Shown: positions 1 to 64,000 of the stretch, one piece after another
Numbering within the stretch: the stretch's first letter is position 1
Layout: the number at the start of each line of letters is the position of its first letter
DNA from: Streptomyces sp. NBC_01197
GTDB lineage: Bacteria > Actinomycetota > Actinomycetes > Streptomycetales > Streptomycetaceae
Assembly (NCBI RefSeq): GCF_036010505.1
Contig: NZ_CP108569.1
Location: 3,607,001-3,671,000, forward strand
DNA length: 64,000 nt
Direction of reading: 5' to 3'
Made by a program: the position numbers and the translations under genes
Notes under the pieces: generated by a model
What the model saw: the letters and a program-made list of their open reading frames with translations, nothing else
The model's database searches: none
What the model was told of the DNA's origin: nothing

Positions 1-126
1 GTCCTCGAAGACCGGTACGGGCTCCAATTCCCCGAAATCGAGGGTTCCTTCAGCCCCGGCGTGACGCTGGCGCAGGCAGCCGAAGCCCTCTCGCGGCTGC
101 TGGCGACCGTTCCCACCACATCATGA
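1..126 (+). CDS. Acyl carrier protein, C-terminal fragment (cut by window edge)
   Basis: Only the last 41 codons are in the window, ending in TGA at 124-126. The fragment begins VLEDRYGLQFPEIEG and continues with a TLAQAAEALSRLL helix. This matches helices II-IV of a phosphopantetheine-carrying acyl carrier protein (the usual L-E-E-x-F-G-V-x-I-P block followed by a final helix). The serine that carries the phosphopantetheine arm would lie to the left, outside the window. The stop overlaps the start of the ketosynthase (ATGA), so the two are translationally coupled and probably work on the same thioester-bound acyl chain. ACP is inferred from the C-terminal half alone; a PCP is less likely but possible. 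Confidence 0.6.
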   Translation, partial: VLEDRYGLQFPEIEGSFSPGVTLAQAAEALSRLLATVPTTS

Positions 127-1349
127 CCTCCCGCTCCGTCTCCGTCACCGGGCTCGGTATGACCACCCCCGCCGGCGTGGGGGCCGCAGCGACCTGGGCC
201 CGCCTGTGCGAAGGCACATCTACTGCCACACCGGATCCGAGACTGGACGGCATGCCGGTCGCCTTCTCCTGCCAGATCCCCGAGTTCGACGCCGTCAGAG
301 CCATCGGCCGTCGCATCGTCTGGCGCACCGACCGGTTCGTGCACCTCGCACTCCTCACCGCACGGGAGGCCCTCGCCGACTCGGGTCTCGACCCCACCAC
401 CTGGGACGGCAACCGGGTCGGGGTCGTGATCGGCGTCGGCGGGAGCAGCCAGGACACCGCCTCACGCGAGTACGAGCAACTGGCCCGTGGCGCCTACCGG
501 GCGCTGTCGCCGACCGATGTGCCCCGCAGTATGCCGAACATGGCCCCCGCCGAGATCGCCATCGACTGCCAGGCCACCGGGCCCAACTTCGCCGTCAGCA
601 CGGCCTGCGCATCGGGGGCCACGGCTATCGGTCTCGCCCGCGACCTGATCGTCTCCGGCACGTGCGACATCGTCATCGCAGGAGGCAGCGAATCCGCCGG
701 CTCCTCACGTCTCGCCGCCGGAGCGTTCTGGCGGATGGGCGCCCTGTCCACCCGCAGCCACGACCCCGCCGGAGCCTCCCGCCCCTTTGACGCCGACCGT
801 GACGGTTTCGTCCTCGGCGAAGGCGCCGGCGTCCTGATCCTGGAGGAAACCCGCCACGCCAGAGCGCGACGTGCCCCTGTCCGCGCCCATCTGGCCGGAT
901 ACGGCACCACCTGCGACGCCCACCACTGGACCACCCCACACCCAGGGGGGCGCGGCACCGTACAGGCCCTGCGCACCGCTCTCAGCGACGCGGCTCTCAC
1001 GCCCGCCGACATCGGCCACGTCAACGCCCACGCCACATCGACCCCCGCCAACGACATCAGCGAAGCCGAGGCCCTGCGCGCTGTCTTCCACACACCCCCG
1101 CCCGTCACCGCCACCAAGAGCGTCATCGGCCACGCCATCGCAGGAGCCGGTGCGATCGAGGCGGCGGTCAGCGTCCTGAGTCTCACCACTCAGACCATCC
1201 ACCCCACCGCCAACCTCGACCGGCCCGACCCCGCCATCGACCTCGACATCGTCACCAAACAACCCCGGCACGAGACGATGACCGCGGTCGCGAGCACTTC
1301 TATCGGCTTCGGCGGCCAGAACACCGCCCTGATCTTCACCACGGCATGA
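123..1349 (+). CDS. Beta-ketoacyl-ACP synthase, FabF/KAS II-like
   Basis: A 408-residue thiolase-fold ketosynthase that would elongate an ACP-bound acyl chain by decarboxylative condensation. The catalytic triad is intact: Cys162 in STACASG, His303 in NAHATST and His337 in KSVIGHAIAGAG, with Lys332. The FDADRDGFVLGEGAG block near residues 222-236 is typical of the FabF / type II PKS KS-alpha family. It starts in an ATGA overlap with the ACP and ends in an ATGA overlap with the P450, giving a tight ACP-KS-P450 operon. This context, plus location outside any visible fab cluster, argues for specialised metabolism rather than bulk fatty-acid synthesis. No chain-length factor is visible; one may lie to the left. 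Confidence 0.85.
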   Translation: MTSRSVSVTGLGMTTPAGVGAAATWARLCEGTSTATPDPRLDGMPVAFSCQIPEFDAVRAIGRRIVWRTDRFVHLALLTAREALADSGLDPTTWDGNRVGVVIGVGGSSQDTASREYEQLARGAYRALSPTDVPRSMPNMAPAEIAIDCQATGPNFAVSTACASGATAIGLARDLIVSGTCDIVIAGGSESAGSSRLAAGAFWRMGALSTRSHDPAGASRPFDADRDGFVLGEGAGVLILEETRHARARRAPVRAHLAGYGTTCDAHHWTTPHPGGRGTVQALRTALSDAALTPADIGHVNAHATSTPANDISEAEALRAVFHTPPPVTATKSVIGHAIAGAGAIEAAVSVLSLTTQTIHPTANLDRPDPAIDLDIVTKQPRHETMTAVASTSIGFGGQNTALIFTTA

Positions 1350-2677
1350 CCCGCACCGCGCCTCCAGCAGGCCCGCCGACGCACTCGGCCTGTCCAACCC
1401 CCCTGGTCCGCCCGCCCCTCCTGGCCTGCCCAACCCTCAACGAAGGCGGGTTCGGTACGGCGCTGAGCGGGCTCACCGAACCGGACGGCCCCGCCCTGCG
1501 TCCCGTCACCCTCGCGGGCGGTCTGCGCGCCTGGGCCGCGACGGGTGCTGCCGTGTCCCGCGCCGTACTCACCGATCCGCGTCTGACCAACGACATCAGC
1601 GAAGTGGGTCGGCCGGTGCAGGGCTTCCCCGTCCGCCGCTATCCGGAGGACTTCTTCGCCCACGCACCGCAGTTGCTGTCCGCCTCCGGAGACCGCCATC
1701 GCAGGATGCGCCGGATCGTGGCTCCCTTCTTCACCGCAGCCGCGGCAGCGGGGACAGCTGCCAGACTGCGGTGCGAGGCCGCACAGATCATCCGGTCGCT
1801 GGCCGGCCGCGACCGCGTCGACATCGTCGCCGATCTCGCCCTGCCGCTGGCAGGCGCCACCGTCGGCGAGGTCCTCGGCATTCCGCCCGAGCGGCGCCGG
1901 ACAGCTGTGACGGCCGCTCTCGCCGCCAGTGCGTCAGCTCCGGGGACGGAGGCGGCCCGGTCGGCGCACCGCGCCTTCTCCCGCACCGTCCTGCAGGTCA
2001 TCAGCGCCGCCCGCCGCCACCCCACCCCCACCGCGGCTACCGCCGTGCTGCACGCCAACCGAGCCGGAGAACTCACCAACGCCGAAATGGCCGGAATGCT
2101 CGGCATGCTGCTCATCGGCACCATCGACTCGCTGGCCACCGTCATCCCGGCCGGCACGCTCCTCGCCATGCGGTGCCCCGACGTCGGACGCGGTCTCAGT
2201 CAGAGGCTCGGTGGCGGGCTGGGCGAACGGCCCCATCATGAGTCCGTCCGAGGCACCGGACAGACGAGGGCGCTCACCGAGGAGATCCTGAGGCTGAACC
2301 CCCCTTTTCAGCACACCGGTTGGCGATTCACCCGGGAGCCCTGCCGTATCGCGGGCATCTCCTTGCCCCAGGGCACCGTGGTCATCGCCTCCCTGCTCTC
2401 CGCCAACCTCGACCCGGCGGTCTGGCCCGCCCCCTTGCGGGCCGATCCACGCCGTCGGGCACCCAGCAGCCATCTTTCATTCGGACACGGACCGCACTAC
2501 TGCCTCGGCGCGGCGCTCGGACGCCAACTCGTCCATGACGCCCTGGTCGGCCTCTTCAGCCGGCTCCCGCGCCTGAGCCTTGCCGCCCCCGCGGACGAAC
2601 TCACCTGGCACGGCTCTTGCTTGCGCAGGGTGAACCGGCTTCCCGTGGAGACCCACGCCTCAGCCCTCACTGGCTGA
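1346..2677 (+). CDS. Cytochrome P450
   Basis: A 443-residue bacterial class I-type P450. The heme-thiolate loop is SFGHGPHYCLG with Cys386, the ExxR pair is Glu313-Arg316 (EEILR), and the C-helix has HRRMRRIV near residue 118. The I-helix reads LLIGTIDSLAT around 256-265, so the usual AGx(D/E)T acid-alcohol pair is Asp261-Ser262 and the preceding Ala-Gly is Gly-Thr. Residues 1-30 are a Pro/Thr-rich extension. Coupling by ATGA to the ketosynthase suggests it oxidises an ACP-tethered or released product of that enzyme (inference). No ferredoxin gene is adjacent; an FprA-type reductase lies 1.7 kb downstream beyond two leftward genes. Confidence 0.9.
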   Translation: MTRTAPPAGPPTHSACPTPLVRPPLLACPTLNEGGFGTALSGLTEPDGPALRPVTLAGGLRAWAATGAAVSRAVLTDPRLTNDISEVGRPVQGFPVRRYPEDFFAHAPQLLSASGDRHRRMRRIVAPFFTAAAAAGTAARLRCEAAQIIRSLAGRDRVDIVADLALPLAGATVGEVLGIPPERRRTAVTAALAASASAPGTEAARSAHRAFSRTVLQVISAARRHPTPTAATAVLHANRAGELTNAEMAGMLGMLLIGTIDSLATVIPAGTLLAMRCPDVGRGLSQRLGGGLGERPHHESVRGTGQTRALTEEILRLNPPFQHTGWRFTREPCRIAGISLPQGTVVIASLLSANLDPAVWPAPLRADPRRRAPSSHLSFGHGPHYCLGAALGRQLVHDALVGLFSRLPRLSLAAPADELTWHGSCLRRVNRLPVETHASALTG

Positions 2678-2680
2678 CAG

Positions 2681-2713
2681 GGAAAGCCCCAGACCTGTGG
2701 CCCGGGGCTTTCC
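2681..2713. terminator. Bidirectional hairpin terminator
   Basis: Perfect 10-bp arms GGAAAGCCCC (2681-2690) and GGGGCTTTCC (2704-2713) with a 13-nt loop. It starts 3 nt after the P450 stop, between convergent genes, so it can serve both. Confidence 0.75.
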
Positions 2714-2754
2714 GGTCGGCTGCCGGCGGGGTTTCCGGCTGGCGTCTCCCGGGT

Positions 2755-3204
2755 TCACCGAAGATGCGCCCTGGCGTGGTCCGTCAGGAGGGACCAGATC
2801 ACGAAGACGCCGATCGCGATGGCGATGAACGCCCAGACCGGCTGGTACGGCAGCCACATGAAGTTCGCGATGACGCTGATCGCGGCCATGAAAACACCGA
2901 GCCAGCGGGCCCAGGGGGCGCCCTTGAGGATGCCGAGGCCGGTGAGGATGAGGACCACTCCGATGGCCAGATGGATCCAGCCCCAGGTGGTCAGGCTGAA
3001 CTGGTACGTGTAGTGGCCGGTATGTGCGTAGACGTTGTCCTTGGCGATGCCGACGATGCCGTTGAGCACAGCCAGTACGCCGTCCACGAACAGCAGCACA
3101 CCGGCGAACAGGGTTCCACCGCTTGCCCACGCGCTGCCGCTGTCCCTGCCGGGCCGCGTGTGGTGAGGTGTGGGCCCCCCGGAGGGGGCTGCGGACTGAG
3201 CCAT
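2755..3204 (-). CDS. Small four-helix membrane protein (DUF7144-like)
   Basis: A 149-residue integral membrane protein. About 28 polar N-terminal residues precede four hydrophobic segments: near 31-52, then 75-93 (IHLAIGVVLILTGLGILKG), 98-116, and 120-140 with the pattern PVWAFIAIAIGVFVIW. Trp and Gly near the helix ends match a common actinobacterial four-TM family of unknown function. The start is the ATG at 3204 with a strong GAAGGAGG ribosome binding site 7 nt upstream. It lies 120 bp downstream of the TetR gene on the same strand, so it may be co-transcribed with or controlled by that regulator. No enzymatic motif is visible. Confidence 0.7.
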   Translation of the reverse strand: MAQSAAPSGGPTPHHTRPGRDSGSAWASGGTLFAGVLLFVDGVLAVLNGIVGIAKDNVYAHTGHYTYQFSLTTWGWIHLAIGVVLILTGLGILKGAPWARWLGVFMAAISVIANFMWLPYQPVWAFIAIAIGVFVIWSLLTDHARAHLR

Positions 3205-3324
3205 GAGAGCCTCCTTCGCCGGGTCATTCGGACTGGACCGGCGTGGCCCCGACGCTCCGCTTCCGCGGCTTCCGCCACCACCCGAGCAGGGCCATTCGGG
3301 TGAATCGTTCGAGCACCTGTGCGA

Positions 3325-4023
3325 TCAGGTCAGCCCGGTCACGCCCTGGCCGGCCCCCCGGTCCACCAGTGCGCCCGCCCACGGGCCCCCGGCCGCTGAG
3401 CTGAGGTTGTCGAGGCACAGGTCGACCAGGTGCAGCAGGGTGTCGAGATCGCGGCTGCCGCTCGCCTGCCAGGTGCGGACGGCGACCGTCATGGCGCAGG
3501 CGTGCATCGACACCAGGAGCTGGGGCCGCGGGTCGGCCGGGTCCGCGAGGTGCTCCCGCGCGGCGAGGATCCCGGCGAGTGCGTCCTGCTCGCTCAGCAG
3601 GACGCGGTGCAGGGAGACGAGCAGCCCCGGGGTGACCGCCACGAGGTGCAGGACGGCGAGGCAGGCCGGCGTGGAGCGGTACTCGGGAAAGGCCCGCGCC
3701 ACCTCGGTCAGCGCACGGCGGGTGGCTTCGCGCAGCGCGGTCAGCGGTTGCTCGTCGGGGGGCCTGCGGTCCAGTTCGCGCAGGGTGAGTACGGCCATCT
3801 CGCGGAACACCGCGAGCAGCACGTCCTCCTTGCCCGTGAAGTACCGCAGCAGCGTGCGTTTGGACACATCGGCCGCGGTCGCGATGTCGTCCAGCGTGGT
3901 GCCGTCGAAGCCGCGGGAGCCGAACAGGTCGAGGGCCGCGTGGCAGAGCGCGTCACGGGTCCGGAGTTTCTTGCGGGCGCGCAGGCCGGCGGACGCGGTG
4001 CGTGCGGCCGGGCTGGGTTGCAT
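3325..4023 (-). CDS. TetR-family transcriptional regulator
   Basis: A 232-residue TetR-type repressor. Residues about 18-65 form the helix-turn-helix (RDALCHAALDLFGSRGF, TLDDIATAADVSKRTLL, then RYFTGKEDVLL). The rest is the variable ligand-binding and dimerisation domain. An AGGAGG site precedes the ATG. It is divergent from the FprA-type reductase gene and upstream of the small membrane protein. The 310-bp region between it and the reductase contains an inverted repeat that could be its operator. The ligand is unknown. Confidence 0.85.
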   Translation of the reverse strand: MQPSPAARTASAGLRARKKLRTRDALCHAALDLFGSRGFDGTTLDDIATAADVSKRTLLRYFTGKEDVLLAVFREMAVLTLRELDRRPPDEQPLTALREATRRALTEVARAFPEYRSTPACLAVLHLVAVTPGLLVSLHRVLLSEQDALAGILAAREHLADPADPRPQLLVSMHACAMTVAVRTWQASGSRDLDTLLHLVDLCLDNLSSAAGGPWAGALVDRGAGQGVTGLT

Positions 4024-4333
4024 ACGGGGTTCCTCCTGGCGGGACGGCGTACCGGCGGCCCGGTCCGTACCGTGGGCAGCCAGAGGATTCTGTCACCTGG
4101 TGCCATATGCTTTCGGGTGACACGCCTGTCCGGCTCCCGGCGGCAGGGGTGGCGCCGATCCCGTCAGAGGATCCCCAGGTGGACCGGACGTGGGGGTCAT
4201 GGCTGTGGGGATCATGACCGCAGGGGTCATGGCCGTGGGGGCCGCAGGCCCTTCGACCGCCGCCGCCCGTTGTCCTCCGCCGTCGGCGGGCCTGTCGATC
4301 CGTCTGTCCGCGTTGCCTGGAGGAACGTCCCGT
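4024..4333. promoter_or_regulatory. Divergent intergenic region with inverted and direct repeats
   Basis: This 310-bp gap separates tetR (leftward) from the ferredoxin reductase gene (rightward). It holds the dyad TGTCACC (4091-4097) and GGTGACA (4116-4122), with a TATGCT box at 4106-4111 inside the spacer, a plausible repressor-blocked promoter. An 18-bp direct repeat follows: GGGGTCATGGCTGTGGGG at 4193-4210 and again at 4223-4240 with one mismatch (30-bp period). No convincing small gene was seen. The operator role is inferred from position and symmetry only. Confidence 0.4.
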
Positions 4334-5698
4334 ATGTCTCGTCCCATCCGTGTCGCGATCGTCGGTGCCGGTCCGGCCGGCATCTACGCCGCCGACGCCC
4401 TGCTGAAGTCCGACGCCGCCCACGCCCCGGGCGTCTCCATCGACCTGTTCGAGCGGATGCCCGCCCCGTTCGGGCTGATCCGCTACGGGGTCGCCCCGGA
4501 CCACCCGCGGATCAAGGGCATCATCACCGCTCTGCACAAGGTGCTGGACAAGCCGCAGATACGGCTCTTCGGCAATGTGGACTACCCCGACGACCTCACG
4601 CTGGACGACCTGCACCGCTTCTACGACGCCGTGGTCTTCTCCACCGGCGCGATGGCGGACCGCGCCCTGGACATACCCGGGACAGCCCTGGACGGCTCAT
4701 TCGGCGCCGCGGACTTCGTCTCCTGGTACGACGGCCACCCGGACGTCCCGCGGACCTGGCCGCTGGAGGCCGAGAAGGTCGCCGTTGTCGGGGTGGGCAA
4801 TGTCGCCCTGGACGTCGCACGGATCCTGGCCAAGACCGCCGATGAGCTGCTGCCCACCGAGATCCCGCCGAACGTCCACAGCGGGTTGCAGCAGAACAAG
4901 GCCGTCGAGGTCCATGTCTTCGGCCGCCGCGGACCCGCGCAGGCCAAGTTCAGCCCGATGGAGCTGCGCGAGCTGGACCACTCGCCGAACATCGAGGTCG
5001 TCGTCAACCCCGAGGACATCGACTACGACGAGGGCTCGATCGCCACCCGCCGCGGTGACAAGCAGGCCAACATGGTCGCCTCCACCCTGGAGAACTGGGC
5101 CATCCGCGACGCCGGCGACCGGCCGCACAAGCTTTTCCTGCACTTCTTCGAGTCCCCTGAGGAGATCATTGGCGAGGACGGACGCGTGGTCGGGCTGCGT
5201 ACGGAGCGCACCGAGCTCGACGGCACCGGCAACGTCCGCGGCACCGGGCGCTTCACCGACTGGGACGTCCAGGCCGTCTACCGCGCGGTCGGCTACCGCT
5301 CTGACGAGCTGCCCAAGCTGCCCTTCGACGTGGCCTCCGGCACCGTCCCCCACGAGGCCGGGCGCGTACTGGCCGCCGACGGCAGCCACCAGACCGCCGT
5401 CTATGTCACCGGCTGGATCAAGCGCGGCCCGATCGGGCTCATCGGCCACACCAAGGGCGACGCCAACGAGACCGTCGCCTGCCTCCTCGACGACCACGCC
5501 AACGGCCGGCTCCCCGGCGCCGACCTGCCGGACCCGGATGCCGTCACCGATTTCCTGGCCGAGCGCGGCGTGCGGTACACCACGTGGGACGGCTGGCACC
5601 AGCTCGACAGCCACGAGCGGAGCCTGGGCGACGCGGAGGGCCGCGAGCGCGTGAAGGTCGTCGAGCGCGAGCACATGCTCCGCCACAGCGGCGCCTGA
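4334..5698 (+). CDS. FprA-type ferredoxin/adrenodoxin-like NADP reductase
   Basis: A 454-residue FAD/NADPH flavoprotein that passes electrons from NADPH to a ferredoxin, for example to P450s. The N-terminal FAD Rossmann motif is VAIVGAGPAGIYAADALL (residues 6-23), followed by the family block PFGLIRYGVAPDHPRIK. The NADP-binding motif is VGVGNVALDVARIL near 155, and the C-terminal FAD-contact block is YVTGWIKRGPIGLIGHTK. Length matches FprA/adrenodoxin reductase. The start is the ATG at 4334, preceded by GGAGGA at 4318-4323; upstream codons in frame are repetitive and unlikely to be coding. It could supply the nearby P450, but a divergent regulator lies between them, so that link is weak. Confidence 0.9.
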   Translation: MSRPIRVAIVGAGPAGIYAADALLKSDAAHAPGVSIDLFERMPAPFGLIRYGVAPDHPRIKGIITALHKVLDKPQIRLFGNVDYPDDLTLDDLHRFYDAVVFSTGAMADRALDIPGTALDGSFGAADFVSWYDGHPDVPRTWPLEAEKVAVVGVGNVALDVARILAKTADELLPTEIPPNVHSGLQQNKAVEVHVFGRRGPAQAKFSPMELRELDHSPNIEVVVNPEDIDYDEGSIATRRGDKQANMVASTLENWAIRDAGDRPHKLFLHFFESPEEIIGEDGRVVGLRTERTELDGTGNVRGTGRFTDWDVQAVYRAVGYRSDELPKLPFDVASGTVPHEAGRVLAADGSHQTAVYVTGWIKRGPIGLIGHTKGDANETVACLLDDHANGRLPGADLPDPDAVTDFLAERGVRYTTWDGWHQLDSHERSLGDAEGRERVKVVEREHMLRHSGA

Positions 5699-5762
5699 CA
5701 GACAGCACCCGCGGGCGGCCTCGCCGGCCAGGTGGCGGGCGACCGCTCCACGGACATGTCCA

Positions 5763-6008
5763 TCACGTCCGTGGGCCGGGAGGCGTAGGCCCTGTCCCGA
5801 CGTGGTCGGCCACGGCCACGAGCAGCACCCGCGTGCCCTCCTCCCGTGCCCGCCAGCGGTGTCGCACCCCGCCGGTGAGGAAGAGCGTGTCGCCCCGGCC
5901 CAGTTGGTACGTACGGCCTTCGGCCTCGACTTCGGCCGTGCCGTCGGCCACGTACATCAACTCGTCGTTGCGATGCTCGAATACCGGCGCCGGTCGTCGG
6001 GGGATCAT
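5763..6008 (-). pseudogene. Cupin-domain C-terminal remnant
   Basis: The 81-residue frame reads EHRNDELMYVADGTAEVE then GRGDTLFLTGGVRHRW. These are the two metal/ligand motifs of a small cupin barrel of the kind found at the C-terminus of HTH-cupin regulators. The first strands and any DNA-binding domain are missing: the frame opens at 6008 with an in-frame stop at 6027-6029. Immediately to the right, in the opposite direction, begins the tail of a permease that has also lost its N-terminus. The simplest reading is a deletion that removed both 5' halves of a divergent pair. A functional stand-alone mini-cupin cannot be excluded. Confidence 0.55.
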
Positions 6009-6033
6009 CGCTGGTGATCTACGGGATCATCGC
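6001..6033. repeat. 11-bp direct repeat flanking a gene-fusion junction
   Basis: GGGATCATCGC occurs at 6001-6011 and again at 6023-6033, on either side of the point where the cupin remnant (leftward) and permease remnant (rightward) meet. The same stretch contains GATCA-N7-TGATC. Such short homologies are typical of recombination or slippage end points. Confidence 0.5.
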
Positions 6034-6262
6034 GGCGATGGGCATCGCCATGCTGGGTCGCACGGCCCCCGGCGCGACGGCCAGCTCCACGGTGATCGCC
6101 CTGTCCCTCACCGCGGGCCTGCTGCCGGTGGTCGCACCGGACATCTACCAGGGCTTCCCCGGCTGGACCCGGACGGTCCTGGGCAGCGGCGTGGTGGCGG
6201 GCACGCTCACCGCCGTACTGCTCCACCCGCTCTTCCGGCGCTTCGCCGGGCAGGAGGGCGGT
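6014..6262 (+). pseudogene. NCS2 (uracil/xanthine) permease C-terminal remnant
   Basis: About 83 residues match the last transmembrane segments of nucleobase:cation symporter-2 permeases: SSTVIALSLTAGLLPVVAP, then DIYQGFPGWTRTVLGSG, then a final hydrophobic helix ending AVLLHPLFRRF. Full-length members have about 430-460 residues and 12-14 helices, so roughly 80% is absent. The N-terminal end lies at the repeat-flanked junction near 6008-6023. The frame has no stop of its own and stays open through non-homologous sequence into femX, so the original stop is also gone. It is presumably not functional. Confidence 0.6.
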
Positions 6263-6418
6263 ACGGGGAAGGAGTACGGAGGCCGGACGCTGATCCGGGC
6301 CAGGCCCTGCGGCGTGGCGCCCGCTGACACAGGGTCCGTGGCCTTGACATGGTGCGTACGGAGAGACAGACGTGCCGTACGCCTCGGGAGAGGCGTCCCG
6401 GGCAGAGGAGCGTTGCGC

Positions 6419-7564
6419 ATGAGCCTTCGGCTGAAGAGCATCACCCGCGAAGAACACCTGGCCTTCATCAGGGCCCGGCCTTCGGCAAGCCATATGCAGG
6501 TGCCGTCGTGGGGGGACGTGAAGCCGGACTGGCGGGCGGAGAGCCTGGGTTGGTTCGAGACGGACGGCCGGGCGGAGGACGGGACGGACGGCCGGCTCGT
6601 CGGAGTGGGGCTGGTCCTGTTCAGACCGTTGCCCAAGCTCAGGCGTTACCTCGCCTATCTGCCCGAGGGGCCGGTCATCGACTGGCACGCGGCTGATCTG
6701 GAGCGTTGGCTGAAACCGATGCTGGCCCATCTGAAGAGGCAGGGGGCGTTCTCGGTGAAGATGGGGCCGCCCGTGGTCGCCCGGCTCTGGGACACCGATG
6801 CGGTCAAGGCCGCCATCGCCGATCCGGCGGCCGGGCGGCTGCGGGACGCCGCCCCGACCTGGCACGACCCCCGGGCCCTCGACGTCGCCGACCGGCTGCG
6901 CGGGATGGGGTGGCAGCAGACCGAGCCGGGCGGTGAGGACGGCTTCGCGGCGGGCCAGCCGCGCTATGTGTTCCAGGTGCCTTTCGCGGGGCGCTCGCTG
7001 GACGAGGTGCACAAGGGCCTCAATCAGCAGTGGCGGCGCAACATCAAGAAGGCCGAGAAGGCCGGAGTCACAGTCGTACGGGGTGAGTACGCAGACCTGT
7101 CCGCCTTCTACGACCTCTACGTCGAGACCGCCGCCAGGGACCGGTTCATCCCCCGCCCGCTCGCCTACTTCCAGCGGATGTGGACCGTACTGACGGCCGA
7201 GGACCCCGACCGGATGCGGCTCTACCTGGCCCACCACGAGGGTGAAGTTCTGGCGGCCGCCACGATGCTGACGGTCGGTGAGCACGTCTGGTACTCCTAC
7301 GGCGCGTCCGCCGGCAGAAAACGCGAAGTCCAGCCGAACAACGCTATCCAGTGGCGCATGATGTCCGACGCACACGCACTCGGCGCCGGCGTCTATGACC
7401 TGCGGGGCATCACCGACACCCTGGAGGAGAGCAACCACCTGCTCGGCCTGCTCCGCTTCAAGGCCGGCACCGGCGGCCACGCCGCCGAGTACCTGGGCGA
7501 GTGGGACTTCCCCCTCAACCGCTTCCTGCACAAGGCCCTCGACCTGTACATGTCCCGGCGCTGA
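6419..7564 (+). CDS. femX: FemX/FemAB-type lipid II glycyltransferase
   Basis: A 381-residue FemAB-family aminoacyltransferase with twin GNAT folds. It uses glycyl-tRNA to add glycine to the stem-peptide side chain of lipid II; in Streptomyces, FemX adds the single bridging Gly to LL-DAP. Family blocks include MQVPSWGDVKPDW near residue 22, FQVPFAGRSLDEVHKGLNQQ with WRRNIKKAEKAGV near 200, and NAIQWRMMSDAHALGAGVYD leading to LRGITDTLEESN near 320. The start is the ATG at 6419 with AGAGGAG at 6404-6410; the frame upstream belongs to the permease remnant. A TTGACA hexamer lies at 6344-6349, but no good -10 box is visible. Confidence 0.85.
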   Translation: MSLRLKSITREEHLAFIRARPSASHMQVPSWGDVKPDWRAESLGWFETDGRAEDGTDGRLVGVGLVLFRPLPKLRRYLAYLPEGPVIDWHAADLERWLKPMLAHLKRQGAFSVKMGPPVVARLWDTDAVKAAIADPAAGRLRDAAPTWHDPRALDVADRLRGMGWQQTEPGGEDGFAAGQPRYVFQVPFAGRSLDEVHKGLNQQWRRNIKKAEKAGVTVVRGEYADLSAFYDLYVETAARDRFIPRPLAYFQRMWTVLTAEDPDRMRLYLAHHEGEVLAAATMLTVGEHVWYSYGASAGRKREVQPNNAIQWRMMSDAHALGAGVYDLRGITDTLEESNHLLGLLRFKAGTGGHAAEYLGEWDFPLNRFLHKALDLYMSRR

Positions 7565-7603
7565 GGCCGGGTGCCACCGCTTCGAACTGCAACCGGGTCC
7601 GCT

Positions 7604-8170
7604 TCAGGGCCTGTCGAGCAGTTCCAGCGCCTCCGCCCAGCGGAACCCGGAGGTGGCTTTCGCGGCCCCGGGCGGACCGGGATCGTACGCGCTGAAGCGG
7701 ACGCCCATGTCGCGCAGCGCGTCGACGCTCCGGCGGTACGCGGGGTGGGCCGCCTGGGCCGCGTTCAGACAAGGCAGTACGGCGGTGGGGATGCCCGCGC
7801 CGTACGCCTCGCAGAGGATGCCGAGAGCCAGGGTGTCCGAGATACCGGCCGCCCATTTGTTGATCGTGTTGAACGTGGCGGGCGCCACCACGATGGCGTC
7901 CGCAGGCGGCAGCGGGCGCGGGTCGCCGGGTGCGCGCCAGGCGGACCTGATCGGGTAGCCGGTCTGTGCGACCACCGCCGCCGTGTCGATGAAACCGAGC
8001 CCCTGCGGGGTGGCGACGACGCCGACGTCCCACTGCTGCTCCTGCGCCGCCGTGATCAGTTGGCCCACGCCGCCCGCGATGCCGGACGCGCAGACCACCA
8101 CGTACAGGAAGGGCTTCCTCGGCCCGCCGGACTGGTGCGTCCCGTCGGGCTGTTCGGGCTGTTCTCTCAT
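7604..8170 (-). CDS. Flavoprotein (HFCD / phosphopantothenoylcysteine decarboxylase-like)
   Basis: A 188-residue protein with the HFCD flavoprotein fold that binds FMN: LYVVVCASGIAGGVGQLI near the N-terminus, DAIVVAPATFNTINKWAAGI in the middle and a PCLNAA segment later. It resembles the FMN-binding half of Dfp or related amino-acid decarboxylases but is too short for the bifunctional CoaBC, so the substrate is unknown. The start is the ATG at 8170 with a GAGGGGGA site; an in-frame ATG 31 codons upstream would overlap the kinase gene. It follows the histidine kinase by 13 bp and is probably the third gene of that operon. Confidence 0.75.
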   Translation of the reverse strand: MREQPEQPDGTHQSGGPRKPFLYVVVCASGIAGGVGQLITAAQEQQWDVGVVATPQGLGFIDTAAVVAQTGYPIRSAWRAPGDPRPLPPADAIVVAPATFNTINKWAAGISDTLALGILCEAYGAGIPTAVLPCLNAAQAAHPAYRRSVDALRDMGVRFSAYDPGPPGAAKATSGFRWAEALELLDRP

Positions 8171-8183
8171 GTGGTCCCCCTCG

Positions 8184-9665
8184 TCAATGCGCTGCGGGAC
8201 CAGTCTGCGTGACTCCGGTGGTGTCGGGCCGGGTGGGCAGGACCACCCGGAACGTGGTGTCACCGGGGCTGCTGCTGACGTCGACCGTGCCCCCGTGCGC
8301 GGTGACCACCGCGTGGACGATGGCGAGGCCGAGGCCCGTGCTGCCCGTCGTGCTTCCCGTCGTACGGGAGCGGCTGTGGTCGGCGCGGACGAAGCGGCCG
8401 AACACCTCCGGCCTGAGCTCTTCGGGGATACCGGGTCCGGTGTCGTGCACGGCCAGCTCGATGCCTGCCGCCACGGTGCTGAGCCGTACGGTCACCTCGG
8501 TGCCCGGCGGGGTGTGCGTGCGCGCGTTGGCCAGGAGGTTGCCCAGCGCCTGCTGGAGGCGGTGGGTGTCGCCGGTGAGCGTGACGGGCTCCTCCGGCAG
8601 GTCGAGCAGCCAGCGGTGGCTGGGGCCCGCGGCCCGTGCGTCGTCCGTCGCGTCCAGGACCAGCCGGGTGAGATCGACCTGTTCGCGCTCCAGCGGGCGG
8701 CCCGCGTCCAGCCGGGCGAGGAGCAGCAGGTCGTCGACGAGGCGGGTCATCCGGTGGGACTCGGAGTGGATGCGCTCCAGCGCGTGCCGCACCTCGGGCG
8801 GTACGGGACCCCGGTGCCGGAGGGCGAGTTCGGAGTGGCCGCGGACGTTGGCGACCGGGGTGCGCAGTTCGTGGCTCGCGTCCGCGGCGAAGTGCCGCAG
8901 CCGTTCCTCGCCCGCCTGGCGCTGGGCGAGCGCGTTCCCGATGTGGCCGAGCATGTGGTTGAGCGCCGTCTTGACCTGGCCGACCTCGGTACGCGGGTCG
9001 GTGACGGCCAGCGGCTCGGGCATGGCCACCTCGCCGCTGGCGAGCGGCAGCCGGGCGACCCCGGCGGCGCGGGCGGTCACCCGTCGCAGGGGGCGCAGCG
9101 AGACCCGCACCCACAGAGCGCCCGCCACGCCCGTCGCCAGCAGGGCGGCCACGAACACGGCGGCCTCCACCGCTTCGAGCCGGTGGACCGTCTCCTCGAC
9201 GGGGTGCAGCGGCAGCCCGGTGACCAGGACGTCGCCGTCGTCGCCCCGGGTGGCGGTGGCCCGGTAGCGGTGGAGGGTGTGCAGCCGGATGCTGTGGCCG
9301 GTGCCGTCGGGGGGCAGAGCCACGAGCGTACGGCGGTCGGCGGGGGTGAGCGGGACCGGGCGGTCGGCCTCGTCGTCGACCAGGGCGGCGCTGGTGACGG
9401 TCCCCTTCAGCAGCCGTGCGCCGAACGTGCCCTCGGCCTGGCCCCGGGTGTCGGGGCGGTTGTCCGCGTCGGGGTGCTTCTCGTGTTCGAGGCTGGCCGC
9501 GAACCGGCCCCCGGACGCCGTGAGCTGCTGGTCGAGCCGGCCCACCAGGAAGCCCTGCAGTGCGAGGGCGGTGGTGATGCCGACTGCCGCGCAGGCCACC
9601 GCGAGCAGGACGACGAGCCCTGCGGTGAGCTGGCCGCGCAGGGTGTGCGGGGGCAGCCGCCTCAC
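8184..9665 (-). CDS. Two-component sensor histidine kinase
   Basis: A 493-residue membrane sensor kinase. The first TM helix is at about 11-39 (GQLTAGLVVLLAVACAAVG), followed by an extracytoplasmic sensor region to about 165, a second TM at 167-186, a HAMP domain, and a HisKA box FAADASHELRTPVANV with phospho-acceptor His265. The ATPase domain has an N-box (LGNLLANARTHTP), a G1 box (DTGPGIP) and a G2 box (TGLGLAIV). A TTGSTTGSTG mini-repeat sits in the ATP-lid. Its start overlaps the regulator stop by 4 bp, so the pair is co-expressed. The signal is unknown. The divergent oxidoreductase gene with its FMN-binding partner is a natural target candidate. Confidence 0.92.
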   Translation of the reverse strand: MRRLPPHTLRGQLTAGLVVLLAVACAAVGITTALALQGFLVGRLDQQLTASGGRFAASLEHEKHPDADNRPDTRGQAEGTFGARLLKGTVTSAALVDDEADRPVPLTPADRRTLVALPPDGTGHSIRLHTLHRYRATATRGDDGDVLVTGLPLHPVEETVHRLEAVEAAVFVAALLATGVAGALWVRVSLRPLRRVTARAAGVARLPLASGEVAMPEPLAVTDPRTEVGQVKTALNHMLGHIGNALAQRQAGEERLRHFAADASHELRTPVANVRGHSELALRHRGPVPPEVRHALERIHSESHRMTRLVDDLLLLARLDAGRPLEREQVDLTRLVLDATDDARAAGPSHRWLLDLPEEPVTLTGDTHRLQQALGNLLANARTHTPPGTEVTVRLSTVAAGIELAVHDTGPGIPEELRPEVFGRFVRADHSRSRTTGSTTGSTGLGLAIVHAVVTAHGGTVDVSSSPGDTTFRVVLPTRPDTTGVTQTGPAAH

Positions 9666-10450
9666 GGCTGGTCCGGTTTGAGTACGTAGCCGACGCCCCG
9701 CACCGTGTGGATCATCGGGGCCCGGCCCGCGTCGATCTTCTTGCGCAGATAGCTGATGTAGAGCTCGACGATGTGCGCCCGGCCGCCGAAGTCGTACGCC
9801 CAGACGCGGTCGAGGATCTGCTCCTTGGACAGCACCCGGCGCGGATTGCGCAGCAGGAACCGCAGCAGTTCGAACTCGGTGCGTGAGAGGTCGATGCTGT
9901 CGTGGCCGCGCCTGACCTCCCTGGCGTCCTCGTCCATCCTGAGGTCGCCGACCGTCAGCCAGTTCCCCTCGGGCTCCGCGGCCATTCCCGCGCGGCGCAG
10001 CAGCCCGCGGAGCCTGGCCAGCACCTCTTCCAGGCTGAACGGCTTGGTGACGTAGTCGTCGCCGCCCGCCGTGAGGCCCGCGATCCGGTCCTCGACCGCG
10101 TCGCGTGCGGTCAGGAAGAGCACACAGACACCGGTGAGGCGGGTGCGCAGCTCACGCAGGACGTGCAGTCCGTCCATGTCGGGGAGCATCCAGTCGAGGA
10201 CGACCGCGTCGGGGCGGAAGTCATCGGCAGCGGCGAGCGCGGAGGCGCCGTCGGCGGCGCTGCGCACATCCCACCCCTCGGAGCGCAGGGCCCCGGTCAG
10301 GACGTCGGTCAGGTCGGGCTCGTCGTCCACGACCAGGACGCGTACCGCCGCTCCGTCCGGACGCAGCAGCACCGGCTGGTCGTGGCCGTGCCGTACGGGG
10401 GGCCCGGCGGGGGTCCCCGGGCCGGTCTGCGGGACGTCGTCGCTGTTCAT
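9662..10450 (-). CDS. OmpR-family response regulator
   Basis: A 262-residue response regulator. The receiver domain (about 35-155) has the acidic pair in VLVVDDEPDL, phospho-acceptor Asp86 (AVVLDWMLPDMDG) and the conserved Lys in YVTKPFSLEEV. The C-terminal winged helix (about 165-260) has DLSRTEFELLRFLLRNP and KKIDAGRAPMIHTVRGVGY, typical of OmpR/PhoB. The N-terminal 34 residues are a Pro/Gly-rich extension, so a later start is possible, although ATG 10450 is well placed. It is first in a regulator-kinase-flavoprotein operon and divergent from the NOX-like gene across a repeat-rich 295-bp region. Confidence 0.92.
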   Translation of the reverse strand: MNSDDVPQTGPGTPAGPPVRHGHDQPVLLRPDGAAVRVLVVDDEPDLTDVLTGALRSEGWDVRSAADGASALAAADDFRPDAVVLDWMLPDMDGLHVLRELRTRLTGVCVLFLTARDAVEDRIAGLTAGGDDYVTKPFSLEEVLARLRGLLRRAGMAAEPEGNWLTVGDLRMDEDAREVRRGHDSIDLSRTEFELLRFLLRNPRRVLSKEQILDRVWAYDFGGRAHIVELYISYLRKKIDAGRAPMIHTVRGVGYVLKPDQP

Positions 10451-10745
10451 CGTCCTCCCAGGATGCCCCGCTGCCGGACGGTGCGCGGGGCGGGTCCCCT
10501 CTGTGTTCCCTATGAATCCGGCTCCGTCACCCCCTTGAATCCGGCCCTCTCACCCGCTTCGGAGCCCACCTCAGAAGGTACGCAGAGAATCCACTGTCAG
10601 TCTGGCCCGTCCGACACGTCCGACACGTCCGGCGCATCCGGCGCGGCCCGTCCGACGAGTCCGACGACAAGTCCGACGACGAGTCCGACGACCGGAGCGA
10701 ACCGCCCCGGCGAACCGACCGAAGCGAACCGAACCGAGGAGGGAC
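10451..10745. repeat. Divergent promoter region with short tandem repeats
   Basis: No gene is seen here. Between 10609 and 10694 the 9-12-bp unit GTCCGACRM recurs: copies start at 10609, 10618, 10627 and 10636 (period 9), then TCCGAC recurs at 10651, 10660, 10672 and 10684. A second short motif, GCGAACCG, recurs near 10698-10735 just before the AGGAGGG of the next gene. Repeated half-sites between a response-regulator gene and its likely target could bind the regulator, although OmpR-type sites usually repeat every 10-11 bp. Replication slippage is the alternative. Confidence 0.5.
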
Positions 10746-12140
10746 ATGGCCGCCGTCTTCACCGAAACCGGCACCGGGACCGGAAGCACCACCGGCGCCG
10801 ACGGCGTGCGCCGTGGCCTGCGCCACCGGCGTGCACGGCGCAGTCTCATCCCCTTCCTGGCGCCCCTGCTGATCTGGGCCGGAGCCGCCGGGGTGCTCGT
10901 CATGTGGTGGAGCGACACGAACGCCGTCGTCGGGCTGTCCGGGTGGCTGACCAACGCCGGCCGGATCACCGGCCTGCTCGCCGGATACGCCCTGGCCGTC
11001 CTGCTGGCCCTGATGGCCCGGATACCCGCCCTGGACCGCAGCATCGGCACGGACAAGCTGGCCCGCTGGCACGCCACGGGCGGGCGGTTCACGGTGTCGC
11101 TCGCGCTCACCCACACCCTGATGATCATCTGGGGTTACTCGCTGGCCTCGCATACGGACGCCGTGAGCCAGACGTCCACCCTGGTCCTGCACTACCCCGA
11201 TCTCCTCAAGGGCACCGCCGGATTCCTGCTCTTCTTGGTGACCGGCATCATCTCCGCCCGCGCCGCCCGGCGCAGGATGAGTTACGAGACCTGGCACTAC
11301 CTCCACTTCGCCACCTATCTGGCCGTCTTCCTCACCTTCGGCCACCAGCTCTCCAACGGCGCCGACTTCGTCGGCAACCGTCCGGCGCAGCTCGGCTGGT
11401 ACACCCTGTACCTCGGTGTCGCGGCGCTGCTCGTCTGGTTCCGGTTCGCCGTGCCCGTACGCCGTGGGCTCCGCCACCGGCTGCGTGTCACCGCCGTACG
11501 GCCCGAGGCGCCGGGCGTCGTCTCCGTCTACCTGACGGGAGCCCGGCTGGACGAACTCGCCGCACGGCCCGGCCAGTTCCTCCGCTGGCGCTTCCTCACG
11601 CCGGGCCTGTGGTGGACGGCCGGCCCGTACTCCCTCTCTGCCCCCGCCCACCCCGGCTCGCTGCGCATCACCGTGAAGGCCGCGGGCGGACACAGCGCCG
11701 CCCTCGCCCGGCTGGCGCCCGGCACCCGGGTCTGGGCCGAGGGCCCGTACGGCGCTTTCACCGCGGACCGCCGCACCAGCGCCAAGGTGCTGCTCCTGGG
11801 GGCGGGCGTGGGCATCACCCCGCTGCGGGCCCTGTTCGAGACGCTGCCGGGACGGGTGACCCTCGTCTACCTCGCCCGCCGGGCCGAGGATCTGGCCCTG
11901 CGCTCCGAGCTCGACGCGATAGCCGCGCGCCGGCACGCCGTCGTCCACTACGCCGTCGACGAGCCCGCCCACCTCTCCGTACCGCTCACCGCGGAGGCAC
12001 TGGCCCAGCTGGTCCCCGGCCTGGCCGAGCACGACGTGTATCTGTGCGGGCCGCCCGGAATGACGGAGACCGCGATCGGGGCGCTGCGGGAAGCGGGGGT
12101 CCCGGGGCGCCGTATCCACCACGAGTCGTTCGCCTTCTGA
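10746..12140 (+). CDS. Ferric reductase-like transmembrane oxidoreductase with FAD/NAD(P) domains
   Basis: A 464-residue membrane flavocytochrome-like protein. Residues about 30-240 form six hydrophobic helices of the ferric-reductase/NOX type, with histidines suited to heme coordination (HATGGRFTVSLALTHTL and HYLHFATYLAVFLTFGHQL). Residues about 245-340 are a ferredoxin-reductase FAD domain (GQFLRWRF, then GPYSLSA). The C-terminal NAD(P) domain begins VLLLGAGVGITPLRALFE and ends with YLCGPPGMTE. It would carry electrons from NAD(P)H across the membrane. The next gene encodes an exported FMN-binding protein, a likely electron acceptor. The start is the ATG at 10746, with GAGGAGGG immediately upstream. 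Confidence 0.85.
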   Translation: MAAVFTETGTGTGSTTGADGVRRGLRHRRARRSLIPFLAPLLIWAGAAGVLVMWWSDTNAVVGLSGWLTNAGRITGLLAGYALAVLLALMARIPALDRSIGTDKLARWHATGGRFTVSLALTHTLMIIWGYSLASHTDAVSQTSTLVLHYPDLLKGTAGFLLFLVTGIISARAARRRMSYETWHYLHFATYLAVFLTFGHQLSNGADFVGNRPAQLGWYTLYLGVAALLVWFRFAVPVRRGLRHRLRVTAVRPEAPGVVSVYLTGARLDELAARPGQFLRWRFLTPGLWWTAGPYSLSAPAHPGSLRITVKAAGGHSAALARLAPGTRVWAEGPYGAFTADRRTSAKVLLLGAGVGITPLRALFETLPGRVTLVYLARRAEDLALRSELDAIAARRHAVVHYAVDEPAHLSVPLTAEALAQLVPGLAEHDVYLCGPPGMTETAIGALREAGVPGRRIHHESFAF

Positions 12141-12160
12141 GGCGCGCAGGACCCACTTGA

Positions 12161-12246
12161 GGACCAATTCAGGACCGCTTCCGGGCCAATTCACGACCGT
12201 TTCGGGACCACTGAGGAGAACCGCCATGCGGAGGAGAACCGCCATA
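12161..12246 (+). repeat. 22-bp imperfect tandem repeat plus duplicated RBS/start segment
   Basis: Two copies of a 22-bp unit (12161-12182 and 12183-12204, 18/22 identical, core CCAATTCA) precede the FMN-binding gene. A duplicated AGGAGAACCGCCAT follows (12214-12227 and 12233-12246), so the ribosome binding site appears twice. The first copy has ATG; the second has ATA in its place and is already inside the coding region. Confidence 0.7.
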
Positions 12247-12765
12247 CGCCGGACCGTCCTGGTCAGCGCCGGGTCCTGCGCCCTGGTCGTCGCGCTGCTG
12301 TCGCTCAAGCCGCACCAGTCACCCGCCCTGGCGGGCGTCGCACCGCGCACGCCGAAGAGCACGGCCCCGTCGGCCGGTTCGCCGGGTACGGCAGGCAAGA
12401 CCGGCGGGGCGGGCAAGACCGGTACGACGGGCGGGACGAGCACCGCGGGCAGGACGGGCACGGGAGGCAAGACAGGCAAGGCGAGCGGGACCGGTACGTA
12501 CACCGGTGACCCGGTCGACACGCAGTACGGCGCCGTCCAGGTCTCCGCCACCCTCACCGGGGGCCGGCTGACCGGGGTACGGGTCCTCCAGGCGCCCGAC
12601 CAGAACGGCAGGGACCAGCAGATCGCCTCGTACGCCCTGCCCCGTCTCACCCAGGAGGCCGTGGGCGCCAACAGCGCGCACATCGACGCCGTATCGGGGG
12701 CCAGTTACACCAGCCAGGGCTATATGCAGTCCCTGCAGAGCGCCCTGGACAAGTCCGGTGCCTGA
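12226..12765 (+). CDS. Exported FMN-binding domain protein
   Basis: A 179-residue secreted or membrane-anchored protein. The N-terminal signal/anchor is at about 10-28 (TVLVSAGSCALVVALLSL after several Arg), followed by a low-complexity Gly/Thr/Lys linker (about 47-93) and an FMN-binding domain (about 98-178). The motif SGASYT ends at Thr162 and matches the S/T-G-A-S/T-x-T site where ApbE-type transferases attach FMN covalently. Together with the upstream NOX-like protein it could form an electron path to the cell exterior (inference). No apbE gene is in the window. ATG 12226 is chosen because GAGGAG sits 9 nt upstream and the predicted signal starts there. Confidence 0.8.
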   Translation: MRRRTAIRRTVLVSAGSCALVVALLSLKPHQSPALAGVAPRTPKSTAPSAGSPGTAGKTGGAGKTGTTGGTSTAGRTGTGGKTGKASGTGTYTGDPVDTQYGAVQVSATLTGGRLTGVRVLQAPDQNGRDQQIASYALPRLTQEAVGANSAHIDAVSGASYTSQGYMQSLQSALDKSGA

Positions 12766-12807
12766 GAACGAGGTTGCTGAGAACGAGGTTGCTGACAACA
12801 ACGCGCC
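12763..12807 (+). repeat. 15-bp tandem repeat beginning at a stop codon
   Basis: TGAGAACGAGGTTGC occurs exactly twice (12763-12777 and 12778-12792), then degenerates (TGACAACAACGCGCC, 12793-12807; another TGA at 12808). The first TGA is the stop of the FMN-binding gene. Because the period is 15, every copy repeats an in-frame stop. Confidence 0.8.
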
Positions 12808-12832
12808 TGACAGCCCAGCCCTCACACCTCCG

Positions 12833-13558
12833 CTATCCCTCGGCCCCCGTGCGCCCCACATAGACCGTGTTGGTCGACGTTCCCCCCTGGAGGGGGTTGT
12901 CGAAGGTGACCACATGCGCCTCCGTATGCGGGAAGACCTCCGCGAGTACGGCGCCGAACTCCGCGTCCGGCGGGTCGTTCGACCACAGGGCGAAGGCCCC
13001 GCCGGGGTGCAGCAGGCCGGCGAGGGCGCGCAGTCCGGCCGGGCCGTAGAGCGCCGCGTGGCTGGGGTGCAGGACATGGCGCGGTGAGTGGTCGACGTCC
13101 AGCAGGATGGCGTGGAAGCGGCGGCCCGGTGCCTCGGGGTCCAGGCCGTCCGGGCCGGCGGCAAGCGCGAAGAAGTCGCCCCTGACCAGTCGGCAGCGGT
13201 CGTCCGACGCCAGCCCGGCGCCCAGCGGGACCAGACCGCGCCGGTGCCAGTCGATGACCTCGCCCAGCGTGTCGACCACCATCAGCGAGGCCACCCGCGG
13301 GTCGTCCAGCGCGGCCCGCGCCGTGTACCCGAGGCCGAGACCGCCCACGGCGACATCCAGCGGGGTGTCCGGCAGCTCCGCCAGGCCGAGCCGGGTGAGC
13401 TCGGTCTCACCCAGGGTGAAGAGGCTGGACATCAGGAACTCGTCCCCGAGCTTCACCTCGTACACCTCGTCGCCCGACGCCGGGTCCCGCCTGCGCCGCA
13501 GACTGATGTCGCCCATGGGCGTGGGCTGCCAGTCGATCTCCTGGAAACGTGCACTCAT
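12833..13558 (-). CDS. Spermidine synthase-like (aminopropyltransferase-fold) protein
   Basis: A 241-residue Rossmann-fold protein. VAVGGLGLGYTARAAL near residue 69 matches the SAM-type glycine loop, VVDTLGEVIDWHR gives the acidic residue after strand 2, and FHAILLDVDHSPRHVLH resembles the D-x-D-x-P region of polyamine synthases. The N-terminal part (VYEVKLGDEFLMSS) also resembles the family's opening strands. The substrate is uncertain: many actinobacterial members annotated as spermidine synthase lack demonstrated activity. The start is the ATG at 13558; the antisense frame running far upstream overlaps prfC and is not coding. Its 3' end faces the FMN-binding gene. Confidence 0.7.
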   Translation of the reverse strand: MSARFQEIDWQPTPMGDISLRRRRDPASGDEVYEVKLGDEFLMSSLFTLGETELTRLGLAELPDTPLDVAVGGLGLGYTARAALDDPRVASLMVVDTLGEVIDWHRRGLVPLGAGLASDDRCRLVRGDFFALAAGPDGLDPEAPGRRFHAILLDVDHSPRHVLHPSHAALYGPAGLRALAGLLHPGGAFALWSNDPPDAEFGAVLAEVFPHTEAHVVTFDNPLQGGTSTNTVYVGRTGAEG

Positions 13559-13765
13559 CGCTGTCCTCGTCCCGTGTCCGTGGCCCTCTCGGCGCCCCTG
13601 GAGGGTCCCACAGCGGGCGCCCCCGGCCGTCCCGCGCCGGACGCCGGTCCCGGCCGGGTGGCACCTTGCCGCACACTGGTGGTTCGGACTGACGAGGGAC
13701 TGGTGGCGAGGGTGCAGACGTACGGGACTTCCGCGGGCAATGGGGACTCCCCCGGCGGAGCAGGT

Positions 13766-15355
13766 GTGAGCGGGGCGGCGGGCGAGGCCGCCAGGCGGCG
13801 GACCTTCGCGGTCATCAGCCACCCCGACGCGGGCAAGTCGACGATCACCGAGGCCCTGGCCCTGCACGCGCACGCCATCACCGAGGCGGGCGCCGTGCAC
13901 GGGAAGTCGGGTCGGCGCGCGGTCGCGTCCGACTGGATGGAGATGGAGAAGGCGCGCGGTATCTCCGTGACATCGGCTGTGCTCCAGTTCGACCACCGCG
14001 GCCATGTGCTCAACCTCCTCGACACCCCCGGTCACGCGGACTTCTCCGAGGACACCTACCGGGTGCTTGCGGCGGTCGACTGCGCGGTGATGCTCATCGA
14101 CGCGGCCAAGGGGCTCGAAGAGCAGACCCGCAAGCTCTTCGACGTCTGCCGGCACCGCCGTATCCCGGTGATCACCTTCGTCAACAAGTGGGACCGGCCG
14201 GGCCGGGAGGCCCTGGAGCTGCTGGACGAGATCGAGCGCGAGCTGCGCGTCCGCCCCACCCCGGTGACCTGGCCGGTCGGCGAGGCCGGTGAGATGCGCG
14301 GTCTGATCGACGCGCGCTCCCCCGAGCAGATGCTGCGCTACACCCGCACGCCCGGCGGCGCCCACCAGGCCGAGGAGGAGCTGATCCCGGCCGAGCAGGC
14401 GGCCACCGAGGAGGGCGACCGCTGGGAGCAGGCCACCGAGGAGCTCCAGCTGCTGCAGGCCGAGGGCGCCGAGTTCGACGCGGAGTCGTTCCTGGGCGCC
14501 ACGTCGACGCCGGTCTTCTTCGGTGCGGCGGTCTCCAACATCGGCGTACGGCTGCTCCTCGACGCGATCGTCGATCTGGCCCCGGCGCCGCACGCCCGTG
14601 AGATGGAGGGCGGGGGCGCCCGCCCGGTCGACGCGCCCTTCTCCGGCCTCGTCTTCAAGGTGCAGGCGAACATGGACCCCTCGCACCGGGACCGCATCGC
14701 GTTCCTGCGAGTGTGCTCGGGGGTCTTCGAGCGGGGGGCGACGGTCACCCGGGCCACGACCGGGAAGCCGTTCGCGACCAAGTACGCGCACAGCATCTTC
14801 GGCCAGGACCGCTCGATGGTCGACATCGCCTACCCCGGCGACGTCGTCGGCCTGGGCAACGCGGCGGCGCTCCGGGTGGGCGACACCCTGTACGACGGGC
14901 CGCCCGCTATGTTCCCGCCGATGCCGACCTTCGCGCCGGAGCACTTCGCCGCCGTACGCCCGGTCGACATCAGCCGCTCCAAGCAGTTCCGGCGCGGGAT
15001 CGCCCAGCTCGACGAGGAGGGCGTGGTCCAGGTGCTGGTGTCGGACCGGCGCGGGGACCAGTCGCCGGTGCTCGCGGCGGTGGGACCCATGCAGTTCGAC
15101 GTGGTGACGCACCGGATGGCGGGCGAGTTCTCCTCGCCGGTCCGGCTGGAGTTCCTGCCGTACCACCTGGCCAGGTCCACGGATGTGGCGGGCGGCGAGG
15201 CGCTGAACAGCGCGCGGCTGGTCCAGGGCGAGGCGCTGACCCGGGTCCGCGACAAGGAGGTGCTGGCGCTCTTCCCGGACAAGTGGCAGGCCAACTCCTT
15301 CCAGCGGGCGTTCCCGGACGCCCGCCTCGACCACCTGCTGGCCGCGCACGACTGA
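13766..15355 (+). CDS. prfC: Peptide chain release factor 3 (RF-3)
   Basis: A translational GTPase that recycles RF1/RF2 from the ribosome after termination. G1 is ISHPDAGKST, switch II is DTPGHADFSEDT and G4 is FVNKWDRPGRE. The characteristic RF-3 block SGRRAVASDWMEMEKARGIS lies near residue 50, and the EF-G-like domains II-III follow. The start is ambiguous. GTG 13766 (with GGCGGAG 5 nt upstream) gives 529 residues, the usual RF-3 length; GTG codons at 13703 and 13712 would add a Gly/Ser-rich leader. It is transcribed divergently from the aminopropyltransferase-like gene and convergently with the tripeptidyl aminopeptidase gene. Confidence 0.88.
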   Translation: MSGAAGEAARRRTFAVISHPDAGKSTITEALALHAHAITEAGAVHGKSGRRAVASDWMEMEKARGISVTSAVLQFDHRGHVLNLLDTPGHADFSEDTYRVLAAVDCAVMLIDAAKGLEEQTRKLFDVCRHRRIPVITFVNKWDRPGREALELLDEIERELRVRPTPVTWPVGEAGEMRGLIDARSPEQMLRYTRTPGGAHQAEEELIPAEQAATEEGDRWEQATEELQLLQAEGAEFDAESFLGATSTPVFFGAAVSNIGVRLLLDAIVDLAPAPHAREMEGGGARPVDAPFSGLVFKVQANMDPSHRDRIAFLRVCSGVFERGATVTRATTGKPFATKYAHSIFGQDRSMVDIAYPGDVVGLGNAAALRVGDTLYDGPPAMFPPMPTFAPEHFAAVRPVDISRSKQFRRGIAQLDEEGVVQVLVSDRRGDQSPVLAAVGPMQFDVVTHRMAGEFSSPVRLEFLPYHLARSTDVAGGEALNSARLVQGEALTRVRDKEVLALFPDKWQANSFQRAFPDARLDHLLAAHD

Positions 15356-15401
15356 CGTACACGGCCGGGCAGGCAGCTGGGGCGGGCGGCCGGGGCTGTC
15401 C

Positions 15402-16925
15402 TCAGCCCGCGCACTCCGTGTCGCGCTCCGGCCGCTGTCCGGTGGTGAGGAACCGGGTCACGGTGCGGTCCCCGCAGGCGTTCCCGGTGCCCAGATAGGA
15501 GCCGTGCCCACCGCTGTCGACCGTCACCAGCCGGGCCCGGCCGCCGAACGCGGCGCGCATCTTCAGAGCGCCGGAGTACGGGGTGTCGGGGTCCCGGCGG
15601 TTCTGGACCATCAGGATGTCCGACGGGCCCCGGTCGGTGATCCGGGCGGGCGGCGCGGCCGGGGCGTCCTTCCAGAAGGTGCAGGGCGTGATGTTCACCG
15701 GCATCCCCGCCGTGAGCGGGTGCGCGGCGCGGTCGGCCGCCACCGCGGGCCCGTACGAGGAGACCGGGTCCGGCCAGGACACGTCGTTGCAGATCACCCC
15801 GATCGCCACCGCCGCGTCCTCGTCGGGCAGCGCCTGGGAGAGGACGGGCGTCAGGACGGGCGTCGCGGCCGGGTCCTGCGCGGCCTTGATCAGCTGAGCC
15901 AGCTGCGGAAACGCGTCGTCGCTCTCGAACGCGGACTGCAGCGCCTGCCGCAGCAGGGTGCCGGTGAGCGGGACGCCCGGCGTGGTCGTCTCCTTCGGCT
16001 CCCGGTCCAGCTTCGCGGCCAGCGCGAGGAACAACGGCCTTACCTCATCGGCCTGTTGGGCCAGTCGCAGCCCATCGTCCGCCCTGGCGGGATCGGCGGC
16101 CCAGGCCGCGAAGTCGGGCATCCGGTCCTCCGCGCCGACCGCCATGTTGGCCAGCCAGCCGCGGGCGACGCGGGACGGGTCGGGGTCGCCGTTGCTGTCC
16201 AGGACCCAGCGGTCGGTGCGCTGCGGGTACTTCTGCGCGTACTGGGCGCCGACGTACGTCCCGTACGACTCGCCCCACGCCGACAGTTTCTCCTCGCCCA
16301 GCGCCTGGCGGAAGCGGTCGATGTCGCGCACCTCGTTGGCCGTGGTGAGGCTGCGCAGGACAGCGCCACCGTTGCGGGCGCACGCCTCGGCGGTCCGCCG
16401 GGCTCTCGCGGTGTTCTCGGCGATCCCGCCGTCCGCCGCGGGCCAGGACCGGATCGTCACCAGATGCCGGTCGGCCGCGTCGAGCCCGCAGCTCGCCCGC
16501 GTACTGCCGCCCACCCCGCGCGGATCGAGGCTGACGAGGTCGTACGCGCCGCCCAACTGTCCGCGCAGCGCGGCCCCTTTCTCCGTCAGCCGCTGGACCC
16601 CGGACCCGCCGGGCCCCCCGGGGATCACGATCAGCGCCCCGCGCCGCGCGGCCGGCCGGTCACTGCGCAGCCGGGACACCGCGAGGGTGAGCTGCGGCCC
16701 GTCCGGACGGCTGTAGTCGAGCGGTACGGGCAGCTCGGCGCACTCCTGCCCGGCGGGGCCACCGGGCTGGGCGCAGTCCCGCCAGGTGAGCGCGGGGGCC
16801 GGAGGGGACGAGGCGGTGGGCGCCGTCCCGGCGTGCGCGGCGGGTACGACGGTGACGGCGAGAGCGGTGGCGACGGCTGTCGCGGACAGGGTACGGAAGA
16901 GGCCCTGGTGGGCGTAACTGGTCAT
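15402..16925 (-). CDS. Secreted tripeptidyl aminopeptidase-type alpha/beta hydrolase (S33)
   Basis: A 507-residue exported serine peptidase of the Streptomyces Tap/Slp type, which removes N-terminal tripeptides from proteins. A Sec signal peptide covers residues 1-32 (about 20 hydrophobic residues, cleavage likely after AHA). The nucleophile is Ser220 in GESYGT, the oxyanion loop is GGPGGSG near 103, the acid lies in the RRDPDTPY region and His474 is in GGHGSYLG within the C-terminal TAP domain. Cys pairs are present, as expected for a secreted enzyme. ATG 16925 is chosen for the signal peptide; an in-frame ATG 12 codons upstream is an alternative, and neither has a clear ribosome binding site. 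Confidence 0.88.
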   Translation of the reverse strand: MTSYAHQGLFRTLSATAVATALAVTVVPAAHAGTAPTASSPPAPALTWRDCAQPGGPAGQECAELPVPLDYSRPDGPQLTLAVSRLRSDRPAARRGALIVIPGGPGGSGVQRLTEKGAALRGQLGGAYDLVSLDPRGVGGSTRASCGLDAADRHLVTIRSWPAADGGIAENTARARRTAEACARNGGAVLRSLTTANEVRDIDRFRQALGEEKLSAWGESYGTYVGAQYAQKYPQRTDRWVLDSNGDPDPSRVARGWLANMAVGAEDRMPDFAAWAADPARADDGLRLAQQADEVRPLFLALAAKLDREPKETTTPGVPLTGTLLRQALQSAFESDDAFPQLAQLIKAAQDPAATPVLTPVLSQALPDEDAAVAIGVICNDVSWPDPVSSYGPAVAADRAAHPLTAGMPVNITPCTFWKDAPAAPPARITDRGPSDILMVQNRRDPDTPYSGALKMRAAFGGRARLVTVDSGGHGSYLGTGNACGDRTVTRFLTTGQRPERDTECAG

Positions 16926-17026
16926 GGGACAAGGGTTGTTGAACTGATCCACTGTGCCCATACGACAGGCACGACACCACGGGTGGGGGTAACCCCCGCA
17001 CCGTACGGACTTGCTGACGAACCCGC

Positions 17027-17983
17027 TCAGCGCGGCGCGGGTGCCCCGAAGCACTCCTCGGCCCGGCTCAGCACCAGGTCGATGAAGTCGCTGACGACCG
17101 GGGTGGGGGTGCGGGCCTTCACCCGGGTCAGGCCGACCGTGCGGGAGGCCCCCGGGTCGTCGAGCGGCAGGTCCACGAGGCCGGGGACCCGGACCGGGGA
17201 CGGCGGCAGCACCGCGACCCCGAGGCCCGCCGCGACGAAGCCGCGGATGGTGGCGATCTCGGCGCCCTCGAACGCGACGCGCGGCGGGAAACCGGCGGCG
17301 GAGCAGAGGCTGTTGACCAGGCGGCGCAGCCCGTAGCCGGAGGTGGCCATCACGAAGTCCTCGTGCTCGGCGTCGGCCAGCCGGACCCGGCCCAGCCCGG
17401 CCAGCCGGTGGCCGGCCGGGACGACGAGACTGAGCGGCTCGGCGGCGACGGGCACGGTGGTGATGCCCGGTTCGTCGGGCAGCGGCGAGGTCAGACAGAG
17501 ATCGACCTCGCCCGCCCGCAGCCGGTCGAGAAGCCCCTGCGCGTTGTCCTGGACCAGCTGGAAGCGCACCTGCGGGTGCCGGTCCCGGAAGCAGCTGACG
17601 AGCAGCGGCACCGGGGCCGAGCCGAGAGCGGGCAGGAAGCCCAGGGCGACGGTGCCCGGCATGTCGGTGGCGAGACGCAGCTCCTCGCAGCCCGTCGCGA
17701 TCTCCTCCAGGCCCCGCTGCACCCGGGCCAGGAAGGCCCGGCCCTGCCGGGTCAGCCGCAGCCCCCGGCCCTCCCGGTCGAAGAGCGGGGTGCCGACCGC
17801 CGCCTCCAGCCGGGCGACGCTGCGGCTGACCGTCGACTGCGGGGTGCCCAGCTCGCTCGCCGCGGCGGAGAGGTGCTCAAGCCCGGCCACCGTCACGAAC
17901 CGTACGAGGTCGGGGCACATCCCGAGCAGCGGTGCAGGCAGCTGCTGCACAGCGGCGTGTTCCACACGTTCCGTACGCGTCAT
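17027..17983 (-). CDS. LysR-family transcriptional regulator
   Basis: A 318-residue LysR regulator. The N-terminal HTH (about 25-85) reads LVRFVTVAGLEHLSAAASEL then TPQSTVSRSVARLEAAVGTP with FDREGRGLRLTRQG. The rest is the two-lobed effector-binding domain (VALGFLPALGSAPVPLLV onward). It is divergent from an MFS transporter gene across a 93-bp AT-richer spacer with dyads, the classical layout for a LysR regulator controlling its neighbour. The ATG at 18010 is an alternative start: TATGTT lies 6 nt before it, which would make it leaderless and add nine residues. The effector is unknown; an efflux role is likely. Confidence 0.85.
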   Translation of the reverse strand: MTRTERVEHAAVQQLPAPLLGMCPDLVRFVTVAGLEHLSAAASELGTPQSTVSRSVARLEAAVGTPLFDREGRGLRLTRQGRAFLARVQRGLEEIATGCEELRLATDMPGTVALGFLPALGSAPVPLLVSCFRDRHPQVRFQLVQDNAQGLLDRLRAGEVDLCLTSPLPDEPGITTVPVAAEPLSLVVPAGHRLAGLGRVRLADAEHEDFVMATSGYGLRRLVNSLCSAAGFPPRVAFEGAEIATIRGFVAAGLGVAVLPPSPVRVPGLVDLPLDDPGASRTVGLTRVKARTPTPVVSDFIDLVLSRAEECFGAPAPR

Positions 17984-18076
17984 GGGGCTCACCGGTTTCA
18001 TGCGTTCCATATACGGAACATATATCGGGCATCCATGCATTGGACGCATCAACGGCGCCCGGCCTACCGTCGTCCG
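17984..18076. promoter_or_regulatory. Divergent LysR/MFS promoter with dyads
   Basis: GTTCC-ATATAC-GGAAC (18004-18019) is a perfect 5-bp-arm dyad, and TCCA-TGCAT-TGGA follows at about 18031-18043. The two are embedded in a longer symmetry TGCGT...ACGCA. On the right, TACCGT (18065-18070) lies 6 nt before GTG 18077, the spacing of a Streptomyces leaderless -10. On the left, the reverse-strand TATGTT lies 6 nt before the alternative LysR ATG at 18010. Binding by the LysR protein is inferred. Confidence 0.5.
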
Positions 18077-19387
18077 GTGACTGACCCGCACATAACGCCT
18101 GCCGCGCACACGCGGGGGACACCCGGTTTCCGCCGGGCCACCGGGGCGCTCTTCGCCGCCGGGATGACCACGTTCATGACGCTGTACTGCGTCCAGGCCC
18201 TGCTGCCCGCCCTGTCCGCTCACTTCAGTCTGTCCCCCGCGGCCTCGTCGCTGACCATCTCGGTCTCCACCGCGGCCATGGCCATCGCCGTGGTGCCGCT
18301 GACCGCCCTCTCCGACGCGTGGAGCAGGACCGGGATGATGAGCCTGGCGCTGGGCGCGGCGGCGCTGCTCGGTATCGCTGCGGCCTTCGCGCCCAACTAC
18401 CCGACGCTGCTGGTCTTCCGGGTGCTCCAGGGCCTCGCGCTCGCCGGGCTGCAGGCGACGGCGATGTCGTATCTGGCCGAGGAGGTGCACCGCGAGTCGC
18501 TCGGCCAGGCCATGGGGCTCTATGTGGCGGGCAACGGGATCGGCGGTATGGCGGGCCGGCTCGTCGCCGACGGGGTGCTGGATCTGACGGGCAGCTGGCG
18601 CTGGGCGATCGGCGCCGTCGGCGCGGTGGCCGCGGTCTCCGCCGTGATCTTCCACCTGACGGTCCCGGCGTCCGTACGCTTCGTCCGCCGGGAGGCGCGG
18701 CCGCGCGCCCTCGCGTCGGCGATCGGCCGGGCGCTGCCCGACAGCGCCCTGCTCAGGCTGTATCTGATCGGCTTCGTGGCGATGGCCGCGTTCGTCACCG
18801 TCTACAACTACCTGGGATTCCGGCTGATCGACGCGCCGTTCAACCTGTCCCAGACGACGGCGGGGCTGCTCTTCATCGCGTACACCGCGGGTTCGTTCTC
18901 GTCGGCCGCCGCGGGACGGCTGGTCGACCGGTACGGCCGGCCGCGCGTGCTGCTGCCCGCGCTGCTCGTCACGCTCGCGGGGCTCGCGCTGATGCTCGTA
19001 CCGCGGCTCGGCGCGGTCATCCCCGGCCTGGTGATCTTCACGGTGGGCTTCTTCGCGGCGCACGCGGTGGCCAGCGGCTGGGTCGGCGGACGGTCCACCG
19101 TGCTGGGGGTGCAGGGCGCGGCGGTCTATCTGTTCTTCTACTACATCGGCAGCGCGATCGGTGGTTCCGTGGGCGGTATCGCGTACTCCGCGGGGGCCTG
19201 GAACGGCCTCACCCTCTACTGCGGCTGCCTGGTCGCGGTGGCCCTGCTCAGCGCGGTGACGCTGCACTGGATACGGACCGCGGCCCGGCCGGGGCCGTCG
19301 GCCGAGCGGTCCCCACGGCCCGCCGCGGAACCGGCGGCCGAGCCGTCCGTCACTCGACCCGGCGACGGCTCCGGCGGCGAGCGGTGA
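18077..19387 (+). CDS. MFS transporter (drug-efflux/sugar-efflux type, 12 TM)
   Basis: A 436-residue major facilitator protein with 12 hydrophobic helices. The loop 2-3 signature region reads PLTALSDAWSRTGM and the corresponding second-half loop reads AGRLVDRYGRPRVLL. The helix-1 sequence (FMTLYCVQALLPALSAHF) resembles YnfM/arabinose-efflux-like families. Start GTG 18077 lacks a ribosome binding site but has a TACCGT box 6 nt upstream, consistent with leaderless expression. It is divergently paired with the LysR gene. Its 3' end overlaps the convergent membrane-protein gene by 38 bp. The substrate is unknown. Confidence 0.87.
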   Translation: MTDPHITPAAHTRGTPGFRRATGALFAAGMTTFMTLYCVQALLPALSAHFSLSPAASSLTISVSTAAMAIAVVPLTALSDAWSRTGMMSLALGAAALLGIAAAFAPNYPTLLVFRVLQGLALAGLQATAMSYLAEEVHRESLGQAMGLYVAGNGIGGMAGRLVADGVLDLTGSWRWAIGAVGAVAAVSAVIFHLTVPASVRFVRREARPRALASAIGRALPDSALLRLYLIGFVAMAAFVTVYNYLGFRLIDAPFNLSQTTAGLLFIAYTAGSFSSAAAGRLVDRYGRPRVLLPALLVTLAGLALMLVPRLGAVIPGLVIFTVGFFAAHAVASGWVGGRSTVLGVQGAAVYLFFYYIGSAIGGSVGGIAYSAGAWNGLTLYCGCLVAVALLSAVTLHWIRTAARPGPSAERSPRPAAEPAAEPSVTRPGDGSGGER

Positions 19388-19838
19388 AGCGGCGACGGTA
19401 GGACCCGGTGAGCAGCAGCAGGGTGGTCGCGACGATGGTCACGGCCTGCGCGATCACCACGAGCTTCTTGTCCCAGAACCAGATCGGCTCGTACATGTTC
19501 GGCACCGGGCCGAGCTTGCCGACGTTGATGTACCGGTAGACGAGCAGCAGCGCCAGACCGCCCGCGGCGACCAGCCAGGCGAACGCGTCGGACACGGCGC
19601 GCCGCCAGACCAGTACGAGCAGCGCCGCGAGACCGGCCACCCCGGCCTCGATCCGGAACAGCGTGCCCTGGCTGATGCTCGCCGAGATGGGGTCGTAGCG
19701 GTCGGAGAGGTGCGCGTGCACATAGGCGTCGACGACCAGCCCGGCGGCGGCCAGCAGACAGAGCAGCGCCCGCAGGGGTCGGCGGGCCGGGCTGCCGGTG
19801 TCGTCCGGCGGCGCGGCGAGTGAGGGATCGGACGGCAT
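19350..19838 (-). CDS. Four-helix integral membrane protein, unknown function
   Basis: A 162-residue protein with about 25 polar N-terminal residues, then four hydrophobic helices (ALLCLLAAAGLVVDAYVHAH; GVAGLAALLVLVW; FAWLVAAGGLALLLVYRYI; VVIAQAVTIVATTLLLL) and a very basic C-terminus (RRRFTARRRSRRRVE). The block YVHAHLSDRY before the second helix and VPNMYEPIWFWDKK before the fourth look conserved-type, and I recall similar actinobacterial proteins of unknown role. Start ATG 19838 has GAAGGG upstream. It lies 87 bp downstream of the cupredoxin gene on the same strand and may belong to the ferritin-like/cupredoxin operon. Confidence 0.65.
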   Translation of the reverse strand: MPSDPSLAAPPDDTGSPARRPLRALLCLLAAAGLVVDAYVHAHLSDRYDPISASISQGTLFRIEAGVAGLAALLVLVWRRAVSDAFAWLVAAGGLALLLVYRYINVGKLGPVPNMYEPIWFWDKKLVVIAQAVTIVATTLLLLTGSYRRRFTARRRSRRRVE

Positions 19839-19916
19839 GGGGGGCCCTTCCCGGCACGGGGTCCCTTCCCGGCACGGCCGGGCAGGCACGGTCGAGTGAG
19901 TACGGCGGGCGGACAC

Positions 19917-19942
19917 CGCTCACGGTCAGCTGACCGTGAGCG
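19917..19942. repeat. 26-bp perfect palindrome over the cupredoxin stop codon
   Basis: The sequence from 19917 to 19942 is its own exact reverse complement (left half CGCTCACGGTCAG). It contains the stop and last codons of the cupredoxin gene. With no loop it is an unusual terminator. It could instead be a protein-binding site. Confidence 0.7.
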
Positions 19943-20330
19943 AGCCCTTCATGTACTGGTGGATGGTGCAGAAGTAGGGGTACTTGCCCTTGGCGGACGG
20001 CGCCTTGAAGGTGACCGTCTTGCCTGCGGCGATGTCACCCGTGTCGAACGCCTTCTTACCGGTGGCCGTCAGGGTGTGGAGCGTCGAGTCCTTGTTCGTC
20101 ACCGTGATCGTCGTGCCCGGGGCGACGGTCAGGGCGGCGGGCGTGAACTTGAAGTTCTGGATCGTGATCCGGTCGCCCTTGCCGCTCCCTGTGGACGCCG
20201 AGGCCGTGGGGCTGGTCGACGACGTCGAGGAGGACTTCGATCCGCTGTCCGAGCAGCTGGTGACAGCGGTCAGCATGCAGAGCGCGGCTGCGGCGACCGC
20301 CACACGGGGCCTGCGGGTACGAGTGAACAT
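19926..20330 (-). CDS. Plastocyanin-like blue-copper lipoprotein
   Basis: A 134-residue exported cupredoxin. A signal peptide with lipobox LTAVTSC (Cys26) suggests lipid anchoring. A Ser/Thr-rich linker (about 28-50) follows, then a type 1 copper domain with ligands His85 (LHTL), Cys121 (YFC), His124 and Met127 (C-x-x-H-x-x-M). It is an electron carrier or copper-binding protein on the outer membrane face. Start ATG 20330 has GGAG upstream. It lies 122 bp downstream of two ferritin-like genes on the same strand, suggesting a shared extracytoplasmic metal/redox role. Confidence 0.85.
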   Translation of the reverse strand: MFTRTRRPRVAVAAAALCMLTAVTSCSDSGSKSSSTSSTSPTASASTGSGKGDRITIQNFKFTPAALTVAPGTTITVTNKDSTLHTLTATGKKAFDTGDIAAGKTVTFKAPSAKGKYPYFCTIHQYMKGSLTVS

Positions 20331-20452
20331 CGTGTCTCCGGTGGTCTTCGGGGCAGCCGGCCCGGCCCCGGCCAGGTGCGTGGGGGAGGTACGCACCTGG
20401 CCGGGGAGCCAGAAGGGGACGGGCGGTCCGGGGGAGGAGGGGGCAGACGGAG

Positions 20453-21328
20453 TCAGACAGTCAGCAAGCTGGTGCCGGCCGCCTTCTTCGTACCGATGAA
20501 GGCGTCCGGCACCGGGTACTGGCCCAGCACGTAGTGCAGGATCGCGGCGTGCATGGCCTCGACCGGAGCGATGGTCGCCGCCGTGTTGACCCCGCCCAGG
20601 CTTTTGACGTTGTACGTCGCGAACACATAGGTCTCGGTGGCCTGATCCTCCAGCTGGAGCGCCAGTTTGGCCACCCCTGTGACGTCCTTGACCTGACCGA
20701 GCGCCTTGGTGACTGCGGCCTGGTCGGAGAGCGGCACATCGGTGATCTTGGGCTTGCCCGCGCTGGAGAGCACGCCGTTCCACGCGTCGGCGTGGTCCTT
20801 GTGCTGCGCCATCGCGGTCTGGATGAACGTCGCGATCGCCGGCGGCACCTTGCCGAGCTTGCCCGCGTTGGCCGCCTTGAGAGCCGCCTGGTAGGCGCCG
20901 ACGGCCTGGTTCTCCAGGGCCACCGCCAGGGCGACGGCCTTCAGGTCACCGGTGTACTTCGAGGACCCGCTCGACGAGGACGCCGAGGCACTGGCCGACG
21001 AGGACGCGGAAGCGCCTGCCGAAGGAGACCCGGAGGCGCTCCCGCCGGTCGGCGTGGTGGCCGACTTCCCGGCGCACGCGGCGAGCGCCAGCATGGCCGC
21101 CGAAGCACCGGCGCCGGTCAGGAAGCGGCGGCGCGCCAGGGGCGTACGCACTTCGTGGACCGGCTCGGCACCGGAGGCCCCCAGGTCCTTGAGCTCCGTC
21201 GACAGGTCACGGGCGGAAGCGGCCATGACCGGGAGGGCCGCCCGGTGGGCCTCGTCCATCTCGCTCGTCAGACGGGACAGTTCGCCCTCGCTGATCGGCA
21301 GCTCCCAGCTGCCCCTGCTGCTGCTCAT
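20453..21328 (-). CDS. Ferritin-like domain protein with internal Tat/lipoprotein signal
   Basis: A 291-residue protein. After about 60 polar, helical residues comes RRRFLTGAGASAAMLALAAC (66-85), a twin-arginine motif with a lipobox-like Cys85. A Ser/Ala-rich linker (about 95-122) follows, then a ferritin-like four-helix bundle (about 128-285) with repeated acidic/His positions: LENQAVGAYQ, AMAQHKDHADAW, LEDQATETYVFATY and PVEAMHAAILHYVLG. These resemble di-iron ligands of ferritin-like export proteins, function unknown. The signal begins unusually far from the N-terminus. It starts in a 4-bp overlap with the upstream paralogue. Confidence 0.75.
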   Translation of the reverse strand: MSSSRGSWELPISEGELSRLTSEMDEAHRAALPVMAASARDLSTELKDLGASGAEPVHEVRTPLARRRFLTGAGASAAMLALAACAGKSATTPTGGSASGSPSAGASASSSASASASSSSGSSKYTGDLKAVALAVALENQAVGAYQAALKAANAGKLGKVPPAIATFIQTAMAQHKDHADAWNGVLSSAGKPKITDVPLSDQAAVTKALGQVKDVTGVAKLALQLEDQATETYVFATYNVKSLGGVNTAATIAPVEAMHAAILHYVLGQYPVPDAFIGTKKAAGTSLLTV

Positions 21329-22110
21329 TTCACGGCCCCTTCACTGACCGGAGAAGCCATCTTGGTGGGGTAGAAGGCGTCCGGGAAGCCGACGCTGCCG
21401 ATGTTGGCGGGAAGCTTCGCTACGTCCGTGGGGATGGCGATGAGGTTCGTCTTCCCGTCGGCCAGCAGGGCCTGCACGGCCAGCAGCGTGGCGCGGTGCT
21501 GGGCCTCCACCGGCGCGACCGAGGCGAAGAGCTGACGCAGGCTCGTGTCGTGGACCTGCCCGACGTTCTTGGTGTACGTCTGCGCCGCGGTGTCCTCCAG
21601 CGAGATGGCCAGCTTGACGACGTCCGCCGATGTCTTGAGCGTCGGCAGGGTCTTCTTGACGACGGCCGCGTACTTCGGGTCCGTGCCCGTCTGCTCCTTG
21701 CCGCCCGCCTTCTTGGCGGCGGCGTTGAACGCCTGGGCGTGTGCGGTGTGCTGCTGCGCCGTCTTCGTGATGAAGGCAAGCACGGTCTTGTTGCCGGTCT
21801 TGATGAACGGCAGCCCGGCCGCGGTGTGGTACACGCTCACCGCCAGGTTCTCCAGCGAGGCGGCCGTCTGGAGTGCCATGACGTCGGTGCTCGACGCGGC
21901 CGCCGCGCGTCCGGCGCCCAGCAAGGTCGCCGCACCTGCGGCCCCCAGCAGAGTCCCCCGGCGCTGCCACCAGCGGCGGCTTGAGGATTCGGCCGTTTCG
22001 GCGAAATCCGCCAGGGCGGAGTTCGTCATCCGGAGCGCGTCGCTGTTCAAATCCTGCGACTGCTCGGTCAGCTCCTTCAACAACCCCGTGTCGATGTGAT
22101 CGGTACCCAT
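21325..22110 (-). CDS. Ferritin-like domain protein (paralogue of the next gene)
   Basis: A 261-residue protein with the same plan as its neighbour. About 48 polar N-terminal residues (LLKELTEQSQDLNSDALRM) precede RRGTLLGAAGAATLLGAG, a weak twin-arginine-like hydrophobic segment at 50-67. A ferritin-like bundle follows with LENLAVSVYHTAAG, TAQQHTAHAQAFN, LEDTAAQTYTKNVG and PVEAQHRATLLAVQ. The E-x6-Y and H-x2-H patterns recur as in exported ferritin-like proteins. ATG 22110 has an AAGGAG site. It is first in the tandem pair, stop/start overlap 4 bp. Similarity of layout suggests duplication. Metal binding is inferred. Confidence 0.75.
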   Translation of the reverse strand: MGTDHIDTGLLKELTEQSQDLNSDALRMTNSALADFAETAESSSRRWWQRRGTLLGAAGAATLLGAGRAAAASSTDVMALQTAASLENLAVSVYHTAAGLPFIKTGNKTVLAFITKTAQQHTAHAQAFNAAAKKAGGKEQTGTDPKYAAVVKKTLPTLKTSADVVKLAISLEDTAAQTYTKNVGQVHDTSLRQLFASVAPVEAQHRATLLAVQALLADGKTNLIAIPTDVAKLPANIGSVGFPDAFYPTKMASPVSEGAVK

Positions 22111-22371
22111 CGCGTCCCATCTCCTTCCCCGTGCCGGCACGGCACGGGTGTCTCCCCGAGCCTTGGGCAACGGATGTGCGGAGAGCCCGTCTGCTGAGAC
22201 CGAATGCCACAACGCGTACCCGAACGGAGTACGAACCGGTTGCCCGGGGCGCGCATTTCGGTCCGGGCGGGGCCGGGCAGGTACCGGAAGGCCACTCTCC
22301 GTTTGATAAACACCCCTACGTGAGCGGTTTTCCGAACCGGCCCCAGGAACGAACCCGACCGAGGAGCATCC

Positions 22372-23691
22372 GTGTCCGTGCAGCCCACCGAGAAGCCCGC
22401 CGAAGCCGTCGCCCGGCTGCGTGCCACCTTCCGTACCGGCCGGACCAGGACCCTGTCCTGGCGGACCGAACAGCTGCACGGCCTGCGGGCGATGCTGACC
22501 GGGCACCGCCAGGAACTGGCCGCCGCGCTCCACGCCGACCTGGGCAAGAGCCAACGCGAGGCGTTCCGTACGGAGATCGACTTCACCGTGCGCGAGATCG
22601 ATCACACCCTGGAGCGGCTGGAGGGCTGGCTGCGACCCGAGCCCGTCGACGTACCCGCGCACCTCGGTACGGCAAACGCCTGGACGGTGCTGGACCCGCT
22701 GGGCGTCGTCCTGGTGATCGCGCCCTGGAACTACCCGCTCCAGCTGCTCCTCGCCCCGGTCGCCGGGGCACTCGCCGCGGGCAACTGCGTCGTCGCCAAG
22801 CCCAGCGAAGTGGCCCCCGCCACCTCGCGGGCCGTCGCCGGGCTGCTGCCGCGCTATCTGGACCGCGACGCGGTGACCGTGGTCGAGGGCGCCGTACCGG
22901 AGACCACCGCCCTGCTCGCCGAGCACTTCGACCACATCTTCTACACCGGCAACGGCGCCGTGGGCCGCATCGTGATGCGGGCCGCAGCCGAGCATCTGAC
23001 GCCGGTCTCCCTCGAACTGGGCGGCAAATCACCGGCGTTCGTCGACCGGGGCACGGACCTCGCGGCGGTGGCGGCCCGGCTCGCGTCGACCAAGTTCCTC
23101 AACGCGGGCCAGACCTGCGTCGCCCCGGACTACGTCCTCACCGACCCCGCGACCGCCCGGGAGCTGGAGACCGCGCTGACCTCGGCCGTACGGGAGCTGT
23201 TCGGCGCCGACCCGGCCACCTCCGACGACTACGGCCGGATCGTCAACGAACGCCACTTCGACCGGCTGACCGGTCTGCTCGGCTCCGGCCGGCTCGTGGT
23301 CGGCGGCGACAGCGACCGCGCGCAGCGCTACCTCGCGCCCACCGTGCTCGCCGAAGTTCAGCCCGGTTCACCGGTCATGGCCGAGGAGATCTTCGGCCCG
23401 ATCCTGCCCATCGTGGAGGTCGAGGGGCTCGACGAGGCCATCGCGTTCATCAACGACCGGGACAAGCCGCTGGCGCTGTACGCGTTCACGGACTCGGTGC
23501 TGACCCGCGACCGGCTCACCACGGAGACCTCGTCGGGCGGCCTCGGCTTCGGCCTGCCGGTGGCCCATCTCACCGTGCCCGAGCTGCCGTTCGGCGGGGT
23601 GGGCGAGAGCGGGATGGGCCGCTACCACGGCCGGTACTCGCTGGAGACGTTCAGCCACCGCAAGGCGGTCCTGGACAAGCCGCTCGGCTGA
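22372..23691 (+). CDS. Aldehyde dehydrogenase (class 3-like)
   Basis: A 439-residue NAD(P)-dependent aldehyde dehydrogenase of the shorter, class 3/fatty-aldehyde type. Family landmarks are VIAPWNYPLQLLLAP (oxyanion Asn), the LELGGKSP motif with the general base Glu, NAGQTCVAPDY with the catalytic Cys, and EEIFGPILPI. It would oxidise hydrophobic aldehydes to acids; the true substrate cannot be read from sequence. GTG 22372 follows GAGGAG by 7 nt. It is divergent from the ferritin-like operon and convergent with the ribosomal protection gene. Confidence 0.9.
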   Translation: MSVQPTEKPAEAVARLRATFRTGRTRTLSWRTEQLHGLRAMLTGHRQELAAALHADLGKSQREAFRTEIDFTVREIDHTLERLEGWLRPEPVDVPAHLGTANAWTVLDPLGVVLVIAPWNYPLQLLLAPVAGALAAGNCVVAKPSEVAPATSRAVAGLLPRYLDRDAVTVVEGAVPETTALLAEHFDHIFYTGNGAVGRIVMRAAAEHLTPVSLELGGKSPAFVDRGTDLAAVAARLASTKFLNAGQTCVAPDYVLTDPATARELETALTSAVRELFGADPATSDDYGRIVNERHFDRLTGLLGSGRLVVGGDSDRAQRYLAPTVLAEVQPGSPVMAEEIFGPILPIVEVEGLDEAIAFINDRDKPLALYAFTDSVLTRDRLTTETSSGGLGFGLPVAHLTVPELPFGGVGESGMGRYHGRYSLETFSHRKAVLDKPLG

Positions 23692-23706
23692 GGCGGGTTT
23701 GGGTGG

Positions 23707-23759
23707 GGGCTGTGGCCGAATGCGTACGGATCCGTCCCCTACGCACCCGACCGCAGCCC
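23707..23759. terminator. Imperfect hairpin between convergent genes
   Basis: Outer arms GGGCTG (23707-23712) and CAGCCC (23754-23759) enclose inner arms TGCGTA (23721-23726) and TACGCA (23740-23745). This is a two-tier stem in the gap between the aldehyde dehydrogenase and the ribosomal protection gene. Confidence 0.4.
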
Positions 23760-23764
23760 GGGAG

Positions 23765-25897
23765 TCAGCCCGCCGTACCGCCGGGCCCACCTCCGGCGAG
23801 GCTGCGGTCCGCGAGGCTTCGGTCCGCGAGGAACCTCATGTACTCATCCCGGTTCAGCGGATTGCCGTCGGTGCGCGGCCGGGTCGGCGCCGGGCCGCGC
23901 ACCGGGCGGTCCTGTCCCGGACGGGACCACACCGCCCCCTCCCCGCGGGTCAGCCCCGGCAGCGCCTTCTGGAACTCCTGTACCCGCCTGACCGGCAGCT
24001 CCGCCGTGATCAGCCAGGACGAACCGGCCTCGGTGGAGCCGGTGACCTCGGCCCCGAGCGGGACGAGACAGCCGATGACCGCGTTGAGCGCGTCCTCCGG
24101 AATCTCCACCTCCAGCGTCTGGCACGGCTCGAAGACCCGGCTGCCCGCGCGTTGCAGCGCCCGCATCAGGACCAGCGGTGTGAGCTGCCGGAAGTGCGCG
24201 GCGACGGTGAGCGGCTGGATGTAGCCGGTCCGGGTGAGCGTGACCGTGCAGTCGGTCACCTCCCAGCCGTACAGCCCCTGTTGCAGGGTCCGCAGCGCGG
24301 ACTCCTCGATGGCGCGGTGGAAGGCGCGGGGCAGAGCGCCCCACTCGGTCTCACGCGCGAAGGTGACACCGGCTCCGCGCGGGGCCGGTTCGACCCGCAG
24401 GCCCACCGTCGCCAGGAAGTCGTTGGCGCCGTGCCGGTCGATCTCGGTGCGCGCCTCGCCCCGGCCCGCCGGACGCTCGAAGTACACCGGGCGGACCGGT
24501 TCGAACACCACCTCCAGGCCGAAGTCCCGCTCCAGCCGCGCCGCGAGCACCTCCTGCTGCACGGCCCCGTAGAGCAGTACGGAGGTCGCGCCGCCGCCCG
24601 CCGCCCGGGTACGGATCAACGGGTCCTCGTCCGCCAGCGCCAGCAGGGCCGAGTGCAGCCGCGCCTGCTGCCCGGGGCCACCCGCCCGTACGACCGTCTC
24701 CAGGCTCGGCGGCGAGAAGTGGAACTGCTCAAGCCGGTCGTCGGGCGCGCCCAGCCGGTCCCCGACCCGGATACCGGGCAGACCGCGCACCCGGCCGATG
24801 CCGCCCGCCGTGAGCCGCCGGCCGGGCTCCCCGCCCGCGGCGCCGTGCGCACCACGGCTGTCCGGGGCGCCGGGGGCACCCGCGGTGGGGACGCCCACGA
24901 CGTCGAGGCCGGTGATCCTGCCACTGAACTCGGCCTGTTTCCCGCCGGGTTCACGCTGCCAGTAGGTGACGCGCTGCCGTTCCCGTACCTCTCCCGAGAA
25001 CAGCCGGAGGTACGCGACCTTCTCACCTGCGCCCGTGCGCTCGACGGCGAAGACCGTGCCGCGCGGGCCGGTTCCGGCCGCCGCCGGGGCGGAAGCGGCG
25101 GGCTCGGGGGCGGTCCGGGGCGGGCGCAGCAGCGCGGCGATGCCGTCCGTCAGAGCGGCGATGCCCTCGCCGGTCAGGGCCGAGCCGAAGAAGACCGGGT
25201 GCAGCAGCCCGGCACCGCACTGCCGGGCCAGCAGGGCGCGTACGTCGTCCGCCGACGGCAGCTCGCCCGCCACGAGCTGGGCCAGCAGGGCGTCGTCGTG
25301 TTCGGCGAGCGCCTCGGCGGCCGCCATACGGAACTCCACCCGCTCCAGGGAGCGTACGTCCGTACGGGCGGCCGCCGTTCCCGCGTCCCGCACCGAACTC
25401 ATGGCGAGGATGTCCGGGGTGAGTCCGGCGCGGATGTCGGCCAGCAGGCTGTCGGAGCGCGCGCCCGTGCGGTCGATCTTGTTGACGAAGAGCAGCGTCG
25501 GCAGCCGCAGCCGGCGCAGCGACCTCAGCAGGACACGGGTCTGCGCCTGTACGCCCTCGACGGCGGACAGCACGAGAACCGCGCCGTCGAGCACGGACAG
25601 CGCCCGCTCGACCTCCGCGATGAAGTCGGGGTGGCCCGGGGTGTCCACCAGGTTGATCTGCAGGCCCCCGACGCCTCTGACGGCGAAGGGCGCCACCGCC
25701 GAACGGATCGTGATGCCACGCTCGCGCTCGATCTCGCCGGTGTCCGTCTGCGTACTGCCGGCGTCGACGCTGCCGAGTTCTGAGATGGCGCCGTTGTCGA
25801 GCAGCAGCCGTTCGGTGAGGCTGGTCTTACCCGCGTCGATGTGGGCGAGCACGCCCAGGTTCAGGGTTGTCCCGGGATTCAGGTCGGCGTCGTGCAC
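23765..25897 (-). CDS. TetM/OtrA-type ribosomal protection GTPase
   Basis: A 710-residue EF-G-like GTPase. G1 is AHIDAGKT (18-25), the switch region is RERGITIRSAV, G3 is DTPGHPDF and G4 is FVNKIDR. Domains II-V follow, ending in the EF-G-like C-terminal fold. The segment GSVDAGSTQTDTGEIERERG is typical of TetM/OtrA proteins that eject tetracyclines from the ribosome rather than of true EF-G. An insertion of about 25 residues rich in Gly/Ala (near 395-420) is unusual. Start GTG 25897 has GAGGA 6 nt upstream. It may be an intrinsic resistance or ribosome-rescue factor. Expression may be tuned by an overlapping upstream frame. Confidence 0.83.
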   Translation of the reverse strand: MHDADLNPGTTLNLGVLAHIDAGKTSLTERLLLDNGAISELGSVDAGSTQTDTGEIERERGITIRSAVAPFAVRGVGGLQINLVDTPGHPDFIAEVERALSVLDGAVLVLSAVEGVQAQTRVLLRSLRRLRLPTLLFVNKIDRTGARSDSLLADIRAGLTPDILAMSSVRDAGTAAARTDVRSLERVEFRMAAAEALAEHDDALLAQLVAGELPSADDVRALLARQCGAGLLHPVFFGSALTGEGIAALTDGIAALLRPPRTAPEPAASAPAAAGTGPRGTVFAVERTGAGEKVAYLRLFSGEVRERQRVTYWQREPGGKQAEFSGRITGLDVVGVPTAGAPGAPDSRGAHGAAGGEPGRRLTAGGIGRVRGLPGIRVGDRLGAPDDRLEQFHFSPPSLETVVRAGGPGQQARLHSALLALADEDPLIRTRAAGGGATSVLLYGAVQQEVLAARLERDFGLEVVFEPVRPVYFERPAGRGEARTEIDRHGANDFLATVGLRVEPAPRGAGVTFARETEWGALPRAFHRAIEESALRTLQQGLYGWEVTDCTVTLTRTGYIQPLTVAAHFRQLTPLVLMRALQRAGSRVFEPCQTLEVEIPEDALNAVIGCLVPLGAEVTGSTEAGSSWLITAELPVRRVQEFQKALPGLTRGEGAVWSRPGQDRPVRGPAPTRPRTDGNPLNRDEYMRFLADRSLADRSLAGGGPGGTAG

Positions 25898-25958
25898 AGA
25901 GGTCCTCGGTGGGGGTGGAAGAGAGGGACGGCCTGATGACTCCGTGGAACTGCCGCAT
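25827..25958 (-). CDS. Possible 43-codon leader peptide overlapping the ribosomal protection gene
   Basis: An ATG at 25958, preceded by the strong site AGAGGAAG, opens a 43-codon frame (begins MRQFHGVIRPSLSSTPTEDL). It runs through the start region of the GTPase in another frame and stops 71 nt inside it. Leader-peptide attenuation is known for some ribosomal protection genes (tetM). Here ribosomes translating the leader would cross the GTG start, so coupling or interference is plausible. No similarity to known leader peptides is claimed, and the frame could be chance. Confidence 0.3.
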   Translation of the reverse strand: MRQFHGVIRPSLSSTPTEDLCARRRPESRDNPEPGRARPHRRG

Positions 25959-26099
25959 CGTCTTCCTCTTTCTCTGTGGACCTTCTGGCTTCGCTGAACG
26001 CTCCGGTCTGCTGAAGTGAGCTTCGCGAGGGTACCGGCGCGTGCCCCGGCCGGGCGACGGGTTTTCCGCGCCGCCGGGACCCGTGGCGCGCACGCCGCG

Positions 26100-26105
26100 T
26101 ACCGT
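26100..26105 (+). promoter_or_regulatory. Leaderless -10 box for the uracil-DNA glycosylase gene
   Basis: TACCGT fits the TAnnnT pattern and lies 6 nt before ATG 26112, with no ribosome binding site, as in Streptomyces leaderless transcripts. Confidence 0.5.
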
Positions 26106-26111
26106 GGCCGG

Positions 26112-26894
26112 ATGGCCGAGTCGGAGTCCCGGGCGTCAGAGCCCCAGCCGAGCGCCGACGACCGGCGTTTCCCCGCCGACCGGGCTCCGGGCTGCGCCAC
26201 ACTCGCCGCGCTGGACGCCCAGGTGGCCGACTGCCGGGCCTGCCCCCGGCTGGTGGCCTGGCGGGAGCAGGTGGCTGTGGAGAAGCGGGCCGCGTACCGG
26301 GACCAGGAGTACTGGGGGCGGCCCGTCCCCGGCTTCGGACCCGCCGACGCCGCGCTGGCCGTGGTCGGACTGGCACCCGCGGCGCACGGCGGTAACCGGA
26401 CCGGGCGGATGTTCACCGGCGACCCGGCGGGCGACTTCCTGGTCGCGGGGCTGCACGCCGTCGGCCTCGCCTCGCAGCCGACCGCCACCGCCGCCGACGA
26501 CGGGCTCGCCCTGCGCGGAGTACGGATGGCCGCCCCGGTGCACTGCGCGCCGCCGCAGAACAAACCCACCACCGTGGAGCGCGACACCTGCCGGCCCTGG
26601 CTGGCGGCGGAGCTGGCGCTGCTGAGCCCCGGGCTGCGCGCGGTGGTGGTGCTCGGCGGCTTCGGCTGGCAGGCGCTGCTGCCCGTACTCGCCGAAGCGG
26701 GCTGGCAGCTGCCCCGGCCGCGGCCGGTGTTCGGGCACGGCGCCCAGGTGGCGCTCGCCGGTGCGGACGGCCGCGACGAGCTGCGGCTCTTCGGCTGCTA
26801 CCACCCGAGCCAGCGCAATGTGAACACCAGGCGTCTGACCCGGCCGATGCTGGAGGCGGTGTTCCGCGAGGCAGCCGCCGCCGCGGGGCTGTAG
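26112..26894 (+). CDS. Family 5 uracil-DNA glycosylase (UdgB-like, Fe-S)
   Basis: A 260-residue DNA repair glycosylase that excises uracil, and in this family also hypoxanthine and related bases, from DNA. Cys41 and Cys44 (CRACPR) with Cys145 and Cys160 fit the 4Fe-4S ligand set. Motif 1 is GLAPAAHGGNRTGR (86-99), where family 5 has Ala in place of the catalytic acid, and motif 3 is CYHPSQRN near 236. Start ATG 26112 is chosen from the leaderless box; the frame upstream is open but lacks family sequence. It is divergent from the ribosomal protection gene. Confidence 0.88.
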   Translation: MAESESRASEPQPSADDRRFPADRAPGCATLAALDAQVADCRACPRLVAWREQVAVEKRAAYRDQEYWGRPVPGFGPADAALAVVGLAPAAHGGNRTGRMFTGDPAGDFLVAGLHAVGLASQPTATAADDGLALRGVRMAAPVHCAPPQNKPTTVERDTCRPWLAAELALLSPGLRAVVVLGGFGWQALLPVLAEAGWQLPRPRPVFGHGAQVALAGADGRDELRLFGCYHPSQRNVNTRRLTRPMLEAVFREAAAAAGL

Positions 26895-27018
26895 CCGCCA
26901 CCGCCTGCGGGCCCGGCTTGCGCAGCTCGCCGCGCTCGGGGAACTGTCCGCGCCTCCTGCTCCTTCCCCTGCCCCCGCTGTCCCGCGCCTCCTGCGCCTG
27001 CTGTCTCCCGCTTGCCGG

Positions 27019-27612
27019 CTACCCCGCGCTGCCCGCGTGCACGATGGCGCGGCTCCAGGCCTCGTACGTGCGCTGCGGGTGCGGCGGCTCCGGCAGTTCC
27101 AGGGGGTCGTGCTGCTCACGCGTCCGCACATCGCCGAAACGGGTCCAGCCCCACCCCTGCATCGCACCCCTGGCTGGCTCGTTCGTGGGCTCCACGAGGG
27201 CCGCGACCAGAGCGGCCCGCGAACGCACCAGCAGCTGGTCGACGAGGCGGGTGGCGATCCGCTGGCGCCGGAAGGACGGCTGCACCATCAGTTCGGCCAG
27301 GACGAACACCTGCCCTGACGCGGTCAGCTCCTCGATGTTCACCGGGAGCCCGCCGCGGAAGCCCTCCCAGAGGCCGCCGTCCCGCTCCAGCACATAGCCG
27401 TAAGCACATCCGGCCAGCGACGGGCCGTCGGCGACCATCATGTCGAAGCCGGGGCGCTGCATGTCCTCGGCGAAGCGCTCCAGGAACTGCTGGCGGTCGT
27501 GGAACTCCTCCCCACGCGGCCCGCGGTATGCCTCGACGTAGGTGTCCGCGACGGCCTCCCGCTGCGATTCGGCCTGCCATCTGGTCAGGCGGCGCATGAA
27601 GACCTCTGCCAT
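27019..27612 (-). CDS. GNAT-family N-acetyltransferase
   Basis: A 197-residue acyltransferase of the GNAT fold. The acetyl-CoA pyrophosphate loop is seen in ELMVQPSFRRQRIATRLVD (motif A, R/Q-x-x-G/A-type) near residue 112, and motif B follows at EPTNEPARGAMQGWGW. The N-terminus carries the pattern YVEAYRGPRGEEFHDRQQFL. The substrate is unknown. Start ATG 27612 has GGGAGGA 6 nt upstream. It stands alone, convergent with the glycosylase gene and divergent from the membrane protein. Confidence 0.8.
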   Translation of the reverse strand: MAEVFMRRLTRWQAESQREAVADTYVEAYRGPRGEEFHDRQQFLERFAEDMQRPGFDMMVADGPSLAGCAYGYVLERDGGLWEGFRGGLPVNIEELTASGQVFVLAELMVQPSFRRQRIATRLVDQLLVRSRAALVAALVEPTNEPARGAMQGWGWTRFGDVRTREQHDPLELPEPPHPQRTYEAWSRAIVHAGSAG

Positions 27613-27802
27613 GTGTTCCTCCCGTTTTCCGGCCATCGTCTCAGCGCTCGGCGACCAGGGAAACGGATAGTGCAAGATCCGGCCTGATTCCAAACGGGAG
27701 GCTCCGGGCCTGGTGGCGCGGGGCGGGGCGGGCGCGGGGCGGAAATGGCCGAATGGCGCCGTCCGGAGTGCGGGCTCCCGGCCGGTGGCTTCCCCTGGAG
27801 AC

Positions 27803-29065
27803 GTGACGGACGACGGCGCGGGCGGACTCGGCGGACTGCGGTCCGGGCCCGCCGTACCGGAGGGACGCCCGCCGGGCCGCCGGGTGCGGTCGTTCTCCGC
27901 CATCCTGCTGATCGTGGTCGCCGGGATCCTCACCCCGGTCTCCGCCGTGGCCGTCTGGACGCGTGACGTGGTGGGCGACACCGGCCGGTATGTCGCGCTG
28001 ATGCGGCCGCTGGCCTCCAACCCGGCCGTGCGGTCCGCCGTGACCGACCAGGCTACGGAGGCCGTCGTGAAGTACGTCAGTGTCGACGCGCTGCTCAAAT
28101 CCGTCGGGCCCGCCGAGCGAGCCGAGATCGAACTCGCCATCGGCGCGCTCGGCAAGCCCATCTCATCGGGGCTCAAGGAGCTCGTGCACAGCGCGGTCGC
28201 GGGGTTCGTCGAAAGCGGCACGTTCACGGACGTCTGGGTCCAGCTCAACAGGTCAGCGCACACAGCCGCCGAGAAGGCCCTGACCAGCGACCGGGGCGGC
28301 GCGGTCACGATCGACCTGGCGCCCGTGACGGACGCCGCGAAGAAGCGGCTGGTGGACAGCGGGCTGACCATCGCGTCGAAGATTCCGCCGGTGCACGCCC
28401 GGTACACGCTGCTGGACTCAAAGGCCGTGGGCCGGGCGCGCACCGCCTTCCGGCTGCTGCGGATCGGCGGGCTCTGGCTCCCGGCGGTGACCGTGCTGCT
28501 CGCGGCGGGCGGCGTCCTCCTCGCGGTCCGCAGACGGCGCGCCCTGGTCACCGCCGGCCTGGCGGTGGCGGTCGGTGCGCTGCTGCTCGGCCTGGCGATC
28601 GCCGTCTTCCGCAGCCTGTACCTGGACCGGCTGCCGGCCGACGTCCCGGAGCCCGCCGCCGCTGCGGTCATCGACGCGCTGACGGCCTTCCTGCGTACGG
28701 CGGTCCGCATGATCGCCGTAGTCGGCGCCGTGCTGGCGCTCGCCGCCTGGCTGGGCGGCCCCGGCCGGGCCGCGGTGCGGATCAGGACGGTGTGGCGGCG
28801 CACCATCGGCGCCGTACGCGACGCGATGGGCCTGCGCACCGGGCGCGCCGGGCTCTGGGTGCTGCGCGCCAGGGCCTGGCTGAACGGGACCGTGGTGGCC
28901 GTCGCGCTCGCCGTCTACCTGGTCTGGGACCGGCCCACCGCGGGTGTCGTGGTGGGAATCGCCCTGTCCGCGCTCGTCGCGCTGGCGCTGGTGGAGCTGG
29001 CCGCCGACGACGGAATCCCGCGCCCCGCCGGCGACAGGGCGCGGGACCGGCCGTCGGGCGTATGA
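27803..29065 (+). CDS. Integral membrane protein of unknown function
   Basis: A 420-residue protein. One TM segment lies near 33-55 (ILLIVVAGILTPVSAVAVW). A soluble, probably extracytoplasmic region follows (about 57-220) with a helical DLAPVTDAAKKRLVD segment. Then come several TM helices (about 233-252, 257-280, 305-330, 370-390, 393-410). This plan is common in actinobacteria, but the role is not known. Start GTG 27803 has GGAG 3-6 nt upstream; earlier in-frame codons read as low-complexity. It is convergent with the next small membrane protein. Confidence 0.65.
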   Translation: MTDDGAGGLGGLRSGPAVPEGRPPGRRVRSFSAILLIVVAGILTPVSAVAVWTRDVVGDTGRYVALMRPLASNPAVRSAVTDQATEAVVKYVSVDALLKSVGPAERAEIELAIGALGKPISSGLKELVHSAVAGFVESGTFTDVWVQLNRSAHTAAEKALTSDRGGAVTIDLAPVTDAAKKRLVDSGLTIASKIPPVHARYTLLDSKAVGRARTAFRLLRIGGLWLPAVTVLLAAGGVLLAVRRRRALVTAGLAVAVGALLLGLAIAVFRSLYLDRLPADVPEPAAAAVIDALTAFLRTAVRMIAVVGAVLALAAWLGGPGRAAVRIRTVWRRTIGAVRDAMGLRTGRAGLWVLRARAWLNGTVVAVALAVYLVWDRPTAGVVVGIALSALVALALVELAADDGIPRPAGDRARDRPSGV

Positions 29066-29081
29066 ACCCGGCTGATCCGGC

Positions 29082-29501
29082 TCAGTCCTCGTGCGTGTAG
29101 AAGACGTAGAACGTCGTGATCAGGGCGCCGATGCCGAACCCCGCGCCAATGAACGACGACGACAGCACGCTCGACCCGGTCATCGAGTACAGGAACCCCA
29201 TCGCCCCGCCGATGAGCACGCCGTACCCGGCCGCCCTCGCCTCGCGCGGCAGCGCGTGCTGGATGCGGCCGAAACCGAAGGCCAGTACGGCGAGCACCAG
29301 GCCCGAGACGATGCTGAGCACAATCTTGGCGGTGGTGAAGGGGTGGCCGGGCGACCTGGAGCTGAGGATGAACGCCGTGTAGAGGGCGTAGACGATACCG
29401 AGGACGAGGGGCACCGCCACGGCCGCTGCCGGCAGGTGCCGGTGCGCCGCCGGGCGCCGGTGGGACGGCCGGTGTCCGCGGAGTGTCGTGGGTGTGGCCA
29501 T
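29082..29501 (-). CDS. Small integral membrane protein, unknown function
   Basis: A 139-residue protein with a basic His/Arg-rich N-terminus and four hydrophobic segments (VAVPLVLGIVYALYTAFI; IVLSIVSGLVLAVLAFGFG; GYGVLIGGAMGFLYSM; IGAGFGIGALITTFYVFYTH). The start ATG 29501 has GGAAGGAA 8 nt upstream. No motif reveals its job. It is divergent from the FUSC gene. Confidence 0.6.
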   Translation of the reverse strand: MATPTTLRGHRPSHRRPAAHRHLPAAAVAVPLVLGIVYALYTAFILSSRSPGHPFTTAKIVLSIVSGLVLAVLAFGFGRIQHALPREARAAGYGVLIGGAMGFLYSMTGSSVLSSSFIGAGFGIGALITTFYVFYTHED

Positions 29502-29662
29502 GGCAGATTCCTTCCGCTCGCCTCCCACCAGCGCACACCCGCGGCCGCGTCCCGGCAACTCGTACGGCGTAACAGAGCGGCTTACCGGCCTGTTACGCGC
29601 CCCGGGCGCCCCGGGCGGTTTCCACCGCGTACGCGGCGTGGGGGAAACCGCACGCCAGGCCG

Positions 29663-29668
29663 TAGTTT
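29663..29668 (+). promoter_or_regulatory. Leaderless -10 box for the FUSC gene
   Basis: TAGTTT lies 6 nt before ATG 29675, with no ribosome binding site between them. Confidence 0.5.
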
Positions 29669-29674
29669 GTTGGC

Positions 29675-31735
29675 ATGGGTGACACGGTGGGCAGCAGCGC
29701 AGACGCACAGAGGAAGCAGCCGCTGATCTCACCGCCGGAGTGGCTGATCCGGGGGCTGCGCCCGCAGCCGGCGCCGGTTCCCTGGGCCGCCGTGGTCCGC
29801 GCGGGCATCGCGCTGGCCGCGCCGCTGGCCGTCGGACTCGCCGTCGGACAGGCCGGGTACGGGGCGCTGGTCGCCATGGGCGCGCTCTCGGGCGTCATCG
29901 GCGACACCGCCGACGCGTACCGGATGCGGATCCTCAACATCGCCGTGCCGCAGTGCTTCGGCGCGGTCGGCGTCATGCTCGGCACCCTCGTGTACGGCGA
30001 CGGCTGGATCGCGGTGGCCGTCCTCACTCTGGTCGCGCTGGTCTCCGGGATGATCTCCACGATCGGCGCGGTGGCGTCCGTCTCGGGGCTGCTGCTCCTG
30101 CTCAACTCCGTGGTCGGCGCGGGCCTCCCGATGCCGGGGCCGTGGTGGAAGGCCCCGCTGCTGCTCTCGCTCGGCGGGCTCTTCGTGCTGGTGCTCGCAC
30201 TGCTCGGCTGGCCGCTGCGGGCGCGGGCCCCGGAACGGACCGCGGTCGCCGCGACCTACCGCACGGTCGCCGAGCTGCTCGCGGCCGCGGGCACTGCCTC
30301 GTACGACGTCAGACGCCAGGCCGTGACCGCCTCGCTCAACACCTCGTACGACCTGATCCTCGCCCGGCGCGCCCACTACCACGGCCGCAGCACGTCGATG
30401 GTGCGGATGCTCGCCCAGCTCAATGTGCTCGTCCCGCTGATCGAGGCGGCCGCAGCGGCCCATCTGCACGGCCGCGCCTCGCGCCGCCCGGAAATCGCCG
30501 CCGCGGTCCGGGACTTGGCCGACGTGGTCGCAACGGGCCGGGCGGGTGCGGTGCCCGACCTGGTGCTCCCCGGGCCCGAAGGGCCCGCCGACCGCGCCAT
30601 GAACGCGGCGCTGCGGCACGCGGCCGCCGTCGTCAGCCACGCGGATTCCGACCACCCGGACCAGTACGGCGCGGACGACCGGCTCGGCCGGCCCGCCGCA
30701 CTCGGTGTCCGGGCCCGCCGGGCAGCCGTCACCGTCCTGCTCTCGCCCACCTCCTGGCGCTACGGCCTGCGGCTGGCGCTCTGCATCGGCCTCGCGCAGG
30801 TGCTGGTGTCGGTGGTGAGCGTCCCCCGCTCGTACTGGGTCGCACTCACCGTCACCTTCGTACTCAAGCCGGACTTCGGCTCGGTCTTCTCCCGCGCGGT
30901 CCTGCGCGCGCTGGGCACCGCGGTGGGGGTGCTCACCGCCGCGCTGGTCCTCGGAGTCGTACCGCGCGGCTGGTGGGACGTACCGGTGATGGTGGTGCTC
31001 GCGGCGCTGATCCCGGCGGTCTCCGCGAACGGGTACGCCTTCCAGACCGCGGCCATCACCCCGGTGATCCTGCTGATCTCCGACCAGCTCAACCACCTGG
31101 GGTTCCATCTGGTGCTGCCCCGGCTGCTCGACAGCCTGATCGGCTGCGGGATCACCCTGGTCGCGGGCTATCTGCTCTGGCCGGAGAGCTGGCACACCCG
31201 GATCGGCGACCGGCTGGCCGTCGCCGTCGAGGAGAGCGCGCGCTACGTCGAGTGCGCCTTCGGCGGGGGGAGCGGAAGCGGGACCGGCTCGGGGTCGAAG
31301 GCGGGGACGGCGGCCGACGGTACGGGTGTGCGGGCCTCACCGGCCGCGCCGGGCGACCACGGCGACCGGGCGCGGCTGCGGCGGCGGATCTACCGCGATC
31401 TGTCGGTCGTACGGACGGAGTTCCAGCGGGCCCTCACCGAACCCCCGCCAACCGGGAAGCGGGCCGCCGCCTGGTGGCCACTGGTCGTCGCGGCGGAACG
31501 GATCGTGGACGCGACGACAGCCGCCCGGGTACGCGTCGACCACGGCGCCCGGCCGCCCGCTCCGGAGGAAGTCGGCGAGGTGACGAAGCAGTTGCGGGAG
31601 CTGGCGCAGGGGCTGCGGTCCAGCGCGACCCTGGTCGAGGTACCGACCCGGATCGAGGGCGACGACGAGGGCGTCCTCGCCCCGCTGCGCCAGGAGGTCG
31701 TCGCGGCGCGGGAGATCGCCTCACCGCAGCGCTGA
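29675..31735 (+). CDS. FUSC-family membrane protein
   Basis: A 686-residue protein with two sets of hydrophobic helices (about 35-185 and 360-505) separated by a cytosolic segment, and a charged C-terminal domain. It matches the fusaric-acid-resistance/aromatic-acid exporter (FUSC) architecture. The second TM set contains SVPRSYWVALTVTFVLKPDF and LGTAVGVLTAALVLG, typical of the domain. A Gly/Ser-rich linker (about 530-550) leads to the C-terminal helical region. The substrate is unknown; these proteins are proposed efflux pumps. Leaderless start at ATG 29675. A strong hairpin follows 35 bp after the stop. Confidence 0.82.
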   Translation: MGDTVGSSADAQRKQPLISPPEWLIRGLRPQPAPVPWAAVVRAGIALAAPLAVGLAVGQAGYGALVAMGALSGVIGDTADAYRMRILNIAVPQCFGAVGVMLGTLVYGDGWIAVAVLTLVALVSGMISTIGAVASVSGLLLLLNSVVGAGLPMPGPWWKAPLLLSLGGLFVLVLALLGWPLRARAPERTAVAATYRTVAELLAAAGTASYDVRRQAVTASLNTSYDLILARRAHYHGRSTSMVRMLAQLNVLVPLIEAAAAAHLHGRASRRPEIAAAVRDLADVVATGRAGAVPDLVLPGPEGPADRAMNAALRHAAAVVSHADSDHPDQYGADDRLGRPAALGVRARRAAVTVLLSPTSWRYGLRLALCIGLAQVLVSVVSVPRSYWVALTVTFVLKPDFGSVFSRAVLRALGTAVGVLTAALVLGVVPRGWWDVPVMVVLAALIPAVSANGYAFQTAAITPVILLISDQLNHLGFHLVLPRLLDSLIGCGITLVAGYLLWPESWHTRIGDRLAVAVEESARYVECAFGGGSGSGTGSGSKAGTAADGTGVRASPAAPGDHGDRARLRRRIYRDLSVVRTEFQRALTEPPPTGKRAAAWWPLVVAAERIVDATTAARVRVDHGARPPAPEEVGEVTKQLRELAQGLRSSATLVEVPTRIEGDDEGVLAPLRQEVVAAREIASPQR

Positions 31736-31769
31736 CCAAGCTTTGTTCCGGGGCGACCCGGACACCAGG

Positions 31770-31800
31770 GAGCCGGGCCGGGCGTGGCCCGGCCCGGCTC
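31770..31800. terminator. 14-bp perfect hairpin
   Basis: Arms GAGCCGGGCCGGGC (31770-31783) and its exact complement (31787-31800) with a 3-nt GTG loop, between convergent FUSC and snapalysin genes. Confidence 0.8.
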
Positions 31801-31930
31801 GTTCCACCCCGGCAAGGTCACCCGCACCCGGCATCGTCAAGGACGCCGGGTGCGGGGGTGGGGGGCCGACGCCGGGGAGGTGGCGTCAGGGCCTGGGTGT
31901 CAGATCCTGGCTGCTGTCGGTTCGACCCTG

Positions 31931-31996
31931 GTTCCTGTCAGGTAACGGCTCCTGCCAGGCACCGACTCCTGTCAGGTACCGACTCCTGTCAGGACT
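31931..31996. repeat. 17-bp tandem repeat reaching into the snapalysin stop codon
   Basis: About four copies of the unit GACTCCTGTCAGGTACC: a variant from 31931, variants from 31947 and 31964 (period 17), and a partial copy from 31981. The last copy contains the reverse-strand stop codon of snpA (31989-31991). Confidence 0.75.
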
Positions 31997-32666
31997 TGCG
32001 CGACGCGTTCGCCTTGGCCAGGGCCTTGGCGAATCCGTTCGCCCAGAGCGAGTCGACCTGGGCGCGCTCCTGCGCGTCCGGCTGCCGGTTGGTGCAGGAC
32101 GGGCCGGGGCCGCCGCCCGACATCAGCTCACTGCACGGGCCGCTGTAGTCGTCGGGAAGGCCGAGCACATGGCCGGTCTCATGGGCGGTGACGCGGACCG
32201 AGTCGTACTCCTGGGTCTGCGCGTGGTCCAGGAAGATGTAGCCGCTGCCGTGTCCGTCCGTCGATGCGTACGAGCCCTGCGGGTCGTCGCCCTCACGGTA
32301 GGAGAAGTCGGCGCCGGACGATCCCGCCTGGAGCTGGACGTTGGTCTCCGCGGCGTTCCATATCTGCGCGCTGGCAGCTATCTGGCTCTGGTAACTGGGT
32401 GCGGCCGATGCGTTGTAGGTGATGGTGACGGACTTCAGCCCGGGGTGGGCCGCCTGCTTCTTCGCGACCGACTTCATGACGGCGTCGAAGAAGGCCTTGT
32501 TGCCCGCCTCCTGCTTGGCACTCGCGTAGTGCTGGGCACCCTGCGCGGTGTGCGGTACCGGGGCCACCGTGGTGGGGGAGGCAGCCTGGACGGGGGCAGC
32601 GGTGCCGAGGGCGGCGGCGATGCCGAGGCCGAGGATCGCGGAGAACGCGGTATTACGGTGCTTCAT
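31989..32666 (-). CDS. snpA: Snapalysin (small neutral metalloprotease, M7)
   Basis: A 225-residue secreted zinc protease of the Streptomyces-specific M7 family. The signal peptide spans residues 1-28 (cleavage near VQA), followed by a short propeptide. The zinc motif [11 protein letters not shown] gives ligands His162, His166 and Asp172 with catalytic Glu163, the aspzincin-like HExxHxxGxxD pattern of snapalysin. Two Cys downstream (PCSELMS, PSCTNR) fit the family disulfide. Start ATG 32666 has TAGGAG upstream. It is divergent from a LysR gene, the well-known snpA-snpR (mprA-mprR) arrangement, so activation by that regulator is expected. Confidence 0.93.
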
Positions 32667-32757
32667 GTGGGGGGCTCCTACTCGTCCGGTGTGGGGGTGA
32701 ACGGGTGGTACCGGAGAGTGTGCTGTGCGGGGGCCCCGCCGGGATGATGGCAACTGG

Positions 32758-32776
32758 CGATAACTTGGGGCTATCG
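32758..32776. promoter_or_regulatory. Likely LysR operator between snpA and its regulator
   Basis: CGATA (32758-32762), 9-bp spacer, TATCG (32772-32776): a perfect dyad with the T-N11-A geometry of LysR sites, in the 164-bp divergent spacer. Confidence 0.6.
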
Positions 32777-32816
32777 GTGGGGGTTTGAGGGTCTGGTGCG
32801 GCCTCGGGCGCACCCC

Positions 32817-32822
32817 TACTCT
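32817..32822 (+). promoter_or_regulatory. Leaderless -10 box for the LysR (snpR-like) gene
   Basis: TACTCT lies 8 nt before ATG 32831; no ribosome binding site is present. Confidence 0.45.
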
Positions 32823-32830
32823 CTGGTTAC

Positions 32831-33724
32831 ATGGACCTTGAGGTGCGGCATCTCCGCGCACTGTGCGCCATAGCGGACACCGGCAGCCTGCATCGGGCGG
32901 CCCGTGAGCTGGGCATGAGTCAGCCCTCGCTCACCACACAGCTCCGCCGGATCGAGAACTCACTGGGCGGGCAGCTCTTCTCCCGTACCCGCACGGGCTG
33001 TCGGCCCACCCCGCTGGGGCGCACCGTGCTCAGCCGGGCCAGGCCGCTGATCGACGAGATGCGCTCGCTGGTCACCGAGGCGAAGGCCGCCGCCGCACGC
33101 GCGGCCGGGCCCCGGCTGCGGATCGGCGCGACGGCGAGCCGCGCCATCCCCGGCTGGCTGCGCCGGCTGCGCGCCCGGCTGCCCGACACCGAGACCTCGC
33201 TCCACATGGACGTGTCGGCCAACGCACTGCTGCGCCTGGTGGCCTCGGGCCAGCTGGATGTGGCGTTCGTGCACGAGGTCGAGGGGTGCCCGCTGCGCGT
33301 ACCGGACGACCTGGAGATCCGCGTCCTGGTCGAGCGCGAACCGCAGTCCGTGACCCTGGCGGCCGACCACCCGGCGGCCGCCGACCCGGTGGTGAAGCTG
33401 GCCGACCTGGCGGCGGACCAGTGGATGGTCGACCCGACCGTGGACGGCGAATGGGACGGGATGCGCCGGATGCTGCGCGCGGCGGGCCTCAATCCCCGGG
33501 TGCTGCACGGCGATTACCTGACGGCGTTCGCCCTGGTCGCGTCGGGCGAGGTGGTCACGGTCTGCCAGCCGACCACCAGACCCAGACCCGACCTGGTGAT
33601 AAGACCGCTGCACGGGGACCCCCTCGGCGTACGGCTGCTGCTCGCGGCACGGCCCGGGACGGACAGGGCGGAGCTGGACGTGGTGTACGAGGAGCTGGCG
33701 GCGGCGTACGGGGAGTTGCTGTGA
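32831..33724 (+). CDS. snpR: LysR-family activator of snapalysin (SnpR/MprR-like)
   Basis: A 297-residue LysR regulator. The HTH (1-60) is canonical: [40 protein letters not shown] and [14 protein letters not shown]. The effector domain follows ([20 protein letters not shown]). Divergent adjacency to snpA and the T-N11-A dyad in the spacer identify it as the snapalysin regulator by analogy with snpR/mprR of other Streptomyces. It is probably also autoregulatory. The start ATG is leaderless. Confidence 0.87.
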
Positions 33725-33819
33725 ACCGGACCGGTCACTGAGGGTGAAGTTGCGTTCCCCGTGGAGCCACCGGGGAGTCCGGGTGGCGTCGGCCCGGCAC
33801 ACCTGTCGTACCTTCCGCG

Positions 33820-33825
33820 TACCAT
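33820..33825 (+). promoter_or_regulatory. Leaderless -10 box for the barstar-like gene
   Basis: TACCAT lies 8 nt before ATG 33834; a second match, TACCTT, lies at 33809-33814. No ribosome binding site precedes the start. Confidence 0.45.
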
Positions 33826-33833
33826 CCGCTGCC

Positions 33834-34136
33834 ATGGGCTCCGAACTGGTCGTGGATCTGCGCACGCTGCCGCTCGCCTCACTCGACGATTTCTGGGACG
33901 CGGTGTCCGGGCCGTGCGGGCTGCCCGACTGGTTCGGCCGCAACTTGGACGCCTGGTGGGACGTGGTGGAGACCCGGGGCGTCTCGGAGACGGTGGATGG
34001 GCACGGTCTGCTCGTCGTACGGGCCAGGGCGGCCGGGCTGTTCGCTCCGGGACAGCCGGACGGCGCACGGCTGTCGGCGCTGTTCGCCGACACGACCCGC
34101 GCACGGCTCGACCTGGAGCCCGGCACGGCGGCGTGA
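33834..34136 (+). CDS. Barstar-family protein (ribonuclease inhibitor fold)
   Basis: A 100-residue protein matching the barstar family: LDDFWDAVSGPCGLPDWFGR (17-36) followed by NLDAWWDVV contains the Gly-Leu-Pro-x-W-F-G-R-N-L-D-A block that contacts barnase-type RNases, then a GLLVVRAR strand. Barstar blocks the active site of a secreted RNase before export. No barnase-type RNase is encoded in the window, so the partner is elsewhere, is a toxin domain from a competitor, or is absent. Monocistronic, leaderless. Confidence 0.8.
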   Translation: MGSELVVDLRTLPLASLDDFWDAVSGPCGLPDWFGRNLDAWWDVVETRGVSETVDGHGLLVVRARAAGLFAPGQPDGARLSALFADTTRARLDLEPGTAA

Positions 34137-34298
34137 GTCCTACCCTCTCCAGAGACCGGCCGTTCGGAGCCGGTCGGTCCAAGATCGCCGAAGGCGGTCG
34201 CTAACCTTACGTGTCCGCCCTGGCCAGGGAGCGACTCCCGTCGGCGCGGACTTGTCTCGTACTCGACTCATTGCGAATCATTGCGAAAGGTCTCGCCC

Positions 34299-35915
34299 AT
34301 GGGCATTCGGAGCTTGCTGCGCAAGGTGTTTGGACGCGACCGCGTGGAGTCCGGTGAGCCGTCGGCGGCCACTACCGTTCCGGCACAGGCCGAGCGTACG
34401 ACGACGCCCGCGAAAGCGGCGGACACCGGGACGGCGGGATCGACTTCCGCGGAGTCATCGTCGGAGAAGGTGACATCGTCGGACACGGCACCGGATAAGA
34501 CATCGTCGGAAGCGGTATCAGCGGAACGGGCGGCGTCCGAGGGCGCGTCGTCGGAGAAGCCGCGCACGGTGTCGCTGCCCGCCCAGGCCGACAAGGCGTC
34601 GACGGCCGTCCCCGCCGCCGAGAGGCCGGCGCCGAAGCCGGCGCGCAGGTCCAGTGGCGGGATCGCGTCCGATCTGGTGGCGGAGGCCTTCGACAACCCG
34701 AAGCGGAGGCCGGCGGAGCCGACTGTCCCTGCCCAGGGGAAGGCATCGGACGGAGCCGCACCGGAACGGAAGCCGGAAGTGAAGACTGAGCCGGAGCGGA
34801 AGCCGGAGACTGAGACTGAGCAGGAGCCCGCTCCCGCCGCCGAGGACGCACCGGTCGCCGTTGAGGCGGAGGCTGTTGAGGTGCCGGTGGTTGAGGTGCC
34901 GGTGGTTGAGGCCGAGGCTGAGCCCGTCGCGGCGGAGCCGGAGGCTGCTGCCGAAACGGAGCCGGTTTCCGTCGAGGCGAAGGCCGTTGAGGCGAAGGCC
35001 GTTGAGGCTGAGGCTGTCGAAGCGGAGAAGGCTGAGACTGAGAAGGCTGAGGCTGCTGAGTCTGAGGCGAAGCCCGAGCCCGAGCCGACCGTCACCGAGC
35101 CCGTCCAGGCCGATGCGGAAGCGGAAGCGGAAGCGGGCGCCGAGACAGGCGTCGAGGCAAAGGGAGAGGCAGAGGCAGCGACCGAAGCGGACTCCCAGGC
35201 GGCCGAGGCAACCGAACCCGTGTCCCCGGCGGCGACCGGCGCCACGGCCCCCGCCGACCTCGCGACCCGCGCGCCCCAGCTCGCCAGCGCCTACCAGGCC
35301 GCCGGCGCCGAGATCGACAAGGCCGGGCTGAGCGGGGCCAAGGCCGCCGTCTACCTCGTACTCGACCGGTCGGGTTCCATGCGGCCGTACTACAAGGACG
35401 GCAGCGCGCAGGCCCTCGGCGAGCAGACCCTCGCCCTCGCCGCGCACCTCGACGAGCAGGCCACCGTCCGTGTCGTCTTCTTCTCGACGGACATCGACGG
35501 CACCGGAGAGCTGACGCTCGACGCGTACGAGGGCCGCGTCGACGAGCTGCACGCCGGGCTGGGACGGCTCGGCCGCACCAGCTACCACCGCGCCGTCGAG
35601 GAGGTCGCGGCTCTGCACGCGAAGTCCGCCGACCCCACCGCCCCGGCCCTGGTGATCTTCCAGACGGATGGCGCCCCGGACGCCAAGGTCGTGGCCAAGC
35701 AGGCCATCGCCGAGGTGGCGGACAAGCCGCTGTTCTGGCAGTTCGTGGCCTTCGGCGACCACGAGTCGAAGGCGTTCGACTTCCTGCGGAAGCTGGACGT
35801 CCCGCACGCCGCGTTCTTCCACGCGGGCCCGACCCCGCGCGAGCTGGCCGACTCCGAGGTGTACGAGCAGCTGCTCGCGGCCTTCCCGGCCTGGCTGGCG
35901 GCGCGCAAGGGCTGA
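34299..35915 (+). CDS. VWA-domain protein with long acidic repetitive N-terminal region
   Basis: A 538-residue protein. A short amphipathic start, [14 protein letters not shown], is followed by about 320 low-complexity residues. From about 185 to 285 these are Glu/Ala/Val-rich, with tandem VEVPV and VEAKA units. The C-terminal von Willebrand A domain (about 345-538) has the MIDAS motif DRSGSM, FFSTD and TDGAPD. The VWA part resembles TerF/tellurite-associated VWA proteins that work with TerD-family calcium-binding proteins, but no ter genes are adjacent. Start ATG 34299 has GAAAGG upstream. A 14-bp hairpin follows 24 bp after the stop. Confidence 0.75.
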
Positions 35916-35939
35916 CGCCTGACAGCACAGGCCGGCCGA

Positions 35940-35971
35940 CCGGGCCCCCGTCCACCTGGACGGGGGCCCGG
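35940..35971 (+). terminator. 14-bp perfect hairpin after the VWA gene
   Basis: Arms CCGGGCCCCCGTCC (35940-35953) and exact complement (35958-35971) with a 4-nt loop, 24 bp after the VWA stop and 47 bp before the metG start. Confidence 0.8.
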
Positions 35972-36005
35972 CGCATATCCGGTCGGAGGCTCGCCGTGAG
36001 GAAGT

Positions 36006-36011
36006 TAGGAT
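36006..36011 (+). promoter_or_regulatory. Leaderless -10 box for metG
   Basis: TAGGAT lies 7 nt before ATG 36019; no ribosome binding site is present. Confidence 0.5.
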
Positions 36012-36018
36012 TTCGACC

Positions 36019-37632
36019 ATGGCGGCCACTGGATCCGAGAAGCAGGGGACGAACGCGTACTACGTATCGACCCCCATTTACTACGTCAACGACGCTCCTC
36101 ACCTGGGCCACGCCTACACGACCGTTGCAGGGGACGTGCTCACGCGCTGGCACCGTCAGCGCGGCGAGAAGGTGTGGTACCTCACCGGCACGGACGAGCA
36201 CGGTCAGAAGATCATGCGCACGGCCGAGGCGAACAACGTCACACCGCAGGAGTGGTGCGACAAGCTCGTCGAAGAGTCCTGGAAGCCCCTCTGGGAGCAT
36301 CTGAACATCGCGAACGACGACTTCATCCGGACGACGGAGAAGCGGCACACGGACCGTGTGCAGGAATTCGTGCAGGACCTGTTCGACAAGGACGAGATTT
36401 ACAAGGGCGGGTACGAAGGCCCGTACTGTGTGGGCTGCGAGGAGTACAAGCTCCCCGGCGACCTGATCGAGGGCGGGCCCGACTTCCCCGGTCAGAAGCT
36501 GTGCCCGATCCACAAGAAGCCGGTGGAGATCCTCAAGGAGGAGAACTACTTCTTCAAGCTGAGCGAGTACGGCCCGAAGCTGCTGGAGTTCTACGAGGCA
36601 AACCCGGGCTTCATCCAGCCGGAGTCGGCGCGCAACGAGGTCGTGAACTTCGTACGGCAGGGGCTTCAGGACCTGTCCATCTCGCGCTCCACCTTCGACT
36701 GGGGCGTCCCGGTGCCGTGGGACGAGAAGCACGTCATCTACGTCTGGGTGGACGCGCTCCTCAACTACGCCACGGCCGTCGGCTACGGCGCCAACCAGCA
36801 GAAGTTCGACGAGACGTTCCCGGCCGACGTGCACCTGGTCGGCAAGGACATCCTGCGCTTCCACGCGGTGATCTGGCCCGCGATGCTGATGGCCCAGGGC
36901 CTGCCGGTGCCCGGCAGGGTCGCGGCGAACGGCTGGCTGATGGTCGGCGGCGAGAAGATGTCGAAGTCGAACCTGACCGGCATCAAGCCGCAGGACCTGA
37001 CCTCGCACTTCGGCGTGGACGCCTACCGCTGGTACTTCCTGCGGGCCATCGCCTTCGGCAGCGACGGATCGTTCTCCTGGGAGGACTTCTCCGCCCGCTA
37101 CACCTCCGAGCTGGCGAACGACTACGGCAACCTCGCCTCGCGCGTGGCCGCCATGGTCGGCAAGTACTACGGCGGAGCCCTGCCGGCCGCTGAGGCCCCG
37201 GGCGCCGCCGAGCAGGCCGTCCAGGAGGGTCTGGCCAAGGCGGTCGCCGAGTCCGACCGGATGATCGGCGAGGAGCTGGACTTCCAGGGCGGCATCCTGG
37301 CGGTCTTCGACTTCGTGAAGCAGGTCAACGGCTACATCACGGAGCAGGAGCCGTGGAAGGTCGCCAAGGACGAGTCGCCGGAGGGCCGGGCCCGCCTCGC
37401 GACCATCCTCTACACGGCGGCCGAGTCGCTGCGCGGTGTCGCGGTCCTGCTGAACGCGGTGATGCCGGAGACCTCGCAGAGCCTGTGGGACTCACTGGGT
37501 GCCGAGGCGGGTCTCGGCGCGCTGGCGGACCAGAAGCTCCAGGAGTCGGGCGTCTGGGGCAGGCTCCCGGCCGGCGCGACGGTGACGAAGGGCGCGGTGC
37601 TGTTCCCGCGCCTGGAAGAGAAGCCCGCGTAG
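36019..37632 (+). CDS. metG: Methionyl-tRNA synthetase
   Basis: A 537-residue class I aminoacyl-tRNA synthetase that charges tRNA-Met. The HIGH motif appears as HLGH (28-31) and the KMSKS loop as KMSKS near 313. A knuckle with CVGCEEYK and LCPIHKK (zinc-type, about 135-175) interrupts the catalytic domain. The C-terminal half is the helical anticodon-binding domain; the extra C-terminal dimerisation domain of longer MetRS is absent, as in other actinobacteria. Start ATG is leaderless by position. A very strong 18-bp hairpin follows. It is an essential gene and a useful marker of core, origin-proximal chromosome together with aspS. Confidence 0.97.
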   Translation: MAATGSEKQGTNAYYVSTPIYYVNDAPHLGHAYTTVAGDVLTRWHRQRGEKVWYLTGTDEHGQKIMRTAEANNVTPQEWCDKLVEESWKPLWEHLNIANDDFIRTTEKRHTDRVQEFVQDLFDKDEIYKGGYEGPYCVGCEEYKLPGDLIEGGPDFPGQKLCPIHKKPVEILKEENYFFKLSEYGPKLLEFYEANPGFIQPESARNEVVNFVRQGLQDLSISRSTFDWGVPVPWDEKHVIYVWVDALLNYATAVGYGANQQKFDETFPADVHLVGKDILRFHAVIWPAMLMAQGLPVPGRVAANGWLMVGGEKMSKSNLTGIKPQDLTSHFGVDAYRWYFLRAIAFGSDGSFSWEDFSARYTSELANDYGNLASRVAAMVGKYYGGALPAAEAPGAAEQAVQEGLAKAVAESDRMIGEELDFQGGILAVFDFVKQVNGYITEQEPWKVAKDESPEGRARLATILYTAAESLRGVAVLLNAVMPETSQSLWDSLGAEAGLGALADQKLQESGVWGRLPAGATVTKGAVLFPRLEEKPA

Positions 37633-37658
37633 TCCACGCACGACCGCTGCACGTCAGA

Positions 37659-37698
37659 CAGGAAGGCCCGGAACCGACCACGGTTCCGGGCCTTCCTG
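37659..37698. terminator. 18-bp perfect hairpin between metG and the Uma2 gene
   Basis: Arms 37659-37676 (begins CAGGAAGGCCCGG) and exact complement 37681-37698 with a 4-nt ACCA loop, followed by TTT. It lies between convergent genes and is the strongest stem noticed in the window. Confidence 0.88.
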
Positions 37699-37738
37699 TT
37701 TCCGGCTGCCGGCTTCGGTCGCCTGATTCCGGCCGGCG

Positions 37739-38326
37739 TCAGCGCACCCAGGCCATGAGCGGCGCGGTGTCCAGCTCGATCCCGACCGGGCCGGGCAGCT
37801 CCACAGTCTTCCCGAACGGAACCGTGACCACCTGTTCGTACCGCACGCCGTCCGGCTGAGAGTGGACCTTGACTTCGCCCGCCTCACGGTCGATCAGCAG
37901 ATAGACGGGGATTCCGGTCTCGGCGTAGGCACGCGGCTTCTCCACCCGGTCCCGGCGGTCGGTGTCGGCGTCGTTCGAAGTGACCTCGACCACCATCAGC
38001 ACACCGTCCGCACTGGCCCACTCACCCTGGCCGACAAAGGTGTCGATCGGAGCGAGAGCCCCATCGGGGCGGGCGTTGCCCTTGCGGTAAGTCTCGATCC
38101 GCAGCCCCTGCTCCGGAAAGAGCCAGAGCCCCTGCTCCGACTGGATACAGACCTGCGTCAGCCAGGCGATGATCCGCCCGTGGTCCCCGTCCGGCACATC
38201 CTTGACCCCCAACTTCCCGTTCACGAACTCCAGACGCACCGCTTCGTCGGTTCGTATGGCATGCCGGGCCAGCTCCTCGAAGACTTCCTGGGTCAGGACT
38301 GTGGACCGCTCTTCCACGACGCTCAC
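37739..38326 (-). CDS. Uma2-family PD-(D/E)xK nuclease-fold protein
   Basis: A 195-residue protein of the Uma2/DUF820 family, restriction-endonuclease-like fold. Landmarks are EVFEELARHA, RLEFVNGKLGVK, RPDGALAP (PD of the motif), DGVLMVVEVTSNDADTDRRD (the E-x-T part) and a final GIPVYLLIDRE strand. Such proteins are abundant in Streptomyces and cyanobacteria, often in multiple copies; their biological role is unsettled. GTG 38326 is preferred because GGAGGAG sits 6 nt upstream; an ATG 10 codons earlier is an alternative. It stands alone, facing metG across the 18-bp hairpin. Confidence 0.8.
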   Translation of the reverse strand: MSVVEERSTVLTQEVFEELARHAIRTDEAVRLEFVNGKLGVKDVPDGDHGRIIAWLTQVCIQSEQGLWLFPEQGLRIETYRKGNARPDGALAPIDTFVGQGEWASADGVLMVVEVTSNDADTDRRDRVEKPRAYAETGIPVYLLIDREAGEVKVHSQPDGVRYEQVVTVPFGKTVELPGPVGIELDTAPLMAWVR

Positions 38327-38392
38327 CACGGTCTCCTCCGGGGTCGGTATCACCATCCAGACTACGGGTCGCCGCACCACGCGGGCGCGGCT

Positions 38393-39196
38393 TCACTCCC
38401 CCAGCATCGAGGCGTCCCCCATGGCCACCACCGGCTTCTTCGCCGGGTCCAGCCAGCGCAGCAGTTCCTTCATCCGGTCCTCCGGCAGGGAGACACAGCC
38501 GTGCGTGGGGCCGCCGTGGTCGACGTGGAACCAGACGCCGCCACCCCGGTTCTTGCCCATCGGGCGGGTCCAGTCGAGCGGGGTGGTGCCGGGCTTGTGG
38601 TTGTAATTGATCGCCACCACGTAGTCGAAGGCGCCCGCCAGCGACTCCCCCTCGAAGCCGGTGCCCGCGGCGACGAAGGAGGACCCGTGGTCGTACGGCA
38701 GGCGGGTGCCGGGGTCCGCCTTGCGGCCGCCCGCGTCGGTCAGGCCGTAGACCCCGGCGGGTGAGTGGAGATCGCCCTGGTAGTGCTTCTCCGTCCAGCC
38801 GTGCAGGGCGTTGTGCGCGGGCCACGGTTCGGAGACCGGCTCCCAGCCCTTGACCGGGTCGCGGACGTAGAGGAGGACGGTGGAGCGGCTGGAGTCCGGT
38901 GCGTCGCCGGTGACGACGACGGCCTGCCGGGCGGACTCCGGGATCTCGGCCAGGGTCTTGGGACCGAGCGCCGGGATCTCCTTGACCTCCTGAAGCTCCG
39001 CGGCCCGGCGCAGCTGCGGCCCCGCCGCGGGCGTCGCGGGTGCTGCGGGTGGCCCGCCGTGACCGCTGTTGTCCTCGACCGCCCGGGCCGGGGCTGTCGT
39101 GTGTCCCGGGAACCCCGAGCACCCGGAGAGCACCAACCCACCGGTGACCAGGGCGGTCGCGACGAGCGCACCTCTGGGAAGTCGGCGAAGAGACAT
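38393..39196 (-). CDS. L,D-transpeptidase (YkuD-like) lipoprotein
   Basis: A 267-residue exported protein. A signal peptide with lipobox LVLSGC suggests lipid anchoring at about Cys26. A Pro/Ala-rich linker follows, then a catalytic domain ending in HVDHGGPTHGCVSLPEDR with nucleophile Cys234 and two upstream His, the YkuD/ErfK active-site pattern (H-G-x-x-H-G-C). L,D-transpeptidases make 3-3 peptidoglycan cross-links. The region between is more divergent than classical Ldt enzymes, so an amidase- or L,D-carboxypeptidase-like role is possible. ATG 39196 has GAAAGG upstream. Confidence 0.8.
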   Translation of the reverse strand: MSLRRLPRGALVATALVTGGLVLSGCSGFPGHTTAPARAVEDNSGHGGPPAAPATPAAGPQLRRAAELQEVKEIPALGPKTLAEIPESARQAVVVTGDAPDSSRSTVLLYVRDPVKGWEPVSEPWPAHNALHGWTEKHYQGDLHSPAGVYGLTDAGGRKADPGTRLPYDHGSSFVAAGTGFEGESLAGAFDYVVAINYNHKPGTTPLDWTRPMGKNRGGGVWFHVDHGGPTHGCVSLPEDRMKELLRWLDPAKKPVVAMGDASMLGE

Positions 39197-39598
39197 GTAC
39201 GAGCCTTTCGTTTTCACGTCGGATCACGTCGGATCACGTCGGGTGCACGCCGTTAACGACTGGTGTGTGCCGTAGGCGTCGTTTCATTTCGGGGAACCCT
39301 GCGAGTTCCCCCCGAGGCTGGCCTCTTTATGGAAGTTGGTGTGACGCTCGATGATGGTTTCGACGTCGTTGTCGCGAATCACGCCCTGCCCAGGGCCTGC
39401 CGTACGACCGGGGCAAGCCGTGCGCGTCGCCGCGCACACACAGACCTGCCGGAATCAGATTGCCCCTGTCCTGGGTCTTGATCTTGACCGGCACGCCGAT
39501 CAGTCCGTCGTACTGGTCCGTCCCGTTCGGCTCACGGCAGGAATCCGGGAGCCGTGGGACGGGGCATGAAGCTGACGGCCCAGAACCTGACAGCACAG
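39197..39598. other. Gene-poor stretch with possible coding debris
   Basis: No intact gene is visible. On the minus strand, one frame (about 39515-39440) reads YDGLIGVPVKIKTQDRG and, after a shift, another (about 39385-39320) reads RDNDVETIIERHTNFHKEA. Both look like ordinary protein rather than GC-driven noise but cannot be joined without a frameshift. The region is slightly less GC-rich than its neighbours. It may be a decayed gene; the family is not recognised with confidence. Confidence 0.35.
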
Positions 39599-39630
39599 AA
39601 CAGCCCCCGGTTGCTCCACCGGGGGCTGTT
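39599..39630. terminator. 13-bp perfect hairpin downstream of aspS
   Basis: Arms AACAGCCCCCGGT (39599-39611) and exact complement (39618-39630), 6-nt loop, beyond the aspS stop on the minus strand and just past the parS site. Confidence 0.75.
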
Positions 39631-39635
39631 GCGCT

Positions 39636-39649
39636 GTTTCACGTGAAAC
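39636..39649. other. parS: parS: ParB-binding centromere-like site
   Basis: GTTTCACGTGAAAC is a perfect 14-bp palindrome identical to the Streptomyces parS consensus. ParB loads here and spreads to organise the origin region for segregation with ParA. It lies 9 bp after the aspS stop codon, between that stop and the 13-bp terminator hairpin, so it is intergenic. Most parS sites cluster near oriC, which supports an origin-proximal location for the window. Identification rests on exact match to the known motif; no other copy was noticed. Confidence 0.88.
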
Positions 39650-39658
39650 CGGCAGGCG

Positions 39659-41479
39659 CTACTTCTCCTGCTTCTCCTGCGAGGGCTGCGTGTCCTGCTT
39701 CTCCTGCGTGTGCTTCGGCGGGGCCGGGGGCTTGCGCAGCTGGATGTTCAGCTCGCGCAGCCGGGTCTCGTCGAGCACCGTGGGGGCGCCCATCATCAGG
39801 TCCTGCGCATTGCCGTTGAGCGGGAAAGCGATCGTCTCGCGGATGTTCGGCTCGTCGGCGAGCAGCATCACGATGCGGTCCACACCCGGGGCGATGCCAC
39901 CGTGCGGCGGGGCGCCGAGGCGGAAGGCGCGCAGCATTCCGGCGAACTCGTGCTCCACGGTCTCCCGGTCGTAGCCGGCGATCTCGAACGCCTTGAGCAT
40001 CAGCTCGGGCTCGTGGTTACGGATGGCGCCCGAGGAGAGCTCGATGCCGTTGCAGACGATGTCGTACTGGTACGCCAGGATGGCGAGCGGGTCCTTCTCC
40101 TCCAGGTCGGCATAGCCGCCCTGGGGCATCGAGAAGGGGTTGTGCGAGAAGTCGATCTTGCCGGTCTCCTCGTCCCTCTCGTACATCGGGAAGTCGACGA
40201 TCCAGCAGAACCGGAACACGTCCTCCTCGAAGTGTCCGGCGCGCTTGGCCGCCTCGACGCGGACCCCGGACATGATCTTGGAGACCTCTTCGAACTCGCC
40301 CGCGCCGAAGAAGACCGCGTGGCCGGGCTTGAGCTCCAGACGCTCGGTGAGCGCCGTGATGTCGGAGTCGGAGAGGAACTTGGCGATCGGTCCGGCGAGC
40401 GTGCCGTCGTCACCGACACGCACCCAGGCCAGACCCTTCGCGCCCTGCTCGACGGCGTACGCACCGAGGCCGTCGAAGAACTTCCGGGACTGGCCCGCGG
40501 TGTCCGGGACGGGCAGCGCGCGGACGTGCTTGCCCGAGAAGGCCTTGAAGCCGGAGTCGGCGAAGACGTCCGAGACATCGACCAGTTCGAGCCGGGCGCG
40601 CAGGTCGGGCTTGTCGTTGCCGTACTTCAGCATCGACTCGCGGAACGGGATCCGCGGGAACGGCGAGGTGACGTGGCGGCCGTTGCCGAACTCCTCGAAG
40701 AGTTCGGTCATCAGCTTCTCGATCGGGCCGAAGACGTCCTCCTGCTCGACGAAGCTCATCTCGACGTCGAGCTGGTAGAACTCGCCCGGCGAGCGGTCCG
40801 CGCGGGCGTCCTCGTCGCGGAAGCAGGGCGCGATCTGGAAGTAGCGGTCGAAGCCCGAGATCATCAGCAGCTGCTTGAACTGCTGCGGGGCCTGCGGGAG
40901 CGCGTAGAACTTGCCCGGGTTGAGCCGGGACGGCACCACGAAGTCACGGGCGCCCTCGGGGGAGGTCGCGGTGAGGATCGGGGTCGCCATCTCGTTGAAG
41001 CCGAGCGCGACCATCTTCGAGCGGATCGAGGCGATCACCGAGGAACGCAGCATGATGTTGCGGTGCATCCGCTCGCGGCGCAGGTCGAGGAAGCGGTACT
41101 CCAGACGCCGCTCCTCGTTGACGCCGTCCTCGGCGTTGATGGTGAAGGGGAGCGGGGCGGCGGCACCGAGCACCTCGACCGCGCCGACCTCGATCTCGAC
41201 CTCGCCGGTCGGCAGTTCCGCGTTGACGTTCTCGGTGCCGCGTGCGGAGACCTTGCCGTCGATACGGACGACCGTCTCCTTGGTGACCTTGGAGAGCGCC
41301 TCGTTGGCGGGGGTGCCGGGGCGGGCGACGAGCTGCGTGATGCCGTAGTGGTCGCGCAGATCGATGAAGAGGATGCCGCCCAGGTCTCGGCGATTGTGCA
41401 GCCAGCCGCTCAGCCGGACGTCGGAGCCGACGTCGGAGGCGCGCAGTTCGCCGCACGTGTGGGACCTGTACCGATGCAT
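39659..41479 (-). CDS. aspS: Aspartyl-tRNA synthetase
   Basis: A 606-residue class II aminoacyl-tRNA synthetase. The N-terminal OB-fold anticodon-binding domain (about 1-105) starts [20 protein letters not shown]. Class II motifs follow: motif 2 region [19 protein letters not shown] and motif 3 [22 protein letters not shown]. The bacterial insertion domain lies between, and length fits bacterial AspRS. A Lys/Gln/Glu-rich tail ([18 protein letters not shown]) ends the protein. The start is the ATG at 41479. It is divergent from the SpoIIE-type phosphatase gene. The parS site and a hairpin lie immediately downstream. Confidence 0.97.
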
Positions 41480-41637
41480 CGTTCATCCAGTTCTTCGCGA
41501 GACAGGCGGGAAGGGTGTACTTCGCACCAGGGTACCGCCGGGCACACCGTGCCTTTACGCCTTTATCGGCCCGGCCCAGCAGCCCGGGAACGGCCGCATG
41601 GACGCACCCTGTGTGGCGGCTGCCGGTCGCACCTTCT

Positions 41638-41643
41638 TAAAGT
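41638..41643 (+). promoter_or_regulatory. Leaderless -10 box for the SpoIIE-type phosphatase gene
   Basis: TAAAGT lies 6 nt before ATG 41650; no ribosome binding site is visible. Confidence 0.5.
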
Positions 41644-41649
41644 GGGTCA

Positions 41650-44010
41650 ATGCGCACCGAGGACGTCCTGGCCGCCATCGCAACCGGCCTGTGGCGATGG
41701 GACAACACCGCCGGGATCGTCACGCTCGACGCGGAAGCCGCCCGGCTCCTCGGTCTGCCCGCCGAACCGACCACCTTGTCCGAGGCCGCCGCCCGTTCCC
41801 GGTTCCACCCCGTCGACTGGAACGAGGTCAACGGGACGGTGAATCTCGCGGTCGCCGAGGACTCCCTCGCCGAGGCCCGGCTGCGTATCGTGGACGAGAC
41901 GGGCCGGGTCGTGCGTACCGTACGCAGCCGCTCCAAGCCGCTGATCAGCCCAGACGGCTACATTCTGGTCGGCACCCTCCAGGAGGTCGCGGAGCCGCAG
42001 CCGGGCGACGCGGTCCATACCCCGATCACCGGTGACTGGCGCCGCTCCCGCGAGGCGTTCCTGCTGGACGCGGGGCGCGCGCTCGCCGAGGCCAGGTCCA
42101 CCGAGGAGGTGCTGCGGGTCGCCGCCTCGCTCTCCATGCCGGGGTTCGAGCCGGACGGCCTCGCGGTCTTCGGAATCACCGGCGACTGGCTGACGGTCAT
42201 CGGGCACCACGGTCACAACGCCGGCGAAAACGGCCTGCTGGCCGAATTCCCGATGAGTACGGAGGCGCAGTATCCCGCCGCCGAGGTCGCCAGGACGGGG
42301 CGGGCCATCTATCTGCCGACTCCGGAAACGTACGAGGAGCGCTACCCCCGGTACTGGCCCGCCGTGGCACCCCTCAACCGGCAGTCCTGGGCTTTCGTCC
42401 CTCTGGTCGACTCGGGGGTGACGATCGGTGCCTGGATGGCGGCCTTCGCCTACCCGGTCAGCTTCTCGCCCGACGAACGCTCGGTGCTGACGACGGTCGC
42501 CCGGATGCTGGCCCAGGCCCTCGCCCGCGCCGGGATCGCCGACAACGAGCGTGAGCTGTCGCTCGGGCTCCAGCGCTCGATGCTGCCGATGCTGGGCCCC
42601 CGCATCCCCGGGATGACGGTCGCCGCACGCTATGTACCGACCGGGGGCGGGCTCCAGGTCGGTGGCGACTGGTACGACGTGATCCCTCTGCCGGGGGGCG
42701 CCGCGCAGGAGGGCGGCAAGGGCGGCGGCCGGGTGGCGCTGGTGATCGGTGACGTCCAGGGGCATGACGTACGGGCCGCCGGGATGATGGGCCAGCTGCG
42801 GATCGCACTGCGCGCGTACGCGGCCGAGGGCCATCCCCCCGACGCTGTGCTCTCCCGGGCCTCCCGCTTCCTGTACGGCCTCACGGACACGTACGACCAG
42901 CGCGAATCCGACGAGGCGCCCACCCCGCGCTTCGCGACCTGTCTGTACATCGAGGTCGACCCGGCCACCGGCACGCTCGACATCGCCCGCGCGGGCCACC
43001 CCGACCCGACGGTCCGCACGACCGACGGGACGGTGCTGATGCGGCCCGCGGAGGGCGGGCTGCCGCTGGGCATCCATCCGGACACCGACTACCCGACGAC
43101 CCGGCTGGTGCTCCAGCCCGGCGAGACGCTGATGATGTGCACGGACGGGCTCATAGAGACCGGCGGCCATGATCTCGACACGGGCTGGGAGCGGATCCGC
43201 GGAACCCTGGAGCGGCACACCGGGGACAATCTGGAGACCCTTGCCGACGCACTGGTGCAGGCCGCGCACGGTCCGCCCGGGCACCATCACACCGGGCCGT
43301 TCTCCGACCGCCGCGAGGACGACATCGCCGTCCTGCTGATGTCCCGCGCGGGGGAGCCCGTACGGGTGGGCGCCACCCGGCACATCTCCCTGGCGATCGC
43401 ACAGGCCCAGCCGGAGCGCGTATCGGCGGCCCGCAGCCAGCTGCGGGACCTGCTGCACGACTGGGCGGACAGCGAACAGGTCGACTCGGCCGCGCTGATG
43501 GTCTCCGAGATGGCGACGAACGTCCTCATCCACACGGACGGCGACGCGACGCTGACCGCGGACGTCACCGGCGAGCCCGGCAGCCGGCGGCTGCGGGCCG
43601 AGGTCTCCGACGACAGTGACGAACTGCCGCACAAGCGGCGCCCCGGTGAGATGGCCTCGTCCGGCCGCGGGCTGCTGCTGATGGAGATGCTCGCGGACAT
43701 GTGGGGGGTGGATCCGCGGGGCTCCGGCAAGACGATCTGGTTCGAACTCTACGAGTCACGCGGCGAACCGAAGGACGGATCCGCCGGAGCCGCCGGGTCC
43801 GGCGAGCCGGGCGACGCCACCGAGGGACCGTCGTCCGATCTGCTGTCCGACTTCCTGGCCGAGCTCGCACCGGACGAACCGCTGGGGAGGGACGAGCCGC
43901 TGGGGACGGCGGAGTCCGGGCCGGCTCACGCGTCACCGCCCGCGTCGGATGCCGAGTCGGGTGCGGATCGTGGGCCGGCTCCCGGGTCCGGGACGGGCTC
44001 CGGCGGGTAG
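41650..44010 (+). CDS. PAS/GAF-SpoIIE phosphatase with C-terminal HATPase domain
   Basis: A 786-residue cytosolic signalling protein. In order: a PAS-like region (about 10-110), a GAF domain (about 145-290), a PP2C/SpoIIE phosphatase (about 305-560, with VGGDWYD near 337, DVQGHD near 367 and EDDIAVLL near 556), and an RsbW-like ATPase domain (about 580-705, with MATNVLIHTDG and GRGLLLMEML). A Pro/Ser/Glu-rich tail follows. Such proteins control anti-anti-sigma factors through opposing phosphatase and kinase modules, usually in stress or differentiation. The partner is not in the window. The 3' end overlaps the convergent permease gene by 85 bp. Confidence 0.88.
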   Translation: MRTEDVLAAIATGLWRWDNTAGIVTLDAEAARLLGLPAEPTTLSEAAARSRFHPVDWNEVNGTVNLAVAEDSLAEARLRIVDETGRVVRTVRSRSKPLISPDGYILVGTLQEVAEPQPGDAVHTPITGDWRRSREAFLLDAGRALAEARSTEEVLRVAASLSMPGFEPDGLAVFGITGDWLTVIGHHGHNAGENGLLAEFPMSTEAQYPAAEVARTGRAIYLPTPETYEERYPRYWPAVAPLNRQSWAFVPLVDSGVTIGAWMAAFAYPVSFSPDERSVLTTVARMLAQALARAGIADNERELSLGLQRSMLPMLGPRIPGMTVAARYVPTGGGLQVGGDWYDVIPLPGGAAQEGGKGGGRVALVIGDVQGHDVRAAGMMGQLRIALRAYAAEGHPPDAVLSRASRFLYGLTDTYDQRESDEAPTPRFATCLYIEVDPATGTLDIARAGHPDPTVRTTDGTVLMRPAEGGLPLGIHPDTDYPTTRLVLQPGETLMMCTDGLIETGGHDLDTGWERIRGTLERHTGDNLETLADALVQAAHGPPGHHHTGPFSDRREDDIAVLLMSRAGEPVRVGATRHISLAIAQAQPERVSAARSQLRDLLHDWADSEQVDSAALMVSEMATNVLIHTDGDATLTADVTGEPGSRRLRAEVSDDSDELPHKRRPGEMASSGRGLLLMEMLADMWGVDPRGSGKTIWFELYESRGEPKDGSAGAAGSGEPGDATEGPSSDLLSDFLAELAPDEPLGRDEPLGTAESGPAHASPPASDAESGADRGPAPGSGTGSGG

Positions 44011-45038
44011 CGCTTCCGCAGTTCGCCGATCACCCCGAAGGCGGCAGCCGCCACGGGCACGGCGAGCAGCATCCCGAGGAGCCCCGCGATGCTCGCACCG
44101 GCCGTCAGCGAGATCATCACCATCGCCGGATGCATCTGGACCGTACGGCTCTGGATCACCGGCTGGAGCACATGCCCCTCCAGCACCTGCACCAGCAGGA
44201 CCACGCCCAGCGCCCAGAGCGCGATGACGAACCCCCGGTCGGCGAGGGCCACCAGCACGGCGACCGCGCCGGAGATGAACGCGCCGAGGTACGGGATGTA
44301 AGCCCCGACGAACACCAGCGCACCGAGCCCGACCGCTCCCGGCACCCCCAGGATCAGCAGCCCGACCGTGATGCAGACGGCGTCGATGAGCGCGATCAGT
44401 GTGGTGCCGCGCATGAACCCTTCGACGGCCTCGAAGGCCCGGCGGGCCATGGCCTCGACGGTGGCCCCGTGGCCCGGTGCGATGGCGTACGCCAGTCCGC
44501 GGGCGTGGTCCGAGTCGCGGAGGAAGAAGAAGGTGAGCAGCAGCGCCAGCACACTGGTCGCGATGAGCGTGCCGATCAGGCTCAGTCCGTTGAGCAGCCC
44601 GCCGGCGGCGTTCGCGCCGAACCTGCCGAGCAGACTCTTGGCGTTGTCGGCGATGTTGGTGATGCCATCGCCGGTGGCCACCCCGAAGTGGTCGGCGATC
44701 CACTTCCCGGCGTCCTTCAGCGAGGCCACGATCTGATTGCCGGTGTCGATGAGCGCGGTGACGACGATGTACGCGGCTCCGCCGACGACGGCGACGAGCA
44801 CGGTGCAGGTGAGCCCGGCCGCGAGTGACCTGTTCAGCCGCAACCGGACCAGCCGCCGGTGGACGGGGCCGAGGAGCGCCGTACCGAGCAGCGCGAGCAT
44901 CACGGGGGTGACGGCGGTCTTGAGAGTGACGCAGAGCCAGACCCCGACCGCTGCCACGCCCGTGACGAGCAGCGCGACGGCACACCAGGCAGCCAGCCGG
45001 CGGGCGTGGTCGGGGAGAAGCGGCTTCTGGGTATGCAC
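43926..45038 (-). CDS. AI-2E family transporter (PerM/TqsA-like)
   Basis: A 370-residue membrane protein with the AI-2E/PerM plan: helix pairs at the N-terminus (VALLVTGVAAVGVWLCVTL, then VMLALLGTALLGPVHRRL), a central soluble loop with GKWIADHFGV, and C-terminal helices including the conserved block GAYIPYLGAFISGAVAVLVAL. These proteins export small molecules or ions; AI-2 is only one example. The last 20 or so residues are low-complexity Pro/Asp/Ser and lie inside the 85-bp overlap with the phosphatase gene, so both genes end in disordered tails. Confidence 0.82.
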   Translation of the reverse strand: MHTQKPLLPDHARRLAAWCAVALLVTGVAAVGVWLCVTLKTAVTPVMLALLGTALLGPVHRRLVRLRLNRSLAAGLTCTVLVAVVGGAAYIVVTALIDTGNQIVASLKDAGKWIADHFGVATGDGITNIADNAKSLLGRFGANAAGGLLNGLSLIGTLIATSVLALLLTFFFLRDSDHARGLAYAIAPGHGATVEAMARRAFEAVEGFMRGTTLIALIDAVCITVGLLILGVPGAVGLGALVFVGAYIPYLGAFISGAVAVLVALADRGFVIALWALGVVLLVQVLEGHVLQPVIQSRTVQMHPAMVMISLTAGASIAGLLGMLLAVPVAAAAFGVIGELRKRYPPEPVPDPGAGPRSAPDSASDAGGDA

Positions 45039-45144
45039 GCCCCCAGCCGATCACGCGCGCCCGGCGACGGCTCGTTCGCCGCGGCCGGGCGGGTGGCGGG
45101 CTGTGGCCGGAGGAAAACTCCCCCGGCCACGACCCGGCCACGTG

Positions 45145-46101
45145 CTACATCCCGTGCACCGCAGGGACGGTCCCCAGCCGGCCGCGCTGGAAGTCCTCGA
45201 AGGCCTGCTTCAGCTCGGCCTCGCTGTTCATGACGAACGGTCCGTAGTGCGCCATCGGCTCCCGTATCGGACGCCCGCCCAGCAGGACGACCTCCAGGTC
45301 CGGGCTCTTCGCTTCCTGGGTCTCGTCCGCGCGGACGGTCAGCGAGGAGCCGGCGCCGAAGACCGCGGTCTGGCCGGTGTGGACCGGGCGGCGGTCCCTA
45401 CCGACGGAGCCGCGCCCGGCCAGCACGTACGCCAGGCCGTTGAAGTCCTCGCGCCACGGCAGCGTGACCTCGGCGCCCGGCCGTACCGTCGCGTGGATCA
45501 TCGTGATCGGGGTGTGGGTGATGCCGGGGCCGTCGTGGCCGTCCAGCTCGCCCGCGATGACCCGCAGCAGCGCACCGCCGTCGGCCGATGTGAGCAGCTG
45601 GACCTGCCCGCCGCCGATGTCCTGATAGCGCGGCGCCATCATCTTGTCGCTCGCCGGCAGGTTCACCCAGAGCTGGAGCCCGTGGAAGAGCCCGCCGCTC
45701 ACGACCAGCGACTCCGGCGGCGCCTCGATGTGCAGCAGGCCGGAGCCCGCCGTCATCCACTGGGTGTCACCGTCGTTGATCGTGCCGCCGCCGCCGTTGG
45801 AGTCCTGGTGGACGAAGGTGCCGTCGATCAGGTACGTGACGGTCTCGAAGCCGCGGTGCGGATGCCAGGGTGTGCCCTTGGGCTCTCCCGGTGCGTACTC
45901 CACCTCACCCATCTGGTCCATCATGATGAACGGGTCGAGGTGCTGGTAGTTGATCCCGGCGAACGCGCGGCGTACCGGGAAACCCTCGCCCTCGAAGCCC
46001 CCCGGCGCGGTGGACACCGCGAGCACGGGACGCGGTACGGAGCCCTCCGGCGCGTGGACGCGCGGCAGGGTCAGCGGATTCTCGACGGTCACGGCAGGCA
46101 T
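45145..46101 (-). CDS. Pirin family protein
   Basis: A 318-residue bicupin protein. The N-terminal metal site is PWHPHRGFETVTYLIDG (His, His, His, Glu ligands across the motif), with DGDTQWMTAGSGLLHIEAPP and the C-terminal pirin domain (YGPFVMNSEAEL). Bacterial pirins can act as quercetin 2,3-dioxygenases or modulate metabolic enzymes. Start ATG 46101 has CAGGAGGG upstream; frame further upstream is not family-like. Monocistronic. Confidence 0.88.
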   Translation of the reverse strand: MPAVTVENPLTLPRVHAPEGSVPRPVLAVSTAPGGFEGEGFPVRRAFAGINYQHLDPFIMMDQMGEVEYAPGEPKGTPWHPHRGFETVTYLIDGTFVHQDSNGGGGTINDGDTQWMTAGSGLLHIEAPPESLVVSGGLFHGLQLWVNLPASDKMMAPRYQDIGGGQVQLLTSADGGALLRVIAGELDGHDGPGITHTPITMIHATVRPGAEVTLPWREDFNGLAYVLAGRGSVGRDRRPVHTGQTAVFGAGSSLTVRADETQEAKSPDLEVVLLGGRPIREPMAHYGPFVMNSEAELKQAFEDFQRGRLGTVPAVHGM

Positions 46102-46294
46102 GGCGGCCCTCCTGGCAGGATGCTCGGCATTCAAAGTAGTTGAATGGTGAACATCTAGCAAGGCGCGCGCATTCCCGGAGCGGGCCTGACCCGCGGTTCC
46201 TCGTGTTTCAAGCCAGAGATTGTCCGGATCAGTCCGTGCCGGATCGGTCCGCGTACGACGCCTACGACGAGCCCTCAGCCGTACGTCCGCCGCA

Positions 46295-46750
46295 TCAGCC
46301 GTACATCCGCCGCATCGCGAAGTCGACCATCTGCTCCACGGCCTTCGCGTCGAAGACCATCCGGTGCTCACCCTCCATGTCGAGGACGAAGCCGTACCCG
46401 GTGGGCAGCAGGTCGATCACCTCGGCGCCGGTGATCACGAAGTACTTGGACTCCTTGCCGGCGTACCTGCGGAGCTCCTTCAGCGAGGTGAACATCGGGA
46501 TCACCGGCTGCTGGGTGTTGTGCAGGGCGAGGAACCCGGGGGTGTCGCCGCGCGGGCAGTAGACCTTCGACGTGGCGAAGATCTGCTGGAAGTCCTCGGC
46601 GGCCATCGAACCGGTGGTGAAGGCGCGCACGCCGTCGGCGAGCGAGGGCGGCGACGGCTCGGGGTACAGCGGCTGGTCACCGTAGCCGGGCTGCGGCGCG
46701 GCGTACTGCTGCTGGGCGCCCTGGTTCGGGTTCGAGTCGTAGCCGTACAT
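46295..46750 (-). CDS. SseB-family protein
   Basis: A 151-residue protein. The N-terminal 40 residues are Gln/Pro/Tyr-rich (MYGYDSNPNQGAQQQYAAP). The SseB N-terminal domain follows, with KVYCPRGDTPGFLALHN, VIPMFTSLKELRRYAGKESK and YVLDLLPTGYGF-like sequence (here VIDLLPTGYGFVLDMEG). SseB-like proteins are frequent in actinobacteria, function unknown; the Salmonella-type secretion meaning does not apply. Start ATG 46750 is leaderless, with TACTCT 7 nt upstream on the minus strand. Divergent from the acyl-CoA dehydrogenase gene. Confidence 0.78.
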   Translation of the reverse strand: MYGYDSNPNQGAQQQYAAPQPGYGDQPLYPEPSPPSLADGVRAFTTGSMAAEDFQQIFATSKVYCPRGDTPGFLALHNTQQPVIPMFTSLKELRRYAGKESKYFVITGAEVIDLLPTGYGFVLDMEGEHRMVFDAKAVEQMVDFAMRRMYG

Positions 46751-46757
46751 GCGCGCA

Positions 46758-46763
46758 AGAGTA
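46758..46763 (-). promoter_or_regulatory. Leaderless -10 box for the SseB-like gene
   Basis: On the minus strand TACTCT (plus-strand 46758-46763) lies 7 nt before ATG 46750. Confidence 0.5.
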
Positions 46764-46828
46764 CTGAGTAAAGGGGTCCCGCCGCAGGGGCGGTCTCGTC
46801 ACACTTGCCCGATAGGGGTTGCATCTTA

Positions 46829-46898
46829 TTACTGGCGGGTAGCATTATCGGAGCTACTTGCTGGTATTCGATACAGGTACGCGTTACAGGCACGCGTT
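46829..46898 (+). promoter_or_regulatory. Repeat-rich upstream region of the acyl-CoA dehydrogenase gene
   Basis: TTACTGGCGGGTAG (46829-46842) is an imperfect dyad, and a related TACTTGCTGGTA follows at 46855-46866. An exact-but-one 13-bp tandem repeat ACAGGYACGCGTT occupies 46873-46885 and 46886-46898, 17 bp before ATG 46916. The layout suggests binding by a TetR-type fatty-acid-responsive regulator (inference from position and symmetry). Confidence 0.45.
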
Positions 46899-46915
46899 AC
46901 GAGAGGGCTGTCGCC

Positions 46916-48742
46916 ATGGGGCACTACAAGTCGAATCTCCGCGACATCGAGTTCAACCTCTTCGAGGTCCTCGGCCGCGACAAGCAGTACGGCGCCGGGC
47001 CGTTCGCGGAGATGGACGTCGACACCGCGAAGAGCATCCTCGACGAGGTGGCCAGGCTCGCGGAGAACGAGCTCGCCGAGTCCTATGCCGACGCCGACCG
47101 CAACCCGCCGGTCTTCGACCCGGAGACCAACACGGCACCCGTGCCTGACACCTTCAAGAAGTCCTACCAGGCCTTCATGGAGTCCGAGTACTGGCGTCTC
47201 GGTCTGCCCGAGGAGATCGGCGGCACCACCGCGCCGCGCTCCCTGATCTGGGCGTACGCGGAGCTGCTGCTCGGCGCGAACCCGGCGATCTGGATGTACT
47301 CCTCCGGTCCGGCCTTCGCCGGGATCCTCTTCGAGGAGGGCACCGAGGAGCAGAAGAAGATCGCGGAGATCGCGGTCGAGAAGCAGTGGGGCTCCACGAT
47401 GGTCCTCACCGAGCCGGACGCCGGCTCGGACGTGGGCGCCGGCCGGACGAAGGCCGTGCAGCAGGACGACGGCTCCTGGCACATCGAGGGCGTGAAGCGC
47501 TTCATCACCTCGGGCGAGCACGACATGTCGGACAACATCATCCATTACGTGCTGGCGCGGCCCGAGGGCGCGGGCCCCGGCACCAAGGGCCTCTCGCTGT
47601 TCATGGTGCCGAAGTTCGAGTTCGACTGGACCACCGGCGAGCTGGGCGAGCGCAACGGCGTGTACGCGACGAACGTCGAGCACAAGATGGGCCTCAAGGC
47701 GTCCAACACCTGCGAGATGACATTCGGCGACCGCCACCCGGCCAAGGGCTGGCTGATCGGTGACAAGCACGAGGGCATCCGCCAGATGTTCCGCATCATC
47801 GAGTTCGCCCGGATGATGGTCGGCACCAAGGCCATCGCGACGCTCTCGACCGGCTACCTGAACGCCCTGGAGTACGCCAAGGAGCGCGTGCAGGGCCCCG
47901 ACCTCGCGCAGTTCATGGACAAGTCCGCGCCGAAGGTCACCATCACGCACCACCCCGACGTGCGCCGCTCGCTGATAACGCAGAAGGCGTACGCCGAGGG
48001 CATGCGCACCCTGGTCCTCTACACGGCGTCCGTCCAGGACGCGATCCAGGAGAAGGAGGCGGCGGGCGAGGACGCCAAGGCGCTGCACGGCCTCAACGAC
48101 CTGCTGCTGCCGATCGTGAAGGGGTACGGCTCGGAGAAGTCGTACGAGCAGCTGGCCCAGTCGCTCCAGACCTTCGGCGGCTCCGGCTACCTCCAGGAGT
48201 ACCCGGTCGAGCAGTACATCCGGGACGCCAAGATCGACACCCTCTACGAGGGCACGACGGCGATCCAGGGCCAGGACTTCTTCTTCCGGAAGATCGTCCG
48301 CGACCAGGGCGCCGCGCTGAACACCCTGTCCGAGGAGATCAAGAAGTTCCTCGCGGCCGGCCCCGGCGGCGAGGAGCTGACCGACGCCCGTGACCAGCTG
48401 GCCAAGGCCGCCGTGGACCTGGAGGCGATCGTCGGCGCGATGATCACCGACCTGACCTCGACCGGCGATGACGTCAAGAACATCTACAAGGTGGGGCTCA
48501 ACACCACCCGCCTGCTGCTGGCTTCGGGCGATGTCGTCGTGGCGTACCTGCTGCTCAGGGGTGCGGCGGTGGCCGCCGAGAAGCTGCCGACCGCCTCCGC
48601 GAAGGATGTCGCGTTCTACCAGGGCAAGATAGCGGCCGCGAAGTTCTTCGCCGCCGACGTCCTGCCCGGCGTGAGTGCGGAGCGCGCCCTCGCCGAGACC
48701 GTGGACATCTCGCTGATGGAGCTGGACGAGGCTGCGTTCTAG
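46916..48742 (+). CDS. Acyl-CoA dehydrogenase
   Basis: A 608-residue FAD-dependent acyl-CoA dehydrogenase, the long form with an extra C-terminal helical domain (as in FadE5-like and VLCAD-like proteins). Landmarks are [13 protein letters not shown] and [13 protein letters not shown] in the middle domain, [20 protein letters not shown] in the C-terminal domain, and [11 protein letters not shown] with the catalytic Glu near 443. It starts beta-oxidation by forming trans-2-enoyl-CoA. ATG 46916 is chosen because GAGAGG precedes it and family sequence starts there. A 14-bp repeat begins at its stop codon. Confidence 0.92.
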
Positions 48743-48785
48743 CGGTTCCTGCCAAGCGGTTAGGGCTGAGCGGTTCTGGGCGGTT
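48741..48785. repeat. AGCGGTT repeats beginning in a stop codon
   Basis: AGCGGTT starts at 48741 (inside the TAG stop), 48755 and 48769 (period 14), and GCGGTT again at 48780. It follows the acyl-CoA dehydrogenase gene. Confidence 0.65.
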
Positions 48786-48990
48786 CCGGCCACTTCCAGG
48801 CACTGACGGCTACCTGCTCAGCGGCGGCGTGGTCCCCGGTCTCCGGGGTCACGCCGCCGTTGTGCGTTCTGGCGGGCGCCCTCTCCGGGCGCGTCGGCCT
48901 GCGGGAGCGGGCAGTTGCGGCGATCAGCACGTGCTGCAGGATCTCGCCCAGCAGCACGGGCTCCCTGGTGTCGGCAACGTATTCGACCAT
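48760..48990 (-). CDS. Small hypothetical protein
   Basis: A 76-residue frame starting ATG 48990 (MVEYVADTREPVLLGEILQH) in the 433-bp gap between the acyl-CoA dehydrogenase and aminopeptidase genes. Third-position GC is high, and the first third reads as a plausible helix, then the tail is Arg/Pro-rich. No ribosome binding site, motif or family is recognised. The rest of the gap (48991-49175) shows nothing except the leaderless box before the aminopeptidase. Confidence 0.35.
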   Translation of the reverse strand: MVEYVADTREPVLLGEILQHVLIAATARSRRPTRPERAPARTHNGGVTPETGDHAAAEQVAVSAWKWPEPPRTAQP

Positions 48991-49162
48991 GAGCCGATGG
49001 TGGCATCCAGCACTGACATTGATACCCGTGAGCGGGCCCTGGTGGTCGTGGCTCCACCACTGACAACGCCGGAATCCATCCAGCATGTCCCACATGTCCC
49101 ATGCGCCCACCGGCCCCGCGGCCCCGTTCCGTTCCGGCGGGCGGGGCCGCCGCCGCGATCGT

Positions 49163-49168
49163 TATGGT
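49163..49168 (+). promoter_or_regulatory. Leaderless -10 box for the M18 aminopeptidase gene
   Basis: TATGGT lies 7 nt before ATG 49176; no ribosome binding site is present. Confidence 0.5.
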
Positions 49169-49175
49169 GGCTGCC

Positions 49176-50480
49176 ATGAGCGCATCCGTCCGCTTCGACC
49201 GCGGCCACACCGACGACCTGATGTCCTTCCTCACGGCCAGCCCTTCGCCCTACCACGCCGTGGCGAACGCCGCCGGGCGGCTGGAGAAGGCGGGCTTCAG
49301 GCAGGTGTCGGAGACCGACGCCTGGGACACGTCCGCGGGCGGCAAATTCGTACTGCGGGGCGGCGCCATGATCGCCTGGTACGTGCCGGAGAACGCGTCC
49401 GCGCACACCCCGTTCCGGATCGTCGGCGCCCACACCGACTCCCCGAACCTGCGCGTGAAGCCCCTCCCGGACACCGGCAGCGACGGCTGGCGCCAGGTGG
49501 CCGTCGAGGTCTACGGCGGCACCCTGCTCAACACCTGGCTCGACCGGGACCTCGGCCTCGCCGGACGGCTCACCCTGCGCGACGGCAGCCACCGGCTGGT
49601 CGACGTGGACCGGGCGCTGCTGCGCGTACCGCAGCTCGCCATCCACCTGGACCGCTCGGTCCACACCGACGGGCTCAAGCTCGACAAGCAGCGCCACATG
49701 CAGCCGGTCTGGGGCCTCGGGGAGGTCCGCGAGGGCGACCTGATGCGGTTCGTCGCCGATGAGGCCGGGGTCGCGGCCGACGACGTGACCGGATGGGACC
49801 TCATGGTGAGCCCCGTCGAGGCGCCCTCCTACCTGGGTCGCGACCGGGAGCTGGTCGCGGGCCCCCGGATGGACAACCTGCTCTCCGTGCACGCCGCCAC
49901 CGCCGCGCTGGCCGCCGTCGCTTCCGGATCCGGGTCCGGTGACTCCCTGACACACATCCCGGTGATGGCCGCCTTCGACCACGAGGAGAACGGCTCCCAG
50001 TCCGACACCGGCGCCGACGGGCCGCTGCTCGGCAGCGTCCTGGAGCGCTCCGTCATGGCACGCGGCGGTACGTACGAGGACCGGGCCCGCGCGTTCGCCG
50101 GGTCGGTCTGCCTCTCGTCCGACACCGGTCACGCCGTGCACCCCAACTACAGCGAGCGCCACGACCCGACGCACCACCCGCGCGCCAACGGCGGACCGAT
50201 CCTCAAGGTCAACGTCAACATGCGGTACGCGACGGACGGCAGCGGGCGGGCGGTGTTCGCCACCGCGTGCGAGAAGGCGGGGGTGCCGATGCAGCACTTC
50301 GTGTCGAACAACTCCATGCCGTGCGGCACGACCATCGGCCCGATCACCGCGGCCCGGCACGGCATCAGCACCGTGGACATCGGCGTCGCGATCCTCTCCA
50401 TGCACAGCGCGCGCGAGCTGTGCGGGGCCGACGACCCGTACCTGCTCGCCAACTCCCTGACGGCGTTCCTGGAGGGCTGA
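49176..50480 (+). CDS. M18-family aminopeptidase
   Basis: A 434-residue dinuclear zinc aminopeptidase of the aspartyl/leucyl (M18) family. Zinc and catalytic residues fall in VGAHTDSPNLRVKP (first His/Asp), FDHEENGSQS (Glu pair) and SDTGHAVHPNYSERHDP. MPCGTTIGPI and TVDIGVAILSMHSARE near the C-terminus are typical. It trims N-terminal residues from peptides in the cytosol. Start ATG 49176 is leaderless. It is followed 123 bp downstream by the DUF6458 gene on the same strand. Confidence 0.93.
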   Translation: MSASVRFDRGHTDDLMSFLTASPSPYHAVANAAGRLEKAGFRQVSETDAWDTSAGGKFVLRGGAMIAWYVPENASAHTPFRIVGAHTDSPNLRVKPLPDTGSDGWRQVAVEVYGGTLLNTWLDRDLGLAGRLTLRDGSHRLVDVDRALLRVPQLAIHLDRSVHTDGLKLDKQRHMQPVWGLGEVREGDLMRFVADEAGVAADDVTGWDLMVSPVEAPSYLGRDRELVAGPRMDNLLSVHAATAALAAVASGSGSGDSLTHIPVMAAFDHEENGSQSDTGADGPLLGSVLERSVMARGGTYEDRARAFAGSVCLSSDTGHAVHPNYSERHDPTHHPRANGGPILKVNVNMRYATDGSGRAVFATACEKAGVPMQHFVSNNSMPCGTTIGPITAARHGISTVDIGVAILSMHSARELCGADDPYLLANSLTAFLEG

Positions 50481-50603
50481 GCCCCGGCCCCCCGCCCCCA
50501 CACCGAACTCCACCGCACCGGTGCCGCGTTGATTGGCCGTGCGGGTCCCGGGTACGCGCCCTGTACGGACCCAACAGCCACAACGACTTCGGAGGCGAAC
50601 ATC

Positions 50604-50825
50604 ATGGGCCTTGGCGGCTGCATCATCCTTCTCGTCGTGGGGGGCATCCTCACCTTCGCAACCGACTGGCACATGAACGGCGTCAACCTGGACCTGGTCG
50701 GCATCATCATGATGCTCGTCGGCATCATCGGCATCGCGGTCTACACCAGCGTTCTGCGCCGTCGCCGCCCGACGATGCCCACCTCGACCACCGTCGTCGA
50801 GGACGACCACCACCACCTGGGCTGA
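50604..50825 (+). CDS. DUF6458-family small membrane protein
   Basis: A 73-residue protein with two hydrophobic helices (CIILLVVGGILTFATDWHM and LVGIIMMLVGIIGIAVYTSV), a basic loop and an acidic/His C-terminal tail (VVEDDHHHLG). MGLGGCIILLVVGGILTFA is the signature start of DUF6458, common in Streptomyces with unknown role. Start ATG 50604 has CGGAGG upstream. Confidence 0.8.
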   Translation: MGLGGCIILLVVGGILTFATDWHMNGVNLDLVGIIMMLVGIIGIAVYTSVLRRRRPTMPTSTTVVEDDHHHLG

Positions 50826-50947
50826 CGACCGGTCCACGCATCCCGCGGGCGAAGGAACCGGCGCGGGTGCCGTCCGCCACCGCACCGGCGCGCCCGGGGC
50901 GGGGCGGTTGCCGGCGGCCGGCCGGTCCAGCCCTGGATTTCGGCCGG

Positions 50948-52750
50948 TCAGCCGTCCATCCCCGCCAGCACCAGCGGCAGCCGGGCCGTCCCCTCGTCCG
51001 TCACACGGACGGGAACGCCCCAGTCCTGCTGATGCACATGGCAGGCCGGGTACGGGTTGGCCGGGTCGTCGTCGCAGGAGGCGGCCATCGCCGAGACATG
51101 GAGCACGCCCTCGGTGACATCGGGGTTCAGCGCCACGTCCCGGAAGAGGTCGGTACCGGCACCGTCCCCGTCGAGCAGCAGCTCGGGCGGGGTCGCGGAT
51201 ACCAGCAGCCGGGTGGACGGGCCGTACCGCAGGTCGAGCTTCTGCCCGGCGGGCGCCTGGAAGATCACGTCCACCCGGAGCGTGCCGGGCGCGACATCGG
51301 TGGCGGCCCGCTGCGTGCGGTGGGCGACGCTCTCCACCCGTACCGCCTCGTCCGGCAGCCGCAGCCGGGTCAGCCGGTGCCGCGCGGACTCCACCACGAC
51401 GATGTCGTCCCCGGCGAGCACCGCGTCGCTCGGCTCCCGCAAATCCGTTGCCAGCGTGGTCACTTCACCGGTGGCGGGGTCGTAGCGGCGCAGCGCGTGG
51501 TTGTACGTGTCGGACACCGCGACCGAACCGTCGGGCAGCGCCGTCACGCCCAACGGGTGCTGGAGCAGGGCCTGTCCGGCGTCGCCGTCCCGGTGGCCGA
51601 AGTCGAAGAGCCCGGTGCCGACGGCGGTGTGCACCACGGCGCCCCCGGTGGAATCCCGGTCGATCCAGCGCAGCGCGGACGTCTCGGAGTCGGCGATCCA
51701 CAGCCGTTCCCCGGCAGCCGAGAGGCCGGACGGCTGCGCGAACCACGCGTCGGCGGCCGGCCCGTCGACCAGCCCCTCGTTGGTGGTCCCGGCCGCCACC
51801 TCGACGGTGCCGCTCTCCAGGTCGTACGTCCACAGCTGGTGGACGCCCGCCATGGCGATCCACAGCCGCCCGCCGAACCAGGCCAGGTCCCAGGGCGAGG
51901 AGAGCGCCACACCGAGAGCGGGCCCACTGGTCGGCGACCCCTGCCACCACTGCTTCCCGGTACCCGCGACGAGCGCGATCTCGCCGGTCTCCGGGTCGTA
52001 CGTGCGGATGGCGTGGTGGACGGTGTCGGCGACCGCGACCTTCCCGCCGGGCAGCAGCGCGAGCCCCTGCGGCTCGTTGAACACGCCCTGGCCGCCGATG
52101 CGCCGTACGACGGTCTCGCCGTCCGGCTCCAGCTCGACCAACTGGTGGCGGGTGGTGTCCGACACGAGCAGATTGCCGCTCGGCAGCGCGATCACCTTGC
52201 CGGGGAACCGCAGATCGGTGGCGACCGGCTCGGGCGCGACGTACGGACCGTCGCCGCGCCGCAGCGTGCCCTTGGCGGCGTGCTCGGCCTCCAGCTCGCC
52301 GACCAGCGCCTCGATGGCGTGCGCGTGCCCCTCACCGGCGTGCTGGGCGACGACGTACCCCTCGGGGTCGACCACCACGAGCGTCGGCCAGGCCCGGACG
52401 GCGTACTGCTTCCAGGTGGCTAGCTCGGGATCGTCGAGGACGGGGTGGTGCACCCCGTACCGCTCGACGGCGTCGACCACGGCCCGGTGCTCGGCCTCGT
52501 GCACGAACTTCGGGGAGTGCACCCCGATGATCACGACCGTGTCGCTGTGCCGCTGCTCCAGCTCGCGCAGCTCATCGAGGACGTGCAGGCAGTTGATGCA
52601 GCAGAAGGTCCAAAAATCCAGAAGGACGATGCGTCCCCGCAGGTCAGCGAGGGAGTACTGCTGCCCGCCCGTGTTGAGCCAGCCGCCCTTGCCGACCAGC
52701 TCGGGGGCGCGGACACGGGCGCGACGGGGTGCGGGAGTCACTTCGTTCAT
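50948..52750 (-). CDS. Thioredoxin-like/NHL-repeat protein
   Basis: A 600-residue protein combining an N-terminal thioredoxin-fold domain (about 15-150) with C-terminal NHL-type beta-propeller repeats (about 175-510) and a short extra beta domain. The redox site reads FWTFCCINCLHVL with Cys51-x-x-Cys54 (plus Cys50), as in NHLRC2-like proteins. NHL repeats appear as GKVIALPSGNLLVSDTTRH, PGGKVAVADTVHHAIR and PDGSVAVSDTYNHALR. The role is not established. Start ATG 52750; no signal peptide, so probably cytosolic. Confidence 0.88.
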   Translation of the reverse strand: MNEVTPAPRRARVRAPELVGKGGWLNTGGQQYSLADLRGRIVLLDFWTFCCINCLHVLDELRELEQRHSDTVVIIGVHSPKFVHEAEHRAVVDAVERYGVHHPVLDDPELATWKQYAVRAWPTLVVVDPEGYVVAQHAGEGHAHAIEALVGELEAEHAAKGTLRRGDGPYVAPEPVATDLRFPGKVIALPSGNLLVSDTTRHQLVELEPDGETVVRRIGGQGVFNEPQGLALLPGGKVAVADTVHHAIRTYDPETGEIALVAGTGKQWWQGSPTSGPALGVALSSPWDLAWFGGRLWIAMAGVHQLWTYDLESGTVEVAAGTTNEGLVDGPAADAWFAQPSGLSAAGERLWIADSETSALRWIDRDSTGGAVVHTAVGTGLFDFGHRDGDAGQALLQHPLGVTALPDGSVAVSDTYNHALRRYDPATGEVTTLATDLREPSDAVLAGDDIVVVESARHRLTRLRLPDEAVRVESVAHRTQRAATDVAPGTLRVDVIFQAPAGQKLDLRYGPSTRLLVSATPPELLLDGDGAGTDLFRDVALNPDVTEGVLHVSAMAASCDDDPANPYPACHVHQQDWGVPVRVTDEGTARLPLVLAGMDG

Positions 52751-52958
52751 GCGGTCAAGGGTGCCACCTGCCCCCGTGTGACCTGCGGCAGCTGCGGGGA
52801 GGACTCCGGCACATCCGACGTGGACGACCTGGCGCCGCTGTGCGGCAAGGGCGTGACGGTGCTCATGGTCTGACAACCCCCCGGGTTCGCATGAGTTCGT
52901 CCGGCGGCCGGTCCGGTACGCCGGCCGCGGGGGGCTGCTCCCCAACTGGCCCGGGCGG

Positions 52959-52964
52959 TAACGT
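52959..52964 (+). promoter_or_regulatory. Leaderless -10 box for the LURP-one-like gene
   Basis: TAACGT lies 7 nt before ATG 52972. Confidence 0.5.
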
Positions 52965-52971
52965 CACCCGC

Positions 52972-53475
52972 ATGAAATTCCTGGTGCGTGACCGTATTTT
53001 CGACATCGGCGACGACTACTGGATCGAGGACGAGAACGGCCACAAGGCCTATCTCGTCGACGGCAAGGTGATGCGCATCCGCGACACCCTTGAGCTCAAG
53101 GACCTCGACGGGAATGTGCTGATCACGCTCAAGGAGAAGCTGATCGCGATCAGCGACACGATGACCCTGAAGCGGGACGGCGAGGAGCTGGCCACCGTCA
53201 GGAAGAAGAAGCTCACCCTGATGCACGACCACTACCGGGTGAAGCTGGTCGACGGCACCGAGCTGGAGGTCAGCGGGAACATCCTGGACCGCGAGTTCGC
53301 GGTCGAGTACGAGAACGAGCTGCTGGCCGACATCTCGAAGAAGTGGTTCAGCGTGCGTGACGCGTACGCCGTGAACGTGGTCCGTGAGGACTCCGACCCG
53401 GCGCTGATGATCGCCATCGCGGTCTCCGTGATCCACATGCACGAGAAGGAACACGAGAAGGAGCACGCGGGCTAG
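52972..53475 (+). CDS. LURP-one-related (tubby-like fold) protein
   Basis: A 167-residue protein matching the LURP-one/DUF567 family. It consists of repeated beta-strand units, with MKFLVRDRIFDIGDDYWIED, GKVMRIRDTLELKDLDGNVL, HYRVKLVDGTELEVSGNILD and EVENELLADISKKWFSVRD-like sequence, and a C-terminal hydrophobic helix (ALMIAIAVSVIHMHEKEHE). This fold may sense membranes or phospholipids, but the bacterial role is unknown. Leaderless start. Confidence 0.82.
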   Translation: MKFLVRDRIFDIGDDYWIEDENGHKAYLVDGKVMRIRDTLELKDLDGNVLITLKEKLIAISDTMTLKRDGEELATVRKKKLTLMHDHYRVKLVDGTELEVSGNILDREFAVEYENELLADISKKWFSVRDAYAVNVVREDSDPALMIAIAVSVIHMHEKEHEKEHAG

Positions 53476-53593
53476 CGCCGAGGCACTGGAGCAGTCCGGT
53501 CGCCGGGACGGTCAGGCCGACTCGCCGGGAACCCCACCGGGTTCGGACGACGGCTCCTCAGCCGCGCTCAGGGGCCGGTGTCGGTGAGGGCGG

Positions 53594-54547
53594 TCAGACC
53601 GTACGCCGCTTCAGCGCCCAGAAGGCGACACCGACCGCGAGCGCGGTCAGGGCGAGGAGGACGCCGCACTCCGCCAGCTGGCGCGGCCAGAAGTCGGGGG
53701 ACGGGAGGTAGGTACGGGTGAAGCCGGTCACGTCGTGCCGGGCGAGGCACTGCACCTTGTCGTAGCACTCGGGATCGGTGATCCGGGCGCCGGTGGAGGT
53801 GATCGCCCGGCTGTGTACGGAGAGTTCGGGCACCTGGTACGCGCGCTGGAACGGCCACAGACCATTGCGGACCGCCGTGACCGCGTACTGGACGACGGCG
53901 GCGGCGAGCATGGCGGGCAGGGTGCGGCGCACCAGCACTCCGCAGAGCGCGCCGAGGGCGAGCGCGAGGAGCGGGGCGACGACAGCGGCGGGGCCGATCG
54001 AGAAGTACAGCTGGCGGGGCTGGTAGCCGGCGACCAGCAGATTGCTGTGGGCGGACCACAGCAGCCGGTAGAGCAGGATGAGCGGACCGGTGCCCACGGT
54101 CAGGACGACGGCCGGTACGGCGAGTTTGGCGGCGAACCAGCGGGCCGGGGAGACCGACTGCGACCAGGCGAGCCTGGTGGTGCCGCTCTCCAGCTCGCGG
54201 GCGGTCAGCGGTCCGGCCGCGAAGAGGGCCACGCAGAAGGGCGCGAGGCTGATCAGGGTGGCCGGGTCGTAGAAGAAGCTGTCGTAGCCGGAGAAATAGG
54301 TCCGGGCCACCATGTCCTTCCACGCGGCCTGCTGCACACCGGCGTAGCCGAACTCGTCGAACAGCTTCTGTGTGGCGTCCGCGCCGGGACCGTACAGCCA
54401 GAGCAGCAGCCCTGCGGTGACGACCACGAAAGCGGCCCAGGACCACAGTGCTGTCCGGTGCAGGCGCACTTCGGCCCGGAACAGGTCGAGCCCCGAGGGG
54501 CGTAGCGAGGGTTTGGGGGCGTCCTTGTCCAAGGAAGCGGTGGTCAT
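53594..54547 (-). CDS. ABC transporter permease (ABC-2 type)
   Basis: A 317-residue membrane protein with about six TM helices. AFVVVTAGLLLWLYG follows a cytosolic N-terminus; later helices include ALFAAGPLTAREL, VPAVVLTVGTGPLILLYRL and AVVAPLLALALGALCGVL. It is the membrane part of the exporter encoded with the upstream ATPase. It is last in the GntR-ATPase-permease operon, 63 bp after the ATPase stop. In YtrA-type operons, such transporters often respond to cell-wall stress (known of family; not shown here). Confidence 0.82.
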   Translation of the reverse strand: MTTASLDKDAPKPSLRPSGLDLFRAEVRLHRTALWSWAAFVVVTAGLLLWLYGPGADATQKLFDEFGYAGVQQAAWKDMVARTYFSGYDSFFYDPATLISLAPFCVALFAAGPLTARELESGTTRLAWSQSVSPARWFAAKLAVPAVVLTVGTGPLILLYRLLWSAHSNLLVAGYQPRQLYFSIGPAAVVAPLLALALGALCGVLVRRTLPAMLAAAVVQYAVTAVRNGLWPFQRAYQVPELSVHSRAITSTGARITDPECYDKVQCLARHDVTGFTRTYLPSPDFWPRQLAECGVLLALTALAVGVAFWALKRRTV

Positions 54548-54610
54548 GAGGAGTCCTTGTGAGCGGCCGGGTGGTGCGGCGGGTGGGGGAATCGGAGTGG
54601 TGCGCAGCGG

Positions 54611-55540
54611 TCAGGCCACCGCCGTGGTGTCCCCGTCCATGTCCCCGGGGCGCATGTCCGGGGTGAGGAACGCCGGGGCCGACGGCGTACGGAGGTGGGC
54701 CAGCACCAGTTCTTCCAGGGTGGGTTCCTGTGGCTGCCAGGTGTCGGCGAGCGCGCCCCGGGGGCGGATCAGGGCGGTGAGGCCACGGCCGTTCGGATGG
54801 GACTCGATGACCGTGTGCGGGGCCAGGCCGGTACCGCGTCCGGTGACCACGGTATGCGCGGCGAGCAGCTCTTCGACTGAACCGCCCAGCCGGATGCGGC
54901 CGCTGTCCAGGAGCAGCAAGTGGCCGCAGGAGTAGGCGAGTTCGGAGATGATGTGTGAGGAGAGCAGGATGCTGGTGCCGTTCTCGGCGGCGTCGGCCAG
55001 CAGCAGGCCCATCAGCTGCCGGCGGGCCGGCGGGTCGAGGTCTGCCATCGGTTCGTCGAGCAGCAGCAGCTCGGGGCGTTTGCCCAGGGCGAGGGCGAGC
55101 GCCACCCGGGTGCGCTGACCGCCGGAGAGCCCGCGGATCCTGCGCTTCGGGTCGAGGTCGCCCTGTTCCACGATCCGGGCGGCGTAAGCGGCGTCCCAGC
55201 GGCCCGCGTTGAGGCGGGCGCCGATGGCGAGGGTGTCGGCGATGGAGAGATGCCCGTAGAGCGGCTGGTCCTGGTCCAGGTAGCCGACCCGGTCCCGGTG
55301 GGTGCCGGGTGCGGCGCCCAGTACGTTCACGGTGCCGGCGTCCGGCCGGATCAGACCAGCGGTGATCCGCAGGAGGGTTGACTTGCCCGCGCCGTTGGGG
55401 CCTGCCAGCGCGCAGACGCTGCCCGCCGGGACGCGGAAGGAGCAGTCCTCCAGAGCGAGGGCCGCCCGGCGGCCGCTCCCGTAGCGCTGAGTGAGCCCGG
55501 TCGCCTCTGTCGCAGCCGGGCCGCTGCTGGTGGTGCTCAC
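54611..55540 (-). CDS. ABC transporter ATP-binding protein
   Basis: A 309-residue ABC ATPase. Walker A is GPNGAGKST (47-55), the Q-loop lies in YLDQDQPLYGHL, the signature is LSGGQRTRV (138-146), and Walker B is ELLLLDEPMADLDP. The His switch is seen in SILLSSHIISEL. The C-terminal 100 residues form the regulatory extension. It overlaps the GntR gene by 4 bp and pairs with the downstream permease. Confidence 0.92.
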   Translation of the reverse strand: MSTTSSGPAATEATGLTQRYGSGRRAALALEDCSFRVPAGSVCALAGPNGAGKSTLLRITAGLIRPDAGTVNVLGAAPGTHRDRVGYLDQDQPLYGHLSIADTLAIGARLNAGRWDAAYAARIVEQGDLDPKRRIRGLSGGQRTRVALALALGKRPELLLLDEPMADLDPPARRQLMGLLLADAAENGTSILLSSHIISELAYSCGHLLLLDSGRIRLGGSVEELLAAHTVVTGRGTGLAPHTVIESHPNGRGLTALIRPRGALADTWQPQEPTLEELVLAHLRTPSAPAFLTPDMRPGDMDGDTTAVA

Positions 55541-55935
55541 TGATCCCCCTTCGGGAAGTGCTCGTCCAGTACGGAGGTCAGCAGCGCGGCGGCGCTCTCC
55601 CGGCCGAGGCCGGCGGCGCGGGCCCGCAGCGCCCAGCCGTCCAGCTCCGCCCGCAGCGGGGAGTCGTCGCCGGTGCTGTCGAGCGTCCTGAGGACGAACG
55701 TGCCCACGCCCCGCCGCGCCTCGACCAGGCCCGAGCGTTCCAGCTCCCGGTAGGCCTTGAGCACGGTGTTCGGGTTGATGGCCGTGGCCTCGACGACCTC
55801 TCGCGCCGTGGGGAGCTTGTCCCCCGGTTCGAGGAGGCCCATCCGCAGCGCCTGCTGGGTCTGCTGAACGATCTGGAGGTAGGTGGGGATGCCGCTGTGC
55901 CGGTCGATGCGGTACTCGACGTGGTGATCGGCCAC
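55537..55935 (-). CDS. GntR-family regulator (YtrA subfamily)
   Basis: A 132-residue short GntR repressor. The winged helix covers about 10-75 (GIPTYLQIVQQTQQALRMGL; DKLPTAREVVEATAINPNTV; LKAYRELERSGLVEARRGVG). The small YtrA-type C-terminal helical tail follows, with no large ligand domain. Start GTG 55935 has AAAGGGG upstream. A palindrome overlapping its promoter 12-33 bp upstream is the likely self-operator. It heads an operon with the ABC ATPase and permease. Confidence 0.9.
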   Translation of the reverse strand: MADHHVEYRIDRHSGIPTYLQIVQQTQQALRMGLLEPGDKLPTAREVVEATAINPNTVLKAYRELERSGLVEARRGVGTFVLRTLDSTGDDSPLRAELDGWALRARAAGLGRESAAALLTSVLDEHFPKGDQ

Positions 55936-55946
55936 CGGCGCACCCC

Positions 55947-55996
55947 TTTCACTAATTGACTAGTGAAACTTTGCACGGCGGCGCGGCACCCGTCAA
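55947..55996 (-). promoter_or_regulatory. Promoter and operator of the GntR/ABC operon
   Basis: On the minus strand TTGACG (55991-55996) and CAAAGT (55968-55973) are 17 bp apart, a good sigma-70-type promoter. TTTCACTA-N6-TAGTGAAA (55947-55968) is a perfect 8-bp-arm dyad lying at the expected transcription start, so binding of the GntR protein would block initiation. Confidence 0.7.
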
Positions 55997-56028
55997 GTCC
56001 GTGAAGGGCCCGCGGCTCCGCCGCCCGC

Positions 56029-56676
56029 TCAGCGCCCCCTGGTCGCCTGGAGATACGCCTGCGGCTGCTTCTCCGGCGAGTCCGGCTCCCGCAGCAGCTG
56101 GGCGCGTACGTCGAACCCGGCGTCGGCCAGCCACCCGGCGACCCGGTCCGGCGGCAGCCAGTGGACGTCGAGCGAGAGGTCATGGCCGTAGGCGTGGTCG
56201 AGGTGGCGGACTTCGTCACCGGCCTTGAAGGCGAGCAGCAGCCGGCCGCCCGGCACGAGCACCCGGCGGAACCCGGCGAACACCGAAGGCAGCAGCTCCG
56301 GCGGCAGATGGATGATCGAGTACCAGGCGACCAGGCCGCCGAGCGAGCCGTCCGCCAGGTCGAGTGCGGTCATCGACCCGACGTCGAACCGCAGGCCCGG
56401 ATACGTCCGGCGGGCCACGTCGACCATTCCCGGCGAGAGATCGACGCCGAAGGCCTCCACCCCCAGCTCGTGCAGATGGGCCGTCACCCGGCCGGGGCCG
56501 CAGCCGATGTCGGCCACCGGGCCGCCGCCGTCCATGCGCACCTGGTCGGCGAAGGCGGCGAGCATGGCCCGGTCGTAGGGGCTGGAGGCGAGGTGGTCGC
56601 GGACGAGTTCGTCGTAGGGAACCGCGACGGTGTCGTAGGACGCGCGGATGGTACTCAGGCAGCTGGGTTCGGTCAT
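56029..56676 (-). CDS. Class I SAM-dependent methyltransferase
   Basis: A 215-residue methyltransferase. Motif I is VADIGCGPGRVTAHL near residue 52, motif II is EAFGVDLSPGMVDVAR, and the post-motif segment is SLGGLVAWYSIIHLPPELL. The C-terminal half has LVPGGRLLLAFKAGDE. The substrate is unknown. Start ATG 56676 has CAGGAAG upstream; the frame above it is Pro/Arg-rich and unlikely to be coding. Confidence 0.85.
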   Translation of the reverse strand: MTEPSCLSTIRASYDTVAVPYDELVRDHLASSPYDRAMLAAFADQVRMDGGGPVADIGCGPGRVTAHLHELGVEAFGVDLSPGMVDVARRTYPGLRFDVGSMTALDLADGSLGGLVAWYSIIHLPPELLPSVFAGFRRVLVPGGRLLLAFKAGDEVRHLDHAYGHDLSLDVHWLPPDRVAGWLADAGFDVRAQLLREPDSPEKQPQAYLQATRGR

Positions 56677-56835
56677 CGCGTTACTTCCTGCTCCGTGCTT
56701 CGCGGTCGGGGGCGGGGGCCCGGGTGGCGTCGAAGGCACAGCCGTCGGCGGGCCGTGCCTGTGCCGTCGGCGGTCCACTGAAGGCAGGCACGGCTCAGCC
56801 ATGGCCCCGGGCCACGGCCTGACCCGGCCGTGCTG

Positions 56836-57636
56836 TCAGCGAGCCGTACGCGGCGGGGCAAGACCCAGCCGCCGGTCCTTCAGCGCGGGGAACTGCTCGC
56901 GGGTCCTGGCGACGAGCTCCGGATCGAGTTCGACCGTCAGGACCTCCTCGTCCGGGCCCGCCTCGGCGAGCACCTCACCCCAGGGGTCGACCACGATGCT
57001 GTGGCCCGCCTGCTGCACGCCCGCGTGCGTACCGGCGGATCCGCAGGCCAGGACGTACGCCTGGTTCTCCACGGCGCGCGCCTGCGCGAGCAGCGTCCAG
57101 TGCGAGCGGCGCCGCTCCGGCCAGCCCGCGGGGACGGCCAGGAGACGGGCGCCCGCGTCGGTCAGACCGCGGAACAGCTCAGGGAAGCGGAGGTCGTAAC
57201 AGGTGGCCAGGCCGAGCGTGGTCTCCGGCAGGTCCACCGTGACCAGTTCGTCGCCCGCTCCCATCAGGACCGCCTCGCCCTTGTCGAAGCCGAAGCGGTG
57301 GATCTTGCGGTAGACGGCGGCCCGTTCGCCCTCGGGCGTGAAGACCAGGGAGGTGTTGTAGAGGGCGCCTTCCGGATCCCGCTCCACGATCGAGCCGGCG
57401 TGCAGCCAGACCCCGGCGTCGCGGGCCGCCTTCCCCATCGCCTCGTGCGTGGGCCCTTCCAGCGGTTCGGCCTCGGCCGCGAAGGACTGGTACGCGAAGG
57501 CCCCCACGGGCCACAGTTCGGGCAGTACGACGAGATCCGCACCGGACTGTTCACGTACGAGATCCGCCACGCGCGAACGGCGTGAAACGGGCGATTCCGC
57601 AGGATTCACTGCGATCTGGAGGAGAGAGGCGCGCAC
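56836..57636 (-). CDS. Carbon-nitrogen hydrolase (nitrilase superfamily)
   Basis: A 266-residue amidase-type protein. The catalytic triad is Glu40 (VLPELWPV), Lys111 (YRKIHRF) and Cys146 (LATCYDLRFPE). Length and sequence fit omega-amidase/Nit2-like or deaminated-glutathione-amidase-like members that clean up damaged metabolites; the exact substrate cannot be read. GTG 57636 is the start, placed downstream of a TTGACG hexamer about 20 nt before a TGGTACT box. Confidence 0.87.
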   Translation of the reverse strand: MRASLLQIAVNPAESPVSRRSRVADLVREQSGADLVVLPELWPVGAFAYQSFAAEAEPLEGPTHEAMGKAARDAGVWLHAGSIVERDPEGALYNTSLVFTPEGERAAVYRKIHRFGFDKGEAVLMGAGDELVTVDLPETTLGLATCYDLRFPELFRGLTDAGARLLAVPAGWPERRRSHWTLLAQARAVENQAYVLACGSAGTHAGVQQAGHSIVVDPWGEVLAEAGPDEEVLTVELDPELVARTREQFPALKDRRLGLAPPRTAR

Positions 57637-57821
57637 AGTACCACCGTCCTGGCATTCGGGCCGTCAACGCGGGCCTACGATCGTCACACGAAAGCACTGC
57701 CGGGGTGCCACTGGGCAGCGTACTGTGCCTTCCGGGGGGATGCCCCCAGACCCCCAGCAGCGCCTCGAACACCAGCAGGTCTACGCCCGACGTACCGCAG
57801 AACACCGCTCCGAGGGGTCCC

Positions 57822-58646
57822 GTGACAGTCCATCCAAGCCTTCAGACCTATGCCGACGCCTGGACCCACTCCGTAGAAGCCATATCCGAGCTGGTGAAGC
57901 CGCTCGTCGAGGGCGAGTGGAACCGCGCGACGCCGTGCCCCAACTGGTCGGTGCGCGACATCATCTCCCACATCATCGGCATGGAGAACGAACAGCTCGG
58001 GGACCCCCGGCCGATCCACACCCTGCCGCGCGACCTCTTCCATGTGAAGACGGACCACCAGCGGTACATGGAGATGCAGGTCGACGTCCGGCGCCACCAC
58101 ACATCGCCGGAGATGACCGCGGACCTGGAGTACACGATCATCCGGCGCTCGCGGCAGCTGCGGAACGAGACCCGGCAGCCGGACCACATGGTCCGCGCGC
58201 CGCTCAGCGCGGAGCAGACGCTGGAACTGGCGCTGCGGATGCGCGCGTTCGACGTATGGGTGCATGAGCAGGATCTGCGCACCACTCTGGGCAAGCCCGG
58301 CAATCTGGACTCGCAGGGTGCCTATGTGGCCCGCGACGTCCTGGTGGAGGCGCTGCCGAAGGTCGTCGCGAAGGAGGCGGGCGCGCCGCCGAACAGTGCG
58401 GTCGTCTTCGACATCACCGGCGCCGTCGAGTTCATGCGGACGGTCCGGGTGGACGCGGATGGCCGGGGCCGGGTCGACGGCACACCCTCGCTGGGCCCCG
58501 CCGTGACGATCGCGATGGACTGGGAGACGTACTTCCGGCTGGCCTGCGGACGGGTGCGGCTCGCGTCGGTCTCGGACCAGATCAAAGCCGAGGGCGACCA
58601 GGAACTGGCCGCGGCGATCCTCCAGTCGTTCGCCGTGACGCCGTGA
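57822..58646 (+). CDS. Maleylpyruvate isomerase-like (mycothiol-dependent/DinB-fold) protein
   Basis: A 274-residue protein with the MDMPI/DinB-like four-helix N-terminal domain (TYADAWTHSVEAISELVKPL; CPNWSVRDIISHIIGMENEQ) and a C-terminal SCP2-like part. Family blocks near 140 read MRAFDVWVHEQDLRTTLGKP. In actinobacteria this fold often uses mycothiol, but many members have no known substrate. GTG 57822 has GAGGGG upstream; the earlier frame is Pro/Arg-rich. A 16-bp repeat spans its stop codon. Confidence 0.8.
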   Translation: MTVHPSLQTYADAWTHSVEAISELVKPLVEGEWNRATPCPNWSVRDIISHIIGMENEQLGDPRPIHTLPRDLFHVKTDHQRYMEMQVDVRRHHTSPEMTADLEYTIIRRSRQLRNETRQPDHMVRAPLSAEQTLELALRMRAFDVWVHEQDLRTTLGKPGNLDSQGAYVARDVLVEALPKVVAKEAGAPPNSAVVFDITGAVEFMRTVRVDADGRGRVDGTPSLGPAVTIAMDWETYFRLACGRVRLASVSDQIKAEGDQELAAAILQSFAVTP

Positions 58647-58686
58647 TCCCGTAACGCTGTGACCCCGTAACGCCATGCCGCCGTAG
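58639..58686. repeat. 16-bp tandem repeat spanning a stop codon
   Basis: CGCCGTGATCCCGTAA (58639-58654) and CGCTGTGACCCCGTAA (58655-58670) are 14/16 identical, with a decayed third copy to 58686. The stop codon of the isomerase-like gene (58644-58646) lies in the first unit. Confidence 0.7.
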
Positions 58687-58722
58687 AGACTTACGGAGCC
58701 ACGGGCTCACGCCGGGACAGCC

Positions 58723-60015
58723 TCACGCCGGGACGTGTACGGCCTCCACCCGGCTGGCCACCAGCCGCTCGCTCTCGCGGCGTGCGCTGCGCCGGCGCAG
58801 CCGGAGGATCTGGGTGACGCCCAGCGCCTCCAGGACGAACACGGAGCAGAAGGCGATCCGGTAGTTGTCGTCCGTCGCGTCCAGCAGGACTCCGACGGCG
58901 AGGAGCGTCGTCATCGACGCGACGAACCCGCCCATGTTGACGATTCCGGACGCGGTGCCCTGGCGCTCCGGCGGGTTGGCGGGGCGCGCGAAGTCGAAGC
59001 CGATCATCGAGGCGGGGCCGCAGGCGCCGAGCACCGTGCACAGCGTCAGCAGCAGCCACATCGGCGCGTGGTCGCCCGGGTAGGCGAGGGTGCTCGCCCA
59101 GAGCAGTGCGGTCGCACCCACCGTGGACAGCGCGATGGGGGCGCGGGCGCCCTGGTGCCGGGCGATGATCTGCCCGTAGACCAGGCCCACGACCATGTTC
59201 GAGAGCACGATCAGGGTGAGCAGTTCACCCGCCGTGGCACGGGACAGGCCCTGCGCCTCGACGAGGAACGGCATCCCCCACAGCAGCAGGAAGAACATCG
59301 CGGGGAACTGCGTCGTGAAGTGCACCCACATCCCGAGCCGGGTGCCGGGCTCGCGCCACGCCGCGGCGATCTGCCGGCGCACGGACGCGGCCCCCGGGTG
59401 CGGGGCGGGCAGCGGTTCGAACCCCTCGGGGTGGTCCTTCAGGAAGACCAGCATCACGACCAGCACCAGCACCCCGGCGAGCGAGCTGCCCGCGAAGGTG
59501 GCGGTCCAGCCGAAGCCGTGCAGCGTACGGGAGATGACGATGGTCGAGACGAGGTTGCCGGCCATCCCGACGAGACCAGCGAGCTGCGCGACCATCGGCC
59601 CGCGCCGGGCGGGGAACCAGCGGGCGCCGAGCCGCAGCACGCTGATGAAGGTCATGGCGTCACCGCAGCCGAGCAGCGCGCGGGAGGCGAGGGCCGTGCC
59701 GTACGTGGGGGAGAACGCGAAGCCGAGCTGCCCCAGCGTGAACAGCACCACGCCGAGGGTCAGCACCTTCTTGGTGCCGAGCCGGTCCACGAGCAGGCCG
59801 ACGGGTATCTGCATCCCGGCGTAGACGAGCAGCTGGAGTATGGAGAAGGTGGAGAGCGCGGAGGCGTCGATGTGGAAGCGGTCGGCGGCGTCGAGACCGG
59901 CCACGCCCAGGCTGGTACGGAAGACGATCGCCACGAAGTAGACGGCGACGCCGATCGACCACACGGTGACCGCGCGCCTGCCTCCCGGCGGATCGGCGGG
60001 CAGCACGGCGCTCAT
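58723..60015 (-). CDS. MFS transporter
   Basis: A 430-residue major facilitator protein with 12 hydrophobic helices. The loop 2-3 motif is GLLVDRLGTKKVL, and an internal repeat follows in the second half. The helix-1/2 sequence GVAVYFVAIVFRTSLGVAGL resembles aromatic-acid or sugar-phosphate-type MFS transporters. Its start overlaps the stop of the GntR gene by 4 bp, so it is regulated by that repressor. The substrate is unknown. Confidence 0.85.
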   Translation of the reverse strand: MSAVLPADPPGGRRAVTVWSIGVAVYFVAIVFRTSLGVAGLDAADRFHIDASALSTFSILQLLVYAGMQIPVGLLVDRLGTKKVLTLGVVLFTLGQLGFAFSPTYGTALASRALLGCGDAMTFISVLRLGARWFPARRGPMVAQLAGLVGMAGNLVSTIVISRTLHGFGWTATFAGSSLAGVLVLVVMLVFLKDHPEGFEPLPAPHPGAASVRRQIAAAWREPGTRLGMWVHFTTQFPAMFFLLLWGMPFLVEAQGLSRATAGELLTLIVLSNMVVGLVYGQIIARHQGARAPIALSTVGATALLWASTLAYPGDHAPMWLLLTLCTVLGACGPASMIGFDFARPANPPERQGTASGIVNMGGFVASMTTLLAVGVLLDATDDNYRIAFCSVFVLEALGVTQILRLRRRSARRESERLVASRVEAVHVPA

Positions 60016-60665
60016 CGGTCCTCCCCCCGGGCCAGACTCCGGATCCGGGTGACATGCCGCTGGACGACCGCGACGGCGTCGTCGGCGTTCCCGTCACGCA
60101 GCGCCTCCAGGATCTCGCCGTGCTCGGCGAGGGTGGTGGCGGTGCGGTCGGGGTGCGCATGGAGCACGGCGACGCCCATCCGCAGCTGCCGGTCGCGCAG
60201 CTGGTCGTAGAGGCGGGAGAGGATCTCGTTCCCGGCGCTGCGGACGATCTCCGCGTGGAAGCAGCGGTCGCTGACGGCGGCCCCGGCCAGATCACCGGCC
60301 GCCACCTGCGCGGTCTGCTCGGCCAGCAGCTCGGTCAGCCGCTCGATGAGCTGGGGAGCGGCGGGCACGGCCTTGCGCGCGGCGAACTCCTCGACCAGCA
60401 GCCGGGTCTCCACCACGTCGTGGATCTCCTGCGCGGAGACGGCGAGGACCAGGGCGCCCTTCTTCGGGTAGAGCTTGATGAGCCCCTCGACCTCCAGCTT
60501 GAGCAGCGCCTCGCGCACGGGCGTACGGGAGACCCCCACGGCGTCGGCGAGCTCGCCCTCAGTGAGGAGCGTCCCGCCCTCGTAGCGACGGTCGAGTACG
60601 GCCTGCTTGACGTGCGCGTAGACGCGGTCGGCGGCGGGGGGCTGTCTCAGCGGGGCGACTGGCAT
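60012..60665 (-). CDS. GntR-family regulator (FadR/FCD subfamily)
   Basis: A 217-residue regulator. The N-terminal winged helix (about 10-75) reads RVYAHVKQAVLDRRYEGGTL, TEGELADAVGVSRTPVREAL and EVEGLIKLYPKKGALV. An all-helical FCD ligand domain follows (about 85-210), with family metal-ligand positions in SDRCFHAEIVRSAGNEIL and AEHGEILEALRDGNAD. It controls the co-transcribed MFS gene. Start ATG 60665 is leaderless. Confidence 0.9.
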   Translation of the reverse strand: MPVAPLRQPPAADRVYAHVKQAVLDRRYEGGTLLTEGELADAVGVSRTPVREALLKLEVEGLIKLYPKKGALVLAVSAQEIHDVVETRLLVEEFAARKAVPAAPQLIERLTELLAEQTAQVAAGDLAGAAVSDRCFHAEIVRSAGNEILSRLYDQLRDRQLRMGVAVLHAHPDRTATTLAEHGEILEALRDGNADDAVAVVQRHVTRIRSLARGEDR

Positions 60666-60671
60666 GCGCAC

Positions 60672-60677
60672 AGCATA
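60672..60677 (-). promoter_or_regulatory. Leaderless -10 box for the GntR/MFS operon
   Basis: On the minus strand TATGCT (plus 60672-60677) lies 6 nt before ATG 60665. Confidence 0.5.
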
Positions 60678-61038
60678 GATACAACAGGGATACGTTGGGG
60701 AGAGGTGTCCGCATGGCGGGACACGGATGGGCGGCGGATGGGGCGGCAGATGGGTGATATCCAGGGCATTCGGCCCTGCCCCGGCCATCCGAGCCCCTCT
60801 CTCGACTTCTGCCGCCTTCGTCGGCCCGGACGGCAGGATCGCCTGGTTCGACGTGATCCGCTGGACGCTCGTCGTCCTGCTGTTCGTACTGACCCTGATC
60901 GGGCGCGAACTGCCTGTGGCGCACGAAGCGCTCGCGTGGAGCAGGGCCTCGATCCCAGCCGCTGAACCACACAGGTGACCCCCGCCGGGGACCCACCGGG
61001 GCCGGGCCCGCCCACCTCCGGCAGCTCCGGCGTCACTG
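60678..61038. other. Intergenic stretch without a convincing gene
   Basis: The only candidate is a rightward frame ending at 60978 whose last 41 codons contain one hydrophobic helix (VIRWTLVVLLFVLTLIGREL). It has no ribosome binding site, and its upstream part looks non-coding. No repeat or hairpin stands out. Confidence 0.4.
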
Positions 61039-61443
61039 TTACCGCGCGACGCCGAGCAACAGCCAGCGACGCACAGTGACTTGAAGCAGTACGCGTCCTC
61101 CGTCCGGGCGGTCGGGAACCGTGACATCCCAGGCGTACTTCGCCGAGAACGCCGCCATCACCTCTGCGGGGAACCCGTCACGGTGGAGCTGCACCTCTCC
61201 CTCCGCCACGACGGGGACCCGGCCGTCCTCCAGCGCCAGGGACGCCCGCGGGTCCGCCCGGAGATTCCGCACCTTGACCGAGCCGCTGTCCACGCCGATC
61301 CACCAACTGCCCCGGAGAAAGACGAACCACACGGGCGTCACATGGGGTGACCCGTCGGGACGGACACCGCACAGCCAGACGTTGCGCTCGGTGGCCAGCC
61401 GGTCCAGGACAGCGGGGTCGGTCGGATGCTCGACAGTAGTCAT
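61039..61443 (-). CDS. PPOX-class flavin/F420-dependent oxidoreductase-like protein
   Basis: A 134-residue split-barrel protein. LDRLATERNVWLCGVRPDGS (18-37), HVTPVWFVFLRGSWWIGVD and KVRNLRADPRASLALEDG are the standard blocks of pyridoxamine-phosphate-oxidase-like or F420-dependent reductases. The cofactor cannot be decided by eye. Start ATG 61443. It is divergent from the AhpD-like gene, suggesting a shared oxidative-stress context. Confidence 0.83.
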   Translation of the reverse strand: MTTVEHPTDPAVLDRLATERNVWLCGVRPDGSPHVTPVWFVFLRGSWWIGVDSGSVKVRNLRADPRASLALEDGRVPVVAEGEVQLHRDGFPAEVMAAFSAKYAWDVTVPDRPDGGRVLLQVTVRRWLLLGVAR

Positions 61444-61641
61444 CCGCCCATCCCAGCCCACGCGGCCACCGCCCCGCTTCGGTCCTCAGTCGCGGACGGC
61501 CCGGACTTTCGCCCTACGCCCGGCCATGTCGCCCCCGGCCCGGAACCCGGGCACCCACCTCACATCGCGCGCGCATGTCACAACTCGCCGGGCTGCTCCG
61601 TCGTATCCATGTAGGCATCGACAACGACAGAGGAGCCCACC

Positions 61642-62115
61642 ATGGGTGCCCGTATCAACATGTTCGAGAACCCGGTCGCCGGCAAGGTCTGGAAGCACAT
61701 CATCGCGGCGGGCAAGGCGGTGGCCGACTCGTCGCTGCCGGCCGCGACGCAGGAGCTGGTGAAGATCCGGGCGAGTCAGATCAACGGCTGCGGCGGCTGC
61801 CTCGACATGCACACCAAGGAGGCCGCCGCAGCCGGTGAGACCGCGGTGCGCCTCAACCTGGTCGCCGCCTGGCGGGAGACCACGGTCTTCACCGAGGCCG
61901 AGCGGGCGGCGCTTGAGCTGACGGAGCAGGGCACCCGCCTTGCCGACGCGGCCGGCGGCGTCACGGACGACGCCTGGGCGAACGCCACCAAGCACTACGA
62001 CGAGGACCAGCTCGCCGCCTTGGTGTCCCTGATCGCCGTCATCAACGCCTTCAACCGCGGCAACGTCATGATCAAGCAGGCCGGCGGCGAATACCGGGCC
62101 GGAATGCTCGGATAA
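61642..62115 (+). CDS. Carboxymuconolactone decarboxylase/AhpD-like protein
   Basis: A 157-residue helical protein. The redox motif NGCGGCLDMHTKEA has Cys50-x-x-Cys53 and His57, the AhpD-type alkylhydroperoxidase pattern. WRETTVFTEAERAALELTE and LIAVINAFNRGNV are further family blocks. It probably reduces peroxides with a thiol partner. Start ATG 61642 has AGAGGAG upstream. A 12-bp hairpin follows. Confidence 0.88.
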   Translation: MGARINMFENPVAGKVWKHIIAAGKAVADSSLPAATQELVKIRASQINGCGGCLDMHTKEAAAAGETAVRLNLVAAWRETTVFTEAERAALELTEQGTRLADAAGGVTDDAWANATKHYDEDQLAALVSLIAVINAFNRGNVMIKQAGGEYRAGMLG

Positions 62116-62130
62116 GGCGTATCCGCTGTC

Positions 62131-62162
62131 GGCCGGACCGGAGACATCCTTCCGGTCCGGCC
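62131..62162 (+). terminator. 12-bp perfect hairpin after the AhpD-like gene
   Basis: Arms GGCCGGACCGGA (62131-62142) and exact complement (62151-62162) with an 8-nt loop, 15 bp after the stop. Confidence 0.7.
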
Positions 62163-62264
62163 GGCCGGGAACTCGGTTACAGCAACTCTCGGATGGCCCT
62201 TCTGGGTCACGTCCCAGAACGGCACCGAGACATTATTTGCCGAACCGCGTGTAGGTCTCGCTGT

Positions 62265-63761
62265 TCAGTCCCCTCCCCCTTCCGGGGGACGGCCGCCAAG
62301 GATCTCCGCCAGCGGGCGGTGCGGATCGTACGGAGCCCAGCCCGGGCTGCCGGTCCGGGCGAACGCGACCCAGGCACCGTGTACGTGGGCTGCGAGTCCT
62401 GCTGGAGCGGGGCCGGGGCCCAGCAGGCGGGTGTCCCCGTGCAGCCGGGGTGCGTCGGCTGTGTCGAACACGAAGGGCAGTTCCACGGTGTGGGCAGCGC
62501 CGAGTCGCCCGCCCAGAGCCGTCGAGCGGTAGCCGAACGAGTAGAGGTGCGTGCGGCCACCCGAGATCCGCGCGTGGGCCTGCGCCATGCGCGTCGTACC
62601 GGCCGTGAACAGGGCCTCCCCCAGCAGGGCGGAGCGCAGCTCGCCCGGTGTCGAGCCCGGCCGTGCCGTGCGGTGCGCGGCGAGGGCGGATTCCGGGTCC
62701 GCGTGGACCCGGCCGGCGACCGTGAGCAGGCCGGCTTCCGTGGTGGACTCCAGGTCACCCTGCGGTACGAGGTAGAGGTGCCCCTCCTCGGTATTGGTGC
62801 CGATGAGCAGGTCGACGTCGGCGGCCGGGCCGTCGGCGAGACCGTCGGCGGGCTGGACCGGGAGGACCAGACTGAACGGGCTGAGCCCGGCCAGCGGGTC
62901 CTGGGCGGTGCTGGTGCGCAGATCGAGGCCGGCCAGTGCGGGCAGGATCGCCAGGAAGCGCTCGTCCGGGATGGGGGCGAACGCCTCGGCGGTCGGTTCG
63001 ACGCCCAGCGCGGCGGCCGCGGCGGCGGCGACCCGTTGTGCCTGCTCCGGGGTGAACGCGCCGGTGCCGTTGCCGCTTTGGATAATCGCCCGGCGGAACA
63101 GGCCGCCGGCCCTGGGTGTCGCCAGCAGCCCGCCGATGAGCGTGGCACCCGCGGACTGGCCGAACACCGTGACGTTGCCGGGGTCGCCGCCGAATGCCGC
63201 GACTGTGTCCTGTACCCAGCTGAGGGCGGCGAGCAGGTCGAGCAGTCCGCGGTTGGCCGGAGCACCCGCCAGATCGAGGAACCCGGGGATGCCCAGGCGG
63301 TAGTTCACCGTCACGAGAACGACGCCGTCACGGGCGAACGCACTGCCGTCGTACAGCGCGGCCCGGCTCGATCCGGTGACGAACCCGCCTCCGTGCACGA
63401 AGACCATGACGGGGCGGCTGCCGCCATCGGCGGCAGGCGTGTGGACATCGACGGTCAGGTACTCGTCGCCGGGCACCCAGCCCGGTCCGAAGTAGGGCGC
63501 CATGTCGAGCCGGCCGAAGTCGCGGGCCGGCTGGGGAGCCGTGGGCGCGGGCCGCGTGCCGTCGCGGACACCGGCCCAGCCCGGGTGGGGGGCGGGTGGC
63601 GAGAAACGGCCGGCGCCGACCGGCGCCGCAGCGTAGGGGATGGCGCGGTGGCGCTCGCCGGTTCCGTCACGGACACCGCGCACGGCGCCGGCTGGGGTTG
63701 CGACCACCGGATATGCCAGTACCGGGTCTGCCGGAGTTACCGGATTTGCCTGTCGGAGCAC
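62265..63761 (-). CDS. Type B carboxylesterase
   Basis: A 498-residue alpha/beta hydrolase of the carboxylesterase/lipase type B family. The oxyanion hole is HGGGF (123-127) and the nucleophile elbow is GQSAGA with Ser203, where most of the family has GESAGG, so Gln replaces Glu at 202. The opening block VVATPAGAVRGVRDG and YAAAPVGAGRF are typical. The Glu/His of the triad lie further on (the His near HTVELPFVFD). GTG 63761 has AGGAAG upstream. No Sec signal is evident. It follows the MBL-fold gene by 36 bp on the same strand. Confidence 0.87.
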   Translation of the reverse strand: MLRQANPVTPADPVLAYPVVATPAGAVRGVRDGTGERHRAIPYAAAPVGAGRFSPPAPHPGWAGVRDGTRPAPTAPQPARDFGRLDMAPYFGPGWVPGDEYLTVDVHTPAADGGSRPVMVFVHGGGFVTGSSRAALYDGSAFARDGVVLVTVNYRLGIPGFLDLAGAPANRGLLDLLAALSWVQDTVAAFGGDPGNVTVFGQSAGATLIGGLLATPRAGGLFRRAIIQSGNGTGAFTPEQAQRVAAAAAAALGVEPTAEAFAPIPDERFLAILPALAGLDLRTSTAQDPLAGLSPFSLVLPVQPADGLADGPAADVDLLIGTNTEEGHLYLVPQGDLESTTEAGLLTVAGRVHADPESALAAHRTARPGSTPGELRSALLGEALFTAGTTRMAQAHARISGGRTHLYSFGYRSTALGGRLGAAHTVELPFVFDTADAPRLHGDTRLLGPGPAPAGLAAHVHGAWVAFARTGSPGWAPYDPHRPLAEILGGRPPEGGGD

Positions 63762-63797
63762 GGGCGACTCTTCCTGTGTGGAAAGGGCTTGAGGACA

Positions 63798-64000
63798 TCA
63801 GGACAGGCGGGAGAAGGCCGCCCACTCCTTGATCGCGAACTTCGACCCGCTGCGAGCGACCTCCGCGGCGCCGTGGCCGCCGAAGTGTGCCGGGAAGACG
63901 AGCGCGTTGCTCTCGGCGGCGCGGCCGAGCAGCTTGTGCCGGGTGGCGCGGGATTCCACCGGGTCCTCGCAGAAGCAGGAGTTGGTCTCCGGCTCGGCGA
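63798..64000 (-). CDS. MBL-fold metallohydrolase, C-terminal fragment (cut by window edge)
   Basis: The last 66 codons of a leftward gene whose start lies outside the window. The fragment reads ATRHKLLGRAAESNALVFPA then HFGGHGAAEV, matching the final strands and metal-ligand His of metallo-beta-lactamase-fold hydrolases that convert or sense small molecules. It is followed 36 bp later by the carboxylesterase gene, so the two probably form an operon. Confidence 0.65.
   Translation of the reverse strand, partial: AEPETNSCFCEDPVESRATRHKLLGRAAESNALVFPAHFGGHGAAEVARSGSKFAIKEWAAFSRLS

Follow-up and report, generated by a model that had tools for sequence, protein, structure and literature searches.

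The chromosomal parS sites of Streptomyces, as described for S. coelicolor and S. venezuelae, are copies of a 14-bp sequence that cluster near oriC, favor one side of it and accompany a parAB locus near dnaA. The published one-sided bias places 79.86% of parS sites to the right of oriC (PMC8743542). ChIP-seq peaks in S. venezuelae matched parS nearly throughout, with 16 parS sites predicted (PMC4852455); 17 bound sites were seen later, and ParB spread to 2.5–3 kb (PMC12511625). Noc and its palindromic sites (NBS) form a related system in that Noc is likewise a ParB-family protein. A separate point of reference is the intrinsic terminator of Streptomyces, for which published examples have the longest and most stable hairpins with 3–4 Us (PMC12207403). 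The parS site described here shares all the named features of the Streptomyces chromosomal sites, but it lies on the sparser side of the cluster at a distance of 116 kb, and its slot is confined to one clade.

The window (the whole 64-kb stretch of DNA analysed, C1:3607001–3671000) belongs to a genome of 7.71 Mb that was scanned as 2 contigs, of which C1 is 7.63 Mb. Its parS, GTTTCACGTGAAAC, is a perfect 14-bp palindrome at 39636–39649 that matches the motif with 0 mismatches and has no strand. A gap of 9 nt separates it from the stop codon of aspS (39659–41479, minus strand), which encodes an aspartate–tRNA ligase of 606 amino acids (NF001750, 794 bits against a cut-off of 443) whose close named relatives are from Streptomyces. 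The preliminary description of an exact, palindromic parS behind aspS thus holds. GTTTCACGTGAAAC is the sole match in the window when up to 3 mismatches are allowed; because shuffling predicts 0.82 such matches, only the exactness of the match is telling. Base composition predicts 2.4e-5 perfect copies in 64 kb and 0.003 in 7.7 Mb.

On the far side of parS from aspS, 5 nt beyond the site, lies a predicted aspS terminator hairpin with a 6-nt loop (39599–39630, minus strand). Visual inspection of its arms, 39599–39611 and 39618–39630, shows 13 complementary bases in each, of which 12 pair in the RNA fold; past a 2-nt bulge the fold continues with 8 further outer pairs, the outermost of which reach the last 2 nt of parS. 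The hairpin is stable (−45.8 kcal/mol, z −4.9). A consensus scan that requires a U-tract found no minus-strand terminator here, and Streptomyces terminators are U-poor in the published account cited above (PMC12207403). The earlier placement of parS between the aspS stop codon and the hairpin is confirmed.

Downstream of aspS, the next gene encodes an L,D-transpeptidase (YkuD) domain protein (38393–39217, minus strand); beyond it, Pfam matches identify a Uma2-family protein (37739–38380, minus strand) and a methionine–tRNA ligase (36019–37632, plus strand). A gene for a protein with GAF, SpoIIE and HATPase domains (41650–44010, plus strand) diverges from aspS; it and the L,D-transpeptidase gene were also named from Pfam. 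The minus strand at 39218–39598, which separates the hairpin from the L,D-transpeptidase gene, contains protein-like pieces in two frames, partly common to a related genome, G022. Two peptides from this stretch had no match in Pfam, and it may be a decayed gene. No RNA family reached its gathering score at 36000–44000.

A scan of the entire genome located 14 perfect and 3 one-mismatch parS copies, all on C1 between 3,513,090 and 4,003,643, and 0 copies of the reversed pattern. Relative to dnaA (C1 3,762,238–3,762,723), the 17 copies span −249 to +241 kb and the 14 perfect ones −249 to +67 kb. The copy behind aspS is among the perfect ones, as a motif scan plotted against dnaA had been expected to reveal. 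It is situated 115.8 kb from dnaA, on the flank opposite parAB, where copies are sparser. The view of the window as origin-proximal stands as well: the right edge of the window is ~91 kb from dnaA, with oriC itself outside. The best ParB match is encoded at 3,768,926 on C1, beside dnaA, and a ParA-type ATPase frame precedes parB, so the replicon carries the partition genes that the preliminary description had called for. The ParB protein passes the TIGR00180 cut-off. Because the several ParA family matches all fall under curated cut-offs, the name ParA rests on the type of the protein and its place. Three further ParB-type domains are encoded at 5.36–5.37 Mb, away from any parS copy.

Short motifs recur by chance, and CACGTG cores such as the one in parS are bound by various regulators. 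A chance palindrome, or the site of another regulator that happens to match parS, is nonetheless highly improbable: 14 copies were found against 0.003 expected per genome, all near dnaA, and the site is present in relatives. Among PDB chains, the ParB encoded beside dnaA has matches to those of Spo0J, ParB and Noc; in alignment to the Noc chains its R and G fall where Noc has Q and R. These two residues (R173 and G201 in Caulobacter numbering) are described as absolutely conserved in ParB orthologs (PMC7383237). At the third specificity position the protein has R, where Noc has K; R at this position is counted as permissive for the other site type (PMC7383237). The protein carries the parS-type specificity residues R and G, as placed through alignment to Noc chains. 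In this it differs from Noc, and the sequence in the window has the parS form.

These observations make it very probable that 39636–39649 is an ordinary outer chromosomal parS and a predicted loading site for ParB. From published work in Streptomyces, ParB–CTP dimers would bind the site and then close into clamps that slide ~2.5–3 kb in either direction, a range that takes in aspS and the L,D-transpeptidase gene. ParB at parS would bring in SMC, and ParA would move the parS-loaded ParB. On the flank opposite parAB, this outer copy would carry the loading zone out to ~116 kb from dnaA. The position between the aspS stop codon and the hairpin would keep the copy outside coding sequence and away from promoters.

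The motif is widespread. All 24 Streptomyces genomes of a set picked for few contigs contain 8–27 perfect copies, as do all 13 genomes of a family sample with 4–22 (two of them members of the genus); at least one perfect copy occurs in 20 of 30 genomes of a class sample that includes the same two members. The reversed pattern was absent (0 copies) from all three samples. Occupancy of the aspS slot is far more restricted. A search for aspS succeeded in 60 of the 61 genus genomes and in additional named loci; after loci below 70% identity, and L022 and G032 (not flanked on both sides), were dropped, 101 loci were classed. A parS with 0–1 mismatch lies within 100 nt downstream of aspS in 14 of them and within 120 nt upstream in 28, five have a one-mismatch copy only, inside aspS, and 54, including one Pseudonocardia outgroup, have no parS at aspS. 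On a FastTree aspS tree, the downstream state needs 2 changes, one in a main clade that contains the strain of the window (some of its forks being open) and one in S. endophytica (L040) alone; the upstream state lies in another large clade and needs 5 changes. In the main clade 13 of 19 rows have the downstream parS and 6 lack it. Those 13 comprise all 11 rows of one starred clade together with the window's strain and its sister G022.

Because parS is absent from 6 of the 19 clade rows and 54 of the 101 loci, it is not indispensable at aspS. The proposal that a segregation site is seated in the 3′ gap of aspS is supported by the cluster around dnaA and by parAB, but the arrangement is specific to a clade and is not fixed at aspS. 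The site could be a passenger, acquired within a single clade, that performs no measurable function and is tolerated since other copies suffice. Its absence from most aspS loci, its location on the opposite side of aspS in another clade and the one-mismatch form in 7 of the 13 clade rows (the same T-to-C change each time; the other 6 are perfect) would fit such a history. We consider it unlikely, since every row of the starred clade retains parS while spacing and flanks change; the distance from parS to the aspS stop codon varies from 9 to 55 nt among clade relatives. Presence of parS was the criterion for including the 13 aligned rows, so the sameness of the site among them partly reflects that selection. 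S. gardneri and S. lateritius, which we take to be near S. venezuelae, have no parS within ~3 kb of aspS; for this reason the published S. venezuelae ChIP data probably miss the aspS slot.

Several aspS loci show peculiarities of their own. The one-mismatch form GTTTCACGTGGAAC occurs inside the aspS frame, at aspS nucleotide 231, in L034, L035, L055, L161, L164 and L173. Across L161–L200 (37 stretches of 18–20 kb and three of ~10 kb), the sole other site with 0–1 mismatch is in G055, 7.8 kb away, and the named locus L062 has a parS 2.2 kb upstream. In G011 aspS is ~1.1 Mb away from dnaA, and in G043 it is found on the side of dnaA opposite to the usual one; the aspS locus lacks parS in both genomes. 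In G004 (C1:3693143–3694905), aspS is in two overlapping pieces in separate open frames, a frame break or a sequence error.

The junction between parS and the hairpin raises the question of whether the two form one element. Here the locus resembles Streptomyces intrinsic terminators in having a long, GC-rich hairpin with few Us behind aspS; it differs in that parS adjoins or forms the foot of the stem, and termination at this position is a prediction. In the 13 clade members with a downstream parS (L040 excluded), AG comes directly after the site and leads into a GC-rich stem. The stem is followed by GTTTC in 8 of the 13, which can pair with GAAAC of parS at the foot of the hairpin; the tail of L021 and of G055 has the sequence GTTTCACGTG. 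It is tempting to speculate that the site both loads ParB and forms part of the aspS terminator, with GAAAC as stem foot and the matching GTTTC as a short U-run, such that termination would shield the loading site from RNA polymerase. The proposed structure is paired in 86.4% of cells across the 13 sequences, compared with 34–48% for slid partners; both-side changes occur in 16 cells against 4.9 after shuffling, and the covariation score is 0.203 against 0.136, with 0 of 500 shuffles as high for either measure. Folding energies for the joints of G018, G022 and G055 range from −45.2 to −47.2 kcal/mol.

Other results weigh against such a composite. The structure was drawn from the very sequences that were scored. 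Two further covariation measures fail to exceed the shuffled values: 3 pairs have both-side changes against 1.5 (52 of 500 shuffles as high), and further pair types number 9 against 9.0 (478 of 500). The both-side changes are confined to those 3 pairs, none within parS, and pairing of the outer helix reaches only 78.7% of cells. An 8-nt insertion separates parS from the inner stem in the window's strain and G022, and L040, which has parS but belongs to another clade, has no such hairpin. Joints in which parS forms the foot of a terminator were also considered as a general class, which the counts do not bear out: they occur at 13 of 127 perfect parS sites and at 243 of 3200 gene-end positions (p = 0.24), an earlier pass likewise found few, and the window's own parS is not among the 13. 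Because foot-type joints are not enriched at parS, the aspS joint may only reflect the place of parS behind a gene. We regard a dual role at aspS as a tentative possibility, and an ordinary outer parS as the preferred reading of 39636–39649.

A position behind a gene is common for parS. We compared the origin regions of 8 genomes, 200 kb each with ~125 kb taken on the side away from parAB, using home-made gene calls whose starts are unreliable. Among 140 sites with 0 or 1 mismatch, 105 lie on the parAB side and 35 on the opposite side, which by the usual gene order would be the dnaN side; in the window's own genome 7 of 17 lie on that opposite side. The excess agrees with the published right-of-oriC bias, the sameness of side being our own reading. 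Only 20 of the 140 sites fall inside called genes. In 19 of the 34 intergenic slots a called 3′ end is no more than 80 nt away, where 27% would be expected, and the slots favor gaps between convergent genes (13 of 34, against 14% of intergenic bases) over gaps between divergent genes (5 of 34, against 32.5%). Gaps between tandem genes show no lean of parS toward the 3′ side (29 of 55).

Slots near +5.0, +5.2, +10 and +19 kb on the parAB side are used in all 8 regions and that at +8.3 kb in 7, compared with 3 for the slot downstream of aspS and 2 for the slot upstream. aspS is not claimed as a special place for parS, with 34 intergenic slots among 167–180 called genes per 200 kb; by rough arithmetic, two slots flanking one gene are unremarkable when 8 genomes use 34. 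In a slot ~68.5 kb from dnaA (G000 C1:3693929, in L203), the TGA within parS is the called stop codon in 5 of 8 genomes by the home-made calls (G000, G004, G006, G012 and G018).

The same regions contain a second type of association. At eighteen of the 127 perfect parS sites, parS forms the middle of an inverted repeat whose arms each extend at least 6 bp, and up to 21 bp, beyond the site. Shuffling right flanks among sites gave a mean of 0.58 and a maximum of 4 in 2000 shuffles. In the 1.6 Mb of origin DNA from these 8 species, perfect palindromes without a loop number 21 at arm lengths of 13 bp or more, and 18 of them are centred on parS, as are 8 of the 10 whose arms reach 18 bp or more; these are not independent, many being one slot in several species. 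For 17 of the 18 parS sites with long repeats, a called gene end is located no more than 110 nt upstream, compared with 64 of 109 other perfect sites (Fisher test, p = 0.003, ignoring shared descent). Long repeats are not general, since G049 has none with at least 6 extra pairs and G035 has one. Outside the genus they are rare in the sample, with 3 of 58 parS sites having repeats at least 6 bp longer, a raw count, uncontrolled by shuffling, over 33 of 34 loci (L344 left out; L319, which is of the genus, dropped). At 5.6 kb from dnaA, parS centres a 34-bp perfect palindrome (L206:19907–19920; G000 C1:3756907) in a slot that only the window's genome uses among the 8.

The parAB-side slot ~19 kb from dnaA was matched in 61 of 61 genomes, and the best 30 of the 61 were taken as loci, 29 with two parS copies in the searched part. 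Among these 29, at least 6 extra paired bases flank the second copy in 23 and the first copy in 14. The stems around the second copy differ between species yet pair in 246 of 290 cells (shuffled 181, sd 5.5, max 207); around the first copy, 209 of 290 cells are paired (shuffled 140, sd 7.6, max 164). When seven hairpins or joints were folded, five gave z values of −5.9 to −9.8, that of G055 gave −4.7 and one weak copy gave −1.5. The long palindromes may instead be of neutral origin, having arisen by template switching at parS. Their concentration behind gene ends speaks against this account, with the qualification that the test of placement ignores shared descent.

Taken at the level of the genus, the statistics leave evenly poised the proposal that some Streptomyces parS sites (~1 in 7 of the 127 sampled) are built into terminator hairpins, as the apex of the palindrome or, at aspS, as the foot. 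The stem would be kept by compensating changes, and one element would both end transcription and load ParB in a transcription-quiet spot. Among papers in an open-licence collection, including PMC2864571, PMC7022226, PMC13245405 and PMC8743542, none was found whose listing joins parS to terminators. The union of some Streptomyces parS sites with terminator-like hairpins, as suggested by sequence statistics and covariation, might be new.

The parS of the window adds one mapped, clade-specific site to a well-known system, and the wider lead from inverted repeats matters more than this site itself. If the hairpins centred on parS are terminators, centromere sites and transcription termination would have evolved together. 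Such a relationship would help explain the preference of Streptomyces parS for convergent gene ends, and individual sites would then allow tests of how RNA polymerase conflicts with ParB loading.
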